Assembly: GCF_036864975.1 (NCBI RefSeq)
Contig: NZ_CP104311.1
Location: forward strand, 565,501-629,500
DNA length: 64,000 bases
Source of the DNA: Methylococcus capsulatus
GTDB taxonomy: Bacteria > Pseudomonadota > Gammaproteobacteria > Methylococcales > Methylococcaceae
Reading direction: 5' to 3'
Each line of letters starts with the position of its first letter. Position 1 is the first letter of the stretch. Of the stretch, positions 1 through 64,000 are shown one piece after another. Made by a program: the position numbers and the translations under genes. The notes below the pieces were generated by a model, which worked only from the letters and a program-made list of their open reading frames with translations, was not told where the DNA came from and ran no database searches.

Positions 1-897
1 CAGCAGGTAGTAGATACTGTTGTCCAGACCCCGGAAATTCAGGATTGGACCGGTTTCATCGCCTTCCGCGGTATGGTTGAACACGACATCGAGGAGAACC
101 TCGATGTCGGCCTCGTGCAGAGCCTTGACCATGTGCTTGAATTCTTCCACCTGGCAGCCGGGGTAGGCGCCGGTTCCATAACCCGCATGCGGCGCCTGGA
201 AGGCGATGGTGTTGTAGCCCCAGTAATTCCTGAGCCGCTCGCCGGTGACGGGGTTGTGGCGGGTCACTTCGTAAGGGTTGAACGCCTGCAGCGGCATCAG
301 CTCGATCGCGGTGATCCCGAGTTGCTTGAAATAGGGGATCTTGTCGATGACGCCGAGATAGGTGCCAGGATGTCGGACCGCCGAAGAAGGGTGAATACTC
401 AGCCCCCGGACATGGACCTCATAGATGACCAGTTCCGACCAGTGATGCTTGAGCGGGCGATCATGGCCCCAGTCGAAATGGTCTGCCGTCACCAGTGCCT
501 TTGCGACCACATGCTCGGGACCGCCGACAGCTGCCCCTGAAAACTCCCAATGCTCCGGTGTCACCAGGGCCGTGGCATAGGGGTCGAGCAAGACCGCCTG
601 GGGGTCGAAACGATGCCCCAGATGCGGCTCATGCGGTCCGTCGACCTGAAAGGCGTAGGCCAGGCCACGGTGTGCACCGTGTACCGCCACGTGCCAGATA
701 TCGCCGGTGCGGTGGTAATGGGGATCGAGGTCGATGATCTGATGAGGCTGGGTATGACTCGGGTCGGCGAACAGCAGCAGGCGGACCCTGGAGCCATGCC
801 GGCTGAACAGAGCGAAATTGGCGTCCGTCCCCTGGAAATGAACTCCCAGGGGCAAGGGTGAACCCGTTGAATAATCGAATTTTGCAGGCACCGTCAT
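1..897 (-). CDS. glgX: Glycogen debranching enzyme GlgX-type (isoamylase family), N-terminal part, cut by window edge
   Basis: The 299 visible residues begin MTVPAKFDYSTG and match the start of a GH13 isoamylase/GlgX enzyme, which hydrolyses alpha-1,6 branches of glycogen in the cytoplasm. Roughly the first 150 residues form a CBM48-like beta domain (LGVHFQGTDANFALFS, then a DGPHEPHLGHRFDP segment). The catalytic barrel then opens with LVIYEVHVRGLSIHP and reaches conserved region I (LDVVFNHTAEG) near residue 280. The catalytic Asp and Glu lie beyond the edge. The start is the first ATG after an in-frame stretch without alternatives. The gene is divergent from pmoC. A maltooligosyltrehalose hydrolase is a less likely alternative. 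Confidence 0.85.
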   Translation of the reverse strand, partial: MTVPAKFDYSTGSPLPLGVHFQGTDANFALFSRHGSRVRLLLFADPSHTQPHQIIDLDPHYHRTGDIWHVAVHGAHRGLAYAFQVDGPHEPHLGHRFDPQAVLLDPYATALVTPEHWEFSGAAVGGPEHVVAKALVTADHFDWGHDRPLKHHWSELVIYEVHVRGLSIHPSSAVRHPGTYLGVIDKIPYFKQLGITAIELMPLQAFNPYEVTRHNPVTGERLRNYWGYNTIAFQAPHAGYGTGAYPGCQVEEFKHMVKALHEADIEVLLDVVFNHTAEGDETGPILNFRGLDNSIYYLL

Positions 898-1042
898 CGC
901 AGCCGGACCGATCTTGAAAGACAAAGAAACGCGGCGAGCCGGAAGTGTATCATCAACCTTCCGCATCCCGTTCCAACCAAGGGGCAATTTTCCCAGAACG
1001 GCGATCGGGAATTTTTTCCGCCGCCACTGGTCTTACGTCATA

Positions 1043-1069
1043 CCACAGCCCCATGTAAGGGGCATGTGG
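1043..1069 (+). promoter_or_regulatory. Hairpin in the pmoC leader
   Basis: CCACAGCCCC and GGGGCATGTGG can pair around an ATGTAA loop with one mismatch or bulge, about 33 bases before the pmoC start codon. No T-run follows, so it is not a simple terminator. It may affect mRNA stability or translation, which is inference only. Confidence 0.35.
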
Positions 1070-1101
1070 CATCAAACCAACACCAACTCAGGAGAAATCA
1101 G

Positions 1102-1863
1102 ATGGCTACAACAACCGCAGGCGGCCTCGCCGCCGTCGACCGGCCGCTACTGGACAAGAAGTGGCTGGTTTTCGCTATCGGCATCTACACCGTATTCTAC
1201 ATTTGGGTACGGTGGTACGAAGGTGTTTACGGCTGGTCCGCCGGTCTGGACTCGTTCGCGCCGGAGTTTGAAACCTACTGGATGAACTTCCTGTACACCG
1301 AGATCGTCCTGGAGATCGTGACGGCTTCGATCCTGTGGGGTTATCTCTGGAAGACCCGCGACCGCAACCTGGCCGCGCTGACCCCGCGTGAAGAGCTGCG
1401 CCGCAACTTCACCCACCTGACCTGGCTGGTGGCCTACGCCTGGGCCATCTACTGGGGCGCTTCCTACTTCACCGAGCAGGACGGCACCTGGCATCAGACG
1501 ATCGTGCGCGACACCGACTTCACGCCGTCGCACATCATCGAGTTTTATCTGAGCTACCCGATCTACATCATCACCGGTTTTGCGGCGTTCATCTACGCCA
1601 AGACGCGTCTGCCGTTCTTCGCGAAGGGCATTTCGCTGCCGTACCTGGTGCTGGTGGTGGGTCCGTTCATGATTCTGCCGAACGTGGGTCTGAACGAGTG
1701 GGGCCACACCTTCTGGTTCATGGAAGAGCTGTTCGTGGCGCCGCTGCACTATGGCTTCGTGATCTTCGGCTGGCTGGCGCTGGCCGTCATGGGCACCCTG
1801 ACCCAGACCTTCTACAGCTTCTCGCACCTGTTCGAACGCGAACTGTGCCCGGACATCCGCTGA
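1102..1863 (+). CDS. pmoC: Particulate methane monooxygenase subunit C (orphan copy)
   Basis: This 253-residue integral membrane protein is a PmoC subunit of the copper enzyme that oxidises methane to methanol in intracytoplasmic membranes. The core is almost identical to the Methylococcus PmoC I remember. The ligands equivalent to Asp156, His160 and His173 of the M. capsulatus numbering are present as D127, H131 and H144 (QDGTWH and TPSHIIEF). About six hydrophobic segments are visible. The start was chosen because AGGAGA lies 7 bases before this ATG; an upstream in-frame ATG at 1066 has no ribosome site. No pmoA or pmoB follows and a strong terminator comes 65 bases later, so it is monocistronic, like the known third pmoC copy of Methylococcus. 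The C-terminal tail (SFSHLFERELCPDIR) differs from the tail I recall for operon copies. Confidence 0.95.
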   Translation: MATTTAGGLAAVDRPLLDKKWLVFAIGIYTVFYIWVRWYEGVYGWSAGLDSFAPEFETYWMNFLYTEIVLEIVTASILWGYLWKTRDRNLAALTPREELRRNFTHLTWLVAYAWAIYWGASYFTEQDGTWHQTIVRDTDFTPSHIIEFYLSYPIYIITGFAAFIYAKTRLPFFAKGISLPYLVLVVGPFMILPNVGLNEWGHTFWFMEELFVAPLHYGFVIFGWLALAVMGTLTQTFYSFSHLFERELCPDIR

Positions 1864-1927
1864 TGCCGGCGTAACTCCCTGAGGATAAACCCTCTCCTGA
1901 GGGACGCAGAGAAGCCGAAAGACCAAG

Positions 1928-1967
1928 GAGCCGCCGCCCGTGTCCCCTGGCCGGGCGGCGGCTCTTT
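1928..1967 (+). terminator. Rho-independent terminator after pmoC
   Basis: A 13-base perfect stem (GAGCCGCCGCCCG with CGGGCGGCGGCTC) and an 11-base loop are followed by TTTT. It closes the pmoC transcript. Confidence 0.9.
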
Positions 1968-2144
1968 TCGTTTCAGATTCGCCGCTTGCGTCCGTAAGCG
2001 AAGCCGAAGGATCCACCCCACCTCATTTGCATGACCACAGCCTCATTGTTACGATCGCATTTCAACGCCCTGCGGCACTCACCGGCCAGCCGCGCCGCAA
2101 ACGCGCGGCGACGCCCGCCAATGCCGTTCAATAATCGCACTGGG

Positions 2145-2402
2145 ATGGAAAAACAAGAAAAAAAACAAGCCGCCCTGCGATGGGGGAAAACCGCGATCGG
2201 CGGGCGCTGGGGCCTGGTGGCCTGGGGCATTTCCGGCGCCAGCGCCATGGCGGTGGCTGTCTGGGGACTGCAAACCGTGGCCATACCGCTCATCATGCTG
2301 AAGACTGCATCCTGGGGAATCTGGGGAATCGGCGTCTTCAAGGAATCCAGAGCCCATCTGAAACTCGGCCGCGGTGGTAAATCCATCCCGCCGGAGCGCT
2401 GA
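2145..2402 (+). CDS. Small hypothetical membrane protein
   Basis: This 85-residue product has a charged N-terminus (MEKQEKKQAALRWGKT). A long Trp/Gly-rich hydrophobic stretch, about residues 20-62, could cross the membrane twice. The tail is basic (LKLGRGGKSIPPER). I do not recognise a family. It lies between the pmoC terminator and ygiQ on the same strand. The start is uncertain: an in-frame ATG at 2121 adds eight residues, and neither start has a strong ribosome site. Confidence 0.5.
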   Translation: MEKQEKKQAALRWGKTAIGGRWGLVAWGISGASAMAVAVWGLQTVAIPLIMLKTASWGIWGIGVFKESRAHLKLGRGGKSIPPER

Positions 2403-2480
2403 TCGGGGGCTGCCCCTTCGAGCTGGCAGCAGCCTCGCCCGATCCGCTAGACTAGTCACCCCATTCAGGTCCTCGGCATC

Positions 2481-4622
2481 ATGCAGCAAGCACGGGACAT
2501 CTTCTCCTATCGAAAGTTCTGGGCCGCCCGCTTCGGCGCCGCCCCGCAATTGCCGCTATCCCGCGCCGACATGGAGCGGCTCGGCTGGGGCTCCTGCGAC
2601 GTGGTCCTGGTCACCGGGGACGCTTACGTCGACCACCCCAGCTTCGGCATGGCATTGATCGGCCGCCTCCTGGAAGCCCAGGGCTTCCGGGTCGGCATTC
2701 TGGCCCAGCCGGACTGGCACTCGGCCGAACCTTTCGAGGAATTCGGACGCCCCAACCTGTTCTTCGGCGTGACCGGCGGCAACATGGATTCCATGGTGAA
2801 CCGCTATACCTCCGACCGCCGCATCCGCTCCAACGACGCCTACACCCCCCACGGTGCCGCCGACCGCCGCCCGGATCGCTGCGTGCTGGTCTATGCCCAG
2901 CGCTGCCGCGAAGCCTATAAAGATGTGCCGATCGTGCTGGGCGGGATTGAAGCCAGCCTGCGCCGCGTGGCCCATTATGACTACTGGTCCGACAAGGTCC
3001 GGCGTTCGGTACTGGTCGATGCCAAGGCGGATCTGCTAGTTTACGGCAATGGTGAACGCCAGGTGGTCGAGATCGCTCACCGTCTCGCCGGGGGTGAACC
3101 GGTCTCCGCACTCACGGACATTCGGGGCACGGCCTACATCCGCCGCGCTCCCGCTGCTGGCTGGCGCGAAATCGATTCCACCCGCATCGACCGGCCCGGT
3201 GCGATCGCCGCCCCCGCCGACCCCTATCAGGAGACACCCGCCGGCTGCGGCTCACAGGCGAGGGATGCCGCCCCGGCACTCCACTTCACCCGCCCCACCC
3301 GCGGCCAGGGCAACACGGTGATCCGCCTGCCAGCTTTCGAGGCGCTGCGCGATGATCCGGTACTGTATGCGCATGCCTCGCGGGTATTGCATCAGGAAAC
3401 CAACCCGCACAACGCCCGGGCGCTGGTCCAGCGTCACGGGGCCTTTGATGTCTGGCTCAACCCGCCGGCGTTGCCGCTCACCACCTCGGAAATGGACCGG
3501 GTCTACGGCCTGCCTTACAGCCGCCTGCCCCACCGTCGCTACGGCGACGCCCCCATCCCGGCCTTCGAGATGATCCAGCACTCGGTGACCATCATGCGTG
3601 GCTGTTTCGGCGGCTGCACCTTCTGCTCCATCACTGAACACGAAGGACGGATCATCCAGAGCCGCTCGGAAGAATCCATCCTCCGGGAGATCGAAACCAT
3701 CCGCGACACCTCCCCGGCCTTCACCGGCGTGATCTCCGATCTGGGCGGCCCCACGGCCAACATGTACCGGCTGGCCTGCAAGAGCCGCGAGATCGAGGCG
3801 AGCTGCCGCCGGCCCTCCTGCGTTTACCCCGGCATCTGCAAGAATCTCGGCACCGATCACGGCCCGCTGATCCGCCTGTACCGCCGCGCCCGCCAGCTTC
3901 CCGGCATCAAGAAGATCCTGATCGGGTCGGGGTTGCGTTACGACCTGGCGGTGATGTCGCCGGAATACGTCAAAGAACTGGTGACCCACCACGTCGGCGG
4001 CTATCTCAAGATCGCGCCGGAGCATACCGAACCGGGGCCGCTTTCCAAGATGATGAAGCCAGGCATCGGCACCTATGACCGCTTCAAGGCGATGTTCGAC
4101 CGATATTCGCGCGAAGCAGGAAAAGAGCAGTACCTCATCCCCTATTTCATCGCCGCCCATCCCGGCACCACCGACGAGGATATGCTGAACCTGGCGCTGT
4201 GGCTCAAGAAGAATGGCTTTCGGGCCGACCAAGTGCAGTCCTTCCTGCCCTCGCCCATGGCGGTGGCCACGGCCATGTACCACAGCCGCAAGAACCCGCT
4301 GCACCGCATCTCGCGCAACGGCGAAACCGTCGAAACACCCCGGAAGCTCACGCAGCGCCGGCTGCACAAAGCCTTTCTGCGTTATCACGATCCGGACAAC
4401 TGGCCGCTCTTGCGGGAGGCATTGAAACGGATGGGCAGGGCCGACCTGATCGGCAACGGCAAGCACCATCTGGTCCCGGCCTGGCAGCCGCGCGGGACAG
4501 GCGCCGCCGGGACCGTAACGAGCCGCAGCGCCAGGCCGTTCCGGACCCAGCACAGCGGCCTGCCGCCGCAAGGCCGGAAGACCGCAAGCCGCAAATCGAG
4601 CAAAAAGAAGCGGGGCGGCTGA
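2481..4622 (+). CDS. ygiQ: YgiQ family radical SAM protein
   Basis: The 713-residue protein belongs to the UPF0313/YgiQ radical SAM family, which is widespread and of unsettled biochemical role. The N-terminal third carries the family's [11 protein letters not shown] motif near residue 50. The radical SAM centre carries the [4Fe-4S] ligands C375, C379 and C382 in [10 protein letters not shown], a CxxxCxxC pattern. The C-terminal 50 residues are Arg/Lys/Ser-rich and probably disordered, as is common in the family. The length is usual. It is followed 48 bases later by a membrane-protein gene. The start at 2481 is the first ATG ahead of the conserved region. Confidence 0.92.
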
Positions 4623-4670
4623 ATTTCCAAACCGGGTTTCGAGGCAAGAAACAAAAAGAGGTCATCCGTC

Positions 4671-5579
4671 ATGTGGGATTTCAATCTGCTTTTGGCCACC
4701 CGTACCCTCGAAAAGAGCATGGCCTTCGTGCTCTATCGCTGGCTCATCTATCTCGGCGTTGGCCTGGCCTACATCTTCGGCGCGATCCTCGGCGCAGGTA
4801 CGGCCATCGGCATCGGCGCACTGAGTTCCAACCCCACCGCATTCGCCGGCGCGGGCGCCTGGATCGGGATAGGCATCGTCGGCTGGGTTCTGTACAAGTT
4901 CCGCAACAGCTTCCTGACCGGGGTTCATGCCCGCAACGCCGCACTGCTCGGCGCCGAGGCACTCAAAGAGCCGGTCCCCCAAGGCAAGGGACAGATCGAC
5001 GACGCCCGCCGCCGGGTGGCGGAACGTCTTCCCGCCCCGCCGGCACTCACCCCATTGATCGCGGCGATACGGATGGTTTTGTCCACGCTTCCCGGCTGGA
5101 AGGAACCGCCGCCGCAAACCCTGCCGCAACGCTGGCTGCTTCTGGCGAAAGGATTGCTTGCCACCCGAGAGACCCTGACGCTGCTCGGCTATCACTTCGC
5201 CCATCCGGCGAACAGTTTCGCCCGCTCCGCGCGGGATGGGCTGCTCCTCCTGGCCGCACACCTCCCGACGATCCTGCGTAACCGGCTGTACCTGTCCGGC
5301 TTCTGCTGGCTGGGGTGTTTCGCGGCCTTCCCAGTCCTGCTGGCGGCGGTTCAGGCCATTGTCGCGGGCCTTCCGCTCGATCCCGGCCTCTGGCCCTATG
5401 TGTTTGCCTTGCTGTTGGCCTGGACCATCAAGGCCGCTTTTCTGGATGCGATCGCCATGGCCGCCATGCTCGACTTGTTCCTGCAACTCCCCGCGCCCGA
5501 GAACGGCACCGAACTCGCCGACGCCCTGGCGCGGGACTTCCCCGCATTCGCTGGGATTTGCGCCCAGGCGGAAAGCTGA
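4671..5579 (+). CDS. Hypothetical multi-pass membrane protein
   Basis: The 302-residue product has Gly/Ala-rich hydrophobic segments at about residues 18-46 and 60-80. A soluble middle with many prolines follows, then further hydrophobic segments at about 205-235 and 240-275. I do not recognise the family, and no enzymatic motif is visible. It follows ygiQ on the same strand and may be co-transcribed with it. The next gene, guaB, has its own promoter. Confidence 0.7.
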   Translation: MWDFNLLLATRTLEKSMAFVLYRWLIYLGVGLAYIFGAILGAGTAIGIGALSSNPTAFAGAGAWIGIGIVGWVLYKFRNSFLTGVHARNAALLGAEALKEPVPQGKGQIDDARRRVAERLPAPPALTPLIAAIRMVLSTLPGWKEPPPQTLPQRWLLLAKGLLATRETLTLLGYHFAHPANSFARSARDGLLLLAAHLPTILRNRLYLSGFCWLGCFAAFPVLLAAVQAIVAGLPLDPGLWPYVFALLLAWTIKAAFLDAIAMAAMLDLFLQLPAPENGTELADALARDFPAFAGICAQAES

Positions 5580-5665
5580 ACAGCCACCGGCTCTGCGCAT
5601 CATTGGCATGCGGGCCGTACTCCCGCCGCGGGGTGTGGCATAAAAAAGCCGCAGACATCCGACGG

Positions 5666-5693
5666 TTTACATTGACAAAGAAAAGGTTATAAT
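5666..5693 (+). promoter_or_regulatory. Sigma-70-type promoter for guaBA
   Basis: TTTACA (5666-5671) and TATAAT (5688-5693) are separated by 16 bases, about 30 bases before the guaB start codon. The spacing fits a housekeeping promoter for guaB-guaA-tadA. Confidence 0.65.
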
Positions 5694-5723
5694 AATCGGT
5701 TTTTTACTTGCCGGGAGTGTCCC

Positions 5724-7187
5724 ATGCGTATCGAACAAGAAGCGCTGACTTTCGATGACGTCCTGCTGGTTCCTGCGTATTCGAACGTGCTCCCCCGTGA
5801 CGTTTCCCTGACCACCCGGGTCACCCGGGCCATTCCGCTGAACATCCCGCTGTTGTCGGCCGCCATGGACACGGTGACCGAAGCCCGGCTCGCCATCACC
5901 ATCGCTCAGGAAGGCGGCATCGGTATCATCCACAAGAACATGACGACGGAACGCCAAGCGGCGGAAGTCCGGAGCGTGAAAAAATACGAAAGTGGCGTGA
6001 TCAAAGAACCGATCACCGTGCCGCCGACCGCGACCATCCGTGAAGTCATGGAGCTGACCCGTGCCCGCAACATCTCCGGCGTTCCGGTGGTGGATGGCGG
6101 CGAACTGGTCGGCATCGTCACCAGCCGTGACCTGCGTTTCGAGACGCGCTACGACGAACCCGTCATCCGGGCGATGACACCGAAGGAACGGCTGATCACA
6201 GTAAAGGAGGGCTCCAGCAAGGAAGAAGCCATCCGCCTATTGCACCAGCACCGCATCGAGAAAGTCCTGATCGTCAACGAGGCCTTTCAGCTCCGCGGCA
6301 TGATTACCGTGAAGGACATCCAGAAATCCAAGGACTACCCGCAGGCTTGCAAGGACGAATTCGAACGCCTGCGGGTGGGAGCGGCCGTCGGTACCGGCGC
6401 AGGCACCGAGGAACGGGTGGAGGCACTGGTGGAAGCCGGGGTCGACGTGATTGTGGTGGACACTGCCCATGGACACTCGCAGGGCGTGCTGGACCGGGTG
6501 CGCTGGGTCAAGACCCATTTTCCTCAAGTCCAAGTGATCGGCGGCAACATCGCCACCGGCGCCGCTGCACGGGCGCTGGCCGAAGCCGGCGCCGATGCGG
6601 TCAAAGTCGGCATCGGGCCGGGCTCGATCTGCACCACCCGCATCATTGCCGGCGTCGGCGTGCCGCAGATCACCGCCGTATCCAACGTCGCCCAGGCACT
6701 GGCCGGCACCGGCATCCCCGTCATCGCCGACGGCGGCATCCGTTATTCCGGCGACGTCGCTAAAGCCATCGCGGCCGGCGCCCATTGCGTGATGATCGGG
6801 GGGCTGTTCGCCGGTACCGAAGAATCGCCCGGCGAAGTCGAACTGTACCAGGGCCGTTCCTACAAGGCCTATCGGGGCATGGGCTCGATGGGCGCCATGG
6901 CCCAGCAGCAGGGTTCCAGTGACCGCTATTTCCAGGATAGCACAGAGGCCGAAAAACTGGTGCCGGAAGGCATTGAGGGCCGGGTCCCCCACAAGGGCAG
7001 CCTCGTCGCCATCCTGCACCAGCTCGTCGGCGGCCTCCGCGCCTCCATGGGCTACACCGGCTGCCGCACCATCGAAGAAATGCGCGAACATGCGCGTTTC
7101 GTCCGGGTGACCTCCGCCGGCATGCGCGAAAGCCACGTGCACGATGTGACGATCACCAAGGAAGCGCCGAACTACCGCCTCGACTGA
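5724..7187 (+). CDS. guaB: Inosine-5'-monophosphate dehydrogenase
   Basis: GuaB oxidises IMP to XMP with NAD+, the committed step of guanine nucleotide synthesis in the cytosol. The 487 residues are the usual length. The N-terminal barrel part ([13 protein letters not shown]) is followed by a pair of CBS domains at about residues 95-205, which bind purine nucleotides and regulate the enzyme. The catalytic loop [10 protein letters not shown] carries the nucleophile C303, and the mobile flap region GSMGAMAQ follows. The start has the weak GGGAG upstream of ATG that is typical here. guaA follows 22 bases later, so both GMP-forming steps share a transcript. Confidence 0.97.
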
Positions 7188-7209
7188 TTCCGCACCCCGC
7201 GAGCCGCCG

Positions 7210-10612
<3,403 letters not shown>

Positions 10613-10635
10613 TCGTATGTCTGTAACGAATTGGT

Positions 10636-10641
10636 TATAAT
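10636..10641 (+). promoter_or_regulatory. Minus-10 box before tRNA-Ser
   Basis: A perfect TATAAT sits 15 bases before the tRNA 5' end. No convincing minus-35 hexamer is visible at the usual distance, so the call rests on the minus-10 box and its position. Confidence 0.4.
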
Positions 10642-10656
10642 ATCATCGCTTGTGCA

Positions 10657-10751
<95 letters not shown>

Positions 10752-10786
10752 TACCCGTTTCACCCCGTCTCATGACGCCTCAGAAC

Positions 10787-10818
10787 CCGCGAGCTACAAG
10801 GCTTAGCGGTTTTTTTTT
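10787..10818 (+). terminator. Terminator after tRNA-Ser
   Basis: CCGC-GAGC pairs with GCTT-A-GCGG around a short loop and is followed by nine T residues. It lies about 40 bases after the tRNA. Confidence 0.75.
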
Positions 10819-11090
10819 GGCTTGCCAAACGTCTTGAAAAATAAACATGTCAGATCGCTATACCTGAAGAGACGGCGGCACACACGACCCTGAGCAATGC
10901 CGAGTGACGGCTCAGCGGCCCTTGCGAAAAAAATCACCGGAAAGACCTGCAGATCCGTTGCCTTGTCGCACTTCGTACAGTCGATGAGATACCCAGGATC
11001 CACGCTACTTAACAAAACCAATGACTTAGGTGAATCCGCCGGTATGGCATCACTCCTGCTTGGACGGTTTTATTTACAAGGCGTTGAGGC
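10819..11090. other. Intergenic region before the Fe-S/CCG protein
   Basis: No supported gene is seen here. An in-frame TGA at 11085-11087 immediately precedes the following gene, so that gene cannot extend upstream into this stretch. Confidence 0.6.
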
Positions 11091-12458
11091 ATGGAGACAC
11101 AACTCGACTGGTCGGCCTACAACAGCTATGGCGCGGGTGATGCCTATGCGGCCGTGCCTTCCGAAGGCGGCGCCTACGGCAAGGCGGCGGCGGTATGCAT
11201 CGGCAACCGGCAATGTCAGCGCACCGAAAAGGGCGTGATGTGCCCGAGCTTCCGGGTCACACATGACGCGGCGCACTCCACCCACCACCGGGCCCAAACA
11301 TTGAAGGCGGCGCTGAACGGCGAATACGGGCCGAAGCCCTTCGTCGGACCGGAGCTGGAAGCGGCCATGGACCTGTGCGTGGGCTGCAAGGGCTGCAAGC
11401 GCGAATGCCCCAATGGGGTGGACATGGCGCTGCTGCGCATCGAGACTTTGGCGCAGCGCTGGAAACAGCTCGGCGGCGCTCCGCTGCGGGAACGGCTGCT
11501 GGCGCACATACCGCACTGGGCGGGAAAACTGGCATGGCTTAATTGGCTGGTGAGAGCGCGTGCACGGGTGCCGCTGCTGGCCAAGTTGGGCGAGCGCTGG
11601 CTCGGCATCGCCGCCAAACGCTCGCTGCCTCTGAGCGCACCGATCGAGTTCCTCGCCGCGGCCCCGACCGAACCCGCCGGCGCCCCCGAAGGGCGCGAGG
11701 TCGTCCTGCTGGTCGACACCTTCTCCAACCACTTCGAACCGGAAACCGCCCAGGCGGCTCTCGACGTGTTGACCGCCGCCGGTTGCCGGGTCCATCTCGC
11801 CCGGCCGCCCGCCGGGGAACACCCGCTGTGCTGCGGCCGCACCTTCCTGTCCCACGGCCTGGTCGAGCAGGCGCGGACGGAGGCCGGACGCATGGTCGAA
11901 GCCTTGCGACCCTATGCCGAGCGCGGCCTACCCGTCATCGGCCTGGAACCGTCCTGCCTCTTGATGCTGCGCGACGAATACTACTCGCTGGGACTGGGCG
12001 ATGCCGTGGCCGCCGTCGCGAAATCCGCTCTGCTGCTGGAGGAATTCCTGGCCCGCGAACACGACGCCAAGCGGCTTGAACTTCCGCTCCGTCCCCTGCC
12101 GCAGGCGCGGGCGCTGGTGCATGGACACTGCCATCAGAAAGCCTTCGGCGCGATGAAGTCGATGCGCAAGGTGCTGGGGCTGATACCGGAGCTGGGGGTG
12201 GAATTCATCGAATCGAGCTGCTGCGGTATGGCCGGCGCTTTCGGACTGGAGGCCGAGCATTACGAAGTATCCATGCAGATGGCCGAACTCGCCCTGCTGC
12301 CGCGGATACGCGAAGCGGACAAAGACACCTTGCTGATCGCCAACGGCACCAGTTGCCGCCACCAGATACGCGATGGTGCGCAGCGAGAGGGCGTGCACTT
12401 GGCCAGGGTGCTGAAGTCGGCACTGGCGAGCGGCGGCCTGGGGAGCCGGCGAAACTGA
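11091..12458 (+). CDS. Fe-S/CCG-domain oxidoreductase subunit, like the C-terminal half of FAD-linked D-2-hydroxyacid dehydrogenases
   Basis: The 455-residue protein has two N-terminal ferredoxin-like clusters (CIGNRQCQRTEKGVMCPS near residues 36-54, and CVGCKGCKRECP near residue 100). Two C-terminal cysteine-rich CCG domains follow (HPLCCGRTF and SSCCGMAG), with HGHCHQKA between them. This is the arrangement of GlpC/GlcF proteins and of the C-terminal half of large FAD-linked D-lactate or 2-hydroxyglutarate dehydrogenases. The N-terminus (LDWSAYNSYG) resembles the linker of such fusions, but no FAD-binding domain is encoded upstream, where a stop codon abuts the start. It may partner a separately encoded FAD subunit. 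The substrate is unknown. Confidence 0.75.
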   Translation: METQLDWSAYNSYGAGDAYAAVPSEGGAYGKAAAVCIGNRQCQRTEKGVMCPSFRVTHDAAHSTHHRAQTLKAALNGEYGPKPFVGPELEAAMDLCVGCKGCKRECPNGVDMALLRIETLAQRWKQLGGAPLRERLLAHIPHWAGKLAWLNWLVRARARVPLLAKLGERWLGIAAKRSLPLSAPIEFLAAAPTEPAGAPEGREVVLLVDTFSNHFEPETAQAALDVLTAAGCRVHLARPPAGEHPLCCGRTFLSHGLVEQARTEAGRMVEALRPYAERGLPVIGLEPSCLLMLRDEYYSLGLGDAVAAVAKSALLLEEFLAREHDAKRLELPLRPLPQARALVHGHCHQKAFGAMKSMRKVLGLIPELGVEFIESSCCGMAGAFGLEAEHYEVSMQMAELALLPRIREADKDTLLIANGTSCRHQIRDGAQREGVHLARVLKSALASGGLGSRRN

Positions 12459-12822
12459 CGCTCAGTGCTCTTGACCGATGACCGAACCCTCTTTTGATCG
12501 CTCCTGCCCCGCCCCCCCGAACGATAAGACTGTCCTTCCACATCAGCCCCCCCCCTGAAAAACCTGCCAGGCGCACCATAAAAAATCAAATTTGTGCACT
12601 ATATTGGTGCTTCGCACTTTTTATGTGCGTGACATATTGACGCACCGCCTTCCATACTCTAACGTAAGCGCTCGTATTGAATCGATACTTAAAACAATAA
12701 GCAGCGGTTCGAGCTGCCCGAATCGATACGCGTTCGATCAGGCATGCCGCCGCTTGGACTCCCGGCCATCGCCGAGGCGAAAGGTGCCGGAGGCCCTTGC
12801 ACCCTACCCGAGGATTGATGCC
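12459..12822. other. Intergenic region with a possible promoter for the following operon
   Basis: No gene is supported. TTGACG at 12637-12642 with TAACGT 17 bases downstream could be a weak promoter. A short GTGC-TTC-GCAC hairpin followed by TTTTT lies near 12607-12623. Reading of the next gene could open earlier, at 12592, but that extension lacks hydrophobic or conserved character. Confidence 0.35.
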
Positions 12823-15800
12823 ATGACAGGAAGCATCGTTTCGGCTTCGCTCGCGAAGCCGCGAGTTCTTTTGGAACTCATGCTGGCCCCGTTGCGGTTC
12901 ACCAACGCCGTGGCCTTGGTAATACACGGGCTGGGCCATGCGCTCGCCTTGTTCACGCTTACACGCGATCCAACCGCCTTCTCGGCGGCGACGATTCTGG
13001 AAGGAATCCCAGCCAGAGAATTCGGCAGGAGTCTTCTTCCATTCGGACCGGTCCCTCAGTTTTCCGCACATCCGCCCCGCATTCCGGCATCCCTGTACCA
13101 GGGCTGGCGATGCCGTATCGTCGCGGCGGCGGGCATCCTGGCCAATCTGTCGATGCTGGCAGCCGCGTTCCAGTGGCTGGAACCCGACGGCGGAGCCTGG
13201 GCACTCTTCGCCTGGAGCGGGTTCTGCGCCAGCTCTATCCTTGCGATGTTGTCGCTACCGGATGTTCTGGCCGTGCTCCGGGGAACGACGCCTTACTGGG
13301 CCTGCGGTCCAGCATTCGCGGTCCGTTGCGGCCTTGAAGGGGAAGAAAGCGCTCCCCTGCTGATTTCGGACCGTCTGCGGGAAATGGCGCGGATACTGGC
13401 GCGCGAGGCATCGACCCGCGGCGGTCAGTCGGCGGGATTCTCAGTGTTGGTGGACAAAGGCGGTGCCCAGTCGGTCATCTTCGACAAGGTCGTCAAAGGC
13501 AAACGGGAAGACATCGTGAATGTGCTGTCCGAGCGCCTGGACGGCCTACTCAAGAAAGCCAGCCGCGAAGGTTACCGACGTCCCCGGGACTTCGAAGCCG
13601 TACTGCTCCATCTGCGTTATGCCACCGGCGGCGCGACGCATTGGCACAATGCCCAGCCGCACTGGTACGAATACTACGATGCGATGATGCACCACGGGGT
13701 AGAAGACCACTCGCTGGTGTCTAAGCCCGGTGAAGTGTTCAACATGATCGCCCACAATGGCGACATGGACGGCGTCTACCTCGAGTTCACCGTGGACGGC
13801 GAGAAACGTCGGCATTTCTTCACTCAACAGGAGGCCCGTGGGGTATTCCTGAGCATGATGCCCAGAACCAGCTCCAAGGGCGACTCGGATTCCCGCAGCG
13901 TCGCCGAATGGGTAGATTTCATCTATACCCAAGGACTGAGCTACAAGGCGCTGCGCTATGCCTATTTCACCGCCGCATTGGATTACAACCGTGACATCGC
14001 CGGCGGGAACATCAACCTCGATCTGCTCCCGCGCTGGGCCGAAGCCACCGATCTGGCGTTGTTGAATCTACGCAAAGAACTGGACCAGCATGCACTGGCA
14101 GCCCCTGCACGATCCCTGGCAGACCTCTCCGCCGAGTCCAGGAAACACTTGCGCGACGTACTGACCCGGGAAGTCGGAACCGCCCTGGAAGCGGACGTCC
14201 TCCCTGGCTTTCTCGCCGCATTCGAGGAAGCCTTCTGCCATCACGACCTGACCTGGGTGATGCGCACCGCTTCCCGCGACCTGGTCGGGGAATTCGCACT
14301 GATGGTCTGCTCCACCCTGGAGCCCCGCATGGGCGTGTTTTCCCTGACCCAGGCCTTCTCCCTCGGCCACAACCGCACCCGTGGGGAAATCTTCGGCAGT
14401 GCGGAACCCTTGGGCGTCACCTCGGCCCTGCACCAGGGGGAGCCGGACGACGATGCGCTGCAGATCTACCTGGAAGACGGCCAGTACGCCACCATCGAGT
14501 ATCGTGCAGCGAGTCCTTCGGAATTCATCCGCATCTATGACCGCGCCAAGGTGGGCGACGATTTCCTGCAACCGCCCCAACTCTCGCCCAAGGCATTGCA
14601 ACCGGGGGCAGAACCGCCGGCAGCTGTCCGATCCAACTGGTTCGCGGTCAACAACAACGCCAAGATCAGCCGTATTCATCAGCTGCCCGCGCCGGGGAAT
14701 GCCGTAGAAAAAGACTTGCTGGAGATTCCTTTCGTGCTCAAGCGAGTGCTCGAATCGTTCGAACCCGGGGGCGAGAACCACGCCACGATGAATCATTTCG
14801 GCGAACTGCTGTTCCAGAATCTGCTGAATCCGAACCGGGACCCGCGGATGCACGACCTCGTACTCTACGGGGTGGACTTCAACCAGGACCTGCTCAATGA
14901 ATTCGCGATCGCCCTGCACTCCGTGCTGCCCGGCCTCCGCATCCGCGCGGAAAATTCCGGCAACGTGCTGAAGGAAATGAAGCGCACCCAGCGGGAAGGC
15001 ATCGGCTGCTACGGCTCCTCGACCGTGTTCCTGGGCGTGAGCAATTCCGCCCAGACCCAGTCCACGTTGGCCGTGGTGCGTAAGGCGCGCGACCTGGTCG
15101 GCGCGGAGCGCTGCTTCGTCCTTTCCCAATCGTTCCTGAACTCCATGACCGAAGCCCTGGGCCAGGGCTATCAGCCCGATGATCCCATTCTGCCCAACAC
15201 TTTCGTCAACCTCAGCCACCTCTCCCCCGATGGCACCAGCGGCCGGCGTCGGGCCGAAGCGGCGACCATCGTGGTGGTGGCGACTCAAGCGGTGCTCACT
15301 GAAATTCTCATCCACCTGGCCCGGAAAGCCATCGATGCCTATAGCACGCTGAGCCGGGAAGTCCTGACCGGACAAAGCGGCGATTTCGAGCTGCGCAGTG
15401 ACCTGCAGATGTCCGACATCAAGGCTTTCCGGGAATTCCAGGCCGCGGTTTACGGCGTTGACATTCCCAACCGGGTCGGCTGCAACGCGGCCGGCGAACT
15501 CATCGACTCGCCGGATACGGATGCATTGAACCGCGAGGCAGCGGCGCGGGCGGAAAACCAGGTAGAATTCGTGCGCTCCTATGCCATTTTCGCGGCTTAC
15601 ATCGTGATCGCCACGGTGTTCGGGGTACCGGTGTTCGGCCTGCTGTTCTCCCCGTTCGATTTCCTGGCCGGCGTCGGCTTGGCGGCCCACGTGCTGGACG
15701 CAGCGCTGTTCCTCACCGCGCTCTGGCTGATCCATCTCGGCGTCCGCCGCTGGCAGGGGCGGCCGGTGTTCGAGCGGATCGGCGCGCGCGCGGAAGTCTA

Positions 15801-16857
15801 TATCGACCGCAAGTACATCGCCCGCATCGTCGAACGCTACAACGCGACCCTGTTCTCCAACATGCCGGCGTTCCTGACTCCGTTCTTCTACTGGGCCGAC
15901 ACGGTACGTGACGCCTTGCACCGCTATGGCATCCGGGCCCATCGCGGAGTGGTGACCATTCACCGCCTGCCCGATGAACGCATGGGCATCGAGGAAGCCA
16001 ACAATGCCGCGGAGGAGAACATGGTCTACGCCCAACTCGGCGGTATCCGTTTCAACGGCGGTCAACCGCAGTCGCGGGACAAGGTGCGCCAGGGCTCCTG
16101 CTATGTCAATGCGTCGCGCCCCTACCAGACCGTACTGTCCGACAGCCTGGCGGGCCTGCGGGCGAAATATGACGGCAAACTGTCCCCGGAAGTGTTCCGC
16201 TTGGTGAACCGCCGGCTGATCGACCTTTGCGACGGTCTCATCACCGAGTTCGTGATCGGTTTCCGGCGCAAGGAAATCGTCAACCGGGCGCTGTGGGATG
16301 TGATCCGCTGGATTCCCGGCGCAAGCCTGGTGTACGAAGTGTTACTGGGTAACGGGCTGGATCTGACCAACCTCGCCGGCGAGGCTGATACCGCCAACCA
16401 GGCCCAGATCCAGTCCACCAAGCACCCGGTCTCTCCGCTGGACATCCATACCCGGACCATGGTTCCGAGATCGACCTTCGACGCGCTGCGCACAGAAGAA
16501 CAGGCCCCCGACGAATCCTTCGCCGTCCTGGTGTTTTCCGAACACCAGATCGCCCTTCATCTGAACCGCCACGCCGTGCTGGAACAGCCGCAGGGACGGG
16601 TGCAGGAGGTGGTCCTGAAACCGGGGCGGGGCAGTGACCGCGGTCAACTGGTCAGTGAAAGAGGCGAAACCACGGCCGGCGAATTCGTCGGCAGCCTGGA
16701 CCAAGTGGACGGCGAACCCTGCCTGGTCATCCGCAACAAAACCGCCGACCTGAGGATGGCCGTCCCTTTGGGCAGCCTGAATCCGCAGCAGCGGCATTAC
16801 CTGGTGCACCATTACCGCCTCAGCTCACCGAGCCCATTGTTGGAAGCAGCCGCCTGA
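12823..16857 (+). CDS. Large membrane protein: degenerate M50-like domain + GlmS-like glutaminase (GATase II) + SIS domain
   Basis: I do not know a characterised homologue. Residues 1-160 hold about three hydrophobic segments with HGLGH (35-39) and, further on, an AAAGILANL segment. This resembles site-2 proteases (HExxH then AGPxAN), but the catalytic Glu is Gly. From about residue 161 a class II glutamine amidotransferase pattern follows: CGLEG (C169), RGGQSAG, HLRYATGG (H263) and HNGD (311-314). These parallel GlmS Cys1, RGxDSAG, HTRWAT and HNG. A SIS-like core follows (YGSSTVFLGVSNSAQTQ, 730-746, like GlmS SQSGET). A second membrane region spans about residues 917-975, with a long soluble C-terminus after it. 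The start was chosen for the GAGG ribosome site; an upstream opening at 12592 is possible. It is first of a four-gene operon, with the next gene 31 bases away. It may bind or process an amino sugar or glutamine at the membrane, which is inference. Confidence 0.75.
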   Translation: MTGSIVSASLAKPRVLLELMLAPLRFTNAVALVIHGLGHALALFTLTRDPTAFSAATILEGIPAREFGRSLLPFGPVPQFSAHPPRIPASLYQGWRCRIVAAAGILANLSMLAAAFQWLEPDGGAWALFAWSGFCASSILAMLSLPDVLAVLRGTTPYWACGPAFAVRCGLEGEESAPLLISDRLREMARILAREASTRGGQSAGFSVLVDKGGAQSVIFDKVVKGKREDIVNVLSERLDGLLKKASREGYRRPRDFEAVLLHLRYATGGATHWHNAQPHWYEYYDAMMHHGVEDHSLVSKPGEVFNMIAHNGDMDGVYLEFTVDGEKRRHFFTQQEARGVFLSMMPRTSSKGDSDSRSVAEWVDFIYTQGLSYKALRYAYFTAALDYNRDIAGGNINLDLLPRWAEATDLALLNLRKELDQHALAAPARSLADLSAESRKHLRDVLTREVGTALEADVLPGFLAAFEEAFCHHDLTWVMRTASRDLVGEFALMVCSTLEPRMGVFSLTQAFSLGHNRTRGEIFGSAEPLGVTSALHQGEPDDDALQIYLEDGQYATIEYRAASPSEFIRIYDRAKVGDDFLQPPQLSPKALQPGAEPPAAVRSNWFAVNNNAKISRIHQLPAPGNAVEKDLLEIPFVLKRVLESFEPGGENHATMNHFGELLFQNLLNPNRDPRMHDLVLYGVDFNQDLLNEFAIALHSVLPGLRIRAENSGNVLKEMKRTQREGIGCYGSSTVFLGVSNSAQTQSTLAVVRKARDLVGAERCFVLSQSFLNSMTEALGQGYQPDDPILPNTFVNLSHLSPDGTSGRRRAEAATIVVVATQAVLTEILIHLARKAIDAYSTLSREVLTGQSGDFELRSDLQMSDIKAFREFQAAVYGVDIPNRVGCNAAGELIDSPDTDALNREAAARAENQVEFVRSYAIFAAYIVIATVFGVPVFGLLFSPFDFLAGVGLAAHVLDAALFLTALWLIHLGVRRWQGRPVFERIGARAEVYIDRKYIARIVERYNATLFSNMPAFLTPFFYWADTVRDALHRYGIRAHRGVVTIHRLPDERMGIEEANNAAEENMVYAQLGGIRFNGGQPQSRDKVRQGSCYVNASRPYQTVLSDSLAGLRAKYDGKLSPEVFRLVNRRLIDLCDGLITEFVIGFRRKEIVNRALWDVIRWIPGASLVYEVLLGNGLDLTNLAGEADTANQAQIQSTKHPVSPLDIHTRTMVPRSTFDALRTEEQAPDESFAVLVFSEHQIALHLNRHAVLEQPQGRVQEVVLKPGRGSDRGQLVSERGETTAGEFVGSLDQVDGEPCLVIRNKTADLRMAVPLGSLNPQQRHYLVHHYRLSSPSPLLEAAA

Positions 16858-16888
16858 CGCGCCGCTACACAGACTGGAGGTGACTGCC

Positions 16889-19336
16889 ATGGTACTGACC
16901 GCTGCCGCTGGTTTTTTTGCCGCGATCCTGCTCAATCTGTTCCTTTACCGCCTGCTGCAAAGCCGCGGCAATGCCATCGTCCGGCTGTATCGGTCCGGGC
17001 TTCTGCTGCTGGCCGGTCTGGGGCTGGTGGCGCAGTCGCTGGGGTCCGAACTCAACCCCTATTTGGTCATGCTCTGTTTCACATTCGGCTTGGCGTTCCT
17101 GACGCTGGAAACGCTGATTGCGGGATTCTGGGGCAAAATCGGTTATGGGAGCCTGACCGTCGCCCATCTGTTTCTCGGTGGATATCTTTACACCATGACC
17201 CAGGTGCCCTATGGCGACCGCCCGTTCGCCGCGCTTTCGGCCAACCAGCCCAAACCGCTCTCTGACACCGACCTACGGGATGAATGGATCGCCGGCCTGC
17301 CCGTCGGCAGCGCCGCCCGCTCTTCCGTGCCGACCGAACCCGTCCCCGCCGGGGCGCCGGCCAGCCCTGCGGACCCCGCCCGCATCAGCCTGAACTGGAG
17401 CGACGTCGAACCGCTGATGGCACACGACTCCCATGTCCGCGACGTGTTGATCGCACTGCGGGAGAAACAGGAGCGCGACCTCTCCGAGATGCTCGCCAGC
17501 CTGAACCAGATCGCCGTGAACAGCACCGGCATGCGTCGCCATGCCATCCTCCGCGACAACGTCGAAAATCTGTTGCACGACGGAGCGATCTCCGAGGCAC
17601 GCTATCACACGATCCTGGAGACCTGGCGGCTGACCGACCGGGACGAACAAGCCTTCCGCTCGAAACAGGCCGAGGAACTGTTTCATGTGATGCTGCAACT
17701 GCTGGAAGATGGAGAGGTCGATGAGACTCACAAGGTCGAACTGATCGATTTCATGGTGGCCCGCTTTTCCAGCGACGTCCGACTGGTCAAGCCGCTGATC
17801 AATCTCTACGAGGCATTAGACAGTGAATACCCCCGCCAGAAACGCCTGAATCACGAGTTTCTCAGCCTCTATCTGCAAAAGCGCAATGCCATTCTCAGGG
17901 GATTTTCACGAATCGGTCGGCCGGGGCTACAGCCACTGCTCGACTACCGCAAGAAGACCATTTCCGAGATTCATTACTCGCAGGCCCGCCTCGACCGGTT
18001 TCTGGAACAGACCTTTCAGCAACGCGTGCGCCCTCTCTATGGCCCGGTCGCCCCCATCGCCATCAAGGACTTCCTGAACCGGGAGAAATATCCGCCCCTG
18101 GGAAAACTGTCGGGAGCCGCCTACGAACAGGATTACCTGCGGCACAGCCTCATCCGCATCGGCCTCGAAAACCGGGTCCCCGCGGCCGGGCAACCGGTCA
18201 TGGGTCTCGCCGCAGCGGACTACGCCAAGATTGTCCAGGCCTTCGAGGAGGGGTTGCCTGATGCCGTCGACACCATGGTTATCGACGAGAATCCCGCCGT
18301 GCGTGGCAACCTGGCCTGGTATCTCGCCGAACGCAAGGATCCTTACACCTTGCCGCTGATTTTCGAACTCATGCAGGACTCCCACCCGGAGGTCAGACGG
18401 CTGGCGGCAATCGCCGTGGGCAATTTCAAGATCATCGACATGCAGAGCGCGAACGACCGCAAGTTCACTGAGATCGTCCGGATGCTGGTGAATTATCGGA
18501 CCAATGCCGATACCTTCGCCCGGGTCTTCGCCCTCTACGCGCTCGCGACCGTCGGCGACCGCCAGAAAGCCCTCTACATCCTCGACCTGATCTTCAACGA
18601 CGGCAACACGGTGCACTCCGTCATGGGACAGGCGGCGCCGGCCTGGAAAAGCGAGGACGAGAAAGCTGCGGTGCAAAGCCTCATCGAAATATTGGGTGAA
18701 ACCCCCGAGGAGCCCTATGTCAAAACCCAGGCATTGAAGGTGCTTCTGGCCATGGAATCGCAGGAATCCGTCGGCATCCTGCTGCATTATCTCAACCATA
18801 TCTACGAATCGACCCATAGCCGCCCCGGCCTGCTGCGCTACGTGGTTCCGCACATGACCCTTCCGCAGGAAGCGGAGAACGTGGAGGACGTGGTGGACTA
18901 TCTCGCCGCGCGCTATCGCGCCCATCCCGAGCGTCTGCAACAACCGCTGAAGGCGCTGCGCGCCTATCTTGGATCGGCCTACGGCAATCACCGCAGCGGG
19001 GAATTCTTCCAGTTCCTGAAGTTTCTCGCGGAATACGACAGCCGGGAGTACGAGGAATACCTGAAACAGACCCGGGAACACGTGCTGCTCATGCGCATGC
19101 TCGAGTACGTCAAATCCACTTACGGTTTCTGGCTGGTGTTCTGGCCGCTCTCGCTGTTGATCCTGATCGTGGTGCAATACGGCCTGGGACTGTCTCCCCG
19201 CTTCACCCGGAGCGACGACGGCACGGCGGCAACCCGCCCCAACCGCCGTGCCAATCCTGCGGCGGACATCCGCAACCGGCGCCAGGCGCCCGCGGCGGCC
19301 GTGGTCCCGATCAAGATCAGCTCCGGCAAATCCTGA
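16889..19336 (+). CDS. HEAT-repeat-containing membrane protein
   Basis: The 815-residue product has four N-terminal hydrophobic segments in residues 3-105. A Pro/Ala-rich linker follows, then a long helical region. HEAT-like repeats are clear from about residue 470 onward (the stretch with PEVRRLAAIAVGNFK and the following helices to about 700). One C-terminal membrane segment (FWLVFWPLSLLILIVVQYG) precedes a basic tail. No enzymatic motif is visible. GGAGG eight bases before the ATG at 16889 decides the start over a GTG at 16880. It sits between the SIS-domain membrane protein and the TolC-like gene, and probably scaffolds an envelope complex with them (inference). Confidence 0.75.
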   Translation: MVLTAAAGFFAAILLNLFLYRLLQSRGNAIVRLYRSGLLLLAGLGLVAQSLGSELNPYLVMLCFTFGLAFLTLETLIAGFWGKIGYGSLTVAHLFLGGYLYTMTQVPYGDRPFAALSANQPKPLSDTDLRDEWIAGLPVGSAARSSVPTEPVPAGAPASPADPARISLNWSDVEPLMAHDSHVRDVLIALREKQERDLSEMLASLNQIAVNSTGMRRHAILRDNVENLLHDGAISEARYHTILETWRLTDRDEQAFRSKQAEELFHVMLQLLEDGEVDETHKVELIDFMVARFSSDVRLVKPLINLYEALDSEYPRQKRLNHEFLSLYLQKRNAILRGFSRIGRPGLQPLLDYRKKTISEIHYSQARLDRFLEQTFQQRVRPLYGPVAPIAIKDFLNREKYPPLGKLSGAAYEQDYLRHSLIRIGLENRVPAAGQPVMGLAAADYAKIVQAFEEGLPDAVDTMVIDENPAVRGNLAWYLAERKDPYTLPLIFELMQDSHPEVRRLAAIAVGNFKIIDMQSANDRKFTEIVRMLVNYRTNADTFARVFALYALATVGDRQKALYILDLIFNDGNTVHSVMGQAAPAWKSEDEKAAVQSLIEILGETPEEPYVKTQALKVLLAMESQESVGILLHYLNHIYESTHSRPGLLRYVVPHMTLPQEAENVEDVVDYLAARYRAHPERLQQPLKALRAYLGSAYGNHRSGEFFQFLKFLAEYDSREYEEYLKQTREHVLLMRMLEYVKSTYGFWLVFWPLSLLILIVVQYGLGLSPRFTRSDDGTAATRPNRRANPAADIRNRRQAPAAAVVPIKISSGKS

Positions 19337-19374
19337 AGAAGTTTCGGCCAGAAACCGGCTCGGGAGACCACGCC

Positions 19375-20931
19375 ATGCGCATCACCCTGTACGATTCGGC
19401 GCGCGCCCTTTTGCTGCGCGTGGCCATTGCTGCCGGCGCGGGGTTCCTGCTCGGCGGCTGTAACAAAATCGGCCCGGACTTTCACCGGCCGGAAATCAAA
19501 CTCACCGACACCTGGCTGGATGCGCCGAAAAAAACCGCCAAGGCCGGCGATTTCCGCAACTGGTGGAAACTGTTCAATGATCCGGTGCTGGATCGCCTCA
19601 TCGAGAAGGCTTACCGGCAGAATCTGGACGTGCAGAAAGCGGCGATCCGTATCTATCAGGCGCGTGCCCAACTCGGCATCGCCAAAGGGTATCTGTTCCC
19701 GCAGAAACAGAACGTGGGAATGGACACATTCTATGAACGCATCAGCGAATTCTCGCCCTACTACCAAGGGAGCGATTTCCACACGTTCACCTATTTCCAG
19801 ACCGGATTCGACGCCATGTGGGAGCTCGACATCTGGGGCCGGTTCCGCCGCGGCATCGATGCCGCTGGTGCGGAACTGGCGGCATCGACACTGCAGTATG
19901 ACGACATGGTGGTGACGCTGACCGCCGAAGTGGCTGCCGCCTATGTCCAGATACGCACGTTCAATCAGCGCCTGGCGCTCGCAAAGGGCAATGCCGACCT
20001 GCAAGAGCGCAGCTTCCGCATCGCCGAATCACAGTTCCGCAACGGCGTGAGCACCGAACTCGACATGCAGCAGGCCAAGGCGCTGCACCAGGCGACCCTG
20101 GCTGAAATCGCCAACCTGGAAGTGGGGCTGCGCCAGTCGAAGAATGCTCTGAGCGTCCTGCTGGGGATGCAGCCCAGCCACCTGGAAAAGGAACTGGGCC
20201 CGGACAGCGACATCCCCGCCGCCCGGTCGGAGATCGCCATGGGCATCCCGACCGACATCCTGCGCCGCCGCCCGGATGTCCGTGCCCAGGAATACAAAGC
20301 CGCATCCCAATGCGCTCAGATCGGGATCGCCGAGAGCGAACTCCTGCCCCGGCTTTCCCTGGTCGGCACCGTCGGCTTCAATTCCGGCAGCATCGACGGA
20401 CTCGACGTGGCCAACGCCATCAGCCCTTCCGGGCTGGCCGGCAAATTCGGACCGACCGTCACCTGGCCGATCCTCCAGTACGGACGACTGACCAACAACG
20501 TCCGCGTCCAGGACGCCAAATTCCAGGAACTCCTGACCGACTACCGCAGCACCGTATTGCGCGCCCTACGCGAGGTGGAAGACGCGATCATCGCCTTCAA
20601 AAAAGCCGAGGAAAGAGTAGCCAGCCTGTCAGACGGCGTCCGGGCCTCACAGCGCGCCGCCGAACTCGCCTTGCGGCAATACCAGAACGGACTCGAGGAC
20701 TACACACGGGTCCTCAATTCGGAACTGTTCCTGGTGCAGCAGCAAGACCGGCTGACCGCCAGCCGCGGAGACGTCGCCCGCAGTGTCATCGCCATGTACA
20801 AGGCGCTGGGTGGCGGCTGGGAGATTCGGGAAGGCCGGGAGCTGCTGCCGCCCGGCGTGAAGAAAGAAATGCGCGAGCGTACCGACTGGAGCGACCTGCT
20901 CGAGGAACCCGTCGGCAAGGGAATCGACTAG
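19375..20931 (+). CDS. TolC/NodT-family outer-membrane channel lipoprotein
   Basis: The 518-residue protein is an outer-membrane factor of the RND-associated NodT/OprM type. It has an N-terminal signal ending in the lipobox LLGGC. The OEP repeats follow, including WWKLFNDPVLDRLIEKAYRQN near residue 60, the WELDIWGRFRRG motif near 145 and SLVGTVGFNSGS in the second half, where the RRPDVRAQE motif is also present. Such proteins form the trimeric channel through the outer membrane for export. It is unusual that no periplasmic adaptor or inner-membrane pump gene is adjacent; the neighbours are a HEAT membrane protein upstream and a PII-like gene downstream. Confidence 0.9.
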   Translation: MRITLYDSARALLLRVAIAAGAGFLLGGCNKIGPDFHRPEIKLTDTWLDAPKKTAKAGDFRNWWKLFNDPVLDRLIEKAYRQNLDVQKAAIRIYQARAQLGIAKGYLFPQKQNVGMDTFYERISEFSPYYQGSDFHTFTYFQTGFDAMWELDIWGRFRRGIDAAGAELAASTLQYDDMVVTLTAEVAAAYVQIRTFNQRLALAKGNADLQERSFRIAESQFRNGVSTELDMQQAKALHQATLAEIANLEVGLRQSKNALSVLLGMQPSHLEKELGPDSDIPAARSEIAMGIPTDILRRRPDVRAQEYKAASQCAQIGIAESELLPRLSLVGTVGFNSGSIDGLDVANAISPSGLAGKFGPTVTWPILQYGRLTNNVRVQDAKFQELLTDYRSTVLRALREVEDAIIAFKKAEERVASLSDGVRASQRAAELALRQYQNGLEDYTRVLNSELFLVQQQDRLTASRGDVARSVIAMYKALGGGWEIREGRELLPPGVKKEMRERTDWSDLLEEPVGKGID

Positions 20932-20990
20932 CAAGCAAGCGGGACCGGCGGACGGATCTCACCCCGGCCTTGCGAAGAGGGGACAGACGA

Positions 20991-21305
20991 ATGAAACTGG
21001 TGACTGCGATCATATCTTCGCAAAAGCTGGATGAAGCCCGCGAGGCCCTCCTGGAAATCGGCGCCACCGGCCTCACCATCAGTCGCATTTTCGGCGATGC
21101 CTTTGAAAGGCACGCGCCCCGCACCGACGACTGCCTGTTCAAGCTGGAGATACTCGCCACCGAACGCCTGGCGGGCGCCGTCGTGGAATCGATCATCGGC
21201 ATCCTGGGCCCGGATGCGGACGAGGATGCCCGGATTTTGGTCTTCGAACCGCAACAGGCCGTCCGCATCCGCACGCTGGAAAGCGGCGAAGAAGCCTTGG
21301 GCTGA
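20991..21305 (+). CDS. PII-like protein lacking the T-loop tyrosine
   Basis: The 104-residue protein starts MKLVTAIISSQKLDEAREAL and ends ILVFEPQQAVRIRTLESGEEAL. These segments align well with GlnB/GlnK. Between them the T-loop is about seven residues shorter and has no YRGAEY, so no uridylylation site. The B-loop equivalent of TGKIGDG, which binds ATP, is replaced by GPDADED. It therefore looks like a divergent PII-fold regulator that senses something other than the classical ATP/2-oxoglutarate signal. It is last in the operon, 59 bases after the TolC-like gene, with GAGGGGA ahead of the ATG. A regulatory role for the envelope complex is inference. Confidence 0.8.
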   Translation: MKLVTAIISSQKLDEAREALLEIGATGLTISRIFGDAFERHAPRTDDCLFKLEILATERLAGAVVESIIGILGPDADEDARILVFEPQQAVRIRTLESGEEALG

Positions 21306-21437
21306 GCGCTGAACAGCTTCTAATTTAAGGAAGCTTCGCCAAAGCAGCCGGCTACCTGATGCGGGTGACATCATCTGTGTTGCCCCAAAAAAGCCAAAGG
21401 CAGTACATTAGCGTCTCATCTTTGCCGAGAGGCCGCC

Positions 21438-21584
21438 ATGTCACGCCAGAAGGACAAAACCCTTTCCATACGCACCTCCGCCGAGATCAAGCAACTGTTG
21501 CGCATGGCCGCAGAGCGCGAACGGCGATCCCTCGCTTCGAGGATCGAGATTCTGGTGCTGGAGTACCGCGGGCACATGAGCTGA
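21438..21584 (+). CDS. Small ribbon-helix-helix-like DNA-binding protein
   Basis: The 48-residue product reads MSRQKDKTLSIRTSAEIK, then a helix rich in Leu/Arg/Glu (LLRMAAERERRSLASRIEILVLEY). This fits the beta-strand then two-helix layout of Arc/CopG/MetJ-type repressors and antitoxin N-termini. GAGAGG precedes the ATG by six bases. It lies next to restriction-system debris. No toxin gene follows, so an antitoxin role is not supported. Confidence 0.6.
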   Translation: MSRQKDKTLSIRTSAEIKQLLRMAAERERRSLASRIEILVLEYRGHMS

Positions 21585-21700
21585 AGCTGGATCGCCCAAG
21601 TGGTGAAGCAGCCAACGGGAGCGCCTAATGGGCCTTCCAAGCATTGCCTGGTTCAGCCTGCCCGCTAAACCAACGAACCATTGACGGCAGGAACGAAGCA

Positions 21701-21775
21701 ATGGCCACCCCGGAAAACCAGATTGAGCTGGATCTGATCGCCAAGCTGGGCGATCTCAAATACACCTACCGCGAA
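21701..21775 (+). pseudogene. hsdR: Type I restriction enzyme R subunit, N-terminal fragment
   Basis: About 25 residues (MATPENQIELDLIAKLGDLK then YTYRE) match the beginning of HsdR-type proteins, which usually read LIAKLxDLKYTYR. The reading frame then runs into a dispersed repeat and ends, so only the start of the gene remains. The ATP-dependent translocase part is absent. Confidence 0.6.
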
Positions 21776-22070
21776 GGAGCACAAGGAAGTCGAGCGAAGC
21801 GAGCGAGTGCGACGCCCCCCGCGAAGCCGTAGGCCCGGATGTTTTGACGGAGTCTGCGGCTTCCTCGCGGGTGGAGACAAAACATAAGGGAACCGACACG
21901 GCGTCGAGTCAGTGTGGGAGCCTTGGCGGAGAGCGTCGCTTGAGAGACGGACGGAGCCGAGGCGGACGCAGGACGGCGCGGGCCGCCGAAGGCAAAGACG
22001 TCGCCACAATTTGCTCCCGAGGGTGACGGGGATGTCCCGTCGGGTTTCGCAAAAAATGGCGACGCTCCAG
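21773..22070 (+). repeat. Dispersed repeat, copy 1 (long form)
   Basis: This stretch begins GAAGGAGCACAAGGAAGTCG and ends near TTTCGCAAAAAATGGCGACG. Both halves match, in inverted orientation, the sequence at 47569-47765. This copy carries about 115 extra bases in the middle (about 21900-22000). It interrupts restriction-system genes. No coding capacity of its own and no transposase are seen. Confidence 0.75.
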
Positions 22071-22200
22071 TTTATGCAGGGCGATCTGCATGGGGCGGAC
22101 TCTCTTATGTCAAGATCATGCAATGGCGCGAAATACACCTTCAACAGCTCTCGCGCATAGAATAACGGATAACGCCTTTCGTCTATATGATCGTCCGGGA

Positions 22201-23279
22201 CGTAACACCTATGAATACCTGATCGGCCAGTTTGCCGCAGGCAGCGGCAAGAAGGCGGGCGAGTACTACACGCCGCAGCCCATTTCCAGCATCCTTTCCG
22301 CCATCGTCACGCTGGATAGGCAGGAGCCGGCGGAAGGTCCGCGCCCTCACATGGACAGCGTGCTGGACTTTGCCTGCGGTTCGGGCTCCTTGCTGTTGAA
22401 CGTGCGCCATCGCATGGGGCCGCACGGCATCGGCAACATTCACGGGCAGAAGAAGAACATCACCACTTACAATCTGGCGCGCATGAATATGCTGCTGCAG
22501 GGGGTGAAGAATTCCGAATTCGAAATCTTCCACAGCGACACCCTGCTCAATGAGTGGGACGTGCTGCGCGAGACCAACCCGGCCAGGATGCCGAAATTCG
22601 ACGCGGTGGTAGCCAATCCGCCCTTCAGCTACAGGTGGAAGCCGAGCGAAAGCTTAAGCGAGGATGTGCGCTTCAAGAATTACGGCCTTGGCGCCCAAGT
22701 CCGCCGCCGACCTCGCTTTCCTGCCGCATGGCTTCCATTTCCTCAAGCAGGATGGCGTGATGGCCATCATCCTGCCCTACGGCGTGCTGTTCCGTGGCGG
22801 TGCCGAGGCGCGCATCCGCACCAAGCTGCTCAAGGACGGCCATATCGACACGGTGATCGGCCTGCCGGCCAACCTCTTTTTCTCCACCGGCATTCCGGTC
22901 TGCCTCCTGGTGCTGAAGAAGTGTAAAAAAACCGGACGACGTGCTGTTCATCAACGCCGCCGAGCACTACGAGAAGGGCAATCGGCAGAACCAGCTATTG
23001 CCCGAGCATATCGACAAGATCATCGACACCTACCAGTACCGCAAGGAAGAACCGCGCTACTCGCGGCGGGTGGGCATGGAGGAAATCGAGCAGCACGATT
23101 TCAACCTGAACATCTCTCGTTATGTGAGCACAGCAGAAGCCGAAAAGGAAATCGATCTCGCGGCGGTGCATGCCGAGCTTGTGGCGCTGGACCAGAAGAT
23201 CAAGACGGCCACTCAGCAGCACAACGAGTTTCTCAAGGAACTGGGGCTGCCTTTGCTACCGTCGGTGAAGCTGGCCTGA
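22201..23279 (+). pseudogene. hsdM: Type I restriction-modification methyltransferase subunit, truncated and frameshifted
   Basis: HsdM sequence is recognisable from YEYLIGQFAAGSGKKAGEYY through LDFACGSGSLLL (SAM-binding motif I), VVANPPFSYRW (the NPPF catalytic motif), GVMAIILPYGVLFRGG, and the C-terminal VLFINAAEHYEKG region. The N-terminal half is missing. The frame changes twice, at about 22690 (extra G in GGCCTTGGCGCC) and in a run of seven A at 22925-22931, where six would keep frame. Upstream it abuts the dispersed repeat. As written it cannot give a working methylase, and no hsdS is present. Both changes are single-base insertions, so sequencing error cannot be excluded for them, but the N-terminal loss is real. 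Confidence 0.85.
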
Positions 23280-23443
23280 CCGGACAAAGGCGCATCTGCT
23301 GGACTTTCCCGATCCTGGGGACACGGCTGGCTGGAAGGCGTGGTGAATTAGGCGAAATACCTGTTTTTTCCATTGACCGCCACCATGCCGCCCAGAGACT
23401 AATGCTAAAAGCTACGCCTTTCCTCCCGGAGTGAACCGCCGCC

Positions 23444-24742
23444 TCAGAAGTAATAGCCCTTGCCGTTGTGCGAGCTCAAGTCCAAGCCTTCGGTTTCCTC
23501 GTCGGGGCTGACGCGCAGTCTCGGCCAACGGTCCAGACCTTTGAGTATGAGATAGCTGACGGTGCCGCTCCAAACTCCTGCGGCAGCGATCGCGACGAGC
23601 TGAACGCCGATCCGCTGCCCCAGCCCTAAATCACCCGGAAATCCCGAACCGCCCCAAGCCCCGCCAGCGACCAGCGGGGTGAGAAGCACGCCCAACAGGG
23701 CACCGGCCGCATGCACCGGGAACACGTCCATGGCATCGTCGATTTCCAGCTTGCGCCGGATCCAGGGAATCGCGAAGAAACAGGCCAGCCCGCCTGCGCC
23801 ACCGACGATGACGGCGCCCTGCGGCCCGACGTAGCCCGCCGCGGGCGACAGTGCGACCAACCCCGCGATCATGCCGGTCACTAGGCCAAGCAGGGTGGGG
23901 CGCCCGAAGCGCACCCACTCGACCCCCATCCAGGCCATCGCACCGGCGGAAGCGGCCAAGTGGGTGTTCAACATCGAGAGTCCCGCCGCGCCGTTGGTGA
24001 TCAAGGCGCTACCGGCACTGAAGCCGTGCCAGCCGATCCACAGCATCCCGGCGCCGGCCGCCGTCAGGGTCAGATTGTGGGGCGGCATGAGCGCATCCGG
24101 AAATCCACGCCGCGGCCCCACCAACCAGGCGGCCGTGAGGGCCGACGCGCCGGCGGTCGCGTGGACCACCACGCCGCCGCTGAAGTCCGCCGCACCGAGG
24201 CGGGCGAGCCAGCCTCCACCCCACAGCCAGTGGCAAACCGGTGCATAGACCAGCAGCATCCAGAGGGTGGTGAACCAAAGCACGGCCGAGAACTTCATCC
24301 TCTCGGCGAAGCCACCGACCATGAGTGTCGGCGCAAGCACGGCGAAACCGAGATGGTAGATGCAGTATGCCGCCTCGGACACGTGCCCGATCGCCGAGTC
24401 GGCCGTCAGACCGTGCAGGAACAGCCTGGACGTGCCGCCGAGCCATGGCGCCGAGCAACCTCCCCTGCCCAGAGCGAGGCTGTAGCCGGCGCCCATCCAG
24501 ACCAGAGACACCAGGGCGGCGACGGCAAAACATTGGGCCAGAACGGAGAGTACGTTCTTGGTGCGGACCAGCCCAGCGTAAAGCAAGGCCAGCCCCGGCA
24601 CCGTCATGAACCAGGCGAAGCCGGTGGACGTCAGAATCCAGGCGGTATCCGCGGCGTCGAATTCGTCCGCCTTGAGCGGCAGCGCCACCAACAGGCAGCC
24701 CAACAAGCTGAAACCGCGGAATTTCGGACCTTGTCCCATCAC
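23444..24742 (-). CDS. amt: Ammonium transporter
   Basis: The 432-residue Amt/AmtB-family channel conducts ammonium across the inner membrane. It has a signal-like N-terminus and about eleven hydrophobic segments. The pore twin histidines are visible as CHWLWGGGW and VHAAGALLG. It is the most downstream gene of the minus-strand nitrogen-fixation block, with 157 bases before the next gene, and may be read from its own promoter. No classical glnK is next to it, which is unusual for amt. Scavenging ammonia leaked from nitrogenase would suit its place. Confidence 0.93.
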   Translation of the reverse strand: MMGQGPKFRGFSLLGCLLVALPLKADEFDAADTAWILTSTGFAWFMTVPGLALLYAGLVRTKNVLSVLAQCFAVAALVSLVWMGAGYSLALGRGGCSAPWLGGTSRLFLHGLTADSAIGHVSEAAYCIYHLGFAVLAPTLMVGGFAERMKFSAVLWFTTLWMLLVYAPVCHWLWGGGWLARLGAADFSGGVVVHATAGASALTAAWLVGPRRGFPDALMPPHNLTLTAAGAGMLWIGWHGFSAGSALITNGAAGLSMLNTHLAASAGAMAWMGVEWVRFGRPTLLGLVTGMIAGLVALSPAAGYVGPQGAVIVGGAGGLACFFAIPWIRRKLEIDDAMDVFPVHAAGALLGVLLTPLVAGGAWGGSGFPGDLGLGQRIGVQLVAIAAAGVWSGTVSYLILKGLDRWPRLRVSPDEETEGLDLSSHNGKGYYF

Positions 24743-24899
24743 TCCCCCGTCTGTGGATCGTGGCGCGGCCAGCGCCGACCGGAAGCCGTCTCCGCCGAAT
24801 TCTCATGCCTCCGGGAGACCGCATGCACAAAACGGGGGCAATGAAACCACGATTGGACGGCTGTGCCAAGGTTTGAGAAGGCTTTGCGCCGGGATGCGA

Positions 24900-25064
24900 T
24901 CACTCGCTCATATCGGGAAACAGGATCACTTCGTCCGGAACGCCGTTTCCATTCCGCTGAAGGTCGATCCCTCCGACCAATGCATAGCCGGCGTCGCCTT
25001 CGTACAGGACGACGGCATCTTTGGGCATTTGGAGAAGCGCCTGTATCAGTTGCTCCACGGTCAT
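24900..25064 (-). CDS. Small acidic hypothetical protein of the nif-linked block
   Basis: The 54-residue reading frame MTVEQLIQALLQMPKDAVVL ends in EVILFPDMSE. It starts 10 bases after the end of the next gene upstream in transcription. Its codon use and position fit a real gene. I do not recognise a family. Confidence 0.6.
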   Translation of the reverse strand: MTVEQLIQALLQMPKDAVVLYEGDAGYALVGGIDLQRNGNGVPDEVILFPDMSE

Positions 25065-25074
25065 CGGCGCCCCC

Positions 25075-25557
25075 TCACAGGTCGTCCGAAATGACTTCCA
25101 GCGCGATCAACTGATCCCGCAGCGCCATGTGAGCGGCGAAACCTTCCCGTCCCTGGTAGAAGGGATCGCCGTAGAGGGCGTCGGTGGCCGATTCATCCGA
25201 CAGGTAGATCCGGCAGGCATGAAGACCATCCGCCAAGGATGCGACACAGGCCTCGAACTCGGAAACCGGCTCGGGGTCGTAGACACCCTCCCCCAGGAGA
25301 TCATCGGCCCGGTACAGATCGGTGTCCCAGCCGTACTTTTCGGCCAGCTCGAATATCGGGCCGTTGCCGGCCTCGGCTTCGGGCGATGCCGGCGTGAGGC
25401 CGGCGGCTTCCAGCAGCTGGCGCGGGCTGGTCGTGGCGAAAATCACCCGGCCTTCCCGTTCTTTGGCGGCGCGGACCTTGCGGGAAAAATCCTCCCGGTC
25501 GAATGCGAACCAGGCATTCGCCTTGCCGGGGCTTGTTACCTCGACGACATAGATCAT
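25075..25557 (-). CDS. Hypothetical protein of the nif-linked block
   Basis: The 160-residue acidic, apparently soluble protein starts MIYVVEVTSPGKANAWFAFD. I do not recognise it. The ATG at 25557 is chosen; the frame is open up to a TTG at 25587. It is closely spaced with its neighbours and likely in the same transcript as the AAA+ ATPase and Fe-S genes upstream. Confidence 0.7.
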   Translation of the reverse strand: MIYVVEVTSPGKANAWFAFDREDFSRKVRAAKEREGRVIFATTSPRQLLEAAGLTPASPEAEAGNGPIFELAEKYGWDTDLYRADDLLGEGVYDPEPVSEFEACVASLADGLHACRIYLSDESATDALYGDPFYQGREGFAAHMALRDQLIALEVISDDL

Positions 25558-25583
25558 GGGAGTTTTCCCGAGTGAAGGTGAAT

Positions 25584-25904
25584 TCAATGAGTCAGGCGCG
25601 CGGCTATCGCCTCTTCGCCTGACTCCGCCCGAACCGCGATCTTGATGTCAACAGCCCGGCTCAGCCAACCCAGGGTCACCGCGCGGAAGGCGGCTTCCTC
25701 GGCCTCGTCCCAGATCAGGCACAGCAACGCCTCTTCACGGCTGAGCAATTCGTCTTTCTCCAATTTATCCACGGCGAGCTGGCAGGCCAACGGGTCCGCC
25801 TCGTTGCGGGCGAACACCTCACGTGCGGCCGCGATGCCCTCGGCAATCTCATCTTCCGACGCCAGGGTGGCGTGCTCGCCTTCGATACTGATAATGAACG
25901 ACAT
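25584..25904 (-). CDS. Hypothetical acidic protein of the nif-linked block
   Basis: The 106-residue, Glu/Ala-rich, predicted helical protein starts MSFIISIEGEHATLASEDE. No family is recognised. GGAGAG lies six bases before the ATG. Confidence 0.7.
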   Translation of the reverse strand: MSFIISIEGEHATLASEDEIAEGIAAAREVFARNEADPLACQLAVDKLEKDELLSREEALLCLIWDEAEEAAFRAVTLGWLSRAVDIKIAVRAESGEEAIAARLTH

Positions 25905-25938
25905 GGGTCTCTCCGAATGAATCGATTGAGCCGAGTAC

Positions 25939-26178
25939 TTACAAGGGCACACCGAAAAACCATTCTTCGCTGCCGCCCCAGGCGAGATGCAACCGGTAGC
26001 CGGAATGCCAGCGCGCCGCCTCGGCCTCGTCGGCCGGACGGTGGCTCAGTTCCGCGTCCGGCGCGTCGGCGGTGAAATAGGCGCGGCCATTGCGCAGAAA
26101 GCGGGCGAGATCCTTACGGTCATTGGGCCGGACCACCGCCTTGGGCACGCCATCGACCAGGATCGTCGTCACCTGCAT
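25939..26178 (-). CDS. Hypothetical small protein of the nif-linked block
   Basis: The 79-residue protein starts MQVTTILVDGVPKAVVRPND and contains WHSGYRLHLAWGGSEEWFFG. No family is recognised. GGAGAAA precedes the ATG, and it follows the FAH-family gene by 16 bases in the direction of transcription. Confidence 0.7.
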   Translation of the reverse strand: MQVTTILVDGVPKAVVRPNDRKDLARFLRNGRAYFTADAPDAELSHRPADEAEAARWHSGYRLHLAWGGSEEWFFGVPL

Positions 26179-26194
26179 AGGCTTTCTCCTCTCG

Positions 26195-26872
26195 CTATCC
26201 CACGGTGATGATCAAAGGCTCGAGCCCCGCCACCGTGGCTTCGATCACGTCTCCCTGGACCACGGAGCAGGCCAGACCCGGCGTGCCGGTGTAGATGAGG
26301 TCGCCGGGGAACAGCTCCAGCCGGGTGGACAAATAATGCACCGTCTCCGGCACCTTCCACAGCATGTCGGCTACGTTGCCGCTCTGGCGAACCTCGCCAT
26401 TGACCTTGAGTTCGATCCTGCCGCTGGCGATGTTGCCGACATAGAACTCCGGCGTGATCGCCGAGCATGGCGAGGAATGGTCGAACGATTTGGCCTTGTC
26501 CCAGGGCAGCCCCTGTGCGATGGCGGCGTCGAGTGCGTCGCGCAGGGTCATGTCCAGGCCCACGGCATAGCCGAACACATAGTCGTAATCGACCTTGTCC
26601 ACGGGAATGTTGCGGCCGCCCTTGTGCAGCGCCACCACCATTTCCACCTCGGGAAACAGCGCGCCGGTGCCGGGCGGGTATGGCAGCACGGAATTGTTCT
26701 GGAGGATGGCGCCGGGTGGCTTCAGGAAGAAGCTCGGCTCGGTGGGCTTGACCGCTTCCCGGCCGGATTCAGGGTAATTGTGGGCGAGGCAAAAAATGCG
26801 GCGCACCGGAAACGGATTGCTCGACATGGCGTCGAGGGTGATTACGGGGGCGGGTGGGAAGGCATAGTTCAT
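26195..26872 (-). CDS. Fumarylacetoacetate hydrolase family protein
   Basis: The 225-residue protein has the FAH fold: IFCLAHNYPES at the start, EPSFFLKPPGAI near residue 50, the metal-binding acidic motif FPEVEMVVALHKG near residue 75, VFGYAVGLDMTLRD near 100, and GDLIYTGTPGLA near the end. Members include fumarylpyruvate hydrolases, oxaloacetate decarboxylases and tautomerases; the substrate cannot be told. A place within a nitrogen-fixation block is noteworthy, since homocitrate and other organic acids are made nearby, but a link is inference. Confidence 0.85.
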   Translation of the reverse strand: MNYAFPPAPVITLDAMSSNPFPVRRIFCLAHNYPESGREAVKPTEPSFFLKPPGAILQNNSVLPYPPGTGALFPEVEMVVALHKGGRNIPVDKVDYDYVFGYAVGLDMTLRDALDAAIAQGLPWDKAKSFDHSSPCSAITPEFYVGNIASGRIELKVNGEVRQSGNVADMLWKVPETVHYLSTRLELFPGDLIYTGTPGLACSVVQGDVIEATVAGLEPLIITVG

Positions 26873-26893
26873 GATCGGTTCGGTCCTGTTCCA

Positions 26894-27145
26894 CTACACC
26901 AGCCGGTCCGGCCAACGGTATCCGGCATTCACTTCGAATTCCAGGTAATAAATCTTGAAATGCTCTTCCATCCTTTCGGCTTCAGGAAGGCGGACTTCCC
27001 GCTCCGGGTATTGCGCCAGCAGCGCGCTGCGATGCGCGGCCCAGGCCTTGAGCAGCGCCTGACGGGCTGCCTCAGCGGTCGCGCCGGCCCCCCGGAACAT
27101 GAAGTGATGGGTGTTCATTTCCGCGACGACGAAACGTTCACCCAT
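26894..27145 (-). CDS. Hypothetical small protein next to the AAA+ ATPase
   Basis: The 83-residue protein starts MGERFVVAEMNTHHFMFRGA. It has an Ala-rich middle and an aromatic C-terminus (HFKIYYLEFEVNAGYRW). It begins one base after the AAA+ ATPase stop codon, so the two are probably translationally coupled and may work together. No family is recognised. Confidence 0.7.
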   Translation of the reverse strand: MGERFVVAEMNTHHFMFRGAGATAEAARQALLKAWAAHRSALLAQYPEREVRLPEAERMEEHFKIYYLEFEVNAGYRWPDRLV

Positions 27146-27146
27146 C

Positions 27147-28850
27147 TCAATACCCCTCCGCCACTCCCAGGTCCATACCGCGGAAGATCGAGCAGCGCTT
27201 GAACACCTCCAGGCTGGGTGCGACCTGCTTGTGCGAACAATACTTGGCCACTAGTTTAGCCAAGCCTTTGATATCGCGTCCCGTGGCGGCCGGAAAGACG
27301 TCCGCCAGTTGGCTGATCAGCGCCTCGTCCACCGCCAGTGCGAATTGCTCGGTCATCACCCGCCAGATCTTGCAACGGTCCTCCCGTTCGGGCGGATAGA
27401 ACTTGATGAGGGCGATACAGCGGGAGACGATGGCCTCGTCGATGTCATCGACCCGATTGGTGGTCAGAAACAGCAGGCCGTTGAAATATTCCAGCACCCG
27501 CAGGAACACGCCGACCACGGCATTCATGGTGATGTCATCGTCGCGGCGCTTGATGTAGACATCCGCCTCGTCGATCAGCATGACGGCGCCCCAGCGCTGG
27601 GCGCGGGTCAGTACGTCCTTCAGCGCGGTTTCCATCGCCGCCACGTCGAGACCAAGCTGACCGGAATGCACGCGGTACAGCGGACGCCGGATGATCTCGG
27701 AATAAACCTCGGCGGTGAGGGTTTTGCCGACGCCCGGGGGACCCGCACAAAGCACGGTGGTGCCGCCGGACTTGCCAGCCACGATGTCGTCCATCAGCAT
27801 GTCCATCTCAGCGGTCAGGATGTCGATCAGGTCGGTCTGCTCCTCCGGCAATACCAGCTTGCGCTTCAACTCCGGCTGGTATTCGTAGGGAGCGACGTCC
27901 TCCACATGCACCCACAGATAATGATGCAGCTCCAGATGGAACATCAGGATGTAGGGATGCACCGGAAGCTGGGTGAACAGCCCTTCCGGCATCGCGTCCT
28001 GCAGCTCCTGGACTTCATCCTCGGCGTCGTAGCGGTTGCTTTTGGCCGCTTTGCGTAGATACGGTCCCAGAATGTCGCCGGTGGCATCAAGGGTCAGCGT
28101 GCGCTGGGTGAGGATGCCTTCGTCGTTCACCAGCCGGGCGCTGCCACCGCCGGAGGACAGTACCACCACATCCTTGCGCGACCAGTCGGTGTCACGGTGG
28201 GTGGCGGCCGGGTCCTCGGCGTAGAAACCGATGCCTTGCCCCGCGAACTGGGCGCCGTAGCGGGCGCGCCAGTCGAAATAGCGGGCGGTGATGCGGTCGT
28301 AGTCCTCGATCAGATCGGGCGTCTCCTTGAGGAATCCCTTGGCCGCGAAGATCTCGCCCACGGTCCGCCCGACGACATCGCTGGCGGTGATCCGCAGCGC
28401 GACCGTGGCGAGACTGCCCTTGGCGTTGGCCTTCAGTTCGATGATAATCTTGCCGGTTTCGTCGTTCGATTCCGGAATGTAATCGAGCCGGGTGATGACG
28501 TAGGGCAAGGGCCGATTGGTGACGTTGGCCGTGAACACCCAGCCGCGGATGGCATCGGTCGCGAGATAGCGAACGATGGCGGGTACCGCCTGCTCCAATT
28601 CGTTCGCCTCGAAGCGCACCCCATCGTCGTTGAGCGCTTTTTGCAGTACCGCAATCTGTACCGCCCGCTGCTTCAGGTCCGGACCGGCTTCCTCGTACAA
28701 GTTACGCAGGAAATTGACTTCGGCATTCTCCAGCTGGGCAAAAGCGATCTCCGCCTTGTTCCCGAACCGTAGCTGGTCCTGCAGCCCTGCCAGACGCGGG
28801 AACTCGGTGACCATGGCTTCGACATAGGGCTTTTCGATCTGAAGTTTCAC
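27147..28850 (-). CDS. AAA+ ATPase of the nif-linked block
   Basis: The 567-residue protein has a long N-terminal domain without recognised motifs (residues 1-345) and a C-terminal AAA+ module. Walker A is AGPPGVGKTLTAE near residue 372, Walker B is VMLIDEADVY near 425, sensor 1 is FLTTNRVDDID near 462, and an arginine-finger-like ISRCIALI-type segment follows. It resembles membrane- or complex-remodelling AAA proteins. It is coupled to an 83-residue gene downstream. Its place among glutaredoxin, BolA and ferredoxin genes suggests a role in metallocluster or nitrogenase assembly, which is inference. Confidence 0.85.
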   Translation of the reverse strand: MKLQIEKPYVEAMVTEFPRLAGLQDQLRFGNKAEIAFAQLENAEVNFLRNLYEEAGPDLKQRAVQIAVLQKALNDDGVRFEANELEQAVPAIVRYLATDAIRGWVFTANVTNRPLPYVITRLDYIPESNDETGKIIIELKANAKGSLATVALRITASDVVGRTVGEIFAAKGFLKETPDLIEDYDRITARYFDWRARYGAQFAGQGIGFYAEDPAATHRDTDWSRKDVVVLSSGGGSARLVNDEGILTQRTLTLDATGDILGPYLRKAAKSNRYDAEDEVQELQDAMPEGLFTQLPVHPYILMFHLELHHYLWVHVEDVAPYEYQPELKRKLVLPEEQTDLIDILTAEMDMLMDDIVAGKSGGTTVLCAGPPGVGKTLTAEVYSEIIRRPLYRVHSGQLGLDVAAMETALKDVLTRAQRWGAVMLIDEADVYIKRRDDDITMNAVVGVFLRVLEYFNGLLFLTTNRVDDIDEAIVSRCIALIKFYPPEREDRCKIWRVMTEQFALAVDEALISQLADVFPAATGRDIKGLAKLVAKYCSHKQVAPSLEVFKRCSIFRGMDLGVAEGY

Positions 28851-28883
28851 GGCACTGCCCTCGCCCGTTCGAGGTTCAATAGG

Positions 28884-29117
28884 TCATTTCAAGCGCGGAC
28901 GCTCAGACGGTTTGTAATTGCTGAAATGCCCTTCCCTGGCGGCCTGGGCACGGGCCTTCTGGATCAGTCCGGGCGTCTTCATGTGCGGCGAGATCTGCGC
29001 CAACTGCTTCTCCATGTTGCCGCTGCCGCAATGCGGGCAGAGTGGCGCGTCGCCGGCCTTGATGAGCAATTCGGAAGTCTGGCCGCAATCGCGGCAGTGA
29101 AAATCGTATAACGGCAT
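28884..29117 (-). CDS. FmdB-type zinc-ribbon protein
   Basis: The 77-residue protein starts MPLYDFHCRDCGQTSELL and has a second CPHCGS pair. The two CxxC pairs form a zinc ribbon of the FmdB/CxxC_CXXC_SSSS regulatory family. The basic C-terminal tail is KPSERPRLK. It lies between the AAA+ ATPase and the bolA-like gene. Function is unknown. Confidence 0.82.
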   Translation of the reverse strand: MPLYDFHCRDCGQTSELLIKAGDAPLCPHCGSGNMEKQLAQISPHMKTPGLIQKARAQAAREGHFSNYKPSERPRLK

Positions 29118-29137
29118 GGCTCACCTCCTGGTTGGAC

Positions 29138-29386
29138 TCAAACGGAATCGGCTTGCCGGCTCCATTCCACCGGCGTATAGACCTTCATGCTGATGGCGTG
29201 CAAGGCGCCGGTGGACAAAGGCTCGCTGACGGTGGCCAGGACCCGTTGCTGGCGCTGCACAGTGCTGAGCCCCTCGAACGCCGCCCCGATGACCACCACG
29301 GAAAAATTGCAGCCCTCGCCTTCCACCCGGACTTCGCAGCCGGGGATGCCCGATTCGATGAGGGTGCGGACTTCGGCGATTTCCAT
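29138..29386 (-). CDS. BolA/IbaG-family protein
   Basis: The 82-residue protein has the BolA fold signature: a CEVRVEGEGCNFSVVVIG core, then an R-rich helix after LSTVQRQQRVLATV and a conserved His in GALHAISMKVYTP. BolA proteins partner monothiol CGFS glutaredoxins in Fe-S trafficking. The immediately upstream gene, five bases away, is exactly such a glutaredoxin, so the pair very likely acts together. Confidence 0.88.
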   Translation of the reverse strand: MEIAEVRTLIESGIPGCEVRVEGEGCNFSVVVIGAAFEGLSTVQRQQRVLATVSEPLSTGALHAISMKVYTPVEWSRQADSV

Positions 29387-29391
29387 GGCCT

Positions 29392-29724
29392 CTAGCCTTG
29401 CGCCTGGCTGGCCACGGCCGCCTCGAGCATGGTCTTCAGCTCGCCGCTCGCCGCGAGTTCGCTGACGATGTCGCTGCCGCCGACCAGTTCACCGCCGACG
29501 AAGAGCTGAGGAAAAGTCGGCCATTGCGACACGCTCGGCAGCTTCTCCCGGATCGAGGGGGCCGCGAGGATGTTCACATAGGCGAACGGTACGCCTGCCG
29601 CTTGCAGGCAGGACACGGCCTTGGCCGAGAAGCCGCACTGCGGCATCTCCGGCACGCCCTTCATGTAAAGAAGGACCGGATGCTTCGCGATCTGGTCGCG
29701 GATGGTGTCTTCGATATTGCTCAT
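29392..29724 (-). CDS. grxD: Monothiol glutaredoxin (CGFS type)
   Basis: The 110-residue Grx4-type protein has the active-site motif QCGFSAKAV, MKGVPEMPQC before it, and the WPTFPQLFVGGELVGGSDI glutathione-binding region. These proteins carry [2Fe-2S] clusters with BolA partners and deliver them to targets. GAGAGG lies eight bases before the ATG chosen here. It is next to the bolA-like gene within the nif-linked block. Confidence 0.93.
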   Translation of the reverse strand: MSNIEDTIRDQIAKHPVLLYMKGVPEMPQCGFSAKAVSCLQAAGVPFAYVNILAAPSIREKLPSVSQWPTFPQLFVGGELVGGSDIVSELAASGELKTMLEAAVASQAQG

Positions 29725-30037
29725 GGCGATACCTCTCGAATTGGAAGAAACTGCGCTCGTACCCTTCTCTCTCGGAATCCATGCCGCCAAATAAAGGGCT
29801 GCTCGTCCCCCGGCAGGGATTGCCAGGGGCCAGGGGCGGAGCCTGCCCCGGACTCGATCCGGGGGATGGCCATGACCTCACACGTCCCTGTGCACTGGAT
29901 TCATGCCGCGCTATCCTGCCCAGCACCCTCCGGGCCAGTGCCCATCCGCTTCCGGCGAATGGGTCCGGCGTTCCATGCCGGAATGACGGCATTAATTTAT
30001 CGGCTGCCCAAATGGGGAAGGGAACGAAACGCGCGAT
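29725..30037. other. Intergenic region with repeat-like sequence
   Basis: No gene is supported. The stretch contains imperfect palindromes, including GCCCCGGACTCGATCCGGGGG near 29843-29863, and a module (29910-29965) resembling one at 31416-31465. Confidence 0.5.
29910..29965. repeat. Short intergenic repeat module, copy A
   Basis: The pattern GCTATCCTGCCC, then CTCCGGGCCAGTGC, then ATCCGCTTCCGGC recurs with changes at 31416-31465 in the same orientation. Both copies lie in gaps between nif-linked genes. Confidence 0.45.
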
Positions 30038-30346
30038 TTACAAGCCGGAAGCGAAGCCCAGCAGCTCGACGGTGATGTCCTCCTCGCCCGTGACTTTGGC
30101 CTGACACGCCAGACGCGACTTGGAACCGACGCCGACGATCGTGTCGAGCCGTGCATTCTCTTCGGCGCCAATCCTGGACACGCTCTTGCGGCCGGCCTGC
30201 ACGAAGATATGACAGGAACCGCACTGGGCGTTGCCGCCACATTTGTGCATGATGGCCTCTCCGGCTTCCATGATGAGTTCAAGCAGGGATGCGCCTTCCC
30301 GTGTCTCAATGGTTTTTCCGGAAGGCTGGATGGTCAGGATAGACAT
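30038..30346 (-). CDS. [2Fe-2S] ferredoxin
   Basis: The 102-residue plant-type/adrenodoxin-like ferredoxin has cluster ligands in HKCGGNAQCGSCHIF and SRLACQAKV (CxxxxxCxxC...C). It is a small electron carrier. It lies in the nif-linked block, about 300 bases upstream of grxD and downstream of a TPR-like gene. It may donate electrons to nitrogenase or to cluster assembly. Confidence 0.88.
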   Translation of the reverse strand: MSILTIQPSGKTIETREGASLLELIMEAGEAIMHKCGGNAQCGSCHIFVQAGRKSVSRIGAEENARLDTIVGVGSKSRLACQAKVTGEEDITVELLGFASGL

Positions 30347-30401
30347 GTAGCGTCCTCTTCAGTGTGTGTCTTGGTGAGTGTAAAAAATTCCAAAAGGTCG
30401 G

Positions 30402-30890
30402 TCAGGCCGCGCTCCCATCCGCAAAGGCCCGGATCACGGAAGCGCCGACGCTGTCGTTCCGGTCCAGATCGCCCAGCTTGGCCAACAGGCGTTCGCAGTC
30501 TTCCCTGTCGCCCCTGCGTAGCCGGATGAAAGCCAGCGCCTTGAGCGAGAACAGGTAGAAATGCTGGGGCGCATCATAGCGCTGCCAATCGACAGTGGCG
30601 GGCGTCAATGCCTCGATATCGTTCGGAAAGCCGCCCTGCCGCGCCGCCGCTTCCAGCGCCATGCGCACGACCCGCTCGGCATCGGCCAGGCGTCCCTTGT
30701 AGAAATAAAACTTGTACATCGAGAAATAGACCGACAAGGCCTCGGGTGCCTCGGCCTGCGCCTGCCGCAAGTAGCCCTCGGCTCGCTCGGTGTCGGCATA
30801 TGCGCTCATCGCCTGCTCCAGGAGGCTTCCCACCCGGGCGGGCACCTCACCGGCATAGAACGAACGCAGAGGATCGGCGTTGGCGGTCAT
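30402..30890 (-). CDS. TPR-like hypothetical protein of the nif-linked block
   Basis: The 162-residue, all-helical protein has TPR-like helix pairs (AEGYLRQAQAEAPEALSVYF and GRLADAERVVRMALEAAARQ). It may bind a partner protein. No family name is certain. It lies 15 bases after the thioredoxin-fold ferredoxin gene, so they are probably co-transcribed. Confidence 0.72.
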   Translation of the reverse strand: MTANADPLRSFYAGEVPARVGSLLEQAMSAYADTERAEGYLRQAQAEAPEALSVYFSMYKFYFYKGRLADAERVVRMALEAAARQGGFPNDIEALTPATVDWQRYDAPQHFYLFSLKALAFIRLRRGDREDCERLLAKLGDLDRNDSVGASVIRAFADGSAA

Positions 30891-30905
30891 CCTTGGGTGT
30901 CCTCG

Positions 30906-31232
30906 TCAGCTCCAGAGTGCGGCCGGAGCCAGCAGCCTTTCGACCGGACGGTCGTTCTTCAGATGCTCCTCGATGATCTCGGCCACATCGGCCGGGCTCA
31001 CCTTGGAATACATCACGCCCTCCGGATAGACCAGGACGGTCGGCCCGAGATCGCAGGTGCCCAGGCAGCCCGTGCTGGTCAGTGCGAACTGGCCATAGAG
31101 CTGGCCGGCCTCGAACTGCTGCATGAAGGTCTGGAACACCGCGGTGGAGCCAAGCTGGCCGCAGGAACCACGAGGATGGCCGGGCGGACGGGTCTGGGCG
31201 CAGACGAAGATGTGTTTACTGGGCTTTGGCAT
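30906..31232 (-). CDS. Thioredoxin-fold [2Fe-2S] ferredoxin (Shethna I type)
   Basis: The 108-residue protein starts MPKPSKHIFVCAQTRPPGH. The cluster ligands are in FVCAQTRPPGHPRGSCG and STGCLGTCDLGP (four cysteines), the pattern of the thioredoxin-like [2Fe-2S] ferredoxins found beside nif genes in Azotobacter. AGGAG lies ahead of the ATG at 31232; an upstream in-frame start is unlikely. Proposed roles in the family are electron transfer or nitrogenase protection. Confidence 0.88.
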   Translation of the reverse strand: MPKPSKHIFVCAQTRPPGHPRGSCGQLGSTAVFQTFMQQFEAGQLYGQFALTSTGCLGTCDLGPTVLVYPEGVMYSKVSPADVAEIIEEHLKNDRPVERLLAPAALWS

Positions 31233-31415
31233 GAACAGTTCTCTCCTTATGTTGAACAGTCGTCGGCTCCTTACCCGAGGAACCTGCGGCACTCGACCGC
31301 ACTTTTGTCCTTCTCCCTTGGGGAGAAGATGGCCGGCAAGGCTGGACGAGAGAGCCCGGGTCTGCCGCGTTGCACACGGCTTGAACAGCCCCTCACGCCC
31401 GACTCTTTCAATCTG

Positions 31416-31465
31416 GGCTATCCTGCCCGCTCTCCCTCGGGTCAGTGCAAATCCGCTCTCGGCAG
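31416..31465. repeat. Short intergenic repeat module, copy B
   Basis: See the module at 29910-29965. The shared bases are GGCTATCCTGCCC, CTCGGGTCAGTGC and ATCCGCTCTCGGC. It is in the 268-base gap before nifW's end and holds no gene. Confidence 0.45.
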
Positions 31466-31500
31466 ATCAGTCCCAGAGAGAGAAGGGAGGAAACCATGTC

Positions 31501-31839
31501 TCAGGCTCCCTGACCGCGCGTGGCCAGGCTAGCCTTCAAGCTGTCCAGCGAGATGCTCTTGCCGTTCTGATCCTGGAACACCTTGAATACTTTTTCCTGG
31601 GCTGCCGTGGACTTCACGAAGTCATCGTGGGCCTGACTCAACAGCGCCTTGCAGGTCGCCATGGCAGTGGCTTCATCCATGTCGTCCGGAATGGGGCTGC
31701 GGTTCAGGTACTGGTTGAAACGCTTCAGGATGTGCAGCCGATTGACGTGTACGACCGAGGGCTCGTATTCGACGCCGAAGAAATCGAGGAATTCCTCGGC
31801 TGCGGAAAAACTTTGTATGCGCTGCAAAACCGGATTCAT
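31501..31839 (-). CDS. nifW: Nitrogenase-stabilising/protective protein NifW
   Basis: The 112-residue protein has the NifW hallmark segment [20 protein letters not shown]. NifW is thought to help protect or mature the MoFe protein. It directly follows nifV, as in many nif clusters, with 48 bases between them. Confidence 0.9.
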
Positions 31840-31887
31840 GATGATTCCTTAGCCATCAGGTTTCTTTACATTGCCGATCCCGCCGTC

Positions 31888-33042
31888 TCAGCCGAACAGA
31901 CCCGGACGCGGCTGGGACGACACCGAAGTTTCCGCATAAAACAGCTTCAGCTCGGTCTCGCTGGGCGGGCGCTTGGTCTGGCTGGCATGGATACGGATAC
32001 GCTTGAGTACCCGGCCGGCATCCTTTTCGCTGAGCTCGATCCCGAGCTGGCGGAAGCTCCGCTTCACCGCATGGGTGCCGGAATGCTTACCCAGCACCAG
32101 GCGGTGCTCGCGCCCGAGATCCTTCGGATCCACACCCTGGTAGTTAATGACGTTCTTGAGCAGTCCATCGACATGGATGCCGGCTTCGTGGGTGAACACC
32201 GCTTCGCCGACGATGCTCTTGTTGGCCGCCACCGGTCGGCCGGAAGCGGCCGCCACCAACCCGGAAATCTCCGGAAAATGATCGACGGCGATGCCGGTAT
32301 CGATGCCGTAAAGCCGGTGCAGAGCCATCACGGTTTCCTCGATGGCCGCGTTCCCAGCCCGCTCGCCCAGGCCGTTGACCGTGGTGTTCACATGGGTCGC
32401 CCCGGCCTGCACCGCCATAAGGGTGTTGGCCGTTGCCAGTCCGAAGTCATTGTGCGCATGCATCTCGATCTCCAGGTCGGTGCCTGCGGCCAGCCGGTGG
32501 ATACGCTCGAAGGTGGTCATCGGCTCCAACAGCCCTAGGGTGTCGGCGAAGCGGATGCGTCGGGCGCCGGCCTGCTGCGCCCCCTGGGCAACCTGCAGCA
32601 TGAAGTCCGGATCGGCGCGGGAAGCATCCTCGCAGCCGACACAGACTTCCATGCCGGCATCCAGACCCCGCTTCACGAAACGGTCGATACTGGCCAGTAC
32701 CCATTCGCGGGTCCGGTTCACCTTGTGGCGGAGATGGATGTCCGATACCGGAATCGACAGGTTCACCAGTTCGACCCCGCAGCCGGCTGCCGCCGCCAAG
32801 TCCCGTTCGCACATCCGGCCCCAGACCATCAGCCGGGTCGGCAACCCCAGGGCGGCGATGGCGCGGATCACCTCCTGCTCCTCGGCGCTCATGACGGGAA
32901 TGCCCACTTCCATTTCCGGTACGCCGGCCCGCGCCAAGGCCCGGGCGATGGAAAGCTTTTCCTCGGCGGTGAAAGCGACCCCGGCGGTCTGCTCGCCGTC
33001 CCGGAGGGTGGTGTCGTTGATGGTTACGGTGTGTATAGCCAT
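31888..33042 (-). CDS. nifV: Homocitrate synthase NifV
   Basis: NifV condenses acetyl-CoA and 2-oxoglutarate to homocitrate, the organic ligand of FeMo-cofactor. The 384-residue protein has the DRE-TIM signature NDTTLRDGEQTAGVAF at the N-terminus, the metal-binding HAHNDFGLA motif near residue 200, and HVNTTVNGLGERAGNA. The ATG at 33042 is preferred for GTGAGG upstream. It lies between fdx and nifW in the isc/nif operon. Confidence 0.95.
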   Translation of the reverse strand: MAIHTVTINDTTLRDGEQTAGVAFTAEEKLSIARALARAGVPEMEVGIPVMSAEEQEVIRAIAALGLPTRLMVWGRMCERDLAAAAGCGVELVNLSIPVSDIHLRHKVNRTREWVLASIDRFVKRGLDAGMEVCVGCEDASRADPDFMLQVAQGAQQAGARRIRFADTLGLLEPMTTFERIHRLAAGTDLEIEMHAHNDFGLATANTLMAVQAGATHVNTTVNGLGERAGNAAIEETVMALHRLYGIDTGIAVDHFPEISGLVAAASGRPVAANKSIVGEAVFTHEAGIHVDGLLKNVINYQGVDPKDLGREHRLVLGKHSGTHAVKRSFRQLGIELSEKDAGRVLKRIRIHASQTKRPPSETELKLFYAETSVSSQPRPGLFG

Positions 33043-33050
33043 GGCTGACC

Positions 33051-33389
33051 TCACTTGAGTTCTTTCGCCAGATTACGGCTATAGCGTGGCAGCTCGATGA
33101 CCAGATCGGTCTTGCTCACCACCGCCTGGCAGGCCAGGCGGGAATGCGGCTCCAGGCCCCAGGCCCGGTCCAGCATGTCATCCTCGGCATCGTCCGCCGG
33201 GTTCAGCGAATCGTAGCCTTCTCTCACGATGACATGGCAGGTGGAACAGGCGCAGGCCATCTCACAAGCATGCTCGATCTCGATCCCGCCGTGCAGTAGC
33301 GCATCGCAGATGCTCTGGCCGTAGCTCGCCTTGATGACGGCGCCTTCCGGGCACAGTTCGGCATGGGGCAATACCTTGATCTGCGGCAT
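33051..33389 (-). CDS. fdx: Isc-type [2Fe-2S] ferredoxin
   Basis: The 112-residue ISC adrenodoxin-type ferredoxin has ligands in EHACEMACACSTCHV and RLACQ. It supplies electrons for cluster assembly on IscU. It begins two bases after hscA ends, matching the usual hscB-hscA-fdx order. Confidence 0.94.
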   Translation of the reverse strand: MPQIKVLPHAELCPEGAVIKASYGQSICDALLHGGIEIEHACEMACACSTCHVIVREGYDSLNPADDAEDDMLDRAWGLEPHSRLACQAVVSKTDLVIELPRYSRNLAKELK

Positions 33390-33391
33390 GC

Positions 33392-35251
33392 TCAGACTCC
33401 CAAGCTCTCCAGCTTCTGGCCGGTCAGGGCGGCCTTGATGCTATGGTCCATACGCCGCCCGGCAAATTCCGTGCTGGCCTCGTTCAACGCGTCGGCGGCG
33501 TTCTTGATCACCTGCCAGTCCGTCCCTTCCATCGCAACCTTCAGCACCTGTAGACCGCTGACCAGGACTTCAAGCTCCGATTCGCTGAGCAGGTCACTGT
33601 CCTCGGCCAATGCCGACTCGGTGGCTTCGATCAGACGCGAAGCCTCGACCTTCTGCTCCTGCAGCCGCCGCGCCTCCAGGTCGTCGCGGGCATGCAGATA
33701 GGAATCCTCTATCATCCGCGCCACTTCCGCATCACTCAGACCATAGGAGGGCTTGACCTCGATGCTGGCCTCGACCCCGCTGGTCTGCTCGGATGCGGTC
33801 ACGTTGAGGAGGCCGTCGGCATCGACCTGGTAGGTCACCCGGATACGCGCCGCACCCGCAACCATCGGCGGGATGCCGCGCAGCTCGAAACGCGCCAGCG
33901 AGCGGCATTCGCTCACCAGTTCGCGCTCGCCCTGTACCACATGGATGCTCATGGCGGTCTGACCGTCCTTCCATGTGGTGAATTCTTGGGCCCGCGCCAC
34001 CGGTATGGTGGTATTGCGCGGAACGATCTTTTCGCACAAACCGCCCAAGGTTTCGATGCCCAGCGACAGCGGAATCACGTCGAGCAGCAGCCAGTCGCCA
34101 CCCGCGCGGTTGCCGGCCAGCAGGTTGGCCTGCATGGCGGCGCCCAGCGCCACCACCTTGTCCGGATCAAGATCGGTGAGCGGCGTTTGCTGGAAGAATT
34201 CGGCCACCGCCTCCCGAATGCAAGGCATGCGGGTCGCGCCGCCGACCAGGACCACGCCCTTGATGTCATCGATGGCGAGCCCCGCGTCGCGTAGCGCCTT
34301 GCGCACCGGGGTGAGCGTTTTTTTAACCAAGCCGGCGGTCAGCTCCGCAAAGGTGTCGCGGCTCAAAGTCAGCACAAGCCGGCAACCGTCCGACAGTACG
34401 GCGTCGATGGTCGCCTCGGTCTGTTCGGAAAGCCGTTCCTTGGCGACGCGGGAGGCGGCCATGATAAGACTCGCATCGCTGCTGGAGAGTGCCTTCAACC
34501 CGCTCTGGGCGAGTAGCCAATCATAGACCGCCCGGTCGAAATCATCCCCCCCCAGGGCCGGATCGCCGTTGGTGGCCAGCACCTCGAACACACCCCGGGC
34601 GAGTTTCAGCACCGAGATGTCGAAGGTGCCCCCGCCCAGATCGTAAACCGCGTACACGCCCTCGGCGGCGTTGTCCAGCCCGTAAGCCACGGCCGCAGCG
34701 GTCGGCTCGTTGAGCAGCCGAAAGACCTCCAGCCCGGCGAGCTTTGCGGCGTCCTTGGTCGCCTGGCGCTGAGCCTCGTCGAAATAGGCCGGCACCGTGA
34801 TGACCGCGCCGGCCAGCTCACCGCCCAGCTCTGCCACCGCCCGATCGCGCAGCACCTTGAGAATCTCTGCCGAGACCTGGACCGGGCTGATACGCCCGGC
34901 ACGAGTGTCGAACTGCACCATGCCCTCGCCTTCGACGAAACGATAGGGCGCGCCGTGATGGCTGGCGAGGTCGCCCAATCCGCGGCCCATGTAGCGCTTG
35001 ACCGATACGAAGGTATTCTCAGGGTCTTCGCTCTGCCGGGCCTTGGCCTCGTAGCCGACCTCGACCCCTCCGCCATCGAGGTAACGCACCACCGAAGGCA
35101 ACAGAACCCGCCCTTGGGCATCGCCCAACACTACCGTCCCCTCGTCCCGGACGGTGGCCACCAGCGAATGGGTCGTACCCAGATCAATCCCTACCGCGAG
35201 CCTCCGCTGCGGCTTCACGCCGGCACCGGGTTCAGAAATCTGTAGCAGCAT
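33392..35251 (-). CDS. hscA: Fe-S assembly chaperone HscA (Hsp70 family)
   Basis: The 619-residue Hsp70 homologue has the ATPase signatures [26 protein letters not shown] and [14 protein letters not shown] substrate-binding domain begins near residue 395. HscA releases clusters from IscU by recognising its LPPVK motif, which is present in the IscU encoded here. Its start codon overlaps the hscB stop by one base (ATGA). Confidence 0.96.
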
Positions 35252-35784
35252 CAGTCCTCCAGCAGGGCGTGCGCCTGATCGAGATCACGTTTGAGTTTTT
35301 CCAGGAAGGCGAGCTGGCGCACCAGCACCGCGGCTTCCGGATGCGACTGCTCGACGTCCAGCAGGGCGCCGAGCGCTTCGATCATATGATCCATTTCCTT
35401 CTTCAGGCGGAAACCCAGCCGGTCCAGCGCGGCTTCGCTGCGGCCGGCGATGGCATCCTGCATTTCCTCGCGCCATTCGATCTGCTCCAGCAGAAACTCC
35501 GCCGGCATCGCCGTATTGTCCTCTTCCCGGGTATCCACACCGTGGATCCGGAGTAGGTAGCGCGCTCGATCCAGCGGACGCTTCAAGGTCTGGTAAGCCT
35601 CATTGGCGAAAGTCGCCCATTGCAGAGACAGGCGCTTTTCCACATCGCTCAGATGGGCGGCCTTGTCCGGATGGACGCGAGCTTGCAGTTCCAGGTAATG
35701 GCTGTCCAACACGCTCTGGTCCAGCCGGAACATTTCGGGCAGCTGGAAAAACTCGAAATAATTACGGGGCGACATTTCGCTCAT
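35251..35784 (-). CDS. hscB: Fe-S assembly co-chaperone HscB (J protein)
   Basis: The 177-residue protein has an N-terminal J domain with HPD in [10 protein letters not shown] near residue 38 and a C-terminal helical IscU-binding domain. AGGAG is eight bases before the ATG at 35784 and only two bases before an in-frame ATG at 35790, which decides the start. The gene overlaps hscA by one base. Confidence 0.94.
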
Positions 35785-35795
35785 GGCCATCGCTC

Positions 35796-36119
35796 CTAGA
35801 CATTGAAACTCTCGCCACAGCCGCATTCATTCTTGACGTTGGGATTATTGAACTTGAAGCCTTCGTTCAAGCCTTCACGCACGAAATCCAGCTCGGTGCC
35901 TTCCAGGTAGACCAAGCTCTTCGGATCGACCAGCACGGTGACACCGAAGCTTTCGAAGCGCTCATCTTCCGGCGCAGGCTCATCGACGAATTCCAAGGCA
36001 TAGGCCAGACCGGAACAGCCCGACGTCTTGACGGCGACCCGCAAGCCCACGCCCGCACCCCGCGCTGCCAGATGCTTCTGGACCTGAACAGCCGCTTTTT
36101 GTGTCAGCGTTACCGCCAT
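35796..36119 (-). CDS. iscA: A-type Fe-S carrier IscA
   Basis: The 107-residue protein has the three conserved cysteines in [12 protein letters not shown] and NECGCGESF. It binds and hands on Fe-S clusters or iron. It is the second of two A-type genes in this operon, and lies directly before hscB as in isc operons. Confidence 0.93.
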
Positions 36120-36149
36120 CTTTTGTCCTCCTTATAAGGCCAACCGGCG

Positions 36150-36545
36150 TCAGTGGGACGAGCAGCTCGCGCCGCCGTCGACGGAGAAGGAACTGCCGCA
36201 ACTACAGGACGAAGTGGCATTCGGGTTCTTGATGACGAAACGGGAACCCTCCAGCCCCTCCTGGTAATCGATCTCGGCGCCCTGCAGATATTGCAGGCTG
36301 GTGGGGTCGACCAGCAGAGTGACACCATCCTTCTCCACTGTCGTGTCGTCCTCGTTCACGGCCTCTTCGAAAGAAAAGCCATACTGGAACCCCGAACAGC
36401 CGCCGCCAGACACGTACACCCGGAGCTTCAGCGCCGGATTGCCTTCCTCGGCGATCAGTTCGCTCACCTTGGCCGCGGCGCTGCCGGTGAATATCAATGC
36501 AGGGCCCGCAGGCGTCAGATCGACGATGCTGGTCATGGCTGTCAT
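36150..36545 (-). CDS. Second A-type Fe-S carrier (ErpA/HesB-like)
   Basis: The 131-residue protein has the cysteines [13 protein letters not shown] and SSCSCGSSF. The Q-Y after the first Cys and the ending resemble ErpA. The C-terminus is extended ([10 protein letters not shown]). It may be a nif-dedicated carrier (nif-linked IscA). The ATG at 36545 has GAGGAC upstream. Confidence 0.9.
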
Positions 36546-36561
36546 AACGTTGTCCTCGCCT

Positions 36562-36981
36562 TCACGCGGCCGATTTGCAAACTTCGTAGCCTTCATCGGC
36601 TACGCCCATTTTGGCCTTGTAGTCCGAGACGGCGGCTTTGATGGCATCTTCCGCCAGCACGGAGCAGTGGATCTTCACCGGCGGCAGCGCCAGCGCCTCG
36701 GCGATATCGGAATTCTTGATCGCCAAAGCCTCGTCGACCGTCTTGCCCTTGACCCATTCGGTCACCAGCGAGCTGGAGGCGATCGCCGAGCCACAGCCAT
36801 AGGTCTTGAACTTGGCATCCTCGATCACGCCTTCATCGTTGATCTTGATCTGCAGCTTCATCACGTCGCCGCAGGCTGGAGCCCCCACGACGCCAGTGCC
36901 CACGCCGTCTTCGTCTTTGTCGAATGAGCCGACGTTGCGGGGATTTTCGTAGTGGTCGATGACTTTATCGCTATATGCCAT
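36562..36981 (-). CDS. iscU: Fe-S cluster scaffold IscU
   Basis: The 139-residue protein has the three ligand cysteines in [21 protein letters not shown] and [11 protein letters not shown], plus the HscA recognition LPPVK. Clusters are built here from IscS sulfur. The C-terminus is about ten residues longer than E. coli IscU (ends [11 protein letters not shown]). It follows iscS by about 40 bases. Confidence 0.96.
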
Positions 36982-37022
36982 TGTTGTTCTCCTGATTGGA
37001 TGGTGAAGGGCTTGGGGCATGT

Positions 37023-38234
37023 TTAGTGCGCCGCGGCCCACTGAACGGTGTTGAGATCGATCCCGTCCTTGTACATCTCCCACAGAGGCGATATCTCGCG
37101 CAGGCGAGCGACCTTGTCCTTGATCAGGGAGATGGCGAAATCCACGTCCTCCGCCGTGGTAAAGCGGCCCAGAGTGAAGCGGATCGAACTGTGGGCCAGC
37201 TCGTCGCTGCGTCCCAGGGCACGCAATACATAGGAAGGCTCGAGGCTGGCCGAGGTGCAGGCCGAACCGCTGGACACCGCCAGATCCTTGATGGCCATCA
37301 TCAAGGACTCACCCTCCACGTAATTGAAGCTGATGTTCAGGTTGTGCGGTACCCGCTGCTCCAGATCGCCGTTGACGAACACCTCTTCCATGTCCTTGAG
37401 GCCGGCCAGCAGCTTGTCACGCAACCCACGGATGCGTTCGTTCTCCGCCGTCATCTCCTCGCGGGCGATGCGGAAGGCCTCTCCCATACCGACGATCTGG
37501 TGCGTCGCCAGGGTGCCGGAGCGCAGACCCCGCTCATGGCCGCCGCCGTGCATCTGCGCCTTGAGGCGGATACGCGGCTTGCGGCGCACGTAGAGGGCGC
37601 CGATGCCCTTGGGACCATAGGTTTTGTGGGCGGAAAAGGACATGAGATCGACCGGCAGATTGTCCAGATCGATCTCGACCTTGCCGGTCGACTGGGCAGC
37701 GTCGACATGGAAGATCACGCCGTGATCCCGGCAGATCTGGCCGATCGCCGCGATGTCTTGAATGACACCGATCTCGTTGTTGACGTGCATCACGGAAGCC
37801 AGCACGGTGTCGGGCCGGATCGCTGCCCTGAAGACGTCGAGGTCCAGGAGACCATTGGCCATCGGCTCGAGATAGGTGACTTCGAAGCCGGTCGATTCTA
37901 ACTCGCGCATGGTATCCAGCACCGCCTTGTGCTCGGTCTTCACCGTAATCAGATGACGACCCTTGGTCTGGTAGAACTCGGCCGCGCCCTTGATGGCGAG
38001 GTTGTCCGACTCGGTTGCGCCAGAGGTCCAGACGATTTCCCGAGGATCGGCGTTGACCAGCTTCGCCACTTCCTCCCGCGCGTTTTCCACCGCCTGCTCG
38101 GCCGTCCAGCCGAAGGCATGGGAACGGCTGGCAGGGTTGCCGAAGTTTTCCGTCAGGAACGGAATCATCTTCTCGGCAACACGGGGATCGACCGGCGTCG
38201 TAGCCGAGTAATCGAGATAGACCGGTAACTTCAT
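37023..38234 (-). CDS. iscS: Cysteine desulfurase IscS
   Basis: The 403-residue PLP enzyme releases sulfur from cysteine as a persulfide. The PLP-Lys region is [17 protein letters not shown] near residue 205, and the catalytic Cys loop is [21 protein letters not shown] near residue 325, the IscS (not SufS) form. It is first in the operon and is preceded by a sigma-54 promoter and a NifA-type site instead of an iscR gene. Confidence 0.96.
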
Positions 38235-38288
38235 TGCATGTTCTCCGAGTTCGCCAGAAGGTGGGCGGTTTGCCTTGACCTCTGTCTT

Positions 38289-38303
38289 GCAAACCTCGGG
38301 CCA
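38289..38303 (-). promoter_or_regulatory. Sigma-54 promoter before iscS
   Basis: On the minus strand the sequence is TGGCCCGAGGTTTGC. The minus-24 GG and minus-12 GC are exactly ten bases apart, and it lies 55-69 bases before the iscS start codon. Confidence 0.7.
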
Positions 38304-38369
38304 CCCTTGAGAATCACTCTAACTGTATGATTTTACGTGTCTTGACCCGCTCGATGCGAAAAATCGGTT

Positions 38370-38385
38370 TGTCTCGTTGCCGACA
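38370..38385. promoter_or_regulatory. NifA-type upstream activating site before iscS
   Basis: TGT-CTCGTTGCCG-ACA fits TGT-N10-ACA exactly. It lies about 70-80 bases upstream of the sigma-54 element. Confidence 0.6.
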
Positions 38386-38571
38386 AGGGCCGCCGGGGGT
38401 AGCGCTCTCTCCAAGCACCCGGCACGCAAAGAGGACCTGGATGGTACGGATTACGAAGGTTTGAGCAGGACGGAAGGGTGATGACGGTGTTTTGTCGGGT
38501 TTGCTACAACTCGACACGCTGCACCGAAACGGTGAAAGCGATACGACGCTGCCATTGCCCCGCAAACGAGC

Positions 38572-38593
38572 AAGGCCGGGTCACCCCGGCCTT
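38572..38593 (-). terminator. Hairpin after clpX
   Basis: AAGGCCGGG and CCCGGCCTT form a 9-base stem with a 4-base loop, 18 bases after the clpX stop. No T-run follows on the minus strand, so termination may be partial or the hairpin may protect the mRNA. Confidence 0.5.
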
Positions 38594-38610
38594 TCCATCC
38601 GTCTCGAAGC

Positions 38611-39879
38611 CTAGGCGGAGGCGCAATGCTTCTCGTCGGTCCGGTAGACCAGATAGGGGTCGGCTTCGCCCCGGATCACCTTACCGTCGACCACCACCTT
38701 GACAACACCTTCGGCGGAAGGCAATTGGTACATCGTGTCGAGCAGGACCTGCTCGACGATGGTCCTAAGGCCCCGTGCCCCGGTCTTGCGCTCCATGGCG
38801 CGCCGAGCGATAGCTCCAAGGGCCTCCGGCAGGATTTCCAGCTCGCAGCCTTCCATTTCGAACAGGCGGGCATACTGTTTGACGAGAGCGTTTTTCGGCT
38901 CGGTGAGGATGTTGACCAGCGCTGCCTCGTCGAGCTCCTCGAGGGTCGCCACCACCGGCAGGCGGCCAATGAACTCCGGTATCAGGCCATAACGGATCAG
39001 GTCTTCGGCTTCGACCGCTGCCAGGACCTCCCCCAGGTGGGTGTTTTCTTCCCTGCTCTTCACTTCGGCCGAGAAGCCGATGCCGCTCTTTTGTGAACGG
39101 GAACGTATGGTCTTGTCGAGGCCGGCGAAAGCGCCGCCGCAGATGAACAGGATGTTGGCAGTGTTGACCTGCAGAAACTCCTGCTGCGGATGTTTGCGCC
39201 CGCCCTGGGGCGGCACAGAGGCGACGGTACCCTCCATCAGCTTGAGCAGGGCCTGCTGCACACCTTCCCCCGACACGTCGCGGGTGATGGACGGGCTGTC
39301 GGACTTCCGTGAAATCTTGTCGATCTCGTCGATGTAGACGATGCCCTGTTCGGCCTTTTCCACGTCATAATCGCAGGCCAGCAAGAGCTTCTGGATGATG
39401 TTCTCGACGTCCTCGCCGACGTATCCGGCTTCTGTGAGGGTGGTGGCGTCGGCGATGGCGAAGGGGACGTCCAGCACCCGTGCCAGGGTCTCCGCCAGCA
39501 GAGTTTTGCCCGAACCGGTCGGACCGATCAAGAGAACATTACTCTTGGCCAGTTCCACATCGTTTTTGAAGGTTCTGACCTTGAGGCGCTTGTAATGGTT
39601 GTATACAGCCACCGAGAGGATGCGCTTGGCCTTGTCCTGGCCGATGACGTATTGGTCCAGAATCGCCTTCATTTCCTTCGGCTTGGGCAGGCCCTCTGTG
39701 GTCCCGGCCTCGCCGCCCTGCAGCTCTTCGCGGATGATGTCGTTGCACAGTTCGACGCATTCATCACAGACGAATACGGCGGGGCCGGCAATGAGTTTTC
39801 TGACTTCGTGCTGGCTCTTGCCACAGAACGAGCAATACAGCAGCTTGCCGGACTCTTTATTTTTCCTGTCTTCGCTCAT
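38611..39879 (-). CDS. clpX: Clp protease ATP-binding subunit ClpX
   Basis: The 422-residue AAA+ unfoldase feeds substrates to ClpP. The N-terminal zinc domain is YCSFCGKSQ with VCDECVELC. Walker A is [12 protein letters not shown] near residue 120, Walker B is [10 protein letters not shown], and the ClpP-binding loop IGF is at [10 protein letters not shown]. It follows clpP by 87 bases. Some Azotobacter nif clusters carry a clpX-like gene, but here the pair looks like the housekeeping clpPX. Confidence 0.97.
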
Positions 39880-39966
39880 GGCGCTTACTCCCCTGGTTAG
39901 GAACAGTGTTTGGCTGTCGTTCTCCTTTTGACTGGCAAGTTGTGCGCCAAACTGCGAACCGGCCGA

Positions 39967-40614
39967 TCAGACCGCGCCGGTTGTGCGATTCACGAGCACT
40001 TTGTCGATCAAGCCGTATTCAACTGCATCGCTTCCACTCATGAAGTTGTCGCGATCGGTGTCGATCTGGATCTTTTCGAGGGGTTGGCCGGTATGGCGGG
40101 CGAGAATCTTATTGAGACGGTCGCGGACCGCCAGAATCTCCCGGGCATGGATGTCGATGTCCGATGCCTGGCCCTGGAAGCCGCCCAGCGGCTGGTGGAT
40201 CATGATCCGTGAGTGCGGCAGGCAGTAGCGCTTGCCGGCCGCACCACCGGCCAGCAGCAGCGCACCCATGCTGGCGGCCTGGCCGACGCACAGCGTACTG
40301 ACGTCGGGCTTGATGAACTGCATGGTGTCGTAGATCGCCAGGCCCGCCGTCACCACACCACCCGGCGAATTGATGTAGAGATGGATGTCTTTGTCGGGAT
40401 TCTCCGATTCCAGGAACAGCAACTGCGCGATCACCAGATTGGCCATGTAGTCCTCGACCTGGCCGACTAGGAAGATGACCCGCTCTTTCAGCAACCGCGA
40501 GTAGATGTCGAAGGCCCGCTCGCCGCGCGCCGATTGCTCCACCACCACCGGAACCAGTCCGCCGGCAGCCCTCGTTGCGTAATCCATGCCGTGCCTGTCC
40601 TTCAAGAAATTCAT
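39967..40614 (-). CDS. clpP: ATP-dependent Clp protease proteolytic subunit ClpP
   Basis: The 215-residue serine protease has its triad in [10 protein letters not shown] (Ser), [11 protein letters not shown] (His) and DTDRDNFMS (Asp). It forms the double-heptamer chamber used by ClpX. The N-terminus is slightly longer than E. coli mature ClpP, so the start may be at an inner Met ([10 protein letters not shown]). The usual tig gene is not upstream; apaG is. Confidence 0.96.
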
Positions 40615-40641
40615 CGGATTTGTCCTCGTCCTGGGGGCGGT

Positions 40642-41022
40642 TCAGTGCAGCCGGCGCGGGATCGCTAGGCTGAACGCTGCGATGGGCGCCTCGAACGGCA
40701 TCCCGTCGTCGGCGATCAGTTGATAGCTGCCGTGCATGCTGCCGACCGGGGTGGCGATGGTCGCCGCGCTGGTATATTCGAAAGCCTCGCCGGGGCGAAG
40801 ATAAGGATGCTCCCCGACCACGCCCTCGCCGACCACCTCCACCGTTTTGCCGTTGGCATCGGTGATGATCCAGCGACGGCCCAGGAGCTTGGCGGGAACG
40901 GTGCCGGTATTCTCCATGGTCACGGTATAAGCGAACGTGTACTGCTGGGCATCGGGCCGGGAGTGCTCCTGCAGATAGACGGCTTTGACTTCGACTTTGA
41001 GTTCGTAGGGTTTACGTCGCAT
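40642..41022 (-). CDS. apaG: ApaG (DUF525 beta-sandwich) protein
   Basis: The 126-residue protein has the ApaG signature: QYTFAYTVTMENTG, LLGRRWIITDANG, VVGEHPYLRPGEAFEYTS and MHGSYQLI. The biochemical role of the family is unclear; it has a fibronectin-like fold. The ATG at 41022 has AAAGGA ahead of it. Confidence 0.94.
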   Translation of the reverse strand: MRRKPYELKVEVKAVYLQEHSRPDAQQYTFAYTVTMENTGTVPAKLLGRRWIITDANGKTVEVVGEGVVGEHPYLRPGEAFEYTSAATIATPVGSMHGSYQLIADDGMPFEAPIAAFSLAIPRRLH

Positions 41023-41074
41023 GGCATTGTCCTTTTGTTCATGATCAACGTGAAAATCGCAGGACCTTGCCGTA

Positions 41075-42145
41075 TCAGCAGCCGGCGTCGGAAGGCAGCA
41101 GCTCATCGTCTTGGTCTGCGAACACCAGCAGCGGACCTGAGGGATTGCCGAGACGGATGTCCCCCAGCGCCTTCTGTTCGATCACGGCCACGGCGAGCAT
41201 GGTGACCGAATGCTCTCGCCCATCCTTCGCCGCCGAGACCACGAGACCAACGCTTTCATCGAATCCCGGCCGATAGAGCCGGGTACCCGATGCCGGAACC
41301 TCGGTACAGTCGACATGAGCCAGGAAGACCTTGCGCTTGAGCTGGCCGCGGTAGTGCAGCCGAGCGATCACTTCCTGTCCGGGATAACAGCCTTTTTTGT
41401 AGCTCAGACCACCGAGCGCTTCCAGGTCCAGCATCTGAGGGATGAACTCGCCGGCGGTTGCGGCGGCGATGTAAGGAATACCCGCCAATATGTCCAGCAA
41501 GGACCAGGCGCCTGCTCCCGCGGGCCGGGCTGCCGGTGCGAGCTTGCTCCAAAGCGCGATCATGGCCGAGGGAGCACCCACTGCCAGCCAGCGCGGCCTG
41601 GGTTCACCGCCCAGAGCGACCAGGGTGCAATCACCGACCGACGCCGTCCCACCCCGTGACTCCGGGAGAGCCGAGCCCAGCATGTGGGTGATCCCGGCGC
41701 CGGACAGACCGAGCCGGGCCAGCTTGTCGCTGGCATCAGTGATGGTCGCCTTGGTACGTAGCAGAAACATCTTCAGGCGCGTGACCACGCTAGCCAGCAA
41801 CTCCTCCGGCACCAGCAGGTAATAGGCGCCGTCCCGCAGGAACAGCCAGAACGTGGCCTGGATCCGCCCCTTGCCGTCGCACCAACTGGTGAACTGACCC
41901 AAGGTCTCCGATACGAGGCGCACGTCGCCGGTCAGCATGCTGCCGAGGAATTTGCCGGCCTCCTCGCCCTTGACTTCGATCAGCCCGAAATGGGACAGGT
42001 CGACGATGATGTCGCTGCCCAGCGCGAGTTCCGCGCCGTCGCCCACAGCCGGACCGCAACGGTCCAGAAAATCCACCCACTCGGCGGGCGCATTCAAGGC
42101 AGCACACCCGGGCATCTGTACCTTCAACGCTTCACCGGCTGCCAT
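41075..42145 (-). CDS. ygfZ: Folate-dependent Fe-S repair protein YgfZ/GcvT-like
   Basis: The 356-residue protein has the YgfZ/IBA57 signature KKGCYPGQEVIARLHYRG near residue 250, with the conserved Cys. YgfZ proteins help assemble or repair [4Fe-4S] enzymes with tetrahydrofolate. Its start overlaps the 3' end of nifQ by 22 bases, so it is coupled to nif expression. This is a plausible support for the Fe-S-rich nitrogenase system. Confidence 0.9.
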   Translation of the reverse strand: MAAGEALKVQMPGCAALNAPAEWVDFLDRCGPAVGDGAELALGSDIIVDLSHFGLIEVKGEEAGKFLGSMLTGDVRLVSETLGQFTSWCDGKGRIQATFWLFLRDGAYYLLVPEELLASVVTRLKMFLLRTKATITDASDKLARLGLSGAGITHMLGSALPESRGGTASVGDCTLVALGGEPRPRWLAVGAPSAMIALWSKLAPAARPAGAGAWSLLDILAGIPYIAAATAGEFIPQMLDLEALGGLSYKKGCYPGQEVIARLHYRGQLKRKVFLAHVDCTEVPASGTRLYRPGFDESVGLVVSAAKDGREHSVTMLAVAVIEQKALGDIRLGNPSGPLLVFADQDDELLPSDAGC

Positions 42146-42717
42146 GCGTCATCCTCCTCCGGTCCGAAACAGTTCGCATATTCGTCGCACTCCGCGCAGG
42201 TCGGCGAACGGCAGACATGGGCACCTTCGCGTTCGCAGAGCTGCTTGTAAAAAAACTTCTTCCAACGCATGCCGCCGGTATTGCGGGCGAACAACCCGGG
42301 GAAATGGTGCGCCAGGAGATCCGAGAGCGTCTTCCGGTCCGCCAGCCCCATGTCCTGCCACAGGTGATCATCGCCCATGCAGCAAGCGGCGATGGCATGC
42401 GCCAGCCAACGGGATTCCACGGCATCGCCGCGACAATGTTCGAGCAGCAGCCCCAGGAGTGAGTCGAACTCGTCGGCGGGCGCGCGCCCCGCGGCGCCCG
42501 CCGGCTTGATGTAGACGCCGCGCGCACCGGGAAAATAGCGGTCGAGCAGCGTGCAGAATTCGGCAGGATCGAGGCCGAAGCCCCCACGGCCTGCCAGCCG
42601 AGAAGAACTACGCGCCAGCTCGATCGCTGACGCGAAGGCGAGAGTCAATGGCTCGCTTGGGTTCTCGGCATAAGCGAGCAAGGGGTCATAGCTGTATACG
42701 TCGCTTCTGGCCAGCAT
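42124..42717 (-). CDS. nifQ: Molybdenum-processing protein NifQ
   Basis: NifQ takes part in molybdenum delivery for FeMo-co synthesis. The 197-residue protein ends in the diagnostic cysteine motif VCRSPTCAECDEYANCFG (Cx4CxxCx5C), which binds a Mo-Fe-S cluster in studied members. GGAGAG precedes the ATG at 42717. It follows fdxB by about 50 bases and overlaps ygfZ. Confidence 0.93.
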   Translation of the reverse strand: MLARSDVYSYDPLLAYAENPSEPLTLAFASAIELARSSSRLAGRGGFGLDPAEFCTLLDRYFPGARGVYIKPAGAAGRAPADEFDSLLGLLLEHCRGDAVESRWLAHAIAACCMGDDHLWQDMGLADRKTLSDLLAHHFPGLFARNTGGMRWKKFFYKQLCEREGAHVCRSPTCAECDEYANCFGPEEDDAWQPVKR

Positions 42718-42765
42718 GGTCTGCGCTCTCCGGCATGAAGAAACCCCCACCCCACCGGCCTTGGA

Positions 42766-43074
42766 TCAAGCCGCCAGGGGTACGTGAGTGTAGCACTGCT
42801 TGGGGCAGATTTTGGCGCAGGATTCACAGCCTATACAGTTGTCGGCATTGGCGATCGACATCACCTTCTTATCGTACTCGTCGTCGTCATCGTCAGCGCC
42901 GGCGCCGATAGCGACCGCTTCCCCATCTTCGTTGATGCCGACCATCTCCAGTACCTCGCGCCCGCAGACCTTGTAGCAGCGCCCGCAGCCGATGCACTTG
43001 TCCTGGTTGATCTCGCCGACGAACTTCGGCACCCAGACTTTCCCGCTGGGGAGGGTCACGGAAAATTCACTCAT
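42766..43074 (-). CDS. fdxB: nif-specific ferredoxin III
   Basis: The 102-residue 2[4Fe-4S] ferredoxin has [11 protein letters not shown] near residue 28 and [15 protein letters not shown] near residue 80. An acidic Asp-rich insertion lies between them. It begins [13 protein letters not shown]-like, as in the nif FdxB family. It stands in the conserved order nifX - NifX-associated genes - fdxB. Confidence 0.94.
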
Positions 43075-43085
43075 GATTTTGACTC

Positions 43086-43277
43086 CTAACTGGCCGTGCT
43101 CTTACGGAATTCATCGAGCTGGCGATATGCCTCATAGGTCTTTTCGGCGACTTCCATGATCCTGTTCCAGCCGGTGGGCAAATCCTCGGCCAGATCGTGC
43201 AGGTCCATTTTGAGCGCCGTGGCCTGGGCGTTGAGTTTCTTCAGTTTGGCCTTCAGTTCTTCTGCTTCTTCGCTCAT
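43086..43277 (-). CDS. NifX-associated CCE_0567-family small protein (DUF683)
   Basis: The 63-residue helical protein starts [20 protein letters not shown]. Its two-helix pattern with [20 protein letters not shown] fits DUF683 proteins that regularly follow the NifX-associated gene. GGAGG seven bases before the ATG sets the start. Metal binding has been proposed for the family. Confidence 0.88.
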
Positions 43278-43291
43278 TGACAAACCTCCGA

Positions 43292-43771
43292 TCAGCTGTA
43301 TTTCGCCACATCGGGATAGCGGTTGATCATTTCGATACCGGCATTCACCAGCTTTTCGCCCTCCTCGGCCAGCTTCTCCATGGAAGGGAAGCCGAAGCGG
43401 TGCACGTCACGCAGCTGTTTGTTGACCACGATCAGCCGACCGGCGATCAGAACCATGCGGCCAAAGCCTTCATGGGACATCTTCATCATCGGCGTGACCA
43501 TCACCTTGGTGGCGCGCTCGATCGACAGACCCACGGCGTTGTAAAACAGCTCCAACCGCCACAAGGTTTCCGGATCGGGATCGCCGATGATGGGAATCGC
43601 CGCGCGTTTCTCCTTGTCCAGAATGTACGGCTCAAGCAACTGTTCATCGCTCTTGCCCTCCCAGGTTCCGTACGAATCCTGGGCTCGCCACTGTTTGACC
43701 AGCTCCTTGATGAACGCCGACTCCATCGGCGAGGCGGAGATTTCCGCCATCACTTTGGCTGCTTCAGCCAT
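43292..43771 (-). CDS. NifX-associated protein (DUF269)
   Basis: The 159-residue protein has the DUF269 features [18 protein letters not shown] and [18 protein letters not shown]. It is found directly downstream of nifX in most nif clusters. It overlaps the nifX 3' end by eight bases. The precise function is unknown. Confidence 0.92.
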
Positions 43772-44189
43772 GTTGCACCTCTTCGTCGTCTTCAAAATCG
43801 AATGAACGTTCCCGGCCCTTGTTTTCCTTCGCCAGCACCTTACGCAGCCATGGTGGCGGGTTGCCTCGGAGGACATCCCGTAGTTTATCCAGCAGCTCGG
43901 CGATCGGTTCCGGCTGGGGCACCTTGATCGGATGGATGCCCTGGGCCACGACCCGCGCCGCCCCGGAACCGCCGATGGCGGCCACGTAGAGAATGGCGCA
44001 GTCCTTGATGGCCTCGAGCTTGGGCGCCAGCTTGTCCTCGTTGCCGTCCTCCTGCAGATCGCCCTCGAACTGGATCGCCTCGATGAACTCACCGCCCTCG
44101 GTCGAGAGTTCGTAGATGGCGATGTTCTTGGCCCAGCCGAAATGGGCATCGACGCGCTTGAGATCCTGGGTAGCGAATGCGACTTTCAT
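43764..44189 (-). CDS. nifX: FeMo-cofactor binding protein NifX
   Basis: The 141-residue protein has the NifX/NafY-like fold: [20 protein letters not shown] at the N-terminus and [17 protein letters not shown] near residue 75. It stores and passes FeMo-co precursors between NifB and NifEN. GGAGGA is ahead of the ATG at 44189. Confidence 0.95.
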
Positions 44190-44232
44190 GCTTCCTCCGC
44201 GATTAAACGATTCGTCCGATACATCTTGGGGC

Positions 44233-45606
44233 TTAATGAGCCGCAAGCGCCTTCTCGCCAACATGTCCCGTTTCCTCAGAATGGGCCCAGGTTTCAGGGG
44301 TGGGCTCGTGGCCGCTGGCGATGAACATGTTGCCGATCTCAAAAATGAGATTACGGGTTCCCCGGTAGCCGACGATGGTCTGGTGCGCCGCGCCTAGGCG
44401 GTCGAACATCGGGATGCCGATGCGGTAGAACGGGATCGCAAGCCGCTCCGCCGCCTGCCGGCCATGGGAATGCGTCACCAACAAATCGCAGCCAGCGGCT
44501 CGTCTTTCCAAGTCTTCCAGGTCACCGAGCAACACCTCGTCGGTCGCGATGCGTTCCAGCAGAGGCGATTCGGTGGTAGTCACCGCCGCCGCGACCTCGG
44601 CACCCATTTCGTGGAACCAGCCGCTCAGCGTCCACAACAGATCCGGTTCGGCACCGATGGCGATGCGCTTGCCACCGAAATGGAAATGCCCATCCAGCAT
44701 GGCATCGACCAGTTGACTGCGCTGGCGCTTGATCTTGTTCGGCACCGGCCGGCCGCTCAAACCCGCCAGCAGAGCGATGAATTCGTCATTGGCTTCGAGC
44801 CCGGTGAGGCGGTCGAACAGGGTGTAGGGGATGCCGGCCTTCTTTGCCATCGCCTCAGCGGCAGGCCGCATCTGCTCGCCCACCGCGATGGTATGGCGCG
44901 AGAGCCCCATGCCGGCGATCTCTTCCAGCGAAATACCGCCGATGGTGGTCGGAGTAAAATCGTCGGGCACATGCCCATCCAACGATCCCGACAAATCGGG
45001 CAGGATCAACGGCTCCAGGCCGAAGGCCTCGATCAGGTCACGCAGTTCATCCAGATCGCCGGGCGTCACGTGGGCGCCCGGCAACAGGTTGACCTTGACC
45101 GGATTGCGCGCGGTATCGGCCGATACCGGCTCGACCAGTTGCTCGACCATCCGGGTCACAGTCTTGGCCCAGCCGTCCTGGAAAGCGTCCTTGAAATCCG
45201 GCGTGGACACGTACACCAATTGGATGTGATCCAACTCGGGGTGCTTTTCTCGGATCAGCTTGAGGTATCCATCGACGTCATCGCCCTTGGTTTCGGTCAC
45301 GCCGGTGGAGGAAATACCGATGATCGCAGGCTTCTGCCGGTTGGCGATGGTGACGATCGCCTGCTCTACGTTCTCGAGCCCCCCCAGTACGGTGGCGACC
45401 TCACTCATGGCCGTGGTCTGCAGCGGGATGGCTTCCTTGAAATGGCGCACGAACAACACCAAGCCGAACGAGGTACAGCCCTGCGAGCCATGGAACAGGG
45501 GCATGCAGTTCTTCAGTCCCATGAAAGCCAGGGCGCTACCGATCGGCTGGCTCATTTTCAGCGGATTGACCGTGCAGGATTTCTGCGAATGGGTGACCTT
45601 GGCCAT
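44233..45606 (-). CDS. nifN: Nitrogenase cofactor biosynthesis protein NifN
   Basis: With NifE, the 457-residue NifN forms the scaffold on which NifB-co is converted to FeMo-co. It resembles NifK and keeps the N-terminal CTVNPLKMSQPIGSALAF and the P-cluster-site-like FHGSQGCTSFG. It begins seven bases after nifE ends. Confidence 0.97.
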   Translation of the reverse strand: MAKVTHSQKSCTVNPLKMSQPIGSALAFMGLKNCMPLFHGSQGCTSFGLVLFVRHFKEAIPLQTTAMSEVATVLGGLENVEQAIVTIANRQKPAIIGISSTGVTETKGDDVDGYLKLIREKHPELDHIQLVYVSTPDFKDAFQDGWAKTVTRMVEQLVEPVSADTARNPVKVNLLPGAHVTPGDLDELRDLIEAFGLEPLILPDLSGSLDGHVPDDFTPTTIGGISLEEIAGMGLSRHTIAVGEQMRPAAEAMAKKAGIPYTLFDRLTGLEANDEFIALLAGLSGRPVPNKIKRQRSQLVDAMLDGHFHFGGKRIAIGAEPDLLWTLSGWFHEMGAEVAAAVTTTESPLLERIATDEVLLGDLEDLERRAAGCDLLVTHSHGRQAAERLAIPFYRIGIPMFDRLGAAHQTIVGYRGTRNLIFEIGNMFIASGHEPTPETWAHSEETGHVGEKALAAH

Positions 45607-45613
45607 GGCCGCC

Positions 45614-47296
45614 TCACGCTGCCCGTTTTGCCGGTTCCGCCGAGGGAGCCGGTCGCCAGTCTTCGATGCTCTCGAGGATGCCGGCAATGGTTCCGGTGCA
45701 ACCGGTGCAGCCGCTGCCCGCATGGGTACGCTCGGTGACCGCTTCGACGCTGTCCAGCCCGTACGCGAGGATGGCGTCCTCGATGGTACCGCGGTCCACC
45801 GCCTTGCACTTGCAGATGCGGACGGCGCGGCGCTGCGCCTTGGCCAACTCCGGATCGGCGGCCAACGCGGCGGCTTCGGAGGCGAGAGCCGCATCGGCCC
45901 GCTCTTCCCAGGTGGTTTCCTCCCAGGGTGCGCGCTTCCTCACCTGCTCCCAAACCGGATTGAACAGAGCCTTGTCGATTTCCTTGACCAGTTCCACCAT
46001 GCCGACATAGCCCATGTAGGCATGGTGGCGTTCCTGGTTGATGTCCAGCCAGGGCATCTTGGCCTTGAGCGCGACGAACTGGGAACGCCCACCGGACAGC
46101 ATGATGTCGGCCTTGGCCTCCTTGAGCATCTTGTACATTTCCCGCGGGGTCATGTCCTCGATCATATGGGCGTCTTCGCCCATGAGTTCCTTGATCCGCT
46201 CCTTGTCCTCCTTGGTCGATTTCTTCACGCTGGTACCGACCACTTCCATGCCGCTTTCCTGCAACGCGGCCACCACCGACCAGGATTTCACGCCGCCGGT
46301 GATGAGCAGCACCTTCTTACCGGTCAGGCGCTTCTTGTACGGTTCGATCGCGGCCCAGGCCCGGGCTTCCTCCCGGGCTATCAGGGCTTCGGTACGCTCC
46401 ATCAACTCCGGGGGCGCGCCGCGCTCGATCAGGAGCCGCGCAATCTCGCGCAAGGCATCGCTGGTGTCGCCGATGCCGTAGAAAGAGCCTTCGAAGAAGG
46501 GGATACCGTAGCGCTCCTCCATTTTGCGGGCGATGTTGATCATCGATTTCGAGCAGACCATCATCGCCGCCCGGGCGCGATGCGAACAGGCCACATCGTG
46601 GTACTTGGCATCTCCGGAGATACAGCACAGAATGCGGATGCCCAGCTCGTCCAGCAGCGGCTTCACCTGCCAGAGCTCGCCAGACAGGTTGTATTCACCG
46701 ATGATGTTGATGTCATAGGGCGTCGTGTACTCAGGCTCTTCGGTGCCGATCACATAGTCCAGGATCGCCTCGCCCGCGAGTTTGTTGCCGAGGTTCTTGG
46801 GGCCGACGAAACCGGGCGAATTGACCGGAATGACCGGCTTGCCGAATTTTTTGGAAGCCGCCTTACAGACGGCCTCGATGTCATCGCCGATCATCGCCGG
46901 CACACAGGTCTGGTAGACGAAGACGGCGGGAGGGTCGTATTTTTCGATGATTTCCTTCACCGACTTGAACAGACGTTTTTCGCCGCCGAACACCACGTCG
47001 GTTTCATTGATGTCGGTGGTGAAACCGGTACGCCACAGATTGGACCCGGAAGACTTGGAGCCACGGTTGTCCCAGGAATTGCCTTCGCAGGCGATGGGGC
47101 CATGAACCAGATGAGCCACGTCGGTGATCGGCTGCAGGGCGATCTTGGCGCCGTCGAAGGCACAGCCGCCAGCGGCGCCACCGGGCTGGAGCTGTTTGGT
47201 GCAGCCCTTCTTGCGCTCTTTCTCGGACTTGCCCTGATTCTTGCCGCAACCGGGCTCATTGAAAACGTCCTGAATCTTAACGGATAAGCTGCTCAT
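45614..47296 (-). CDS. nifE: Nitrogenase cofactor biosynthesis protein NifE with C-terminal BFD-like [2Fe-2S] domain
   Basis: The first ~475 residues are normal NifE (PGCGKNQG near residue 15, [23 protein letters not shown] near residue 70, and [12 protein letters not shown]). The protein is 560 residues, about 85 longer than usual. The extension holds C495, C497, C530 and C533 ([11 protein letters not shown] and [10 protein letters not shown]). This CxC-x32-CxxC arrangement is the BFD/NifU-central type [2Fe-2S] domain. It could give electrons or store clusters for the NifEN scaffold. The gene is first in the operon, under sigma-54 and NifA-type sites. Confidence 0.96.
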
Positions 47297-47329
47297 ACCC
47301 CACCTCCGCGACTACGCATACCTTGATCA

Positions 47330-47345
47330 TGCAGAGGGCGTGCCA
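47330..47345 (-). promoter_or_regulatory. Sigma-54 promoter of the nifE operon
   Basis: On the minus strand TGGCACGCCCTCTGCA matches the minus-24/minus-12 consensus, with GG and GC ten bases apart. It is about 35 bases before the nifE start codon. Confidence 0.85.
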
Positions 47346-47400
47346 CCCATACACCCGACTGATTTGGTATTGATTTCCGAACCTCGGCCGCGTCGCGCGC

Positions 47401-47416
47401 TGTTGCCTTATGAACA
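47401..47416. promoter_or_regulatory. NifA upstream activating site 1
   Basis: TGT-TGCCTTATGA-ACA is an exact TGT-N10-ACA, about 60 bases upstream of the sigma-54 promoter. Confidence 0.75.
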
Positions 47417-47430
47417 AACCGATCGGGCAA

Positions 47431-47446
47431 TGTAAGAAAACGCACA
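47431..47446. promoter_or_regulatory. NifA upstream activating site 2
   Basis: TGT-AAGAAAACGC-ACA is a second exact TGT-N10-ACA, 30 bases (about three helical turns) from site 1 and so on the same face of the DNA. Confidence 0.75.
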
Positions 47447-47977
47447 ACACGAGGGAGCCCACTTCGCTTGAGGCCGCGAAGACCGTCGTGGCTTGCGCGC
47501 GGGAGGCAAGGAAAAGCCTAAACGGCCGGTTCATGATTGCCTGTTCCCCGGTGGAAAAAACATCACTGGGGCATCGCCATTTTTTGCGAAACCCGACGGG
47601 ACAATCCAGTCACCCCCGGGAGCAAATTGTGGTGACGCTCCAGTTCCTTGTGGCTTGCCCCTCAGCCGCGATGAAGCCGCGGAGTCCGACAATACATCCG
47701 GGCCAACGGCTTCGCGGGGGCCGTCGCACTCACTCGCTTCGCTCGACTTCGTTGTGCTCCTTCCACGAAGTCGATGATTTACACTCATGCGCTGAACTGC
47801 GGGGCCGGTGGGTCTCAGCCCGTTAGAATTAGATGGAATTTGAGTGGGTAAGGTGCTTTCGCCCCATCTGGGCCGGACGGTGGTCGGAATTTGCCACCCC
47901 CGATCTACTCTACTTCCCCCGAGAAGAGGGCATAATGCCAAGCCATTTCGTGAGACTTTGGTAACAGGAAACTGCTT
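47447..47977. other. Intergenic region between nifE sites and the atp genes
   Basis: It holds the second copy of the dispersed repeat (47569-47765). No gene is supported. The beta- and epsilon-subunit genes that would head an N-ATPase operon are not here. Confidence 0.6.
47569..47765 (-). repeat. Dispersed repeat, copy 2 (short form)
   Basis: Read on the minus strand it begins GAAGGAGCACAACGAAGTCG and ends TTTCGCAAAAAATGGCGATG. It matches both halves of 21773-22070 but lacks about 115 bases in the middle. Orientation is opposite to copy 1. It lies between the divergent nifE and atp operons. Confidence 0.75.
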
Positions 47978-48271
47978 TTGAAACCGCCCCCCGCCAATTC
48001 AAGATCCCGCCTGAGCGCCACAGTCGACCGCCAGGCCCAGCGCCTGCGCCGGGCCGAGCGCGAGCGCCATGGGGTGCTGGCGCAGGCGGCCTATCTCGGC
48101 ACGCTGGGGTTGGTGTTCGTATTGCCTCTGGTGGGGGGGGCCTATCTGGGGCGATGGCTGGACCAGCACAGTACAGGTTATTCGATCCGCTGGACGCTGA
48201 GCCTGTTGTTCCTAGGGCTGGTCGTCGGGGCCTGGAACGCCTGGCAGCTGATCAAACGGCATGAGGATTGA
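47978..48271 (+). CDS. atpI: ATP synthase accessory protein AtpI/AtpQ-like
   Basis: The 97-residue protein has a basic N-terminus and two membrane segments (AAYLGTLGLVFVLPLVGGAYLG and WTLSLLFLGLVVGAWNAW). This is the AtpI/AtpQ type found at the head of the Fo genes in alternative F-ATPases. The start is TTG, with AGGAA eight bases before it. An internal ATG (MGVLAQAAYL) would give a shorter form. The N-ATPase partner AtpR gene is not seen. Confidence 0.75.
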   Translation: MKPPPANSRSRLSATVDRQAQRLRRAERERHGVLAQAAYLGTLGLVFVLPLVGGAYLGRWLDQHSTGYSIRWTLSLLFLGLVVGAWNAWQLIKRHED

Positions 48272-48277
48272 GCAAGG

Positions 48278-48964
48278 ATGGAGCAGATCGACTTTTTCGC
48301 CAGGGTCCTCGGCCACCTCGGGCCGGTGGCGCTCAGCGACAGCCTCCTCACTTCCGTGCTGCTGACGGGCTTACTCGCGATGGTTTCGGCGGTCCTGACC
48401 CGACGCCGCAGGGCGCTGCCGGACCGCGTCCAGGTGGTGCTGGAGGGCATCGTGTCGACTTGCGAAAACGCGGTCCGTGACGTGATCCCGACCGCTTACC
48501 GGGAGGTGACGCCGTTCATTATGAGCCTGTGGCTGTTCCTCGCGACCGCCAATCTGATCAGCCTCGTCCCCGGCTTCGACTCGCCGACGCGCGATCTGTC
48601 GGTGACCTCCGCGCTGGCAGTGCTGGTGTTCTTCTCGGTGCACTGGTTCGGCATCCGCCAGCAGGGCTTGTCCGCCTACCTGAAGCACTACCTGACGCCC
48701 AACCCCATCCTGCTGCCTTTCCATCTGATCGGCGAGATCACCCGCACGCTGGCGCTGGCAGTCCGGCTGTTCGGCAACATGATGAGCATGGAACTGATCG
48801 GGCTGCTGCTCCTGGTCATCGGCGGACTGTTCGTACCGGTACCGGTCCTGCTGCTGCACGTCGTCGAGGGCTTGGTGCAAGCGTATATTTTCGGCATTCT
48901 GGCATTGGTCTACATCGCCGGCGGCATACAGTCCGGCCCCCAACAGGAGAACCATTCCCCATGA
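48278..48964 (+). CDS. atpB: F-type ATPase subunit a (second ATPase)
   Basis: The 228-residue membrane protein has the essential Arg in [17 protein letters not shown], after GEITRTL. The polar and charged residues for the ion half-channels follow in the C-terminal helices. It is part of a second, N-ATPase-like set, and is followed by atpE with an ATGA overlap. Confidence 0.92.
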
Positions 48965-49227
48965 ACGACATGCCCGGGTTCGTCAGTCTCTCCACCGTGG
49001 CCGCGGTGGCCGGCATCGCTGTGGCGGTGATGATGCCTGCGCTCGCCATGGGCCGCGCCATCGCCACGGCGTTGGAAGCCCTCGCGCGCCAGCCGGAGGC
49101 GGAAAAGTCCATCATGCGCACGCTGTTCATCGGGCTGGCAATGATCGAGTCTCTGGCCATCTATGCACTGGTCATCGTTCTGATCGTGCTGTTCCGCAAT
49201 CCGCTGATCGAATACCTCGGCCGCTGA
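48961..49227 (+). CDS. atpE: F-type ATPase subunit c (second ATPase)
   Basis: The 88-residue hairpin protein forms the rotor ring. The ion-carrying Glu is E63 in MIESLAIY, with S64 and Y68 as in Na+-binding rings. In helix 1, P26 is followed by M30 where Na+ rings usually have Gln or Glu. The RQPEAE loop between the helices is conserved. Ion specificity (Na+ or H+) is therefore open. Confidence 0.9.
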
Positions 49228-49229
49228 CC

Positions 49230-49991
49230 GTGGATCTGAACCCGTCCACCTTCGTTCTGGAAATCGTCAACTTTCTGGTCCTGGTATGGCTGCTCAAGCG
49301 CTTTTTGTACCAACCGGTGAGCGCAGCCATCGAGGAACGGCGCCGGCACATCGCCCAGACGGTGGCCGACGCACGCGACGCCCAGGCGGCGGCGGAAGCC
49401 TTGCGGATGCAGTACGAGTCGCGGCTGGCCGATTGGGAAACCGAAAAACGGCAGGCACGCGAAGCTTTCAAACAGGAGCTCGAAGCGGAACGCCAGCGCG
49501 CCATGGGCGAGCTGGAGAAAGCGCTGGATGCCGAACGGGAAAAAGCCCGGGTACTGATCGAGCGCCAGCGCCGCGACATGGAATCGGACCTCGAGCGCGA
49601 GGCCCTGCGCCTGAGCCGGCAGTTCGCTGCCCGTTTTCTCGAGCGGCTGGCCGGGCCGGAGATGGAAGCCGCCCTGCTCCGGATGTTCGGCGAGGACCTC
49701 GTCGCCATGAGTCCGGAACAATGGCAGGCGCTGACCCGTGCGCTGGAGGAGCAGGAACATCCCGAAGCCGAAATCGCCAGCGCATTTCCCTTAAAGCCCG
49801 AATCCTGCGCCGAGCTGACGCAGCTGATCGAAACCCGTACCGGCCGGACCATCGTCTGGCATTTCCGCGAAGATCCCGCTCTGATCTGCGGTATCCGGCT
49901 GCGGGCGGGCCATCGGGTGCTTGCAGCCAATGTCGCGGAGGAACTGAAATTTTTCGCGGACGGGGCGGACAATTCCCTTGGCAGCGGCTGA
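49230..49991 (+). CDS. atpF: F-type ATPase subunit b/delta-like (second ATPase)
   Basis: The 253-residue product has one N-terminal membrane helix (FVLEIVNFLVLVWLLKRFLY) and a long charged coiled coil to about residue 145. The C-terminal segment SAFPL... EDPALICGIRLRAGHRVL resembles the end of the delta subunit. A b subunit with a delta-like tail is typical of N-ATPases that lack atpH. The start is GTG, two bases after the atpE stop. The operon is interrupted directly after this gene. Confidence 0.88.
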   Translation: MDLNPSTFVLEIVNFLVLVWLLKRFLYQPVSAAIEERRRHIAQTVADARDAQAAAEALRMQYESRLADWETEKRQAREAFKQELEAERQRAMGELEKALDAEREKARVLIERQRRDMESDLEREALRLSRQFAARFLERLAGPEMEAALLRMFGEDLVAMSPEQWQALTRALEEQEHPEAEIASAFPLKPESCAELTQLIETRTGRTIVWHFREDPALICGIRLRAGHRVLAANVAEELKFFADGADNSLGSG

Positions 49992-50009
49992 GCCCCGTCG
50001 ATCTCGACG

Positions 50010-51764
50010 TCACTGCAGGTCTTGCACAGCCTTGACGGCCGCATGGGCATCGACGATACCCGCCCCGCACAATCCCTGAAGGTCAGTCGCGCACCGGCTG
50101 CCTTCCGGGAATGGACGGGCTGTGGCCATAAGGATTTCCCTGACCGTCTGGGGGTTCAGCCTGCCTGCCGTGTCCGCCGCCAGCATCAACGACACCACGC
50201 CCGAGACCACCGGCGCCGCCATGCTCGTTCCCTGCTCCCAGCCGTATTTCATCCCGCCGGCCGCGGGACGTTTCTTGCTGGCATTGACGGTCGAAAGTAT
50301 CCCGTATGAATCGCTGTCGGCGGTTTCCCCGCCGGGCGCGGCCACGGCAACCTGCACGCCGAAGTTGCTGTAATCGGCCAGGTTGCCGTCTGGGCGGACG
50401 GAAGCCACGGCGATGATGCCATGGCAATCCGCCGGCTCCTTGTTGGCGGTGTCCTCGCCCTCGTTGCCGGCCGCGACCACCACCACGGCATTGCGCGACA
50501 GCGCATAGTCGATGGCTGCCTGGTAAGAGTCCGAACAGGGGCCGTCACCGCCCAGACTCAAGTTGATCACGCGCGCAGGCAGTGGATTGGGCTCAGTGCC
50601 GGGCACGTCCGGCCGCCCCGCTGCCCAATGGATGCCGTCCGCGATGTCCGCATCGTCGCCTCCGCAGGCCGCGAGCACACGGACGGGTATGATCTTCGCG
50701 AACCAGTCCACCCCGCTGATGCCCCGGCCGTTGTCCGTCGCCGCCCCGACCGTTCCTGCGACATGACTGCCGTGCCAGGAGCTGGCTTGCGCTTCCGAGC
50801 CCTCACCACAGTAACCCGCCCGCCGCCAGTCGCCCTCATCCTTGGGCCGGGGATCGCGTCCGTTACCGTCACGCGCCAGTTTGGCATCGCTCACCAGGTC
50901 CCAGCCGACGATGGCAGTACGGTCTTCGCCCGCGAACACCAACCGGCTTTTCAGATCGGGATGCGTCGGCTTGAACAGAATCCCGGAGTCCACCACCGCC
51001 ACCGCGACCTCCGGCGAACCGCGCGTCAGCTCCCAGGCCGCCTGAACGTTCGCCGAACCGGCCTGAGCCCCATCGCCACTGTGCAGATGCCATTCCTTCT
51101 TGAACTTGGGATCGTCGGGCACGACGGTCCTGGCGTACTTCATCCGGATCGGATCGGCATACACCACTTCCGCCGCTGCTTCCAGCTTCCGTTCGATCTC
51201 TCGGGCTTCGATTTCGTCGACCGGACGGGCCAGCCGGTACACTTTGGCGCCGGTCGTGGCCCGCGAGGGCGCCAGCCCGATACCGGCGATGGCCGCCAGT
51301 CGCGCGACATCGGCTTCCACGGTCTCGCCGTCTCCGCTCTTCAGCTTGACGATGAATTCCCTAATCGCCAGCCGGACCTCCGCGGCTTTGGCCTGCTGCC
51401 GGGAAGACCGCACCGGCTGGCCGCCTTCGCTTTCCGCCCATAGCACACCCTCCGCGGCCCCCATGCGCCGCACCGCCGCCTGAACATCCGCGCTGGAGAT
51501 ACCGGAGGGAAACTCGAGGATCTGCGCACCGGTGCGGGTATTGCCGCTCCATGTCAGCGCGACGCCGGTGGCCGCCCGCCACTGGCCCAGCAAAGCCGGA
51601 TCGGCCGGACGGGGCGCTTGCGTCCCCACGTCCGCCTTCAGCATGACGATGGCCCTGGCCGGTGCATCCGCCGCCCAAGCATTGGGAGGCGCGGCTCCCA
51701 GCAGCAAAGCTGCCAGCGCGGCCGCAACAGTGACAGAAGGATCGTGAATACGCGTTTTCGTCAT
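50010..51764 (-). CDS. Secreted subtilisin-like serine protease (S8)
   Basis: The 584-residue protein has a signal peptide (ALAALLLGAAPPNAWAADA), a propeptide-like region to about residue 220, and a subtilase domain. The triad is D259 (AVVDSGI), H331 (WHGSHVAGT) and S514 (GTSMAAP), with the oxyanion Asn in VAAGNEGED. The C-terminus ends GLCGAGIVDAHAAVKAVQD. The ATG at 51764 is preferred because the signal peptide follows it. It lies head-to-head against the end of atpF, inside the split ATPase operon. Confidence 0.92.
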   Translation of the reverse strand: MTKTRIHDPSVTVAAALAALLLGAAPPNAWAADAPARAIVMLKADVGTQAPRPADPALLGQWRAATGVALTWSGNTRTGAQILEFPSGISSADVQAAVRRMGAAEGVLWAESEGGQPVRSSRQQAKAAEVRLAIREFIVKLKSGDGETVEADVARLAAIAGIGLAPSRATTGAKVYRLARPVDEIEAREIERKLEAAAEVVYADPIRMKYARTVVPDDPKFKKEWHLHSGDGAQAGSANVQAAWELTRGSPEVAVAVVDSGILFKPTHPDLKSRLVFAGEDRTAIVGWDLVSDAKLARDGNGRDPRPKDEGDWRRAGYCGEGSEAQASSWHGSHVAGTVGAATDNGRGISGVDWFAKIIPVRVLAACGGDDADIADGIHWAAGRPDVPGTEPNPLPARVINLSLGGDGPCSDSYQAAIDYALSRNAVVVVAAGNEGEDTANKEPADCHGIIAVASVRPDGNLADYSNFGVQVAVAAPGGETADSDSYGILSTVNASKKRPAAGGMKYGWEQGTSMAAPVVSGVVSLMLAADTAGRLNPQTVREILMATARPFPEGSRCATDLQGLCGAGIVDAHAAVKAVQDLQ

Positions 51765-51857
51765 TCCTGCACTCCAGACAATACAAAATTTTGCCGTCCG
51801 TCGATTAATCAGCACAACGCCGCTGTACCCGAGGCACCGGCTAAACGTACTGTCTGT

Positions 51858-54113
51858 CTATCGATCCTGCCCCAAATAATAGCGAAACCAGGCAATTTGC
51901 TCCTGCGCCTGATACAACGCGTTCTTGGGCTCGTGAATGCCATGACCCTCGCCGTTGAATTCCACCATTCGAGCCGGCGTGCCTCGGCCCGAGATGCCCG
52001 CGTAGAAGTTCGCCGCGATGCCGACGGGCAGAAAATCCTGACTGCCGTGGAAAACCAGCGTGGGGGTCACCACGCGAGCGGCTTGATAAACGGGGGAATC
52101 CGCGCGGTACTTCCTCAGGTTCTGATAGGGGGTTTTCCCTTCCAGAAAAGCTATGAACGCGGCATAGCCGGAGGCAAATTCGGTGGGAATGTCGAGGAGG
52201 CTGCAAGCCGGATTGGCCGCGGCGTAAAGACCGGGATGCCGCGCCACGCTCTGGCTTGCAAAATAGCCGCCGTAGGAACACCCTGAAATTCCGACCCGCT
52301 GTTTGGAAGTGTAGCCTTTGGCCACCAGCCTACGCACGAACTGGGCGGCCTCATCGATATCTATCCGGCCGAAGTTGCGGCCGTTTGCCAGATCGAACCA
52401 TTGTTTTTCTCCCCAGCCCGGACGCATCTGTAAAGGCAGCACCAGAACGGAAATGCCGAAGTTGGGCAACAAATTGAAAGGCGACTCGGCGACGGCGCTC
52501 CAACTGTTGATCATCTCGCCGCCGGGGCCTCCCTGCTGCCACAATACCATCGGAACATTCCGAGGGGGAAATTCCGTTCCGGCAGGTTGGATGAGATAGG
52601 CCGAGCGCTGCACGCCGCTTTTGACAGGGAGCGAAATCGTATGAGCCTGAACGGAATTCTGCGCCTTCGCCTGGGCATTATCTGCCGTCAAAGCGGTCAT
52701 GGCAGATCCATCCAGGCTCATCCGGTATAACTCCGGTGGATCGACAAAGGAGCTGTGAGCGAACACCAGCCGCTGCCGAGCGGCGGTAGCCCAGACCGTC
52801 CCATATTCCCCTTCCGCGGCGCTGATCTTTTCGAGCACTCCACTCCCCGTGCCATACCGATAAAGCTGAACGCTCAAACCATCGACAGTCGGAAACAGGA
52901 CATCCTGTGAGGAAAGATAAAATGGCTGTTGCAGATAGCTGCCGAGCTCCGGCTTATCCAGTCTGGCGATCGGATTCAGCGTCGCATCATAGAATTTATA
53001 AACCGTATAGCCTTTTTCCGGATAATAGATCGGATATTTGCGTCCGCGCAGGCTTACCGGCGGCTCTGCAAGCGCCATGAACGAGGCGCCGTCCGGACTC
53101 CATGACAGGCCTTTGAAGATATCGCCACCGCTCTGTCCGGCAAGAAGCTGTGAATGCTTCGATTCCTTCAGGTCGAAAATTTCTACCGCATTTTCCTGGA
53201 CAAATGGATTATCTGCGGGATCAAGCTGTCCCAAAGCCGACCGGGTCAGCACATCAATTACACTTTCCCTGCCTCGCGAGCTTTCGACGGGGATGATGGT
53301 CCGAACGAATCCCAGCTTGCTGCCGTCTTGGGACGAGGCATAGGGCGTCACGGCACCGAAATCGTACAACGCCGTACCTGCCGGCAAAGTGAGGAGCGGG
53401 TGCTTTTTCCCCGTCGACAAATCGAAAATGGAGTAGGTTACCCCCTCGCTCGCCACCATGAAGCGGGGGCTGCCCTCGCCCTCGGGGGTGTATAGCCCTA
53501 ATGGCGCCTTGACGTCGAATGGATCGACACCCGTCGCCGAGGAACGCGGGACTGAAACCTTCCCCGAAATCGCCGTGTCGGGTTTGGCCATCGACAGCAA
53601 AAGCCGGCCATCCGGGGAAAGGCTCGCCGGGGTATCGCCAGCATTCAGCAATAACGGACTCCGGGAAATTTTACCGGTTATAGAGTCGACTCGAAGCAAC
53701 ACCCATGGGGTCTCCCCGGCCTCTCCTTTCGCCCAGGTCAATATCTCAGTTCCATTTGCCCAACGTAATGCTTTAGAGCCGTCCAGGACCGGTGGTTGTG
53801 TTCCTCCGAAGCCCACCGGGGTAAAACCGCCTGTCTCGATATCCAGAAAACCTAATGCATCTTCATTATTTGGGCGCAAAACCAAGGCAACCCTTCCGGC
53901 CGGATCGATACCGCTGAGCACACGAGGCGCGGCTGCGGCTTGAAGTATTCGGATTTTTTCGACTTCTTCCGCGGAAAGTAAATCGCGCGGCACCTCGTCC
54001 ACGCCTACGATCAGCCTTTCATCAGGCTGGCCGGGAGGCATGGCACCGAGCGCGCTTATCGATGAGAAACCAACGAAAGAGACAAAAATGATGAGTCCTG
54101 CATAGCGGGCCAT
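51858..54113 (-). CDS. Secreted prolyl oligopeptidase-family peptidase (S9)
   Basis: The 751-residue protein has a signal peptide (LIIFVSFVGFSSISALGA) and a long beta-propeller-like N-terminal domain with repeated strands. The C-terminal alpha/beta hydrolase has Ser in GISGCSYGGYF, Asp in VFHGSQDFLPV and His in NGEGHGIHEPKN. It probably cleaves peptides in the periplasm or outside. The ATG at 54113 has AAGGAAG upstream. It neighbours the S8 protease. Confidence 0.88.
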   Translation of the reverse strand: MARYAGLIIFVSFVGFSSISALGAMPPGQPDERLIVGVDEVPRDLLSAEEVEKIRILQAAAAPRVLSGIDPAGRVALVLRPNNEDALGFLDIETGGFTPVGFGGTQPPVLDGSKALRWANGTEILTWAKGEAGETPWVLLRVDSITGKISRSPLLLNAGDTPASLSPDGRLLLSMAKPDTAISGKVSVPRSSATGVDPFDVKAPLGLYTPEGEGSPRFMVASEGVTYSIFDLSTGKKHPLLTLPAGTALYDFGAVTPYASSQDGSKLGFVRTIIPVESSRGRESVIDVLTRSALGQLDPADNPFVQENAVEIFDLKESKHSQLLAGQSGGDIFKGLSWSPDGASFMALAEPPVSLRGRKYPIYYPEKGYTVYKFYDATLNPIARLDKPELGSYLQQPFYLSSQDVLFPTVDGLSVQLYRYGTGSGVLEKISAAEGEYGTVWATAARQRLVFAHSSFVDPPELYRMSLDGSAMTALTADNAQAKAQNSVQAHTISLPVKSGVQRSAYLIQPAGTEFPPRNVPMVLWQQGGPGGEMINSWSAVAESPFNLLPNFGISVLVLPLQMRPGWGEKQWFDLANGRNFGRIDIDEAAQFVRRLVAKGYTSKQRVGISGCSYGGYFASQSVARHPGLYAAANPACSLLDIPTEFASGYAAFIAFLEGKTPYQNLRKYRADSPVYQAARVVTPTLVFHGSQDFLPVGIAANFYAGISGRGTPARMVEFNGEGHGIHEPKNALYQAQEQIAWFRYYLGQDR

Positions 54114-54221
54114 GATAGCTTCCTTCAATAGCTTTGCTGGCGATAGTACGGAATTACCTTTCAAACGGTATTCCCCTGTCTATGTGGAATACCTGGCAAG
54201 TCATTTTCAATTCCGTTGGGC

Positions 54222-56078
54222 TCAGTTCCTTGGATAGGTATCGAATTTCGCGCCAACCCGCTTGCTCTCGCCCATCTTCACCACGCAGGTTGTCTTCTTG
54301 CCAAAACAGGCGCCACTCCAACCCTTGAAGCGGGAGCCCTCGCCCGCTGCTGCCGTCAACACCACTCGAGCCCCTTTCTCGAAACTGGCAAAGGTGGCCC
54401 GGCAATCTTCCCTGCAGGACAATCCGGCGGGTTCGCTGTGGATGGTTCCGGTGCCCTTGCCCTTCTTTATCAATTGCAGGGTCTTTGTCTTGGCACTGGC
54501 AGGGCGGAACGAGACGCTTGCGGTCTTGTTGGATTTCATGGTCAAGGTACAGGATTCTTTCGGAGGCCCTATCCACTGCCCGCAGTCGCCCGACCAGCCG
54601 CTTATCACTTGGCCGGAACCCGGCTTGGCGAACAAAAAGACATAGCTGCCCTCCTCGAAGGCGGCGTTACAGACCGTCCCGCAATCGATGCCCTCCGGTG
54701 AGCTGGTGACGGTCCCTTCGCCCGACTTGGCTACGGTGATGGTGTAGGTGCGCGGCTGGGGGTTGTCGCTACCTCGTTTGCTTTGAACGATGCCGCCGTT
54801 CAACCACACCGCGGTGACGTTGCCAGCATCATCAGCGACGACTTGTGGAAACGCGCTGGCTGTTCCCGCCTCGGCGAGTTGGGTGACGCCCCCCCAGCTT
54901 CCCGACGCGTAACGGGCACTTTGGACGCTCACGCCGCGATCGTCGACGCGCTCCCAAACGACCGTCACCGTCCCCGCGCTGTCCGAGGCCACCTTTGCCG
55001 AGGGCAAACCTCGCTCCCCCCAGGTCTCGAGTTTGCCCGCGACGCCGATGTCCACGGCGCTGCTCCAGCCTTCATTGCCGAAGCGGGCACTCTGGATGAC
55101 CAAATCGGTACCCACCTTGGCACCCCAAACCGCGGTAACGTTGCCGGTTCCGTCAACCGCAACTTGCGCCTTGGCAGCTTGAGTGCCTGCATTACTCAGA
55201 TCTATCGGGGCAGTCCAGGCGCCGGCACTGAATCTGGCGCTCTGGACGGTCCGTTCCGCAGCGCTGGCCAGTTCCCAGACCACCGTGACATTGCCGTCCG
55301 AGTCCGTTGCCACGTTCGGCCGCCTTGCATCTTTTCCCGGGACGCTGATTTCGACGGGAGCAGTCCAATGTCCCTCGCTGAACCGGGCACTTTGGATGGT
55401 TACGCCGCCGTCACCCCCGCGTTCCCATACTGCAGTCAGGTTTCCCTTGGCATCCGCTGCCACTTGAGGAAACGCCGACCCTGCACCGGCATCTCCCAGG
55501 TCGACGACGCCCTCCCAGGTCCCTCCGATCGACCGCGCGCTTTGGATAGTGCTTCCGCGCTGCCACACGGCCGTGACGTTGCCGCTTGCGTCCCCGGCCA
55601 CAGCGGGAAACCGCGCATCCAGGCCAGGGGCGCTGAGGCCGGTCGGGCCGCTCCAGCTGCCGTTGCTGAACCGGGCGGTCCGGATCGCCCAATGCTCGCC
55701 GGTTTTCGACTCCCAGACGGCAGTCACGGCGCCAGCCGGCTCCGCCACGGCACGGGGCTGCCAATTGCTGCCCGTGCCATCGATATCGACGCCCCCGCTC
55801 CAGCCGCCGGTGCTGAAGTGGTTGCCCTGCAGGATCGTAGCCTCGTTCGAATTGTCGAGCCCCCACACGACGGTCACATTGCCGCTCGCATCCACCGCTG
55901 CCGCGGGATTGCGAGCGATCCGGCCCCCGGCGCTGAGATCGACGATCTGATCCGACCACGACCATTCCGCCAGCGCGCGCGCTGGGAAGCAAACAAGATT
56001 TGCCAGGACGCCCAGGGCGCACAAAAACGGAATGGCGGAGCGCCCAGTGGAGCGGACTTCGCTTTCAATACGGAACAT
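54222..56078 (-). CDS. Secreted repeat protein with C-terminal InlB-B-like repeats
   Basis: The 618-residue protein has a signal peptide (IPFLCALGVLANLVCFPARALAEW). Eight or so degenerate 45-60 residue repeats follow, each with DASGNVTAVW and IQSARF-G-W cores, which suggests a beta-propeller. The C-terminal 130 residues hold two Cys-rich divergent InlB-B-like repeats (GTVTSSPEGIDCGTVC, and GTIHSEPAGLSCREDC with SGACFG). A surface or secreted binding role is likely. No enzymatic motif is seen. Confidence 0.8.
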   Translation of the reverse strand: MFRIESEVRSTGRSAIPFLCALGVLANLVCFPARALAEWSWSDQIVDLSAGGRIARNPAAAVDASGNVTVVWGLDNSNEATILQGNHFSTGGWSGGVDIDGTGSNWQPRAVAEPAGAVTAVWESKTGEHWAIRTARFSNGSWSGPTGLSAPGLDARFPAVAGDASGNVTAVWQRGSTIQSARSIGGTWEGVVDLGDAGAGSAFPQVAADAKGNLTAVWERGGDGGVTIQSARFSEGHWTAPVEISVPGKDARRPNVATDSDGNVTVVWELASAAERTVQSARFSAGAWTAPIDLSNAGTQAAKAQVAVDGTGNVTAVWGAKVGTDLVIQSARFGNEGWSSAVDIGVAGKLETWGERGLPSAKVASDSAGTVTVVWERVDDRGVSVQSARYASGSWGGVTQLAEAGTASAFPQVVADDAGNVTAVWLNGGIVQSKRGSDNPQPRTYTITVAKSGEGTVTSSPEGIDCGTVCNAAFEEGSYVFLFAKPGSGQVISGWSGDCGQWIGPPKESCTLTMKSNKTASVSFRPASAKTKTLQLIKKGKGTGTIHSEPAGLSCREDCRATFASFEKGARVVLTAAAGEGSRFKGWSGACFGKKTTCVVKMGESKRVGAKFDTYPRN

Positions 56079-56180
56079 AGGCAAGGCACGGTCTCCGAAT
56101 GTTGATGGCTCAAAGGGTGAAACTTGCTTCGTCGCGGTGGATGGGGAGGCGGGAGATATCCCTCCTGTCACCTCCCTAAT

Positions 56181-57503
56181 CTATCGGCACCACCCCGATG
56201 CCAACCGCCGGACATAGACATCCGGATCGCCTTTACCGTCGGCGTTCGGCGTCAGGCCCGGGGCGTCGGAGGTGAAAACCACGGCACTGCCGTCGGCGCT
56301 GATGACGGGGAAAAAACCCGCACCGCGCGCCTCCTTGCCCTTGCCGCTCACGCTTACACGGAGCGTCTTGCGGGTCTGCCGGTCATGGACAAACACATCC
56401 TCATCGCCATTGCCATCGTCCGGCACCAAATTGGTGGCCTTGCTCTGGAAGGCGACGCAGCGTCCGTCGGCAGTGACGCTGGCATAATCGCTGTCGCCGT
56501 CGGCTTGGCCACCATCGGTGGCGACACTGACCCGTTCGCTGATACCGGTTTCGAGGTCTCGCAGGAAAATGTCTCGTTTGCCGTTACTGTCGCCCGCAAC
56601 CAGGTTGGACGCGGAGGAAACGAATCCAACGTAGCGGCCTCCGGCGCTGAAGACAGGGCCATAGCTGGGAGCGTTGCCCTGCTCGCCCGTCGAAGACTTG
56701 CTGATACGCGTAGTCTCACCGCTGACCAAGTCGCGCAGGAAGATGTCGCTGACCCCGTTGCTGTCATCGGCAACCAGGTTCGTCGCCTCGGACATGAAGA
56801 CGATGCGGCTGCCGTCGCCATTCAGGCTGGAGAGGGAGCTTATGCCGTCGCCTTGCTCGCCGCTGCTCGCGATGCTGACAAGCTGGATGACTCCACCGGC
56901 ACCGCGGAGAAACACGTCAGGGAGACCATTGCTGTCACCGTTCACCAGATTGCTCGCCGACGATGCCCAGCTTACGACCCGGCCATCGCCGCTGACCGCC
57001 GGATACAGGCTGTCGCCGTCGGCGCCCGCCGCTGTAGCAGGGACGGAGAGGCAGAGGGGTCGCGTTTCCCGTTCCAAGGCATCCTGCCGAAAAATATTCG
57101 TGACGCCCGGAACGGCGCAAGCCGGATCGATATCCGCCGCATCGGAAGCGAACACCACCACCGAGCCATCGCCGCTGATCGCGGGAAAAAGACTGTTGCC
57201 GGTGGCCTGTTGTCCTTCACCATTCCGGCTAATCAACCTGCGATGGGCAGCGTCATCCTCCCACCGGAAAATCTGATCGCGCTGCTGTTCGCCGCGCTTC
57301 CGAACCACATTGGTGATGTAGGCCACACGGCTTGCGTCCGCGCTGACCGAAGGCAGGCCGCTGGTCCGTACGGGCGGACTGACGGCCTTGAGGGTCGGCA
57401 CGGCGGCCTCGGCAACCCCTCCCGACAGCAGCGCCACCAGCACGCAGAGCGGCAAGACAGGATTCGAGTCAACACGGCCGCTGTAGCCAAGGCGATTAAT
57501 CAT
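56181..57503 (-). CDS. Secreted TolB/PD40-like beta-propeller protein
   Basis: The 440-residue protein has a signal peptide (VLVALLSGGVAEA). Six or so repeats follow of the form YPAVSGDGRVVSWASSASNL then DVFLRD, the PD40/WD40-like propeller repeat seen in TolB. The Asp-rich turns (GDSNG) could bind calcium. It is next to another secreted repeat protein on the same strand. Confidence 0.8.
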   Translation of the reverse strand: MINRLGYSGRVDSNPVLPLCVLVALLSGGVAEAAVPTLKAVSPPVRTSGLPSVSADASRVAYITNVVRKRGEQQRDQIFRWEDDAAHRRLISRNGEGQQATGNSLFPAISGDGSVVVFASDAADIDPACAVPGVTNIFRQDALERETRPLCLSVPATAAGADGDSLYPAVSGDGRVVSWASSASNLVNGDSNGLPDVFLRGAGGVIQLVSIASSGEQGDGISSLSSLNGDGSRIVFMSEATNLVADDSNGVSDIFLRDLVSGETTRISKSSTGEQGNAPSYGPVFSAGGRYVGFVSSASNLVAGDSNGKRDIFLRDLETGISERVSVATDGGQADGDSDYASVTADGRCVAFQSKATNLVPDDGNGDEDVFVHDRQTRKTLRVSVSGKGKEARGAGFFPVISADGSAVVFTSDAPGLTPNADGKGDPDVYVRRLASGWCR

Positions 57504-57541
57504 ACTGGATCTCCAAACAGGCCAAGTACTCAATACCAATC

Positions 57542-58279
57542 TCAACGGCAAGGTCCGTGCTTTTTATTGGGACAGATCGTCGACCCTGTCGTGATAGCAG
57601 CCGCAAGATTAGCGCCCTTCGCTCCGGAAAGGTCGGCTCCATTCAAATCCGCGCCGTATAAATTCGCACTAGATAAGTCCGCATTGGACAGATTAGCCCG
57701 CGACAGATCGGCCCTGCGTAGGATAGCTCCGCTCAAATCCGCCCTGGGCAGATTGGCAGACTCCAGGTTCCCCATACTCAGGTCGACACCAGCCAGATCC
57801 GCACCAGGCAAGTTGGCCTTCCACAGATCCTTTTTAAAATCAATAAGGGACGCTTCGGGGGCCCACGCAGGGCCGTCCAAACGAATCAAGATATTGCCTT
57901 GCGTCGCCATCGCCCAGTTCTGCTTATTCATCACACGCCACACCCCGTCACCTACCCAACGCAACTCCACGACGGGAGGAAAATCAAGGGTTTTCCATCC
58001 CCACCAATTATAATATATCTCTAGCCTCGCCGTTTGCTCCTTGGAGCAGCCCAATTCATCCAGGTCGAAGGTGCGATATTGTTCAACTGGGATATCGCCG
58101 GCATTAAGTTCTTTGTCACAGCCTTTCAGTGCGAAACTGGCAACAAACCATCCGTAGTTTGTTACTGTCACCGAAGCGGGCTGAGCCTCGGCGGCAATCG
58201 AAAGCAGCAAACACATGCCGAGTTTAATGATGCCTGCCAGAAACCGCTGCTGTAACGTGATAGTCGGGTTATTCAGCAT
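57542..58279 (-). CDS. Exported pentapeptide-repeat protein
   Basis: The 245-residue protein has a signal peptide (GMCLLLSIAAEAQP). An N-terminal domain of about 120 residues comes first (VTVTNYGWFVASFALKG, and YYNWWGWKTLDF). At least twelve pentapeptide repeats of the A(D/N)LxX type follow at about 155-225 and form a right-handed beta helix. AGGAG precedes the ATG at 58279. The N-terminal part resembles small DUF1036-like secreted domains, weakly. Confidence 0.82.
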   Translation of the reverse strand: MLNNPTITLQQRFLAGIIKLGMCLLLSIAAEAQPASVTVTNYGWFVASFALKGCDKELNAGDIPVEQYRTFDLDELGCSKEQTARLEIYYNWWGWKTLDFPPVVELRWVGDGVWRVMNKQNWAMATQGNILIRLDGPAWAPEASLIDFKKDLWKANLPGADLAGVDLSMGNLESANLPRADLSGAILRRADLSRANLSNADLSSANLYGADLNGADLSGAKGANLAAAITTGSTICPNKKHGPCR

Positions 58280-58441
58280 ATATCTCCTACCATATCCTCT
58301 GACAAACTCATGACAGTCTCCGATTGCCAACTGGAAAACTCGCAGATCGTCGGCATGATCCATCGATCCCATCCGGGCAGAAAGAGGGATCGCTATGGCA
58401 TTATTTCGAATGTTTAATATTTTGCGAGCAACGTCGCCTGT

Positions 58442-58750
58442 CTACTGAACCGGACAATTTGCATTATTCGCCGAACCATCGGGCATCCGGGTCCGGCAGA
58501 AAATCTCTCCGGTCAGGCGGGAGCCGGCCAGATTCGCCCGCTCCAGCTCGGCCCCCGTCGGGTTGGCTTTCGACAGATTCCGGCCGGACAAATCGGCGCA
58601 GTTGCATCGCGCATTGGGCTCGAGTCTGCCAACCGGCGGTGTCGGCATCGCAGCCTTCACCGCGGCATAGGCATCCACGATCCCCGCTCCGCACCATCCC
58701 TTGAGGTCGGTGGCGCAACGCGAACCTTCCGGAAACGGCCGCTTGGATGA
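58442..58750 (-). pseudogene. Subtilase C-terminal remnant joined to pentapeptide repeats
   Basis: Minus-strand translation gives PFPEGSRCATDLKGWCGAGI then VDAYAAVKAAM, nearly the same as the C-terminus of the S8 protease at 50010-51764. About 60 residues with pentapeptide-like repeats follow (LSGRNLSKANPTGAELERANL). The catalytic domain is missing, so this is a broken copy. A short intact frame from 58678 could still be translated. Confidence 0.75.
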
Positions 58751-59034
58751 AATCCGCCGCCAGCCTGTTCATTGCAAATCCTGTTTTCCCGAAAGGCAGT
58801 GACCCGGTGATGTTACCGATGACACCTTGGCGTTTCGTGAAATCCAATGTGCCAGCGCGTTCGAACGCCAATATCGCGTCCAGGCCGACATCGTAGATAA
58901 AATCGAGGCACTCGTTTTTACTCTACGTCCACGATTTGTTGCCGCAAAGTCCACAAGGCTGGCGGCCCGCTTTCGTACCAAAGCCACGGGGGAGCCAATT
59001 CGAATGCGCATGATCCAACGGTCCGTCGCCAGCG

Positions 59035-60132
59035 ATGAAAAAGCACCTGCGCCAAGAGGGCAATGACTTGAAGGGCGAATCAGAAAAACTTCCGGACACC
59101 GTCCCGATCGCCCGCTTCGATCTGGACAATGTTCCAGCAGAAGACCGCTTTTCGATCTGGAAGGAGAGTATTTCCGTCATTTTCGACGTGGAACGGGAGG
59201 TCGACGGAGGCTCCGCGCCGTTTGCCGCAACGCTGACGACCTGTCATCTCGGCTCCATGCTGCTGGTGGATACGTCCAGCATCGGGCAGTACTTTCAGCG
59301 CAAATCGCCACTGATCGCGCGCGACGGGCTGGACCATTGCATCATCCAGGTTTACCAAAACGGCACGACCCGCGGCGAATGGGGGAAAAGACACAGTACC
59401 GTACAGCCGGGCGACGTCTTCCTGCTCGACTTGACCCAGCCGCTGGATTCCTGCGCCAGCGATTTCCGCAATCTGACGCTGATGCTGCCGCGTGATTTGC
59501 TGGCGCCTCATCTTGGCGCGCCCGAGCGGCTGCATGACCTCTCGCTGGCCCGTGACTCGGCCCGCGGACGCCTGTTAGGCCAGCACATCCGCACGCTGTG
59601 GGAGGTCGCGACGACGCTGAGTTCCGACGAGGCCCACTGCATTTCACAGGGACTGGTCCAACTGATCGGTGCCTATTTCGGCGAAGGCCGGGTCGAGGAA
59701 GACCGTCCGGAAACCGGGGCCGCCTTGCTGGAGACGGTACGCCGCCATATTGCGGATCATCTGGGCGATCCCCGGCTGACGCCGGAATCCCTGGCGGCGT
59801 ACTTCCGCGTGTCGCGTTCCTACCTGTATTCCCTGTTCCAGCCACTGGGAGGAATCACCCGCCATATCCAGCAGCAACGGCTGCGGCGCGCCTACCTGGA
59901 GCTGACCAGACCAAGCACCCGGCCAAGACGGATCAGCGAGATCGCTTACCGGGTGGGCTACCGTAACGAGGCGCATTTCAGCAGAAGCTTCCGTCACGCC
60001 TTCGGCATGAGTCCGAGCGAAGCCCGGTCCATCGCTCTGCAGGACATACGCTATACTGCCCGACATCAAGATCACCCCATCGATCGCCGCCATGAGCGCT
60101 GGGTCAGAGAACTCAATGCCCCCGATTTCTGA
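59035..60132 (+). CDS. AraC family transcriptional regulator
   Basis: The 365-residue regulator has an N-terminal AraC-binding-like sensing domain. The C-terminal double helix-turn-helix is at about residues 240-335: [21 protein letters not shown], then [21 protein letters not shown] and FGMSPSEAR. It lies just before atpA and overlaps any long form of atpA. The inducer and targets are unknown; the secreted-protein genes next to it are candidates. Confidence 0.92.
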
Positions 60133-60163
60133 GCCGGCTTCCCTGCCTAGGAAAAAGGTTCGC

Positions 60164-61603
60164 ATGGGCGACTACAAGCTCCGGCTGCGCATCGGCGAAT
60201 ACGGCACGGTAACCTCCGTCGGCGACGGCATCGCCTGGGTGACCGGCCTGCCCTCGGCGGCGATGGACGATGTGCTGATGTTCGAGGACGGGAGCTGGGC
60301 CGTAGTGTTCGCCCTGACCAAGAAGCGCATCGGCGCCGTGCTGCTGCACCAGACCGAAAGCCTGACCGCCGGCACCCCAGCCCGTCTGACCGGCAGAACG
60401 CTCGATCTGCCGGTCGGGGAGGCACTGCTCGGACGGGTGATCGACCCGATCGGGAATCCGCTGGATGGGGGGCGTCCCTTGGAATCACGCAGCCGTCACC
60501 CGCTTGACAGCCCCTCGCCCCCCATTATTGCACGCGACTTCGTGCAGCAGCCGCTCTACACCGGCAGCCGCTTGGTGGACACCCTGGTACCCATCGGCAA
60601 AGGCCAACGCCAGCTCATCATCGGCGATGAGGGAACGGGGCGCAGCAGCCTGGCGATCGATGCGGTCCTCAACCAGAAGGGCCGTGAGGTACGCTGTGTC
60701 TACGTGCTGATCGGCCAGAAGCGATCCGCCGTGGTCGGCACCATCCGGCTACTGCAAAACTATGGCGCGCTCGCTTACACCACGATCGTGGTGGGGGAAG
60801 CCGGCGCCCTGCCTGGCCTCAAGTACTTGGCCCCCTTCGCCGGTTGCGCCATCGCCGAAAGCTGGATGGCACAGGGACACGACACTCTGGTGGTCTACGA
60901 CGACCTGAGCACCCATGCCCAGACCTATCGCGAACTGTCGCTGCTGCTGCGGCGCCCGCCGGGGCGCGAGGCCTACCCCGGCGATATCTTTTACCTCCAT
61001 GCCCGGCTGCTGGAGCGCGCCACGGCACTGAACCCAGCCAACGGCGGCGGCAGCATGACGGCACTACCCATCGTTGAGACCCGCCTGGGAGAAATCGAAG
61101 CCTACATCCCCACCAACCTGATCTCGATCACCGACGGCCAGATCTACCTGGACCCCGATCTGTTCGCCGCGGGCTTCAAGCCAGCCATCGACGTCACCCG
61201 CTCGGTCTCCCGCATCGGCGGCAAGGCCCAGCACCCACGCATCAAGGAAGAAGCGGGACGGATGAAACTGGACTACCTGCAATTCCTGGAGTTGGAGATC
61301 TTCACCCGGTTCGGGGCGCGACTGGAAAGCGGGATGGAAACCCGCATCAGGCGCGGGCGTCTGCTCCGGGAAATCCTTCGGCAGGAGCGCCTGCAGCCGC
61401 TGCCCCCGGAGTTCCAGCTCGCCTGGATGACCGCCTACAACGAGGGGCTGCTGGACGCCCTGCCTCCCGGCAGGGTTCAAACCACCTTGAGCGAACTGAA
61501 CGTCGCCCTCCGGAGCGGCTCGCCGGCGCTGGAGGCCTCGCGCGCCGACTGGCTGCAATGGCTGAGGCAGAATCTGCCCGCGCCGCAACAGGGCCCGCCA
61601 TGA
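60164..61603 (+). CDS. atpA: F-type ATPase subunit alpha (second ATPase), atypical P-loop
   Basis: From [20 protein letters not shown] the protein aligns with F1 alpha over its length (479 residues), including [20 protein letters not shown] and the [19 protein letters not shown] region. Walker A reads GDEGTGRSS: the usual Lys is R160. Alpha sites are non-catalytic, so activity may survive. The N-terminal helix that holds delta is missing or replaced. Earlier in-frame ATGs at 60092 and 60116 add non-matching residues and overlap the AraC gene. The start at 60164 was chosen for alignment and GGAAAAAGG upstream. It is separated from atpF by about 10 kb. Confidence 0.85.
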
Positions 61604-62427
61604 GCCGACGCCACGCCCTCCGGCGGCGGATGAAGGCGCTGGGCGAAATCGCCGGCATCCTCGATTCGATGCGCACGCTGGCCGTGATCGAAAGCCGCCG
61701 GCTGACGCGTTCCGTGGAATGCCAGCGTCATTTGGAAACGGCGCTGCGGGGCATCGCCGAGGAGCTGATGAGTCATCATCCGGCGCTGACACCCGTCGAG
61801 CCGCCGAACACTGCATGGCTTGTATTGGGCTCCGAGCGGGGCTTCTGCGGCGACTTCAATACCCGTCTGCGCACCGCCCTGGAACAGCGGCGGTCCGTCG
61901 GCGAGCCGGTGATCGTCGTGGGTAGCCGGATCGGCGCCGAACTTTCCCAGGAGGTCGGTTGCGAGAGCCAACTGCCCGGTCCGCTCACGGCGGATGAAAC
62001 CGCCGAACGGCTCCCGGCCTTGATCGACGCCGTCAACCGGCTCCTCGAAAGCCGGGGTCCTCGGCGGATCATCGCTCTCCACCATGCCGATGATGCGGAA
62101 ACGGTATTGGAAACACGGATCGTACCGCCTTTCGGCAAAGCCTCCGCTCTACCCGGCAACCCGTTCCCGCCATTGCTGTACCAGGCGCCGGACACAGTGT
62201 TCCACCACATCGTTGAACACTATCTGTTCGCCGTCATGCACTGGCTGCTGGATCGCTCATTGTTGAGCGAACACCAGTATCGGATCCGCCACCTCGACGG
62301 GGCCACCCGCCGTATCGAAGACACTCTGGACACCTTGCGCTCGGCCAACAACCGGCTGCGCCAGGAGGAGATCACGGAGGAGCTGCAGGTCATCCTCCTT
62401 GGCGCCGAGGCACTGAGTCCGGTCTGA
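61600..62427 (+). CDS. atpG: F-type ATPase subunit gamma (second ATPase)
   Basis: The 275-residue central-stalk subunit begins [19 protein letters not shown], with the N-terminal helix of the rotor. It has the [14 protein letters not shown] motif near residue 80 and ends in a helix with [17 protein letters not shown]. It overlaps the atpA stop by ATGA. It is the last gene of the usual N-ATPase order. Confidence 0.9.
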
Positions 62428-62772
62428 TCCGGTTTTCCCGTATCAAAACCTCACCGGCGGCGGGAGTAAAGTTCAGGTGCTTCGCCACCGCCTCGAACAG
62501 TGTCAACTAACGCCGACTCAAATGCATGATCATTTATCTGAGCTAATCATATCGATTAAAACAATTGAGTTTTCTCAATGACTGCCTGCGTTAATATGAG
62601 ATGCTTTCGGCCATCAGCACCAAGAACTTCTCTTAGAGCCTTACAAGCCGTTCACATTGTCCACATCCGGAACGACGCGGAACGCTTTTCAAGTCCTGTT
62701 CCGGTCGGTCTTGGACTTTCACCGTCTGCCGGCCAGGCCCGGATGACCGGATCGTTCATGGAGAGATGAGGA
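62428..62772. other. Intergenic region before the biotin carboxylase gene
   Basis: No gene is supported; a small frame at 62578-62769 lacks family features. The region is AT-richer near 62520-62580 and probably holds the promoter of the downstream gene. Confidence 0.5.
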
Positions 62773-64000
62773 ATGATCAAGAAAATTCTGATCGCCAACC
62801 GCGGCGAAATCGCAGTCCGCATCGCCCGCGCCTGCGCGGAGATGGGCTTACGCTCGGTGGCCATCTTTTCCGAGGCCGATCGCTTCTCCCTGCATGTAAA
62901 AAAAGCCGACGAAGCCTATTGCATCGGCAGCGAGGACCTGGCCGGCTATCTGAATCCACACCGCATCGTCAATCTTGCGATAGAAACCGGTTGCGACGCG
63001 ATCCATCCAGGCTACGGCTTCCTGTCGGAAAACCCGGAACTGGCCCGGATCTGCACTCTGCGCGGGGTCCGTTTCATCGGCCCGGACGCTCGGGTGATCC
63101 GCCTCATGGGTGACAAGACCGAGGCGCGCCGTGCCATGATGCAAGCCGGTGTGCCGGTCACGCCGGGCAGTGCCGGCAATGTCGAGAACCTCGACGAGGC
63201 ATTGAAGGAGGCGGAGCGCATCGGTTACCCGATCATGCTCAAAGCCACCTCCGGCGGCGGCGGGCGCGGCATCCGCCGCTGCAACGATAAAAAAGAGCTC
63301 AAGGCCAACTACGAAAGGGTGATTTCCGAGGCGACCAAAGCCTTCGGCTCAGCCGACGTGTTCATTGAAAAGTGCATCGTGAATCCACGTCACATCGAGG
63401 TGCAGATCCTGGCTGACCGCCACGGCAACGTGGCGCATCTGTTCGAGCGCGACTGCTCCATCCAGCGCCGCAATCAGAAACTCATCGAAATCGCCCCCTC
63501 GCCTCAGCTCACGCCCGAGCAGCGCGCTTGCATCGGCGAACTGGCGGTGCGCGCCGCCAGGGCAGTTAACTACGAAAATGCCGGCACTGTCGAATTCCTG
63601 CTCACCGCCCAAGGTGAATTCTATTTCATGGAGATGAACACCCGCATCCAGGTGGAACACACCATCACCGAGGAAATCACCGGGATCGACATCGTCAAGG
63701 AACAGATCTGTATCGCCGAGGGCCAGCCGCTCAGCTTCACCCAGGAGGAGGTGCAGCCGCGCGGCTATGCCATCCAGTTCCGCATCAACGTGGAAGACCC
63801 GAAGAACGACTTCCTCCCCAGCTTCGGCCGCCTCACCCGCTATTACGCGCCGGGCGGGCCGGGGGTGCGCACCGATACCGCCATATATACCGGCTATGAA
63901 ATCCCGCCGCACTACGATTCCATGGTCGCCAAGGTCATCGTCTGGGGACGCACCTGGGCCGAGACCGTCGCCCGCGGCCAGCGCGCCCTCAACGACATGA
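62773..64000 (+). CDS. Biotin carboxylase-type protein, probably pyruvate carboxylase subunit A, cut by window edge
   Basis: The 409 visible residues are an ATP-grasp biotin carboxylase: MIKKILIANRGEIAVRIARA at the start, HPGYGFLSENPELA near residue 80, the glycine-rich ATP lid SGGGGRGIR near 160, FIEKCIVNPRHIEVQI, ERDCSIQRRNQKL and EMNTRIQVEHTITE. It carboxylates biotin with bicarbonate and ATP. It could be AccC, but GYEIPPHYDSMVAK-type sequence and the lack of accB upstream favour PycA of a two-subunit pyruvate carboxylase. GAGAGATGAGGA precedes the ATG. Confidence 0.85.
   Translation, partial: MIKKILIANRGEIAVRIARACAEMGLRSVAIFSEADRFSLHVKKADEAYCIGSEDLAGYLNPHRIVNLAIETGCDAIHPGYGFLSENPELARICTLRGVRFIGPDARVIRLMGDKTEARRAMMQAGVPVTPGSAGNVENLDEALKEAERIGYPIMLKATSGGGGRGIRRCNDKKELKANYERVISEATKAFGSADVFIEKCIVNPRHIEVQILADRHGNVAHLFERDCSIQRRNQKLIEIAPSPQLTPEQRACIGELAVRAARAVNYENAGTVEFLLTAQGEFYFMEMNTRIQVEHTITEEITGIDIVKEQICIAEGQPLSFTQEEVQPRGYAIQFRINVEDPKNDFLPSFGRLTRYYAPGGPGVRTDTAIYTGYEIPPHYDSMVAKVIVWGRTWAETVARGQRALNDM

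Follow-up and report, generated by a model that had tools for sequence, protein, structure and literature searches.

In GlmS, a class II glutamine amidotransferase (GATase) domain is followed by SIS domains, and the GATase site comprises a Cys nucleophile, the R of RWAT/RYAT, the N-G of HNG and the D that follows it. In other class II amidotransferases, propeptides are removed. Tripartite efflux systems are composed of an RND or ABC pump, an adaptor and an outer-membrane channel of the TolC/NodT type, and the amtB-glnK module combines the gene of an ammonium transporter (Amt) with that of a PII regulator, canonical PII/GlnK proteins being recognised by a T-loop with Tyr and by the B-loop motif TGKIGDG. 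The handling of ammonium by methanotrophs affects methane oxidation. The PII-NG proteins are encoded by genes that cluster with those of CzcABC-type metal pumps (PMC7726332).

The analysis presented here concerns a window of 64,000 nucleotides, the whole stretch of DNA examined, in a Methylococcus genome that consists of a single contig of 3.43 Mb. The window contains the genes of a large membrane protein (MP1), a HEAT-repeat protein, a NodT-type lipoprotein, a PII-like protein and an Amt transporter. The preliminary description of the locus had found no matching described system, and none was found here either in open-licence papers, a scope outside which most subscription journals lie.

Results

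Organisation of the locus

The four ORFs at 12823-21305 lie on one strand and are separated by 22, 38 and 59 bp (Table 1). The MP1 start is an ATG with GAGGA just 5' of it, and the frame stays open as far as a TTG at 12592. Promoter and terminator scans at the locus gave no clear excess over shuffled sequences. When compared with two congeners, MP1 (dN/dS 0.18 and 0.12), HEAT (0.11 and 0.12) and NodT (0.06 and 0.08) are under clear constraint, and the PII-like gene far less (0.52 and 0.61). The list of parts in the preliminary description named four real genes and left out the Amt gene, which is convergent with the operon and about 2.1 kb away from it.

Several other genes were observed in the vicinity. 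A type I restriction methylase gene (22090-23279) stands between PII and Amt and is split into two frames, which match positions 9-155 and 242-310 of the N6_Mtase profile. A 48-aa ORF at 21438-21581 has by eye a ribbon-helix-helix look and no Pfam match. Upstream of MP1 there is a gene of a 4Fe-4S/CCG protein (11091-12458), which among the stretches examined is near MP1 in the four Methylococcus genomes only, as well as a lytic transglycosylase gene (9236-10612), presumably MltF-like, with a sub-cut-off match to a solute-binding domain, which is a neighbour in genome G017 too.

Table 1. Positions in the window of the genes and of the domains and motifs assigned to MP1
Feature	Position	Strand	Description or basis
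MP1	12823..16857	+	1344 aa membrane protein
H35-G-L-G-H39, M50-type motif in which Gly stands for Glu	12925..12939	+	motif reading; weak M50 matches in relatives
Cys161-Gly162 in invariant ACGPAFA, candidate GATase nucleophile	13303..13308	+	12/12 rows; CG in L105 too
Putative GATase glutamine-binding segment around LHLRYATGGATHWHNAQPH	13594..13662	+	GlmS/PurF profile matches
SIS domain (phosphosugar isomerase fold), approximately residues 626-881 of MP1, containing S740-N-S742-A-Q-T745	14698..15465	+	VIA-align, hhalign
Two predicted TM helices, aa 922-940 and 952-970	15586..15732	+	hydropathy
HEAT/ARM-solenoid protein	16880..19336	+	Pfam HEAT_2, structure model, hydropathy
NodT-type outer-membrane efflux lipoprotein	19375..20931	+	TIGR01845
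PII-like protein, T-loop residues and B-loop motif missing	20991..21305	+	Pfam P-II, alignment
Amt ammonium transporter	23444..24742	-	TIGR00836

Conservation and distribution of the gene set

The searches covered 311 genomes from the order, which is presumably Methylococcales, and samples of 369 from the class and 398 from the phylum. The MP1 profile found a match in 13 of the 311 order genomes; in 12 of these it spans nearly the whole protein, in two cases divided between contigs, and the thirteenth is a remote homologue (G107); in an initial order sample, MP1 had been present in 9 of 151 genomes. The HEAT profile matched in 19 of the 311 and was full length in 12, which are exactly the MP1 genomes. 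The other seven HEAT matches, short and weak (18.7-26.1 bits), were dropped; three of them (G655, G657, G669) fell on an ORF of 568-578 aa resembling ribosomal protein S1 by eye. The MP1, HEAT and NodT genes are adjacent in each of the 12 MP1 genomes, and chance neighbourhood is ruled out by this co-occurrence. The preliminary description had put forward four closely spaced, operon-like genes and had named a gene-neighbourhood search as the check; a conserved, operon-like set is borne out, as the genes do occur together elsewhere.

The gap between MP1 and HEAT, with the frame taken to begin at its first start codon, is 5-65 bp in 10 of the 11 relatives and 166 bp in G011. With starts set in the same way, the reading frames of HEAT and NodT touch or overlap in most of the non-Methylococcus relatives, and the HEAT-NodT gap of -1936 obtained for G011 is an artefact of an ORF start set too far upstream. 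The seven named records carrying MP1 are Methylococcus, Methylobacter (two), Crenothrix, Methylococcaceae (two) and one uncultured proteobacterium. The spread is patchy: a Methylococcus genome complete in one contig (G003) is without MP1.

Outside the order set, MP1 matched in the class sample, which includes a few genomes of the order, in its own genome only, and in the phylum sample ten other genomes matched the MP1-type profile weakly (15.7-20.3 bits); both sets are samples in which the first-look filter may miss remote members. All ten weak phylum matches cover model positions 265-326, which correspond to MP1 residues 247-308, the RYATGG...AQPH stretch, and the five ORFs identified among them are all PurF. 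The ten were therefore taken for ordinary amidotransferases and not for members of the module. As PurF is a true class II amidotransferase, its recognition by the MP1-type profile supports the GATase assignment of MP1. A search of plasmids gave no match.

The remote homologue (L105:7738-11907, E 2.6e-26) has an intact HEAGH motif and neither HEAT nor NodT beside it; it adjoins a HiPIP gene and a MASE1 kinase, in a genome that is 83% complete with 6% contamination. A search with this protein against 369 genomes gave no match, and since the window's own genome was among those missed, the result carries little weight.

Domains of MP1

Even when E values as high as 10 are allowed, no Pfam family matches the window's MP1, which reaches the glmS NCBIfam profile at a sub-threshold level only (E 0.13); its profile found no match among PDB sequences with hmmsearch, and PHROGs gave no match for the protein. 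The domain order proposed for it is an M50-like N-terminal membrane domain, a GlmS-like class II GATase, a SIS domain, a membrane hairpin and a C-terminal part of unassigned fold. Three or four hydrophobic helices are seen in the N-terminal part, together with HGxGH, a GG..N stretch and PD, and the pattern of HxxxH, GG..N and PD is what we take to be M50 features. HGxGH in place of HExxH is found in 12 of the 12 main members, HEAGH only in the remote homologue. Weak Pfam matches to M50 appeared in three of the six N-terminal stretches scanned, all sub-cut-off (E 0.0015, 0.048 and, for L105, 0.017), and in none of those of the window's own MP1, L037 and L039.

The class II glutaminase motifs run from Cys161 onward, namely TRGGQS, LHLRYATGGATHWHNAQPH, AHNGDMDG and SDSRSVAEW. 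C161, R265, N312-G313 and D356 occur in 12/12 rows and each aligns with an identical residue in L105, R265 being placed by profile alignment and the others by eye. Aligned with hhalign against 29 GlmS sequences, the glutaminase part gave three separate colinear local matches (33.7, 26.8 and 25.3, the best of 60 column shuffles reaching 24.6) and the SIS part gave 36.4 (best shuffle 19.1), with probabilities that are low on an absolute scale, at 25 for the GATase part and 59 for the SIS part. Among the MP1 relatives, the best NCBIfam matches were purF (0.01) and GlmS (0.014), far below the curated cut-off. Judged from these motifs and alignments, MP1 reads as a protein carrying a class II glutaminase domain with its key residues, in which the putative nucleophile Cys161 is internal to the gene product.

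The structure model of MP1 is poor overall (mean pLDDT 44.9), and the SIS part only was used. The folds closest to the SIS region are the GlmS/GFAT isomerase domains (Z reaching 15.6, with some 195 residues covered); for model residues 616-871 and the GlmS isomerase domain, VIA-align gave Z 15.6 with 194 aligned residues at 3.5 A. Foldseek returned nothing with an E-value <0.001 for this part, the best value being 2.5e-3; SIS proteins were among the top-ranked hits. The T-S pair of the first GlmS SIS domain is not kept in MP1. The two helices that follow would form a second membrane hairpin according to hydropathy. Near the C-terminus, QSTKHPVSP with its lysine is invariant in 11/11 rows that reach that far and has by eye the look of a GlmS tail. 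The C-terminal part, however, scores 12.3 against GlmS, inside the shuffle null, and the whole protein reaches 10.7 bits against the 418 needed for TIGR01135, so that full GlmS identity is ruled out. The GATase and first SIS domains of MP1 thus resemble those of GlmS, but the protein is not a GlmS. The domain calls made earlier, GATase II, SIS, HEAT, NodT and PII-like, are upheld; a second SIS domain, as in a complete GlmS-like enzyme, is not supported.

HEAT protein and NodT channel

The HEAT protein (Pfam HEAT_2, 1.2e-14) consists of four N-terminal helices, three passing the hydropathy cut and the fourth taken from the model, a long helical solenoid and, at the C-terminal end, one TM helix followed by a conserved tail. 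Its structure model has a mean pLDDT of 71.4, and the best Foldseek matches are HEAT/ARM and related repeat proteins with low TM-scores. The arginines of the first loop and of the tail suggest, by the positive-inside rule, that the solenoid is periplasmic and the conserved tail cytoplasmic.

The NodT protein scores 329.3 bits against a cut-off of 210.05 and has a lipobox, LGGC, read by eye. It had been described as standing without pump or adaptor, which agrees with the present data: pump or adaptor families are not among the Pfam matches of the four operon genes, and between 9000 and 25000 of the window there is no ORF of RND-pump length besides MP1. In 51 neighbour ORFs of relatives, the RND pump family is not among the best 25 of 69 Pfam families, and the one HlyD-type adaptor near relatives (G150) is beside its own second OEP gene. 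A reading of the locus as a PII-NG/metal efflux system was dropped, as no pump gene was seen at 9000-25000.

PII-like protein

A PII/GlnK gene is present at the locus in eight of the 12 genomes (G000, G017, G045, G037, G015, G150, G570, G115). That of the window matches Pfam P-II (2.5e-11) and, in PHROGs, one unannotated family. The T-loop residues and TGKIGDG are missing in all four Methylococcus PII proteins and kept in the four other locus GlnK proteins (G015, G150, G570, G115), as judged by an alignment that leaves out two further PII matches of the window's genome (L031, L032); the accompanying tree is without a starred branch and includes one non-PII row (L030_own). Because of these losses and the fast evolution of the gene, the tuning by the PII-like protein that the preliminary description had suggested finds weak support in the Methylococcus window, and it seems plausible for the G015, G150, G570 and G115 loci.

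Ammonium transporter and small exported protein

The Amt protein of the window scores 379.8 bits (cut-off 343.3). Nine of the 12 genomes (G000, G017, G037, G045, G011, G015, G150, G603, G115) have an Amt gene at the locus itself or at most some 12 kb away on an MP1-bearing contig, a single genome containing only 3-5 Amt matches; in G073, G570 and G622 the MP1 contigs are short and carry no Amt. In G045 only about 60 bp separate PII from Amt, and in G000 and G017 other DNA intervenes, the genes next after PII in G017 being those of HsdR and HsdS. Amt may be found before or after the operon and on either strand, and these variable arrangements indicate that the module is not one frozen block, although the four Methylococcus genomes cannot be counted as independent cases.

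A small exported protein, which begins with what resembles a signal peptide and contains cysteines and a conserved RDLGW motif, was found in 12/12 MP1 genomes, near Amt, MP1 or both, and was absent from both genomes without full MP1 (G003, G107), a small control. Its match lies <=90 bp from an Amt match in ten genomes and directly before MP1 in four (G011, G073, G115, G622), the order in G115 being Amt-GlnK-small-MP1. In the window's genome the protein is encoded outside the window, at 357955-358266 of the contig (L135), 31 bp from another Amt match. The relative in L036 has no Pfam family. The module is therefore larger than first described, since Amt, PII/GlnK and the small exported protein recur with it, and this recurrence supports a nitrogen theme.

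In G015, G150 and G603, BBP2-type porins were also noticed in the neighbourhood of MP1 or Amt (L036:8112-9278, L035:4478-7342, L113:2329-3483).

Discussion

The reading that we tentatively prefer, while regarding it as possible rather than probable, is that the module encodes a trans-envelope complex which, in a subset of gammaproteobacterial methanotrophs, couples ammonium/glutamine status to an outer-membrane channel. The architecture of the module is well supported, since conservation, gene order, co-occurrence, domain types and the linkage to Amt were observed directly, whereas topology, complex formation, glutamine hydrolysis, the substrate and its export are inferred. MP1 would be an inner-membrane protein whose glutaminase and SIS domains face the cytoplasm; there it may bind, and probably hydrolyse, glutamine and may bind a phosphorylated sugar-like ligand. 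Since Cys161 is internal, and a class II amidotransferase has its nucleophile cysteine at the mature N-terminus, activity would require the release of the M50-like N-terminal domain, comparable to the removal of propeptides from other class II amidotransferases. The HEAT protein would be anchored in the inner membrane, with its solenoid reaching across the periplasm and its cytoplasmic tail touching MP1, and it may replace the adaptor as the docking partner of NodT. The ammonium-sensing or supply side would be made up of Amt, GlnK and the small exported protein, and the output would most likely be an aminated small molecule exported via NodT. The export step has against it that the operon encodes no energy source for export, and the Amt/PII link that the small protein of Methylococcus is encoded beside another Amt and that PII is degenerate there. 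A more specific account, that of a new class of envelope machine in which the ammonium channel and regulator feed MP1, which drives or gates export through NodT with the periplasmic HEAT solenoid in place of an adaptor and without an ATPase or ion-driven pump, glutamine/ammonium chemistry serving as power or gate, is in our opinion very doubtful.

The nearest rival to an export complex is a sensor without export, which we consider rather unlikely. MP1 would then be neither an enzyme nor an export motor but a nitrogen sensor, whose glutaminase fold reads glutamine and whose SIS domain reads a phosphosugar; the complex would regulate Amt or the envelope, and NodT would be an anchor or a passive port. 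Several observations would suit a sensor: the catalytic second half of GlmS is undetectable in MP1, the M50 motif is without its glutamate in 12/12 members, Cys161 lies inside the chain, and there is the recurrence of Amt, GlnK and the small exported protein. However, MP1 retains the glutaminase-site residues, and a NodT channel in 12/12 genomes is hard to fit with a pure sensor.

It is unlikely that MP1 is a membrane-bound amino-sugar phosphate synthase, that is, a working GlmS paralogue feeding a surface glycan or a secreted amino-sugar compound exported via NodT. The colinear local matches to GlmS in the GATase and first SIS domains, the SIS fold nearest to GlmS/GFAT isomerase domains and the GlmS-like tail with its lysine argue for such an enzyme, but the second SIS domain is unsupported, an ordinary GlmS is encoded elsewhere in the window's genome, and no polysaccharide genes were recognised in the ORFs adjoining the operon in the window, few of which were library-scanned. 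That MP1, HEAT and NodT form one unit, with Amt, GlnK and the small protein as mere neighbours without a shared function, fits the three MP1 contigs without Amt and the degenerate PII and differently placed small protein of Methylococcus, but it is made improbable by the recurrence of these genes across genera in varied orders and strands and by the small protein accompanying MP1 in 12/12 genomes and neither of the two without full MP1, small as this control is.

The trans-envelope complex that we prefer would be of interest for several reasons. MP1, HEAT and NodT, with Amt, PII/GlnK and the small exported protein, make up a bounded and testable gene set that ties nitrogen supply to the methanotroph envelope, and MP1 represents a protein architecture without a Pfam family. 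If the proposal is true, the pairing of NodT and a HEAT solenoid would represent a new design for an outer-membrane conduit.

In comparison with known systems, MP1 shares with GlmS (TIGR01135) the order of GATase II and SIS and the motifs common to both domains, and differs from it in the membrane domain in front, the internal Cys, the insertions, the hairpin after SIS, the undetected second SIS domain and a score far under the family cut-off. With tripartite efflux the locus has in common a NodT-type outer-membrane channel and inner-membrane partners, but the operon is without a pump or adaptor gene and has a HEAT solenoid protein instead, a pump elsewhere being possible. As in the amtB-glnK module, Amt and a canonical GlnK are found at the locus in several genera, although here they are accompanied by MP1-HEAT-NodT and by a small exported protein, and the PII of Methylococcus is degenerate. 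The PII-NG/CzcABC clusters are similar in having a divergent PII gene near an outer-membrane efflux gene, and unlike them the window has no Czc-size pump gene at 9000-25000 and four relatives have a canonical GlnK at the locus (PMC7726332). M50 proteases resemble MP1 in the N-terminal membrane domain with HxxxH, GG..N and PD, and in the HEAGH of the remote homologue, but the Glu is missing in 12/12 main members and the domain is fused to GATase and SIS. Membership in tripartite efflux, in GlmS and in the M50 proteases fails in each case on a defining feature that was tested; therefore, with the reservation that its function is only inferred, the system is rated as a kind of its own, assembled from parts of known superfamilies.
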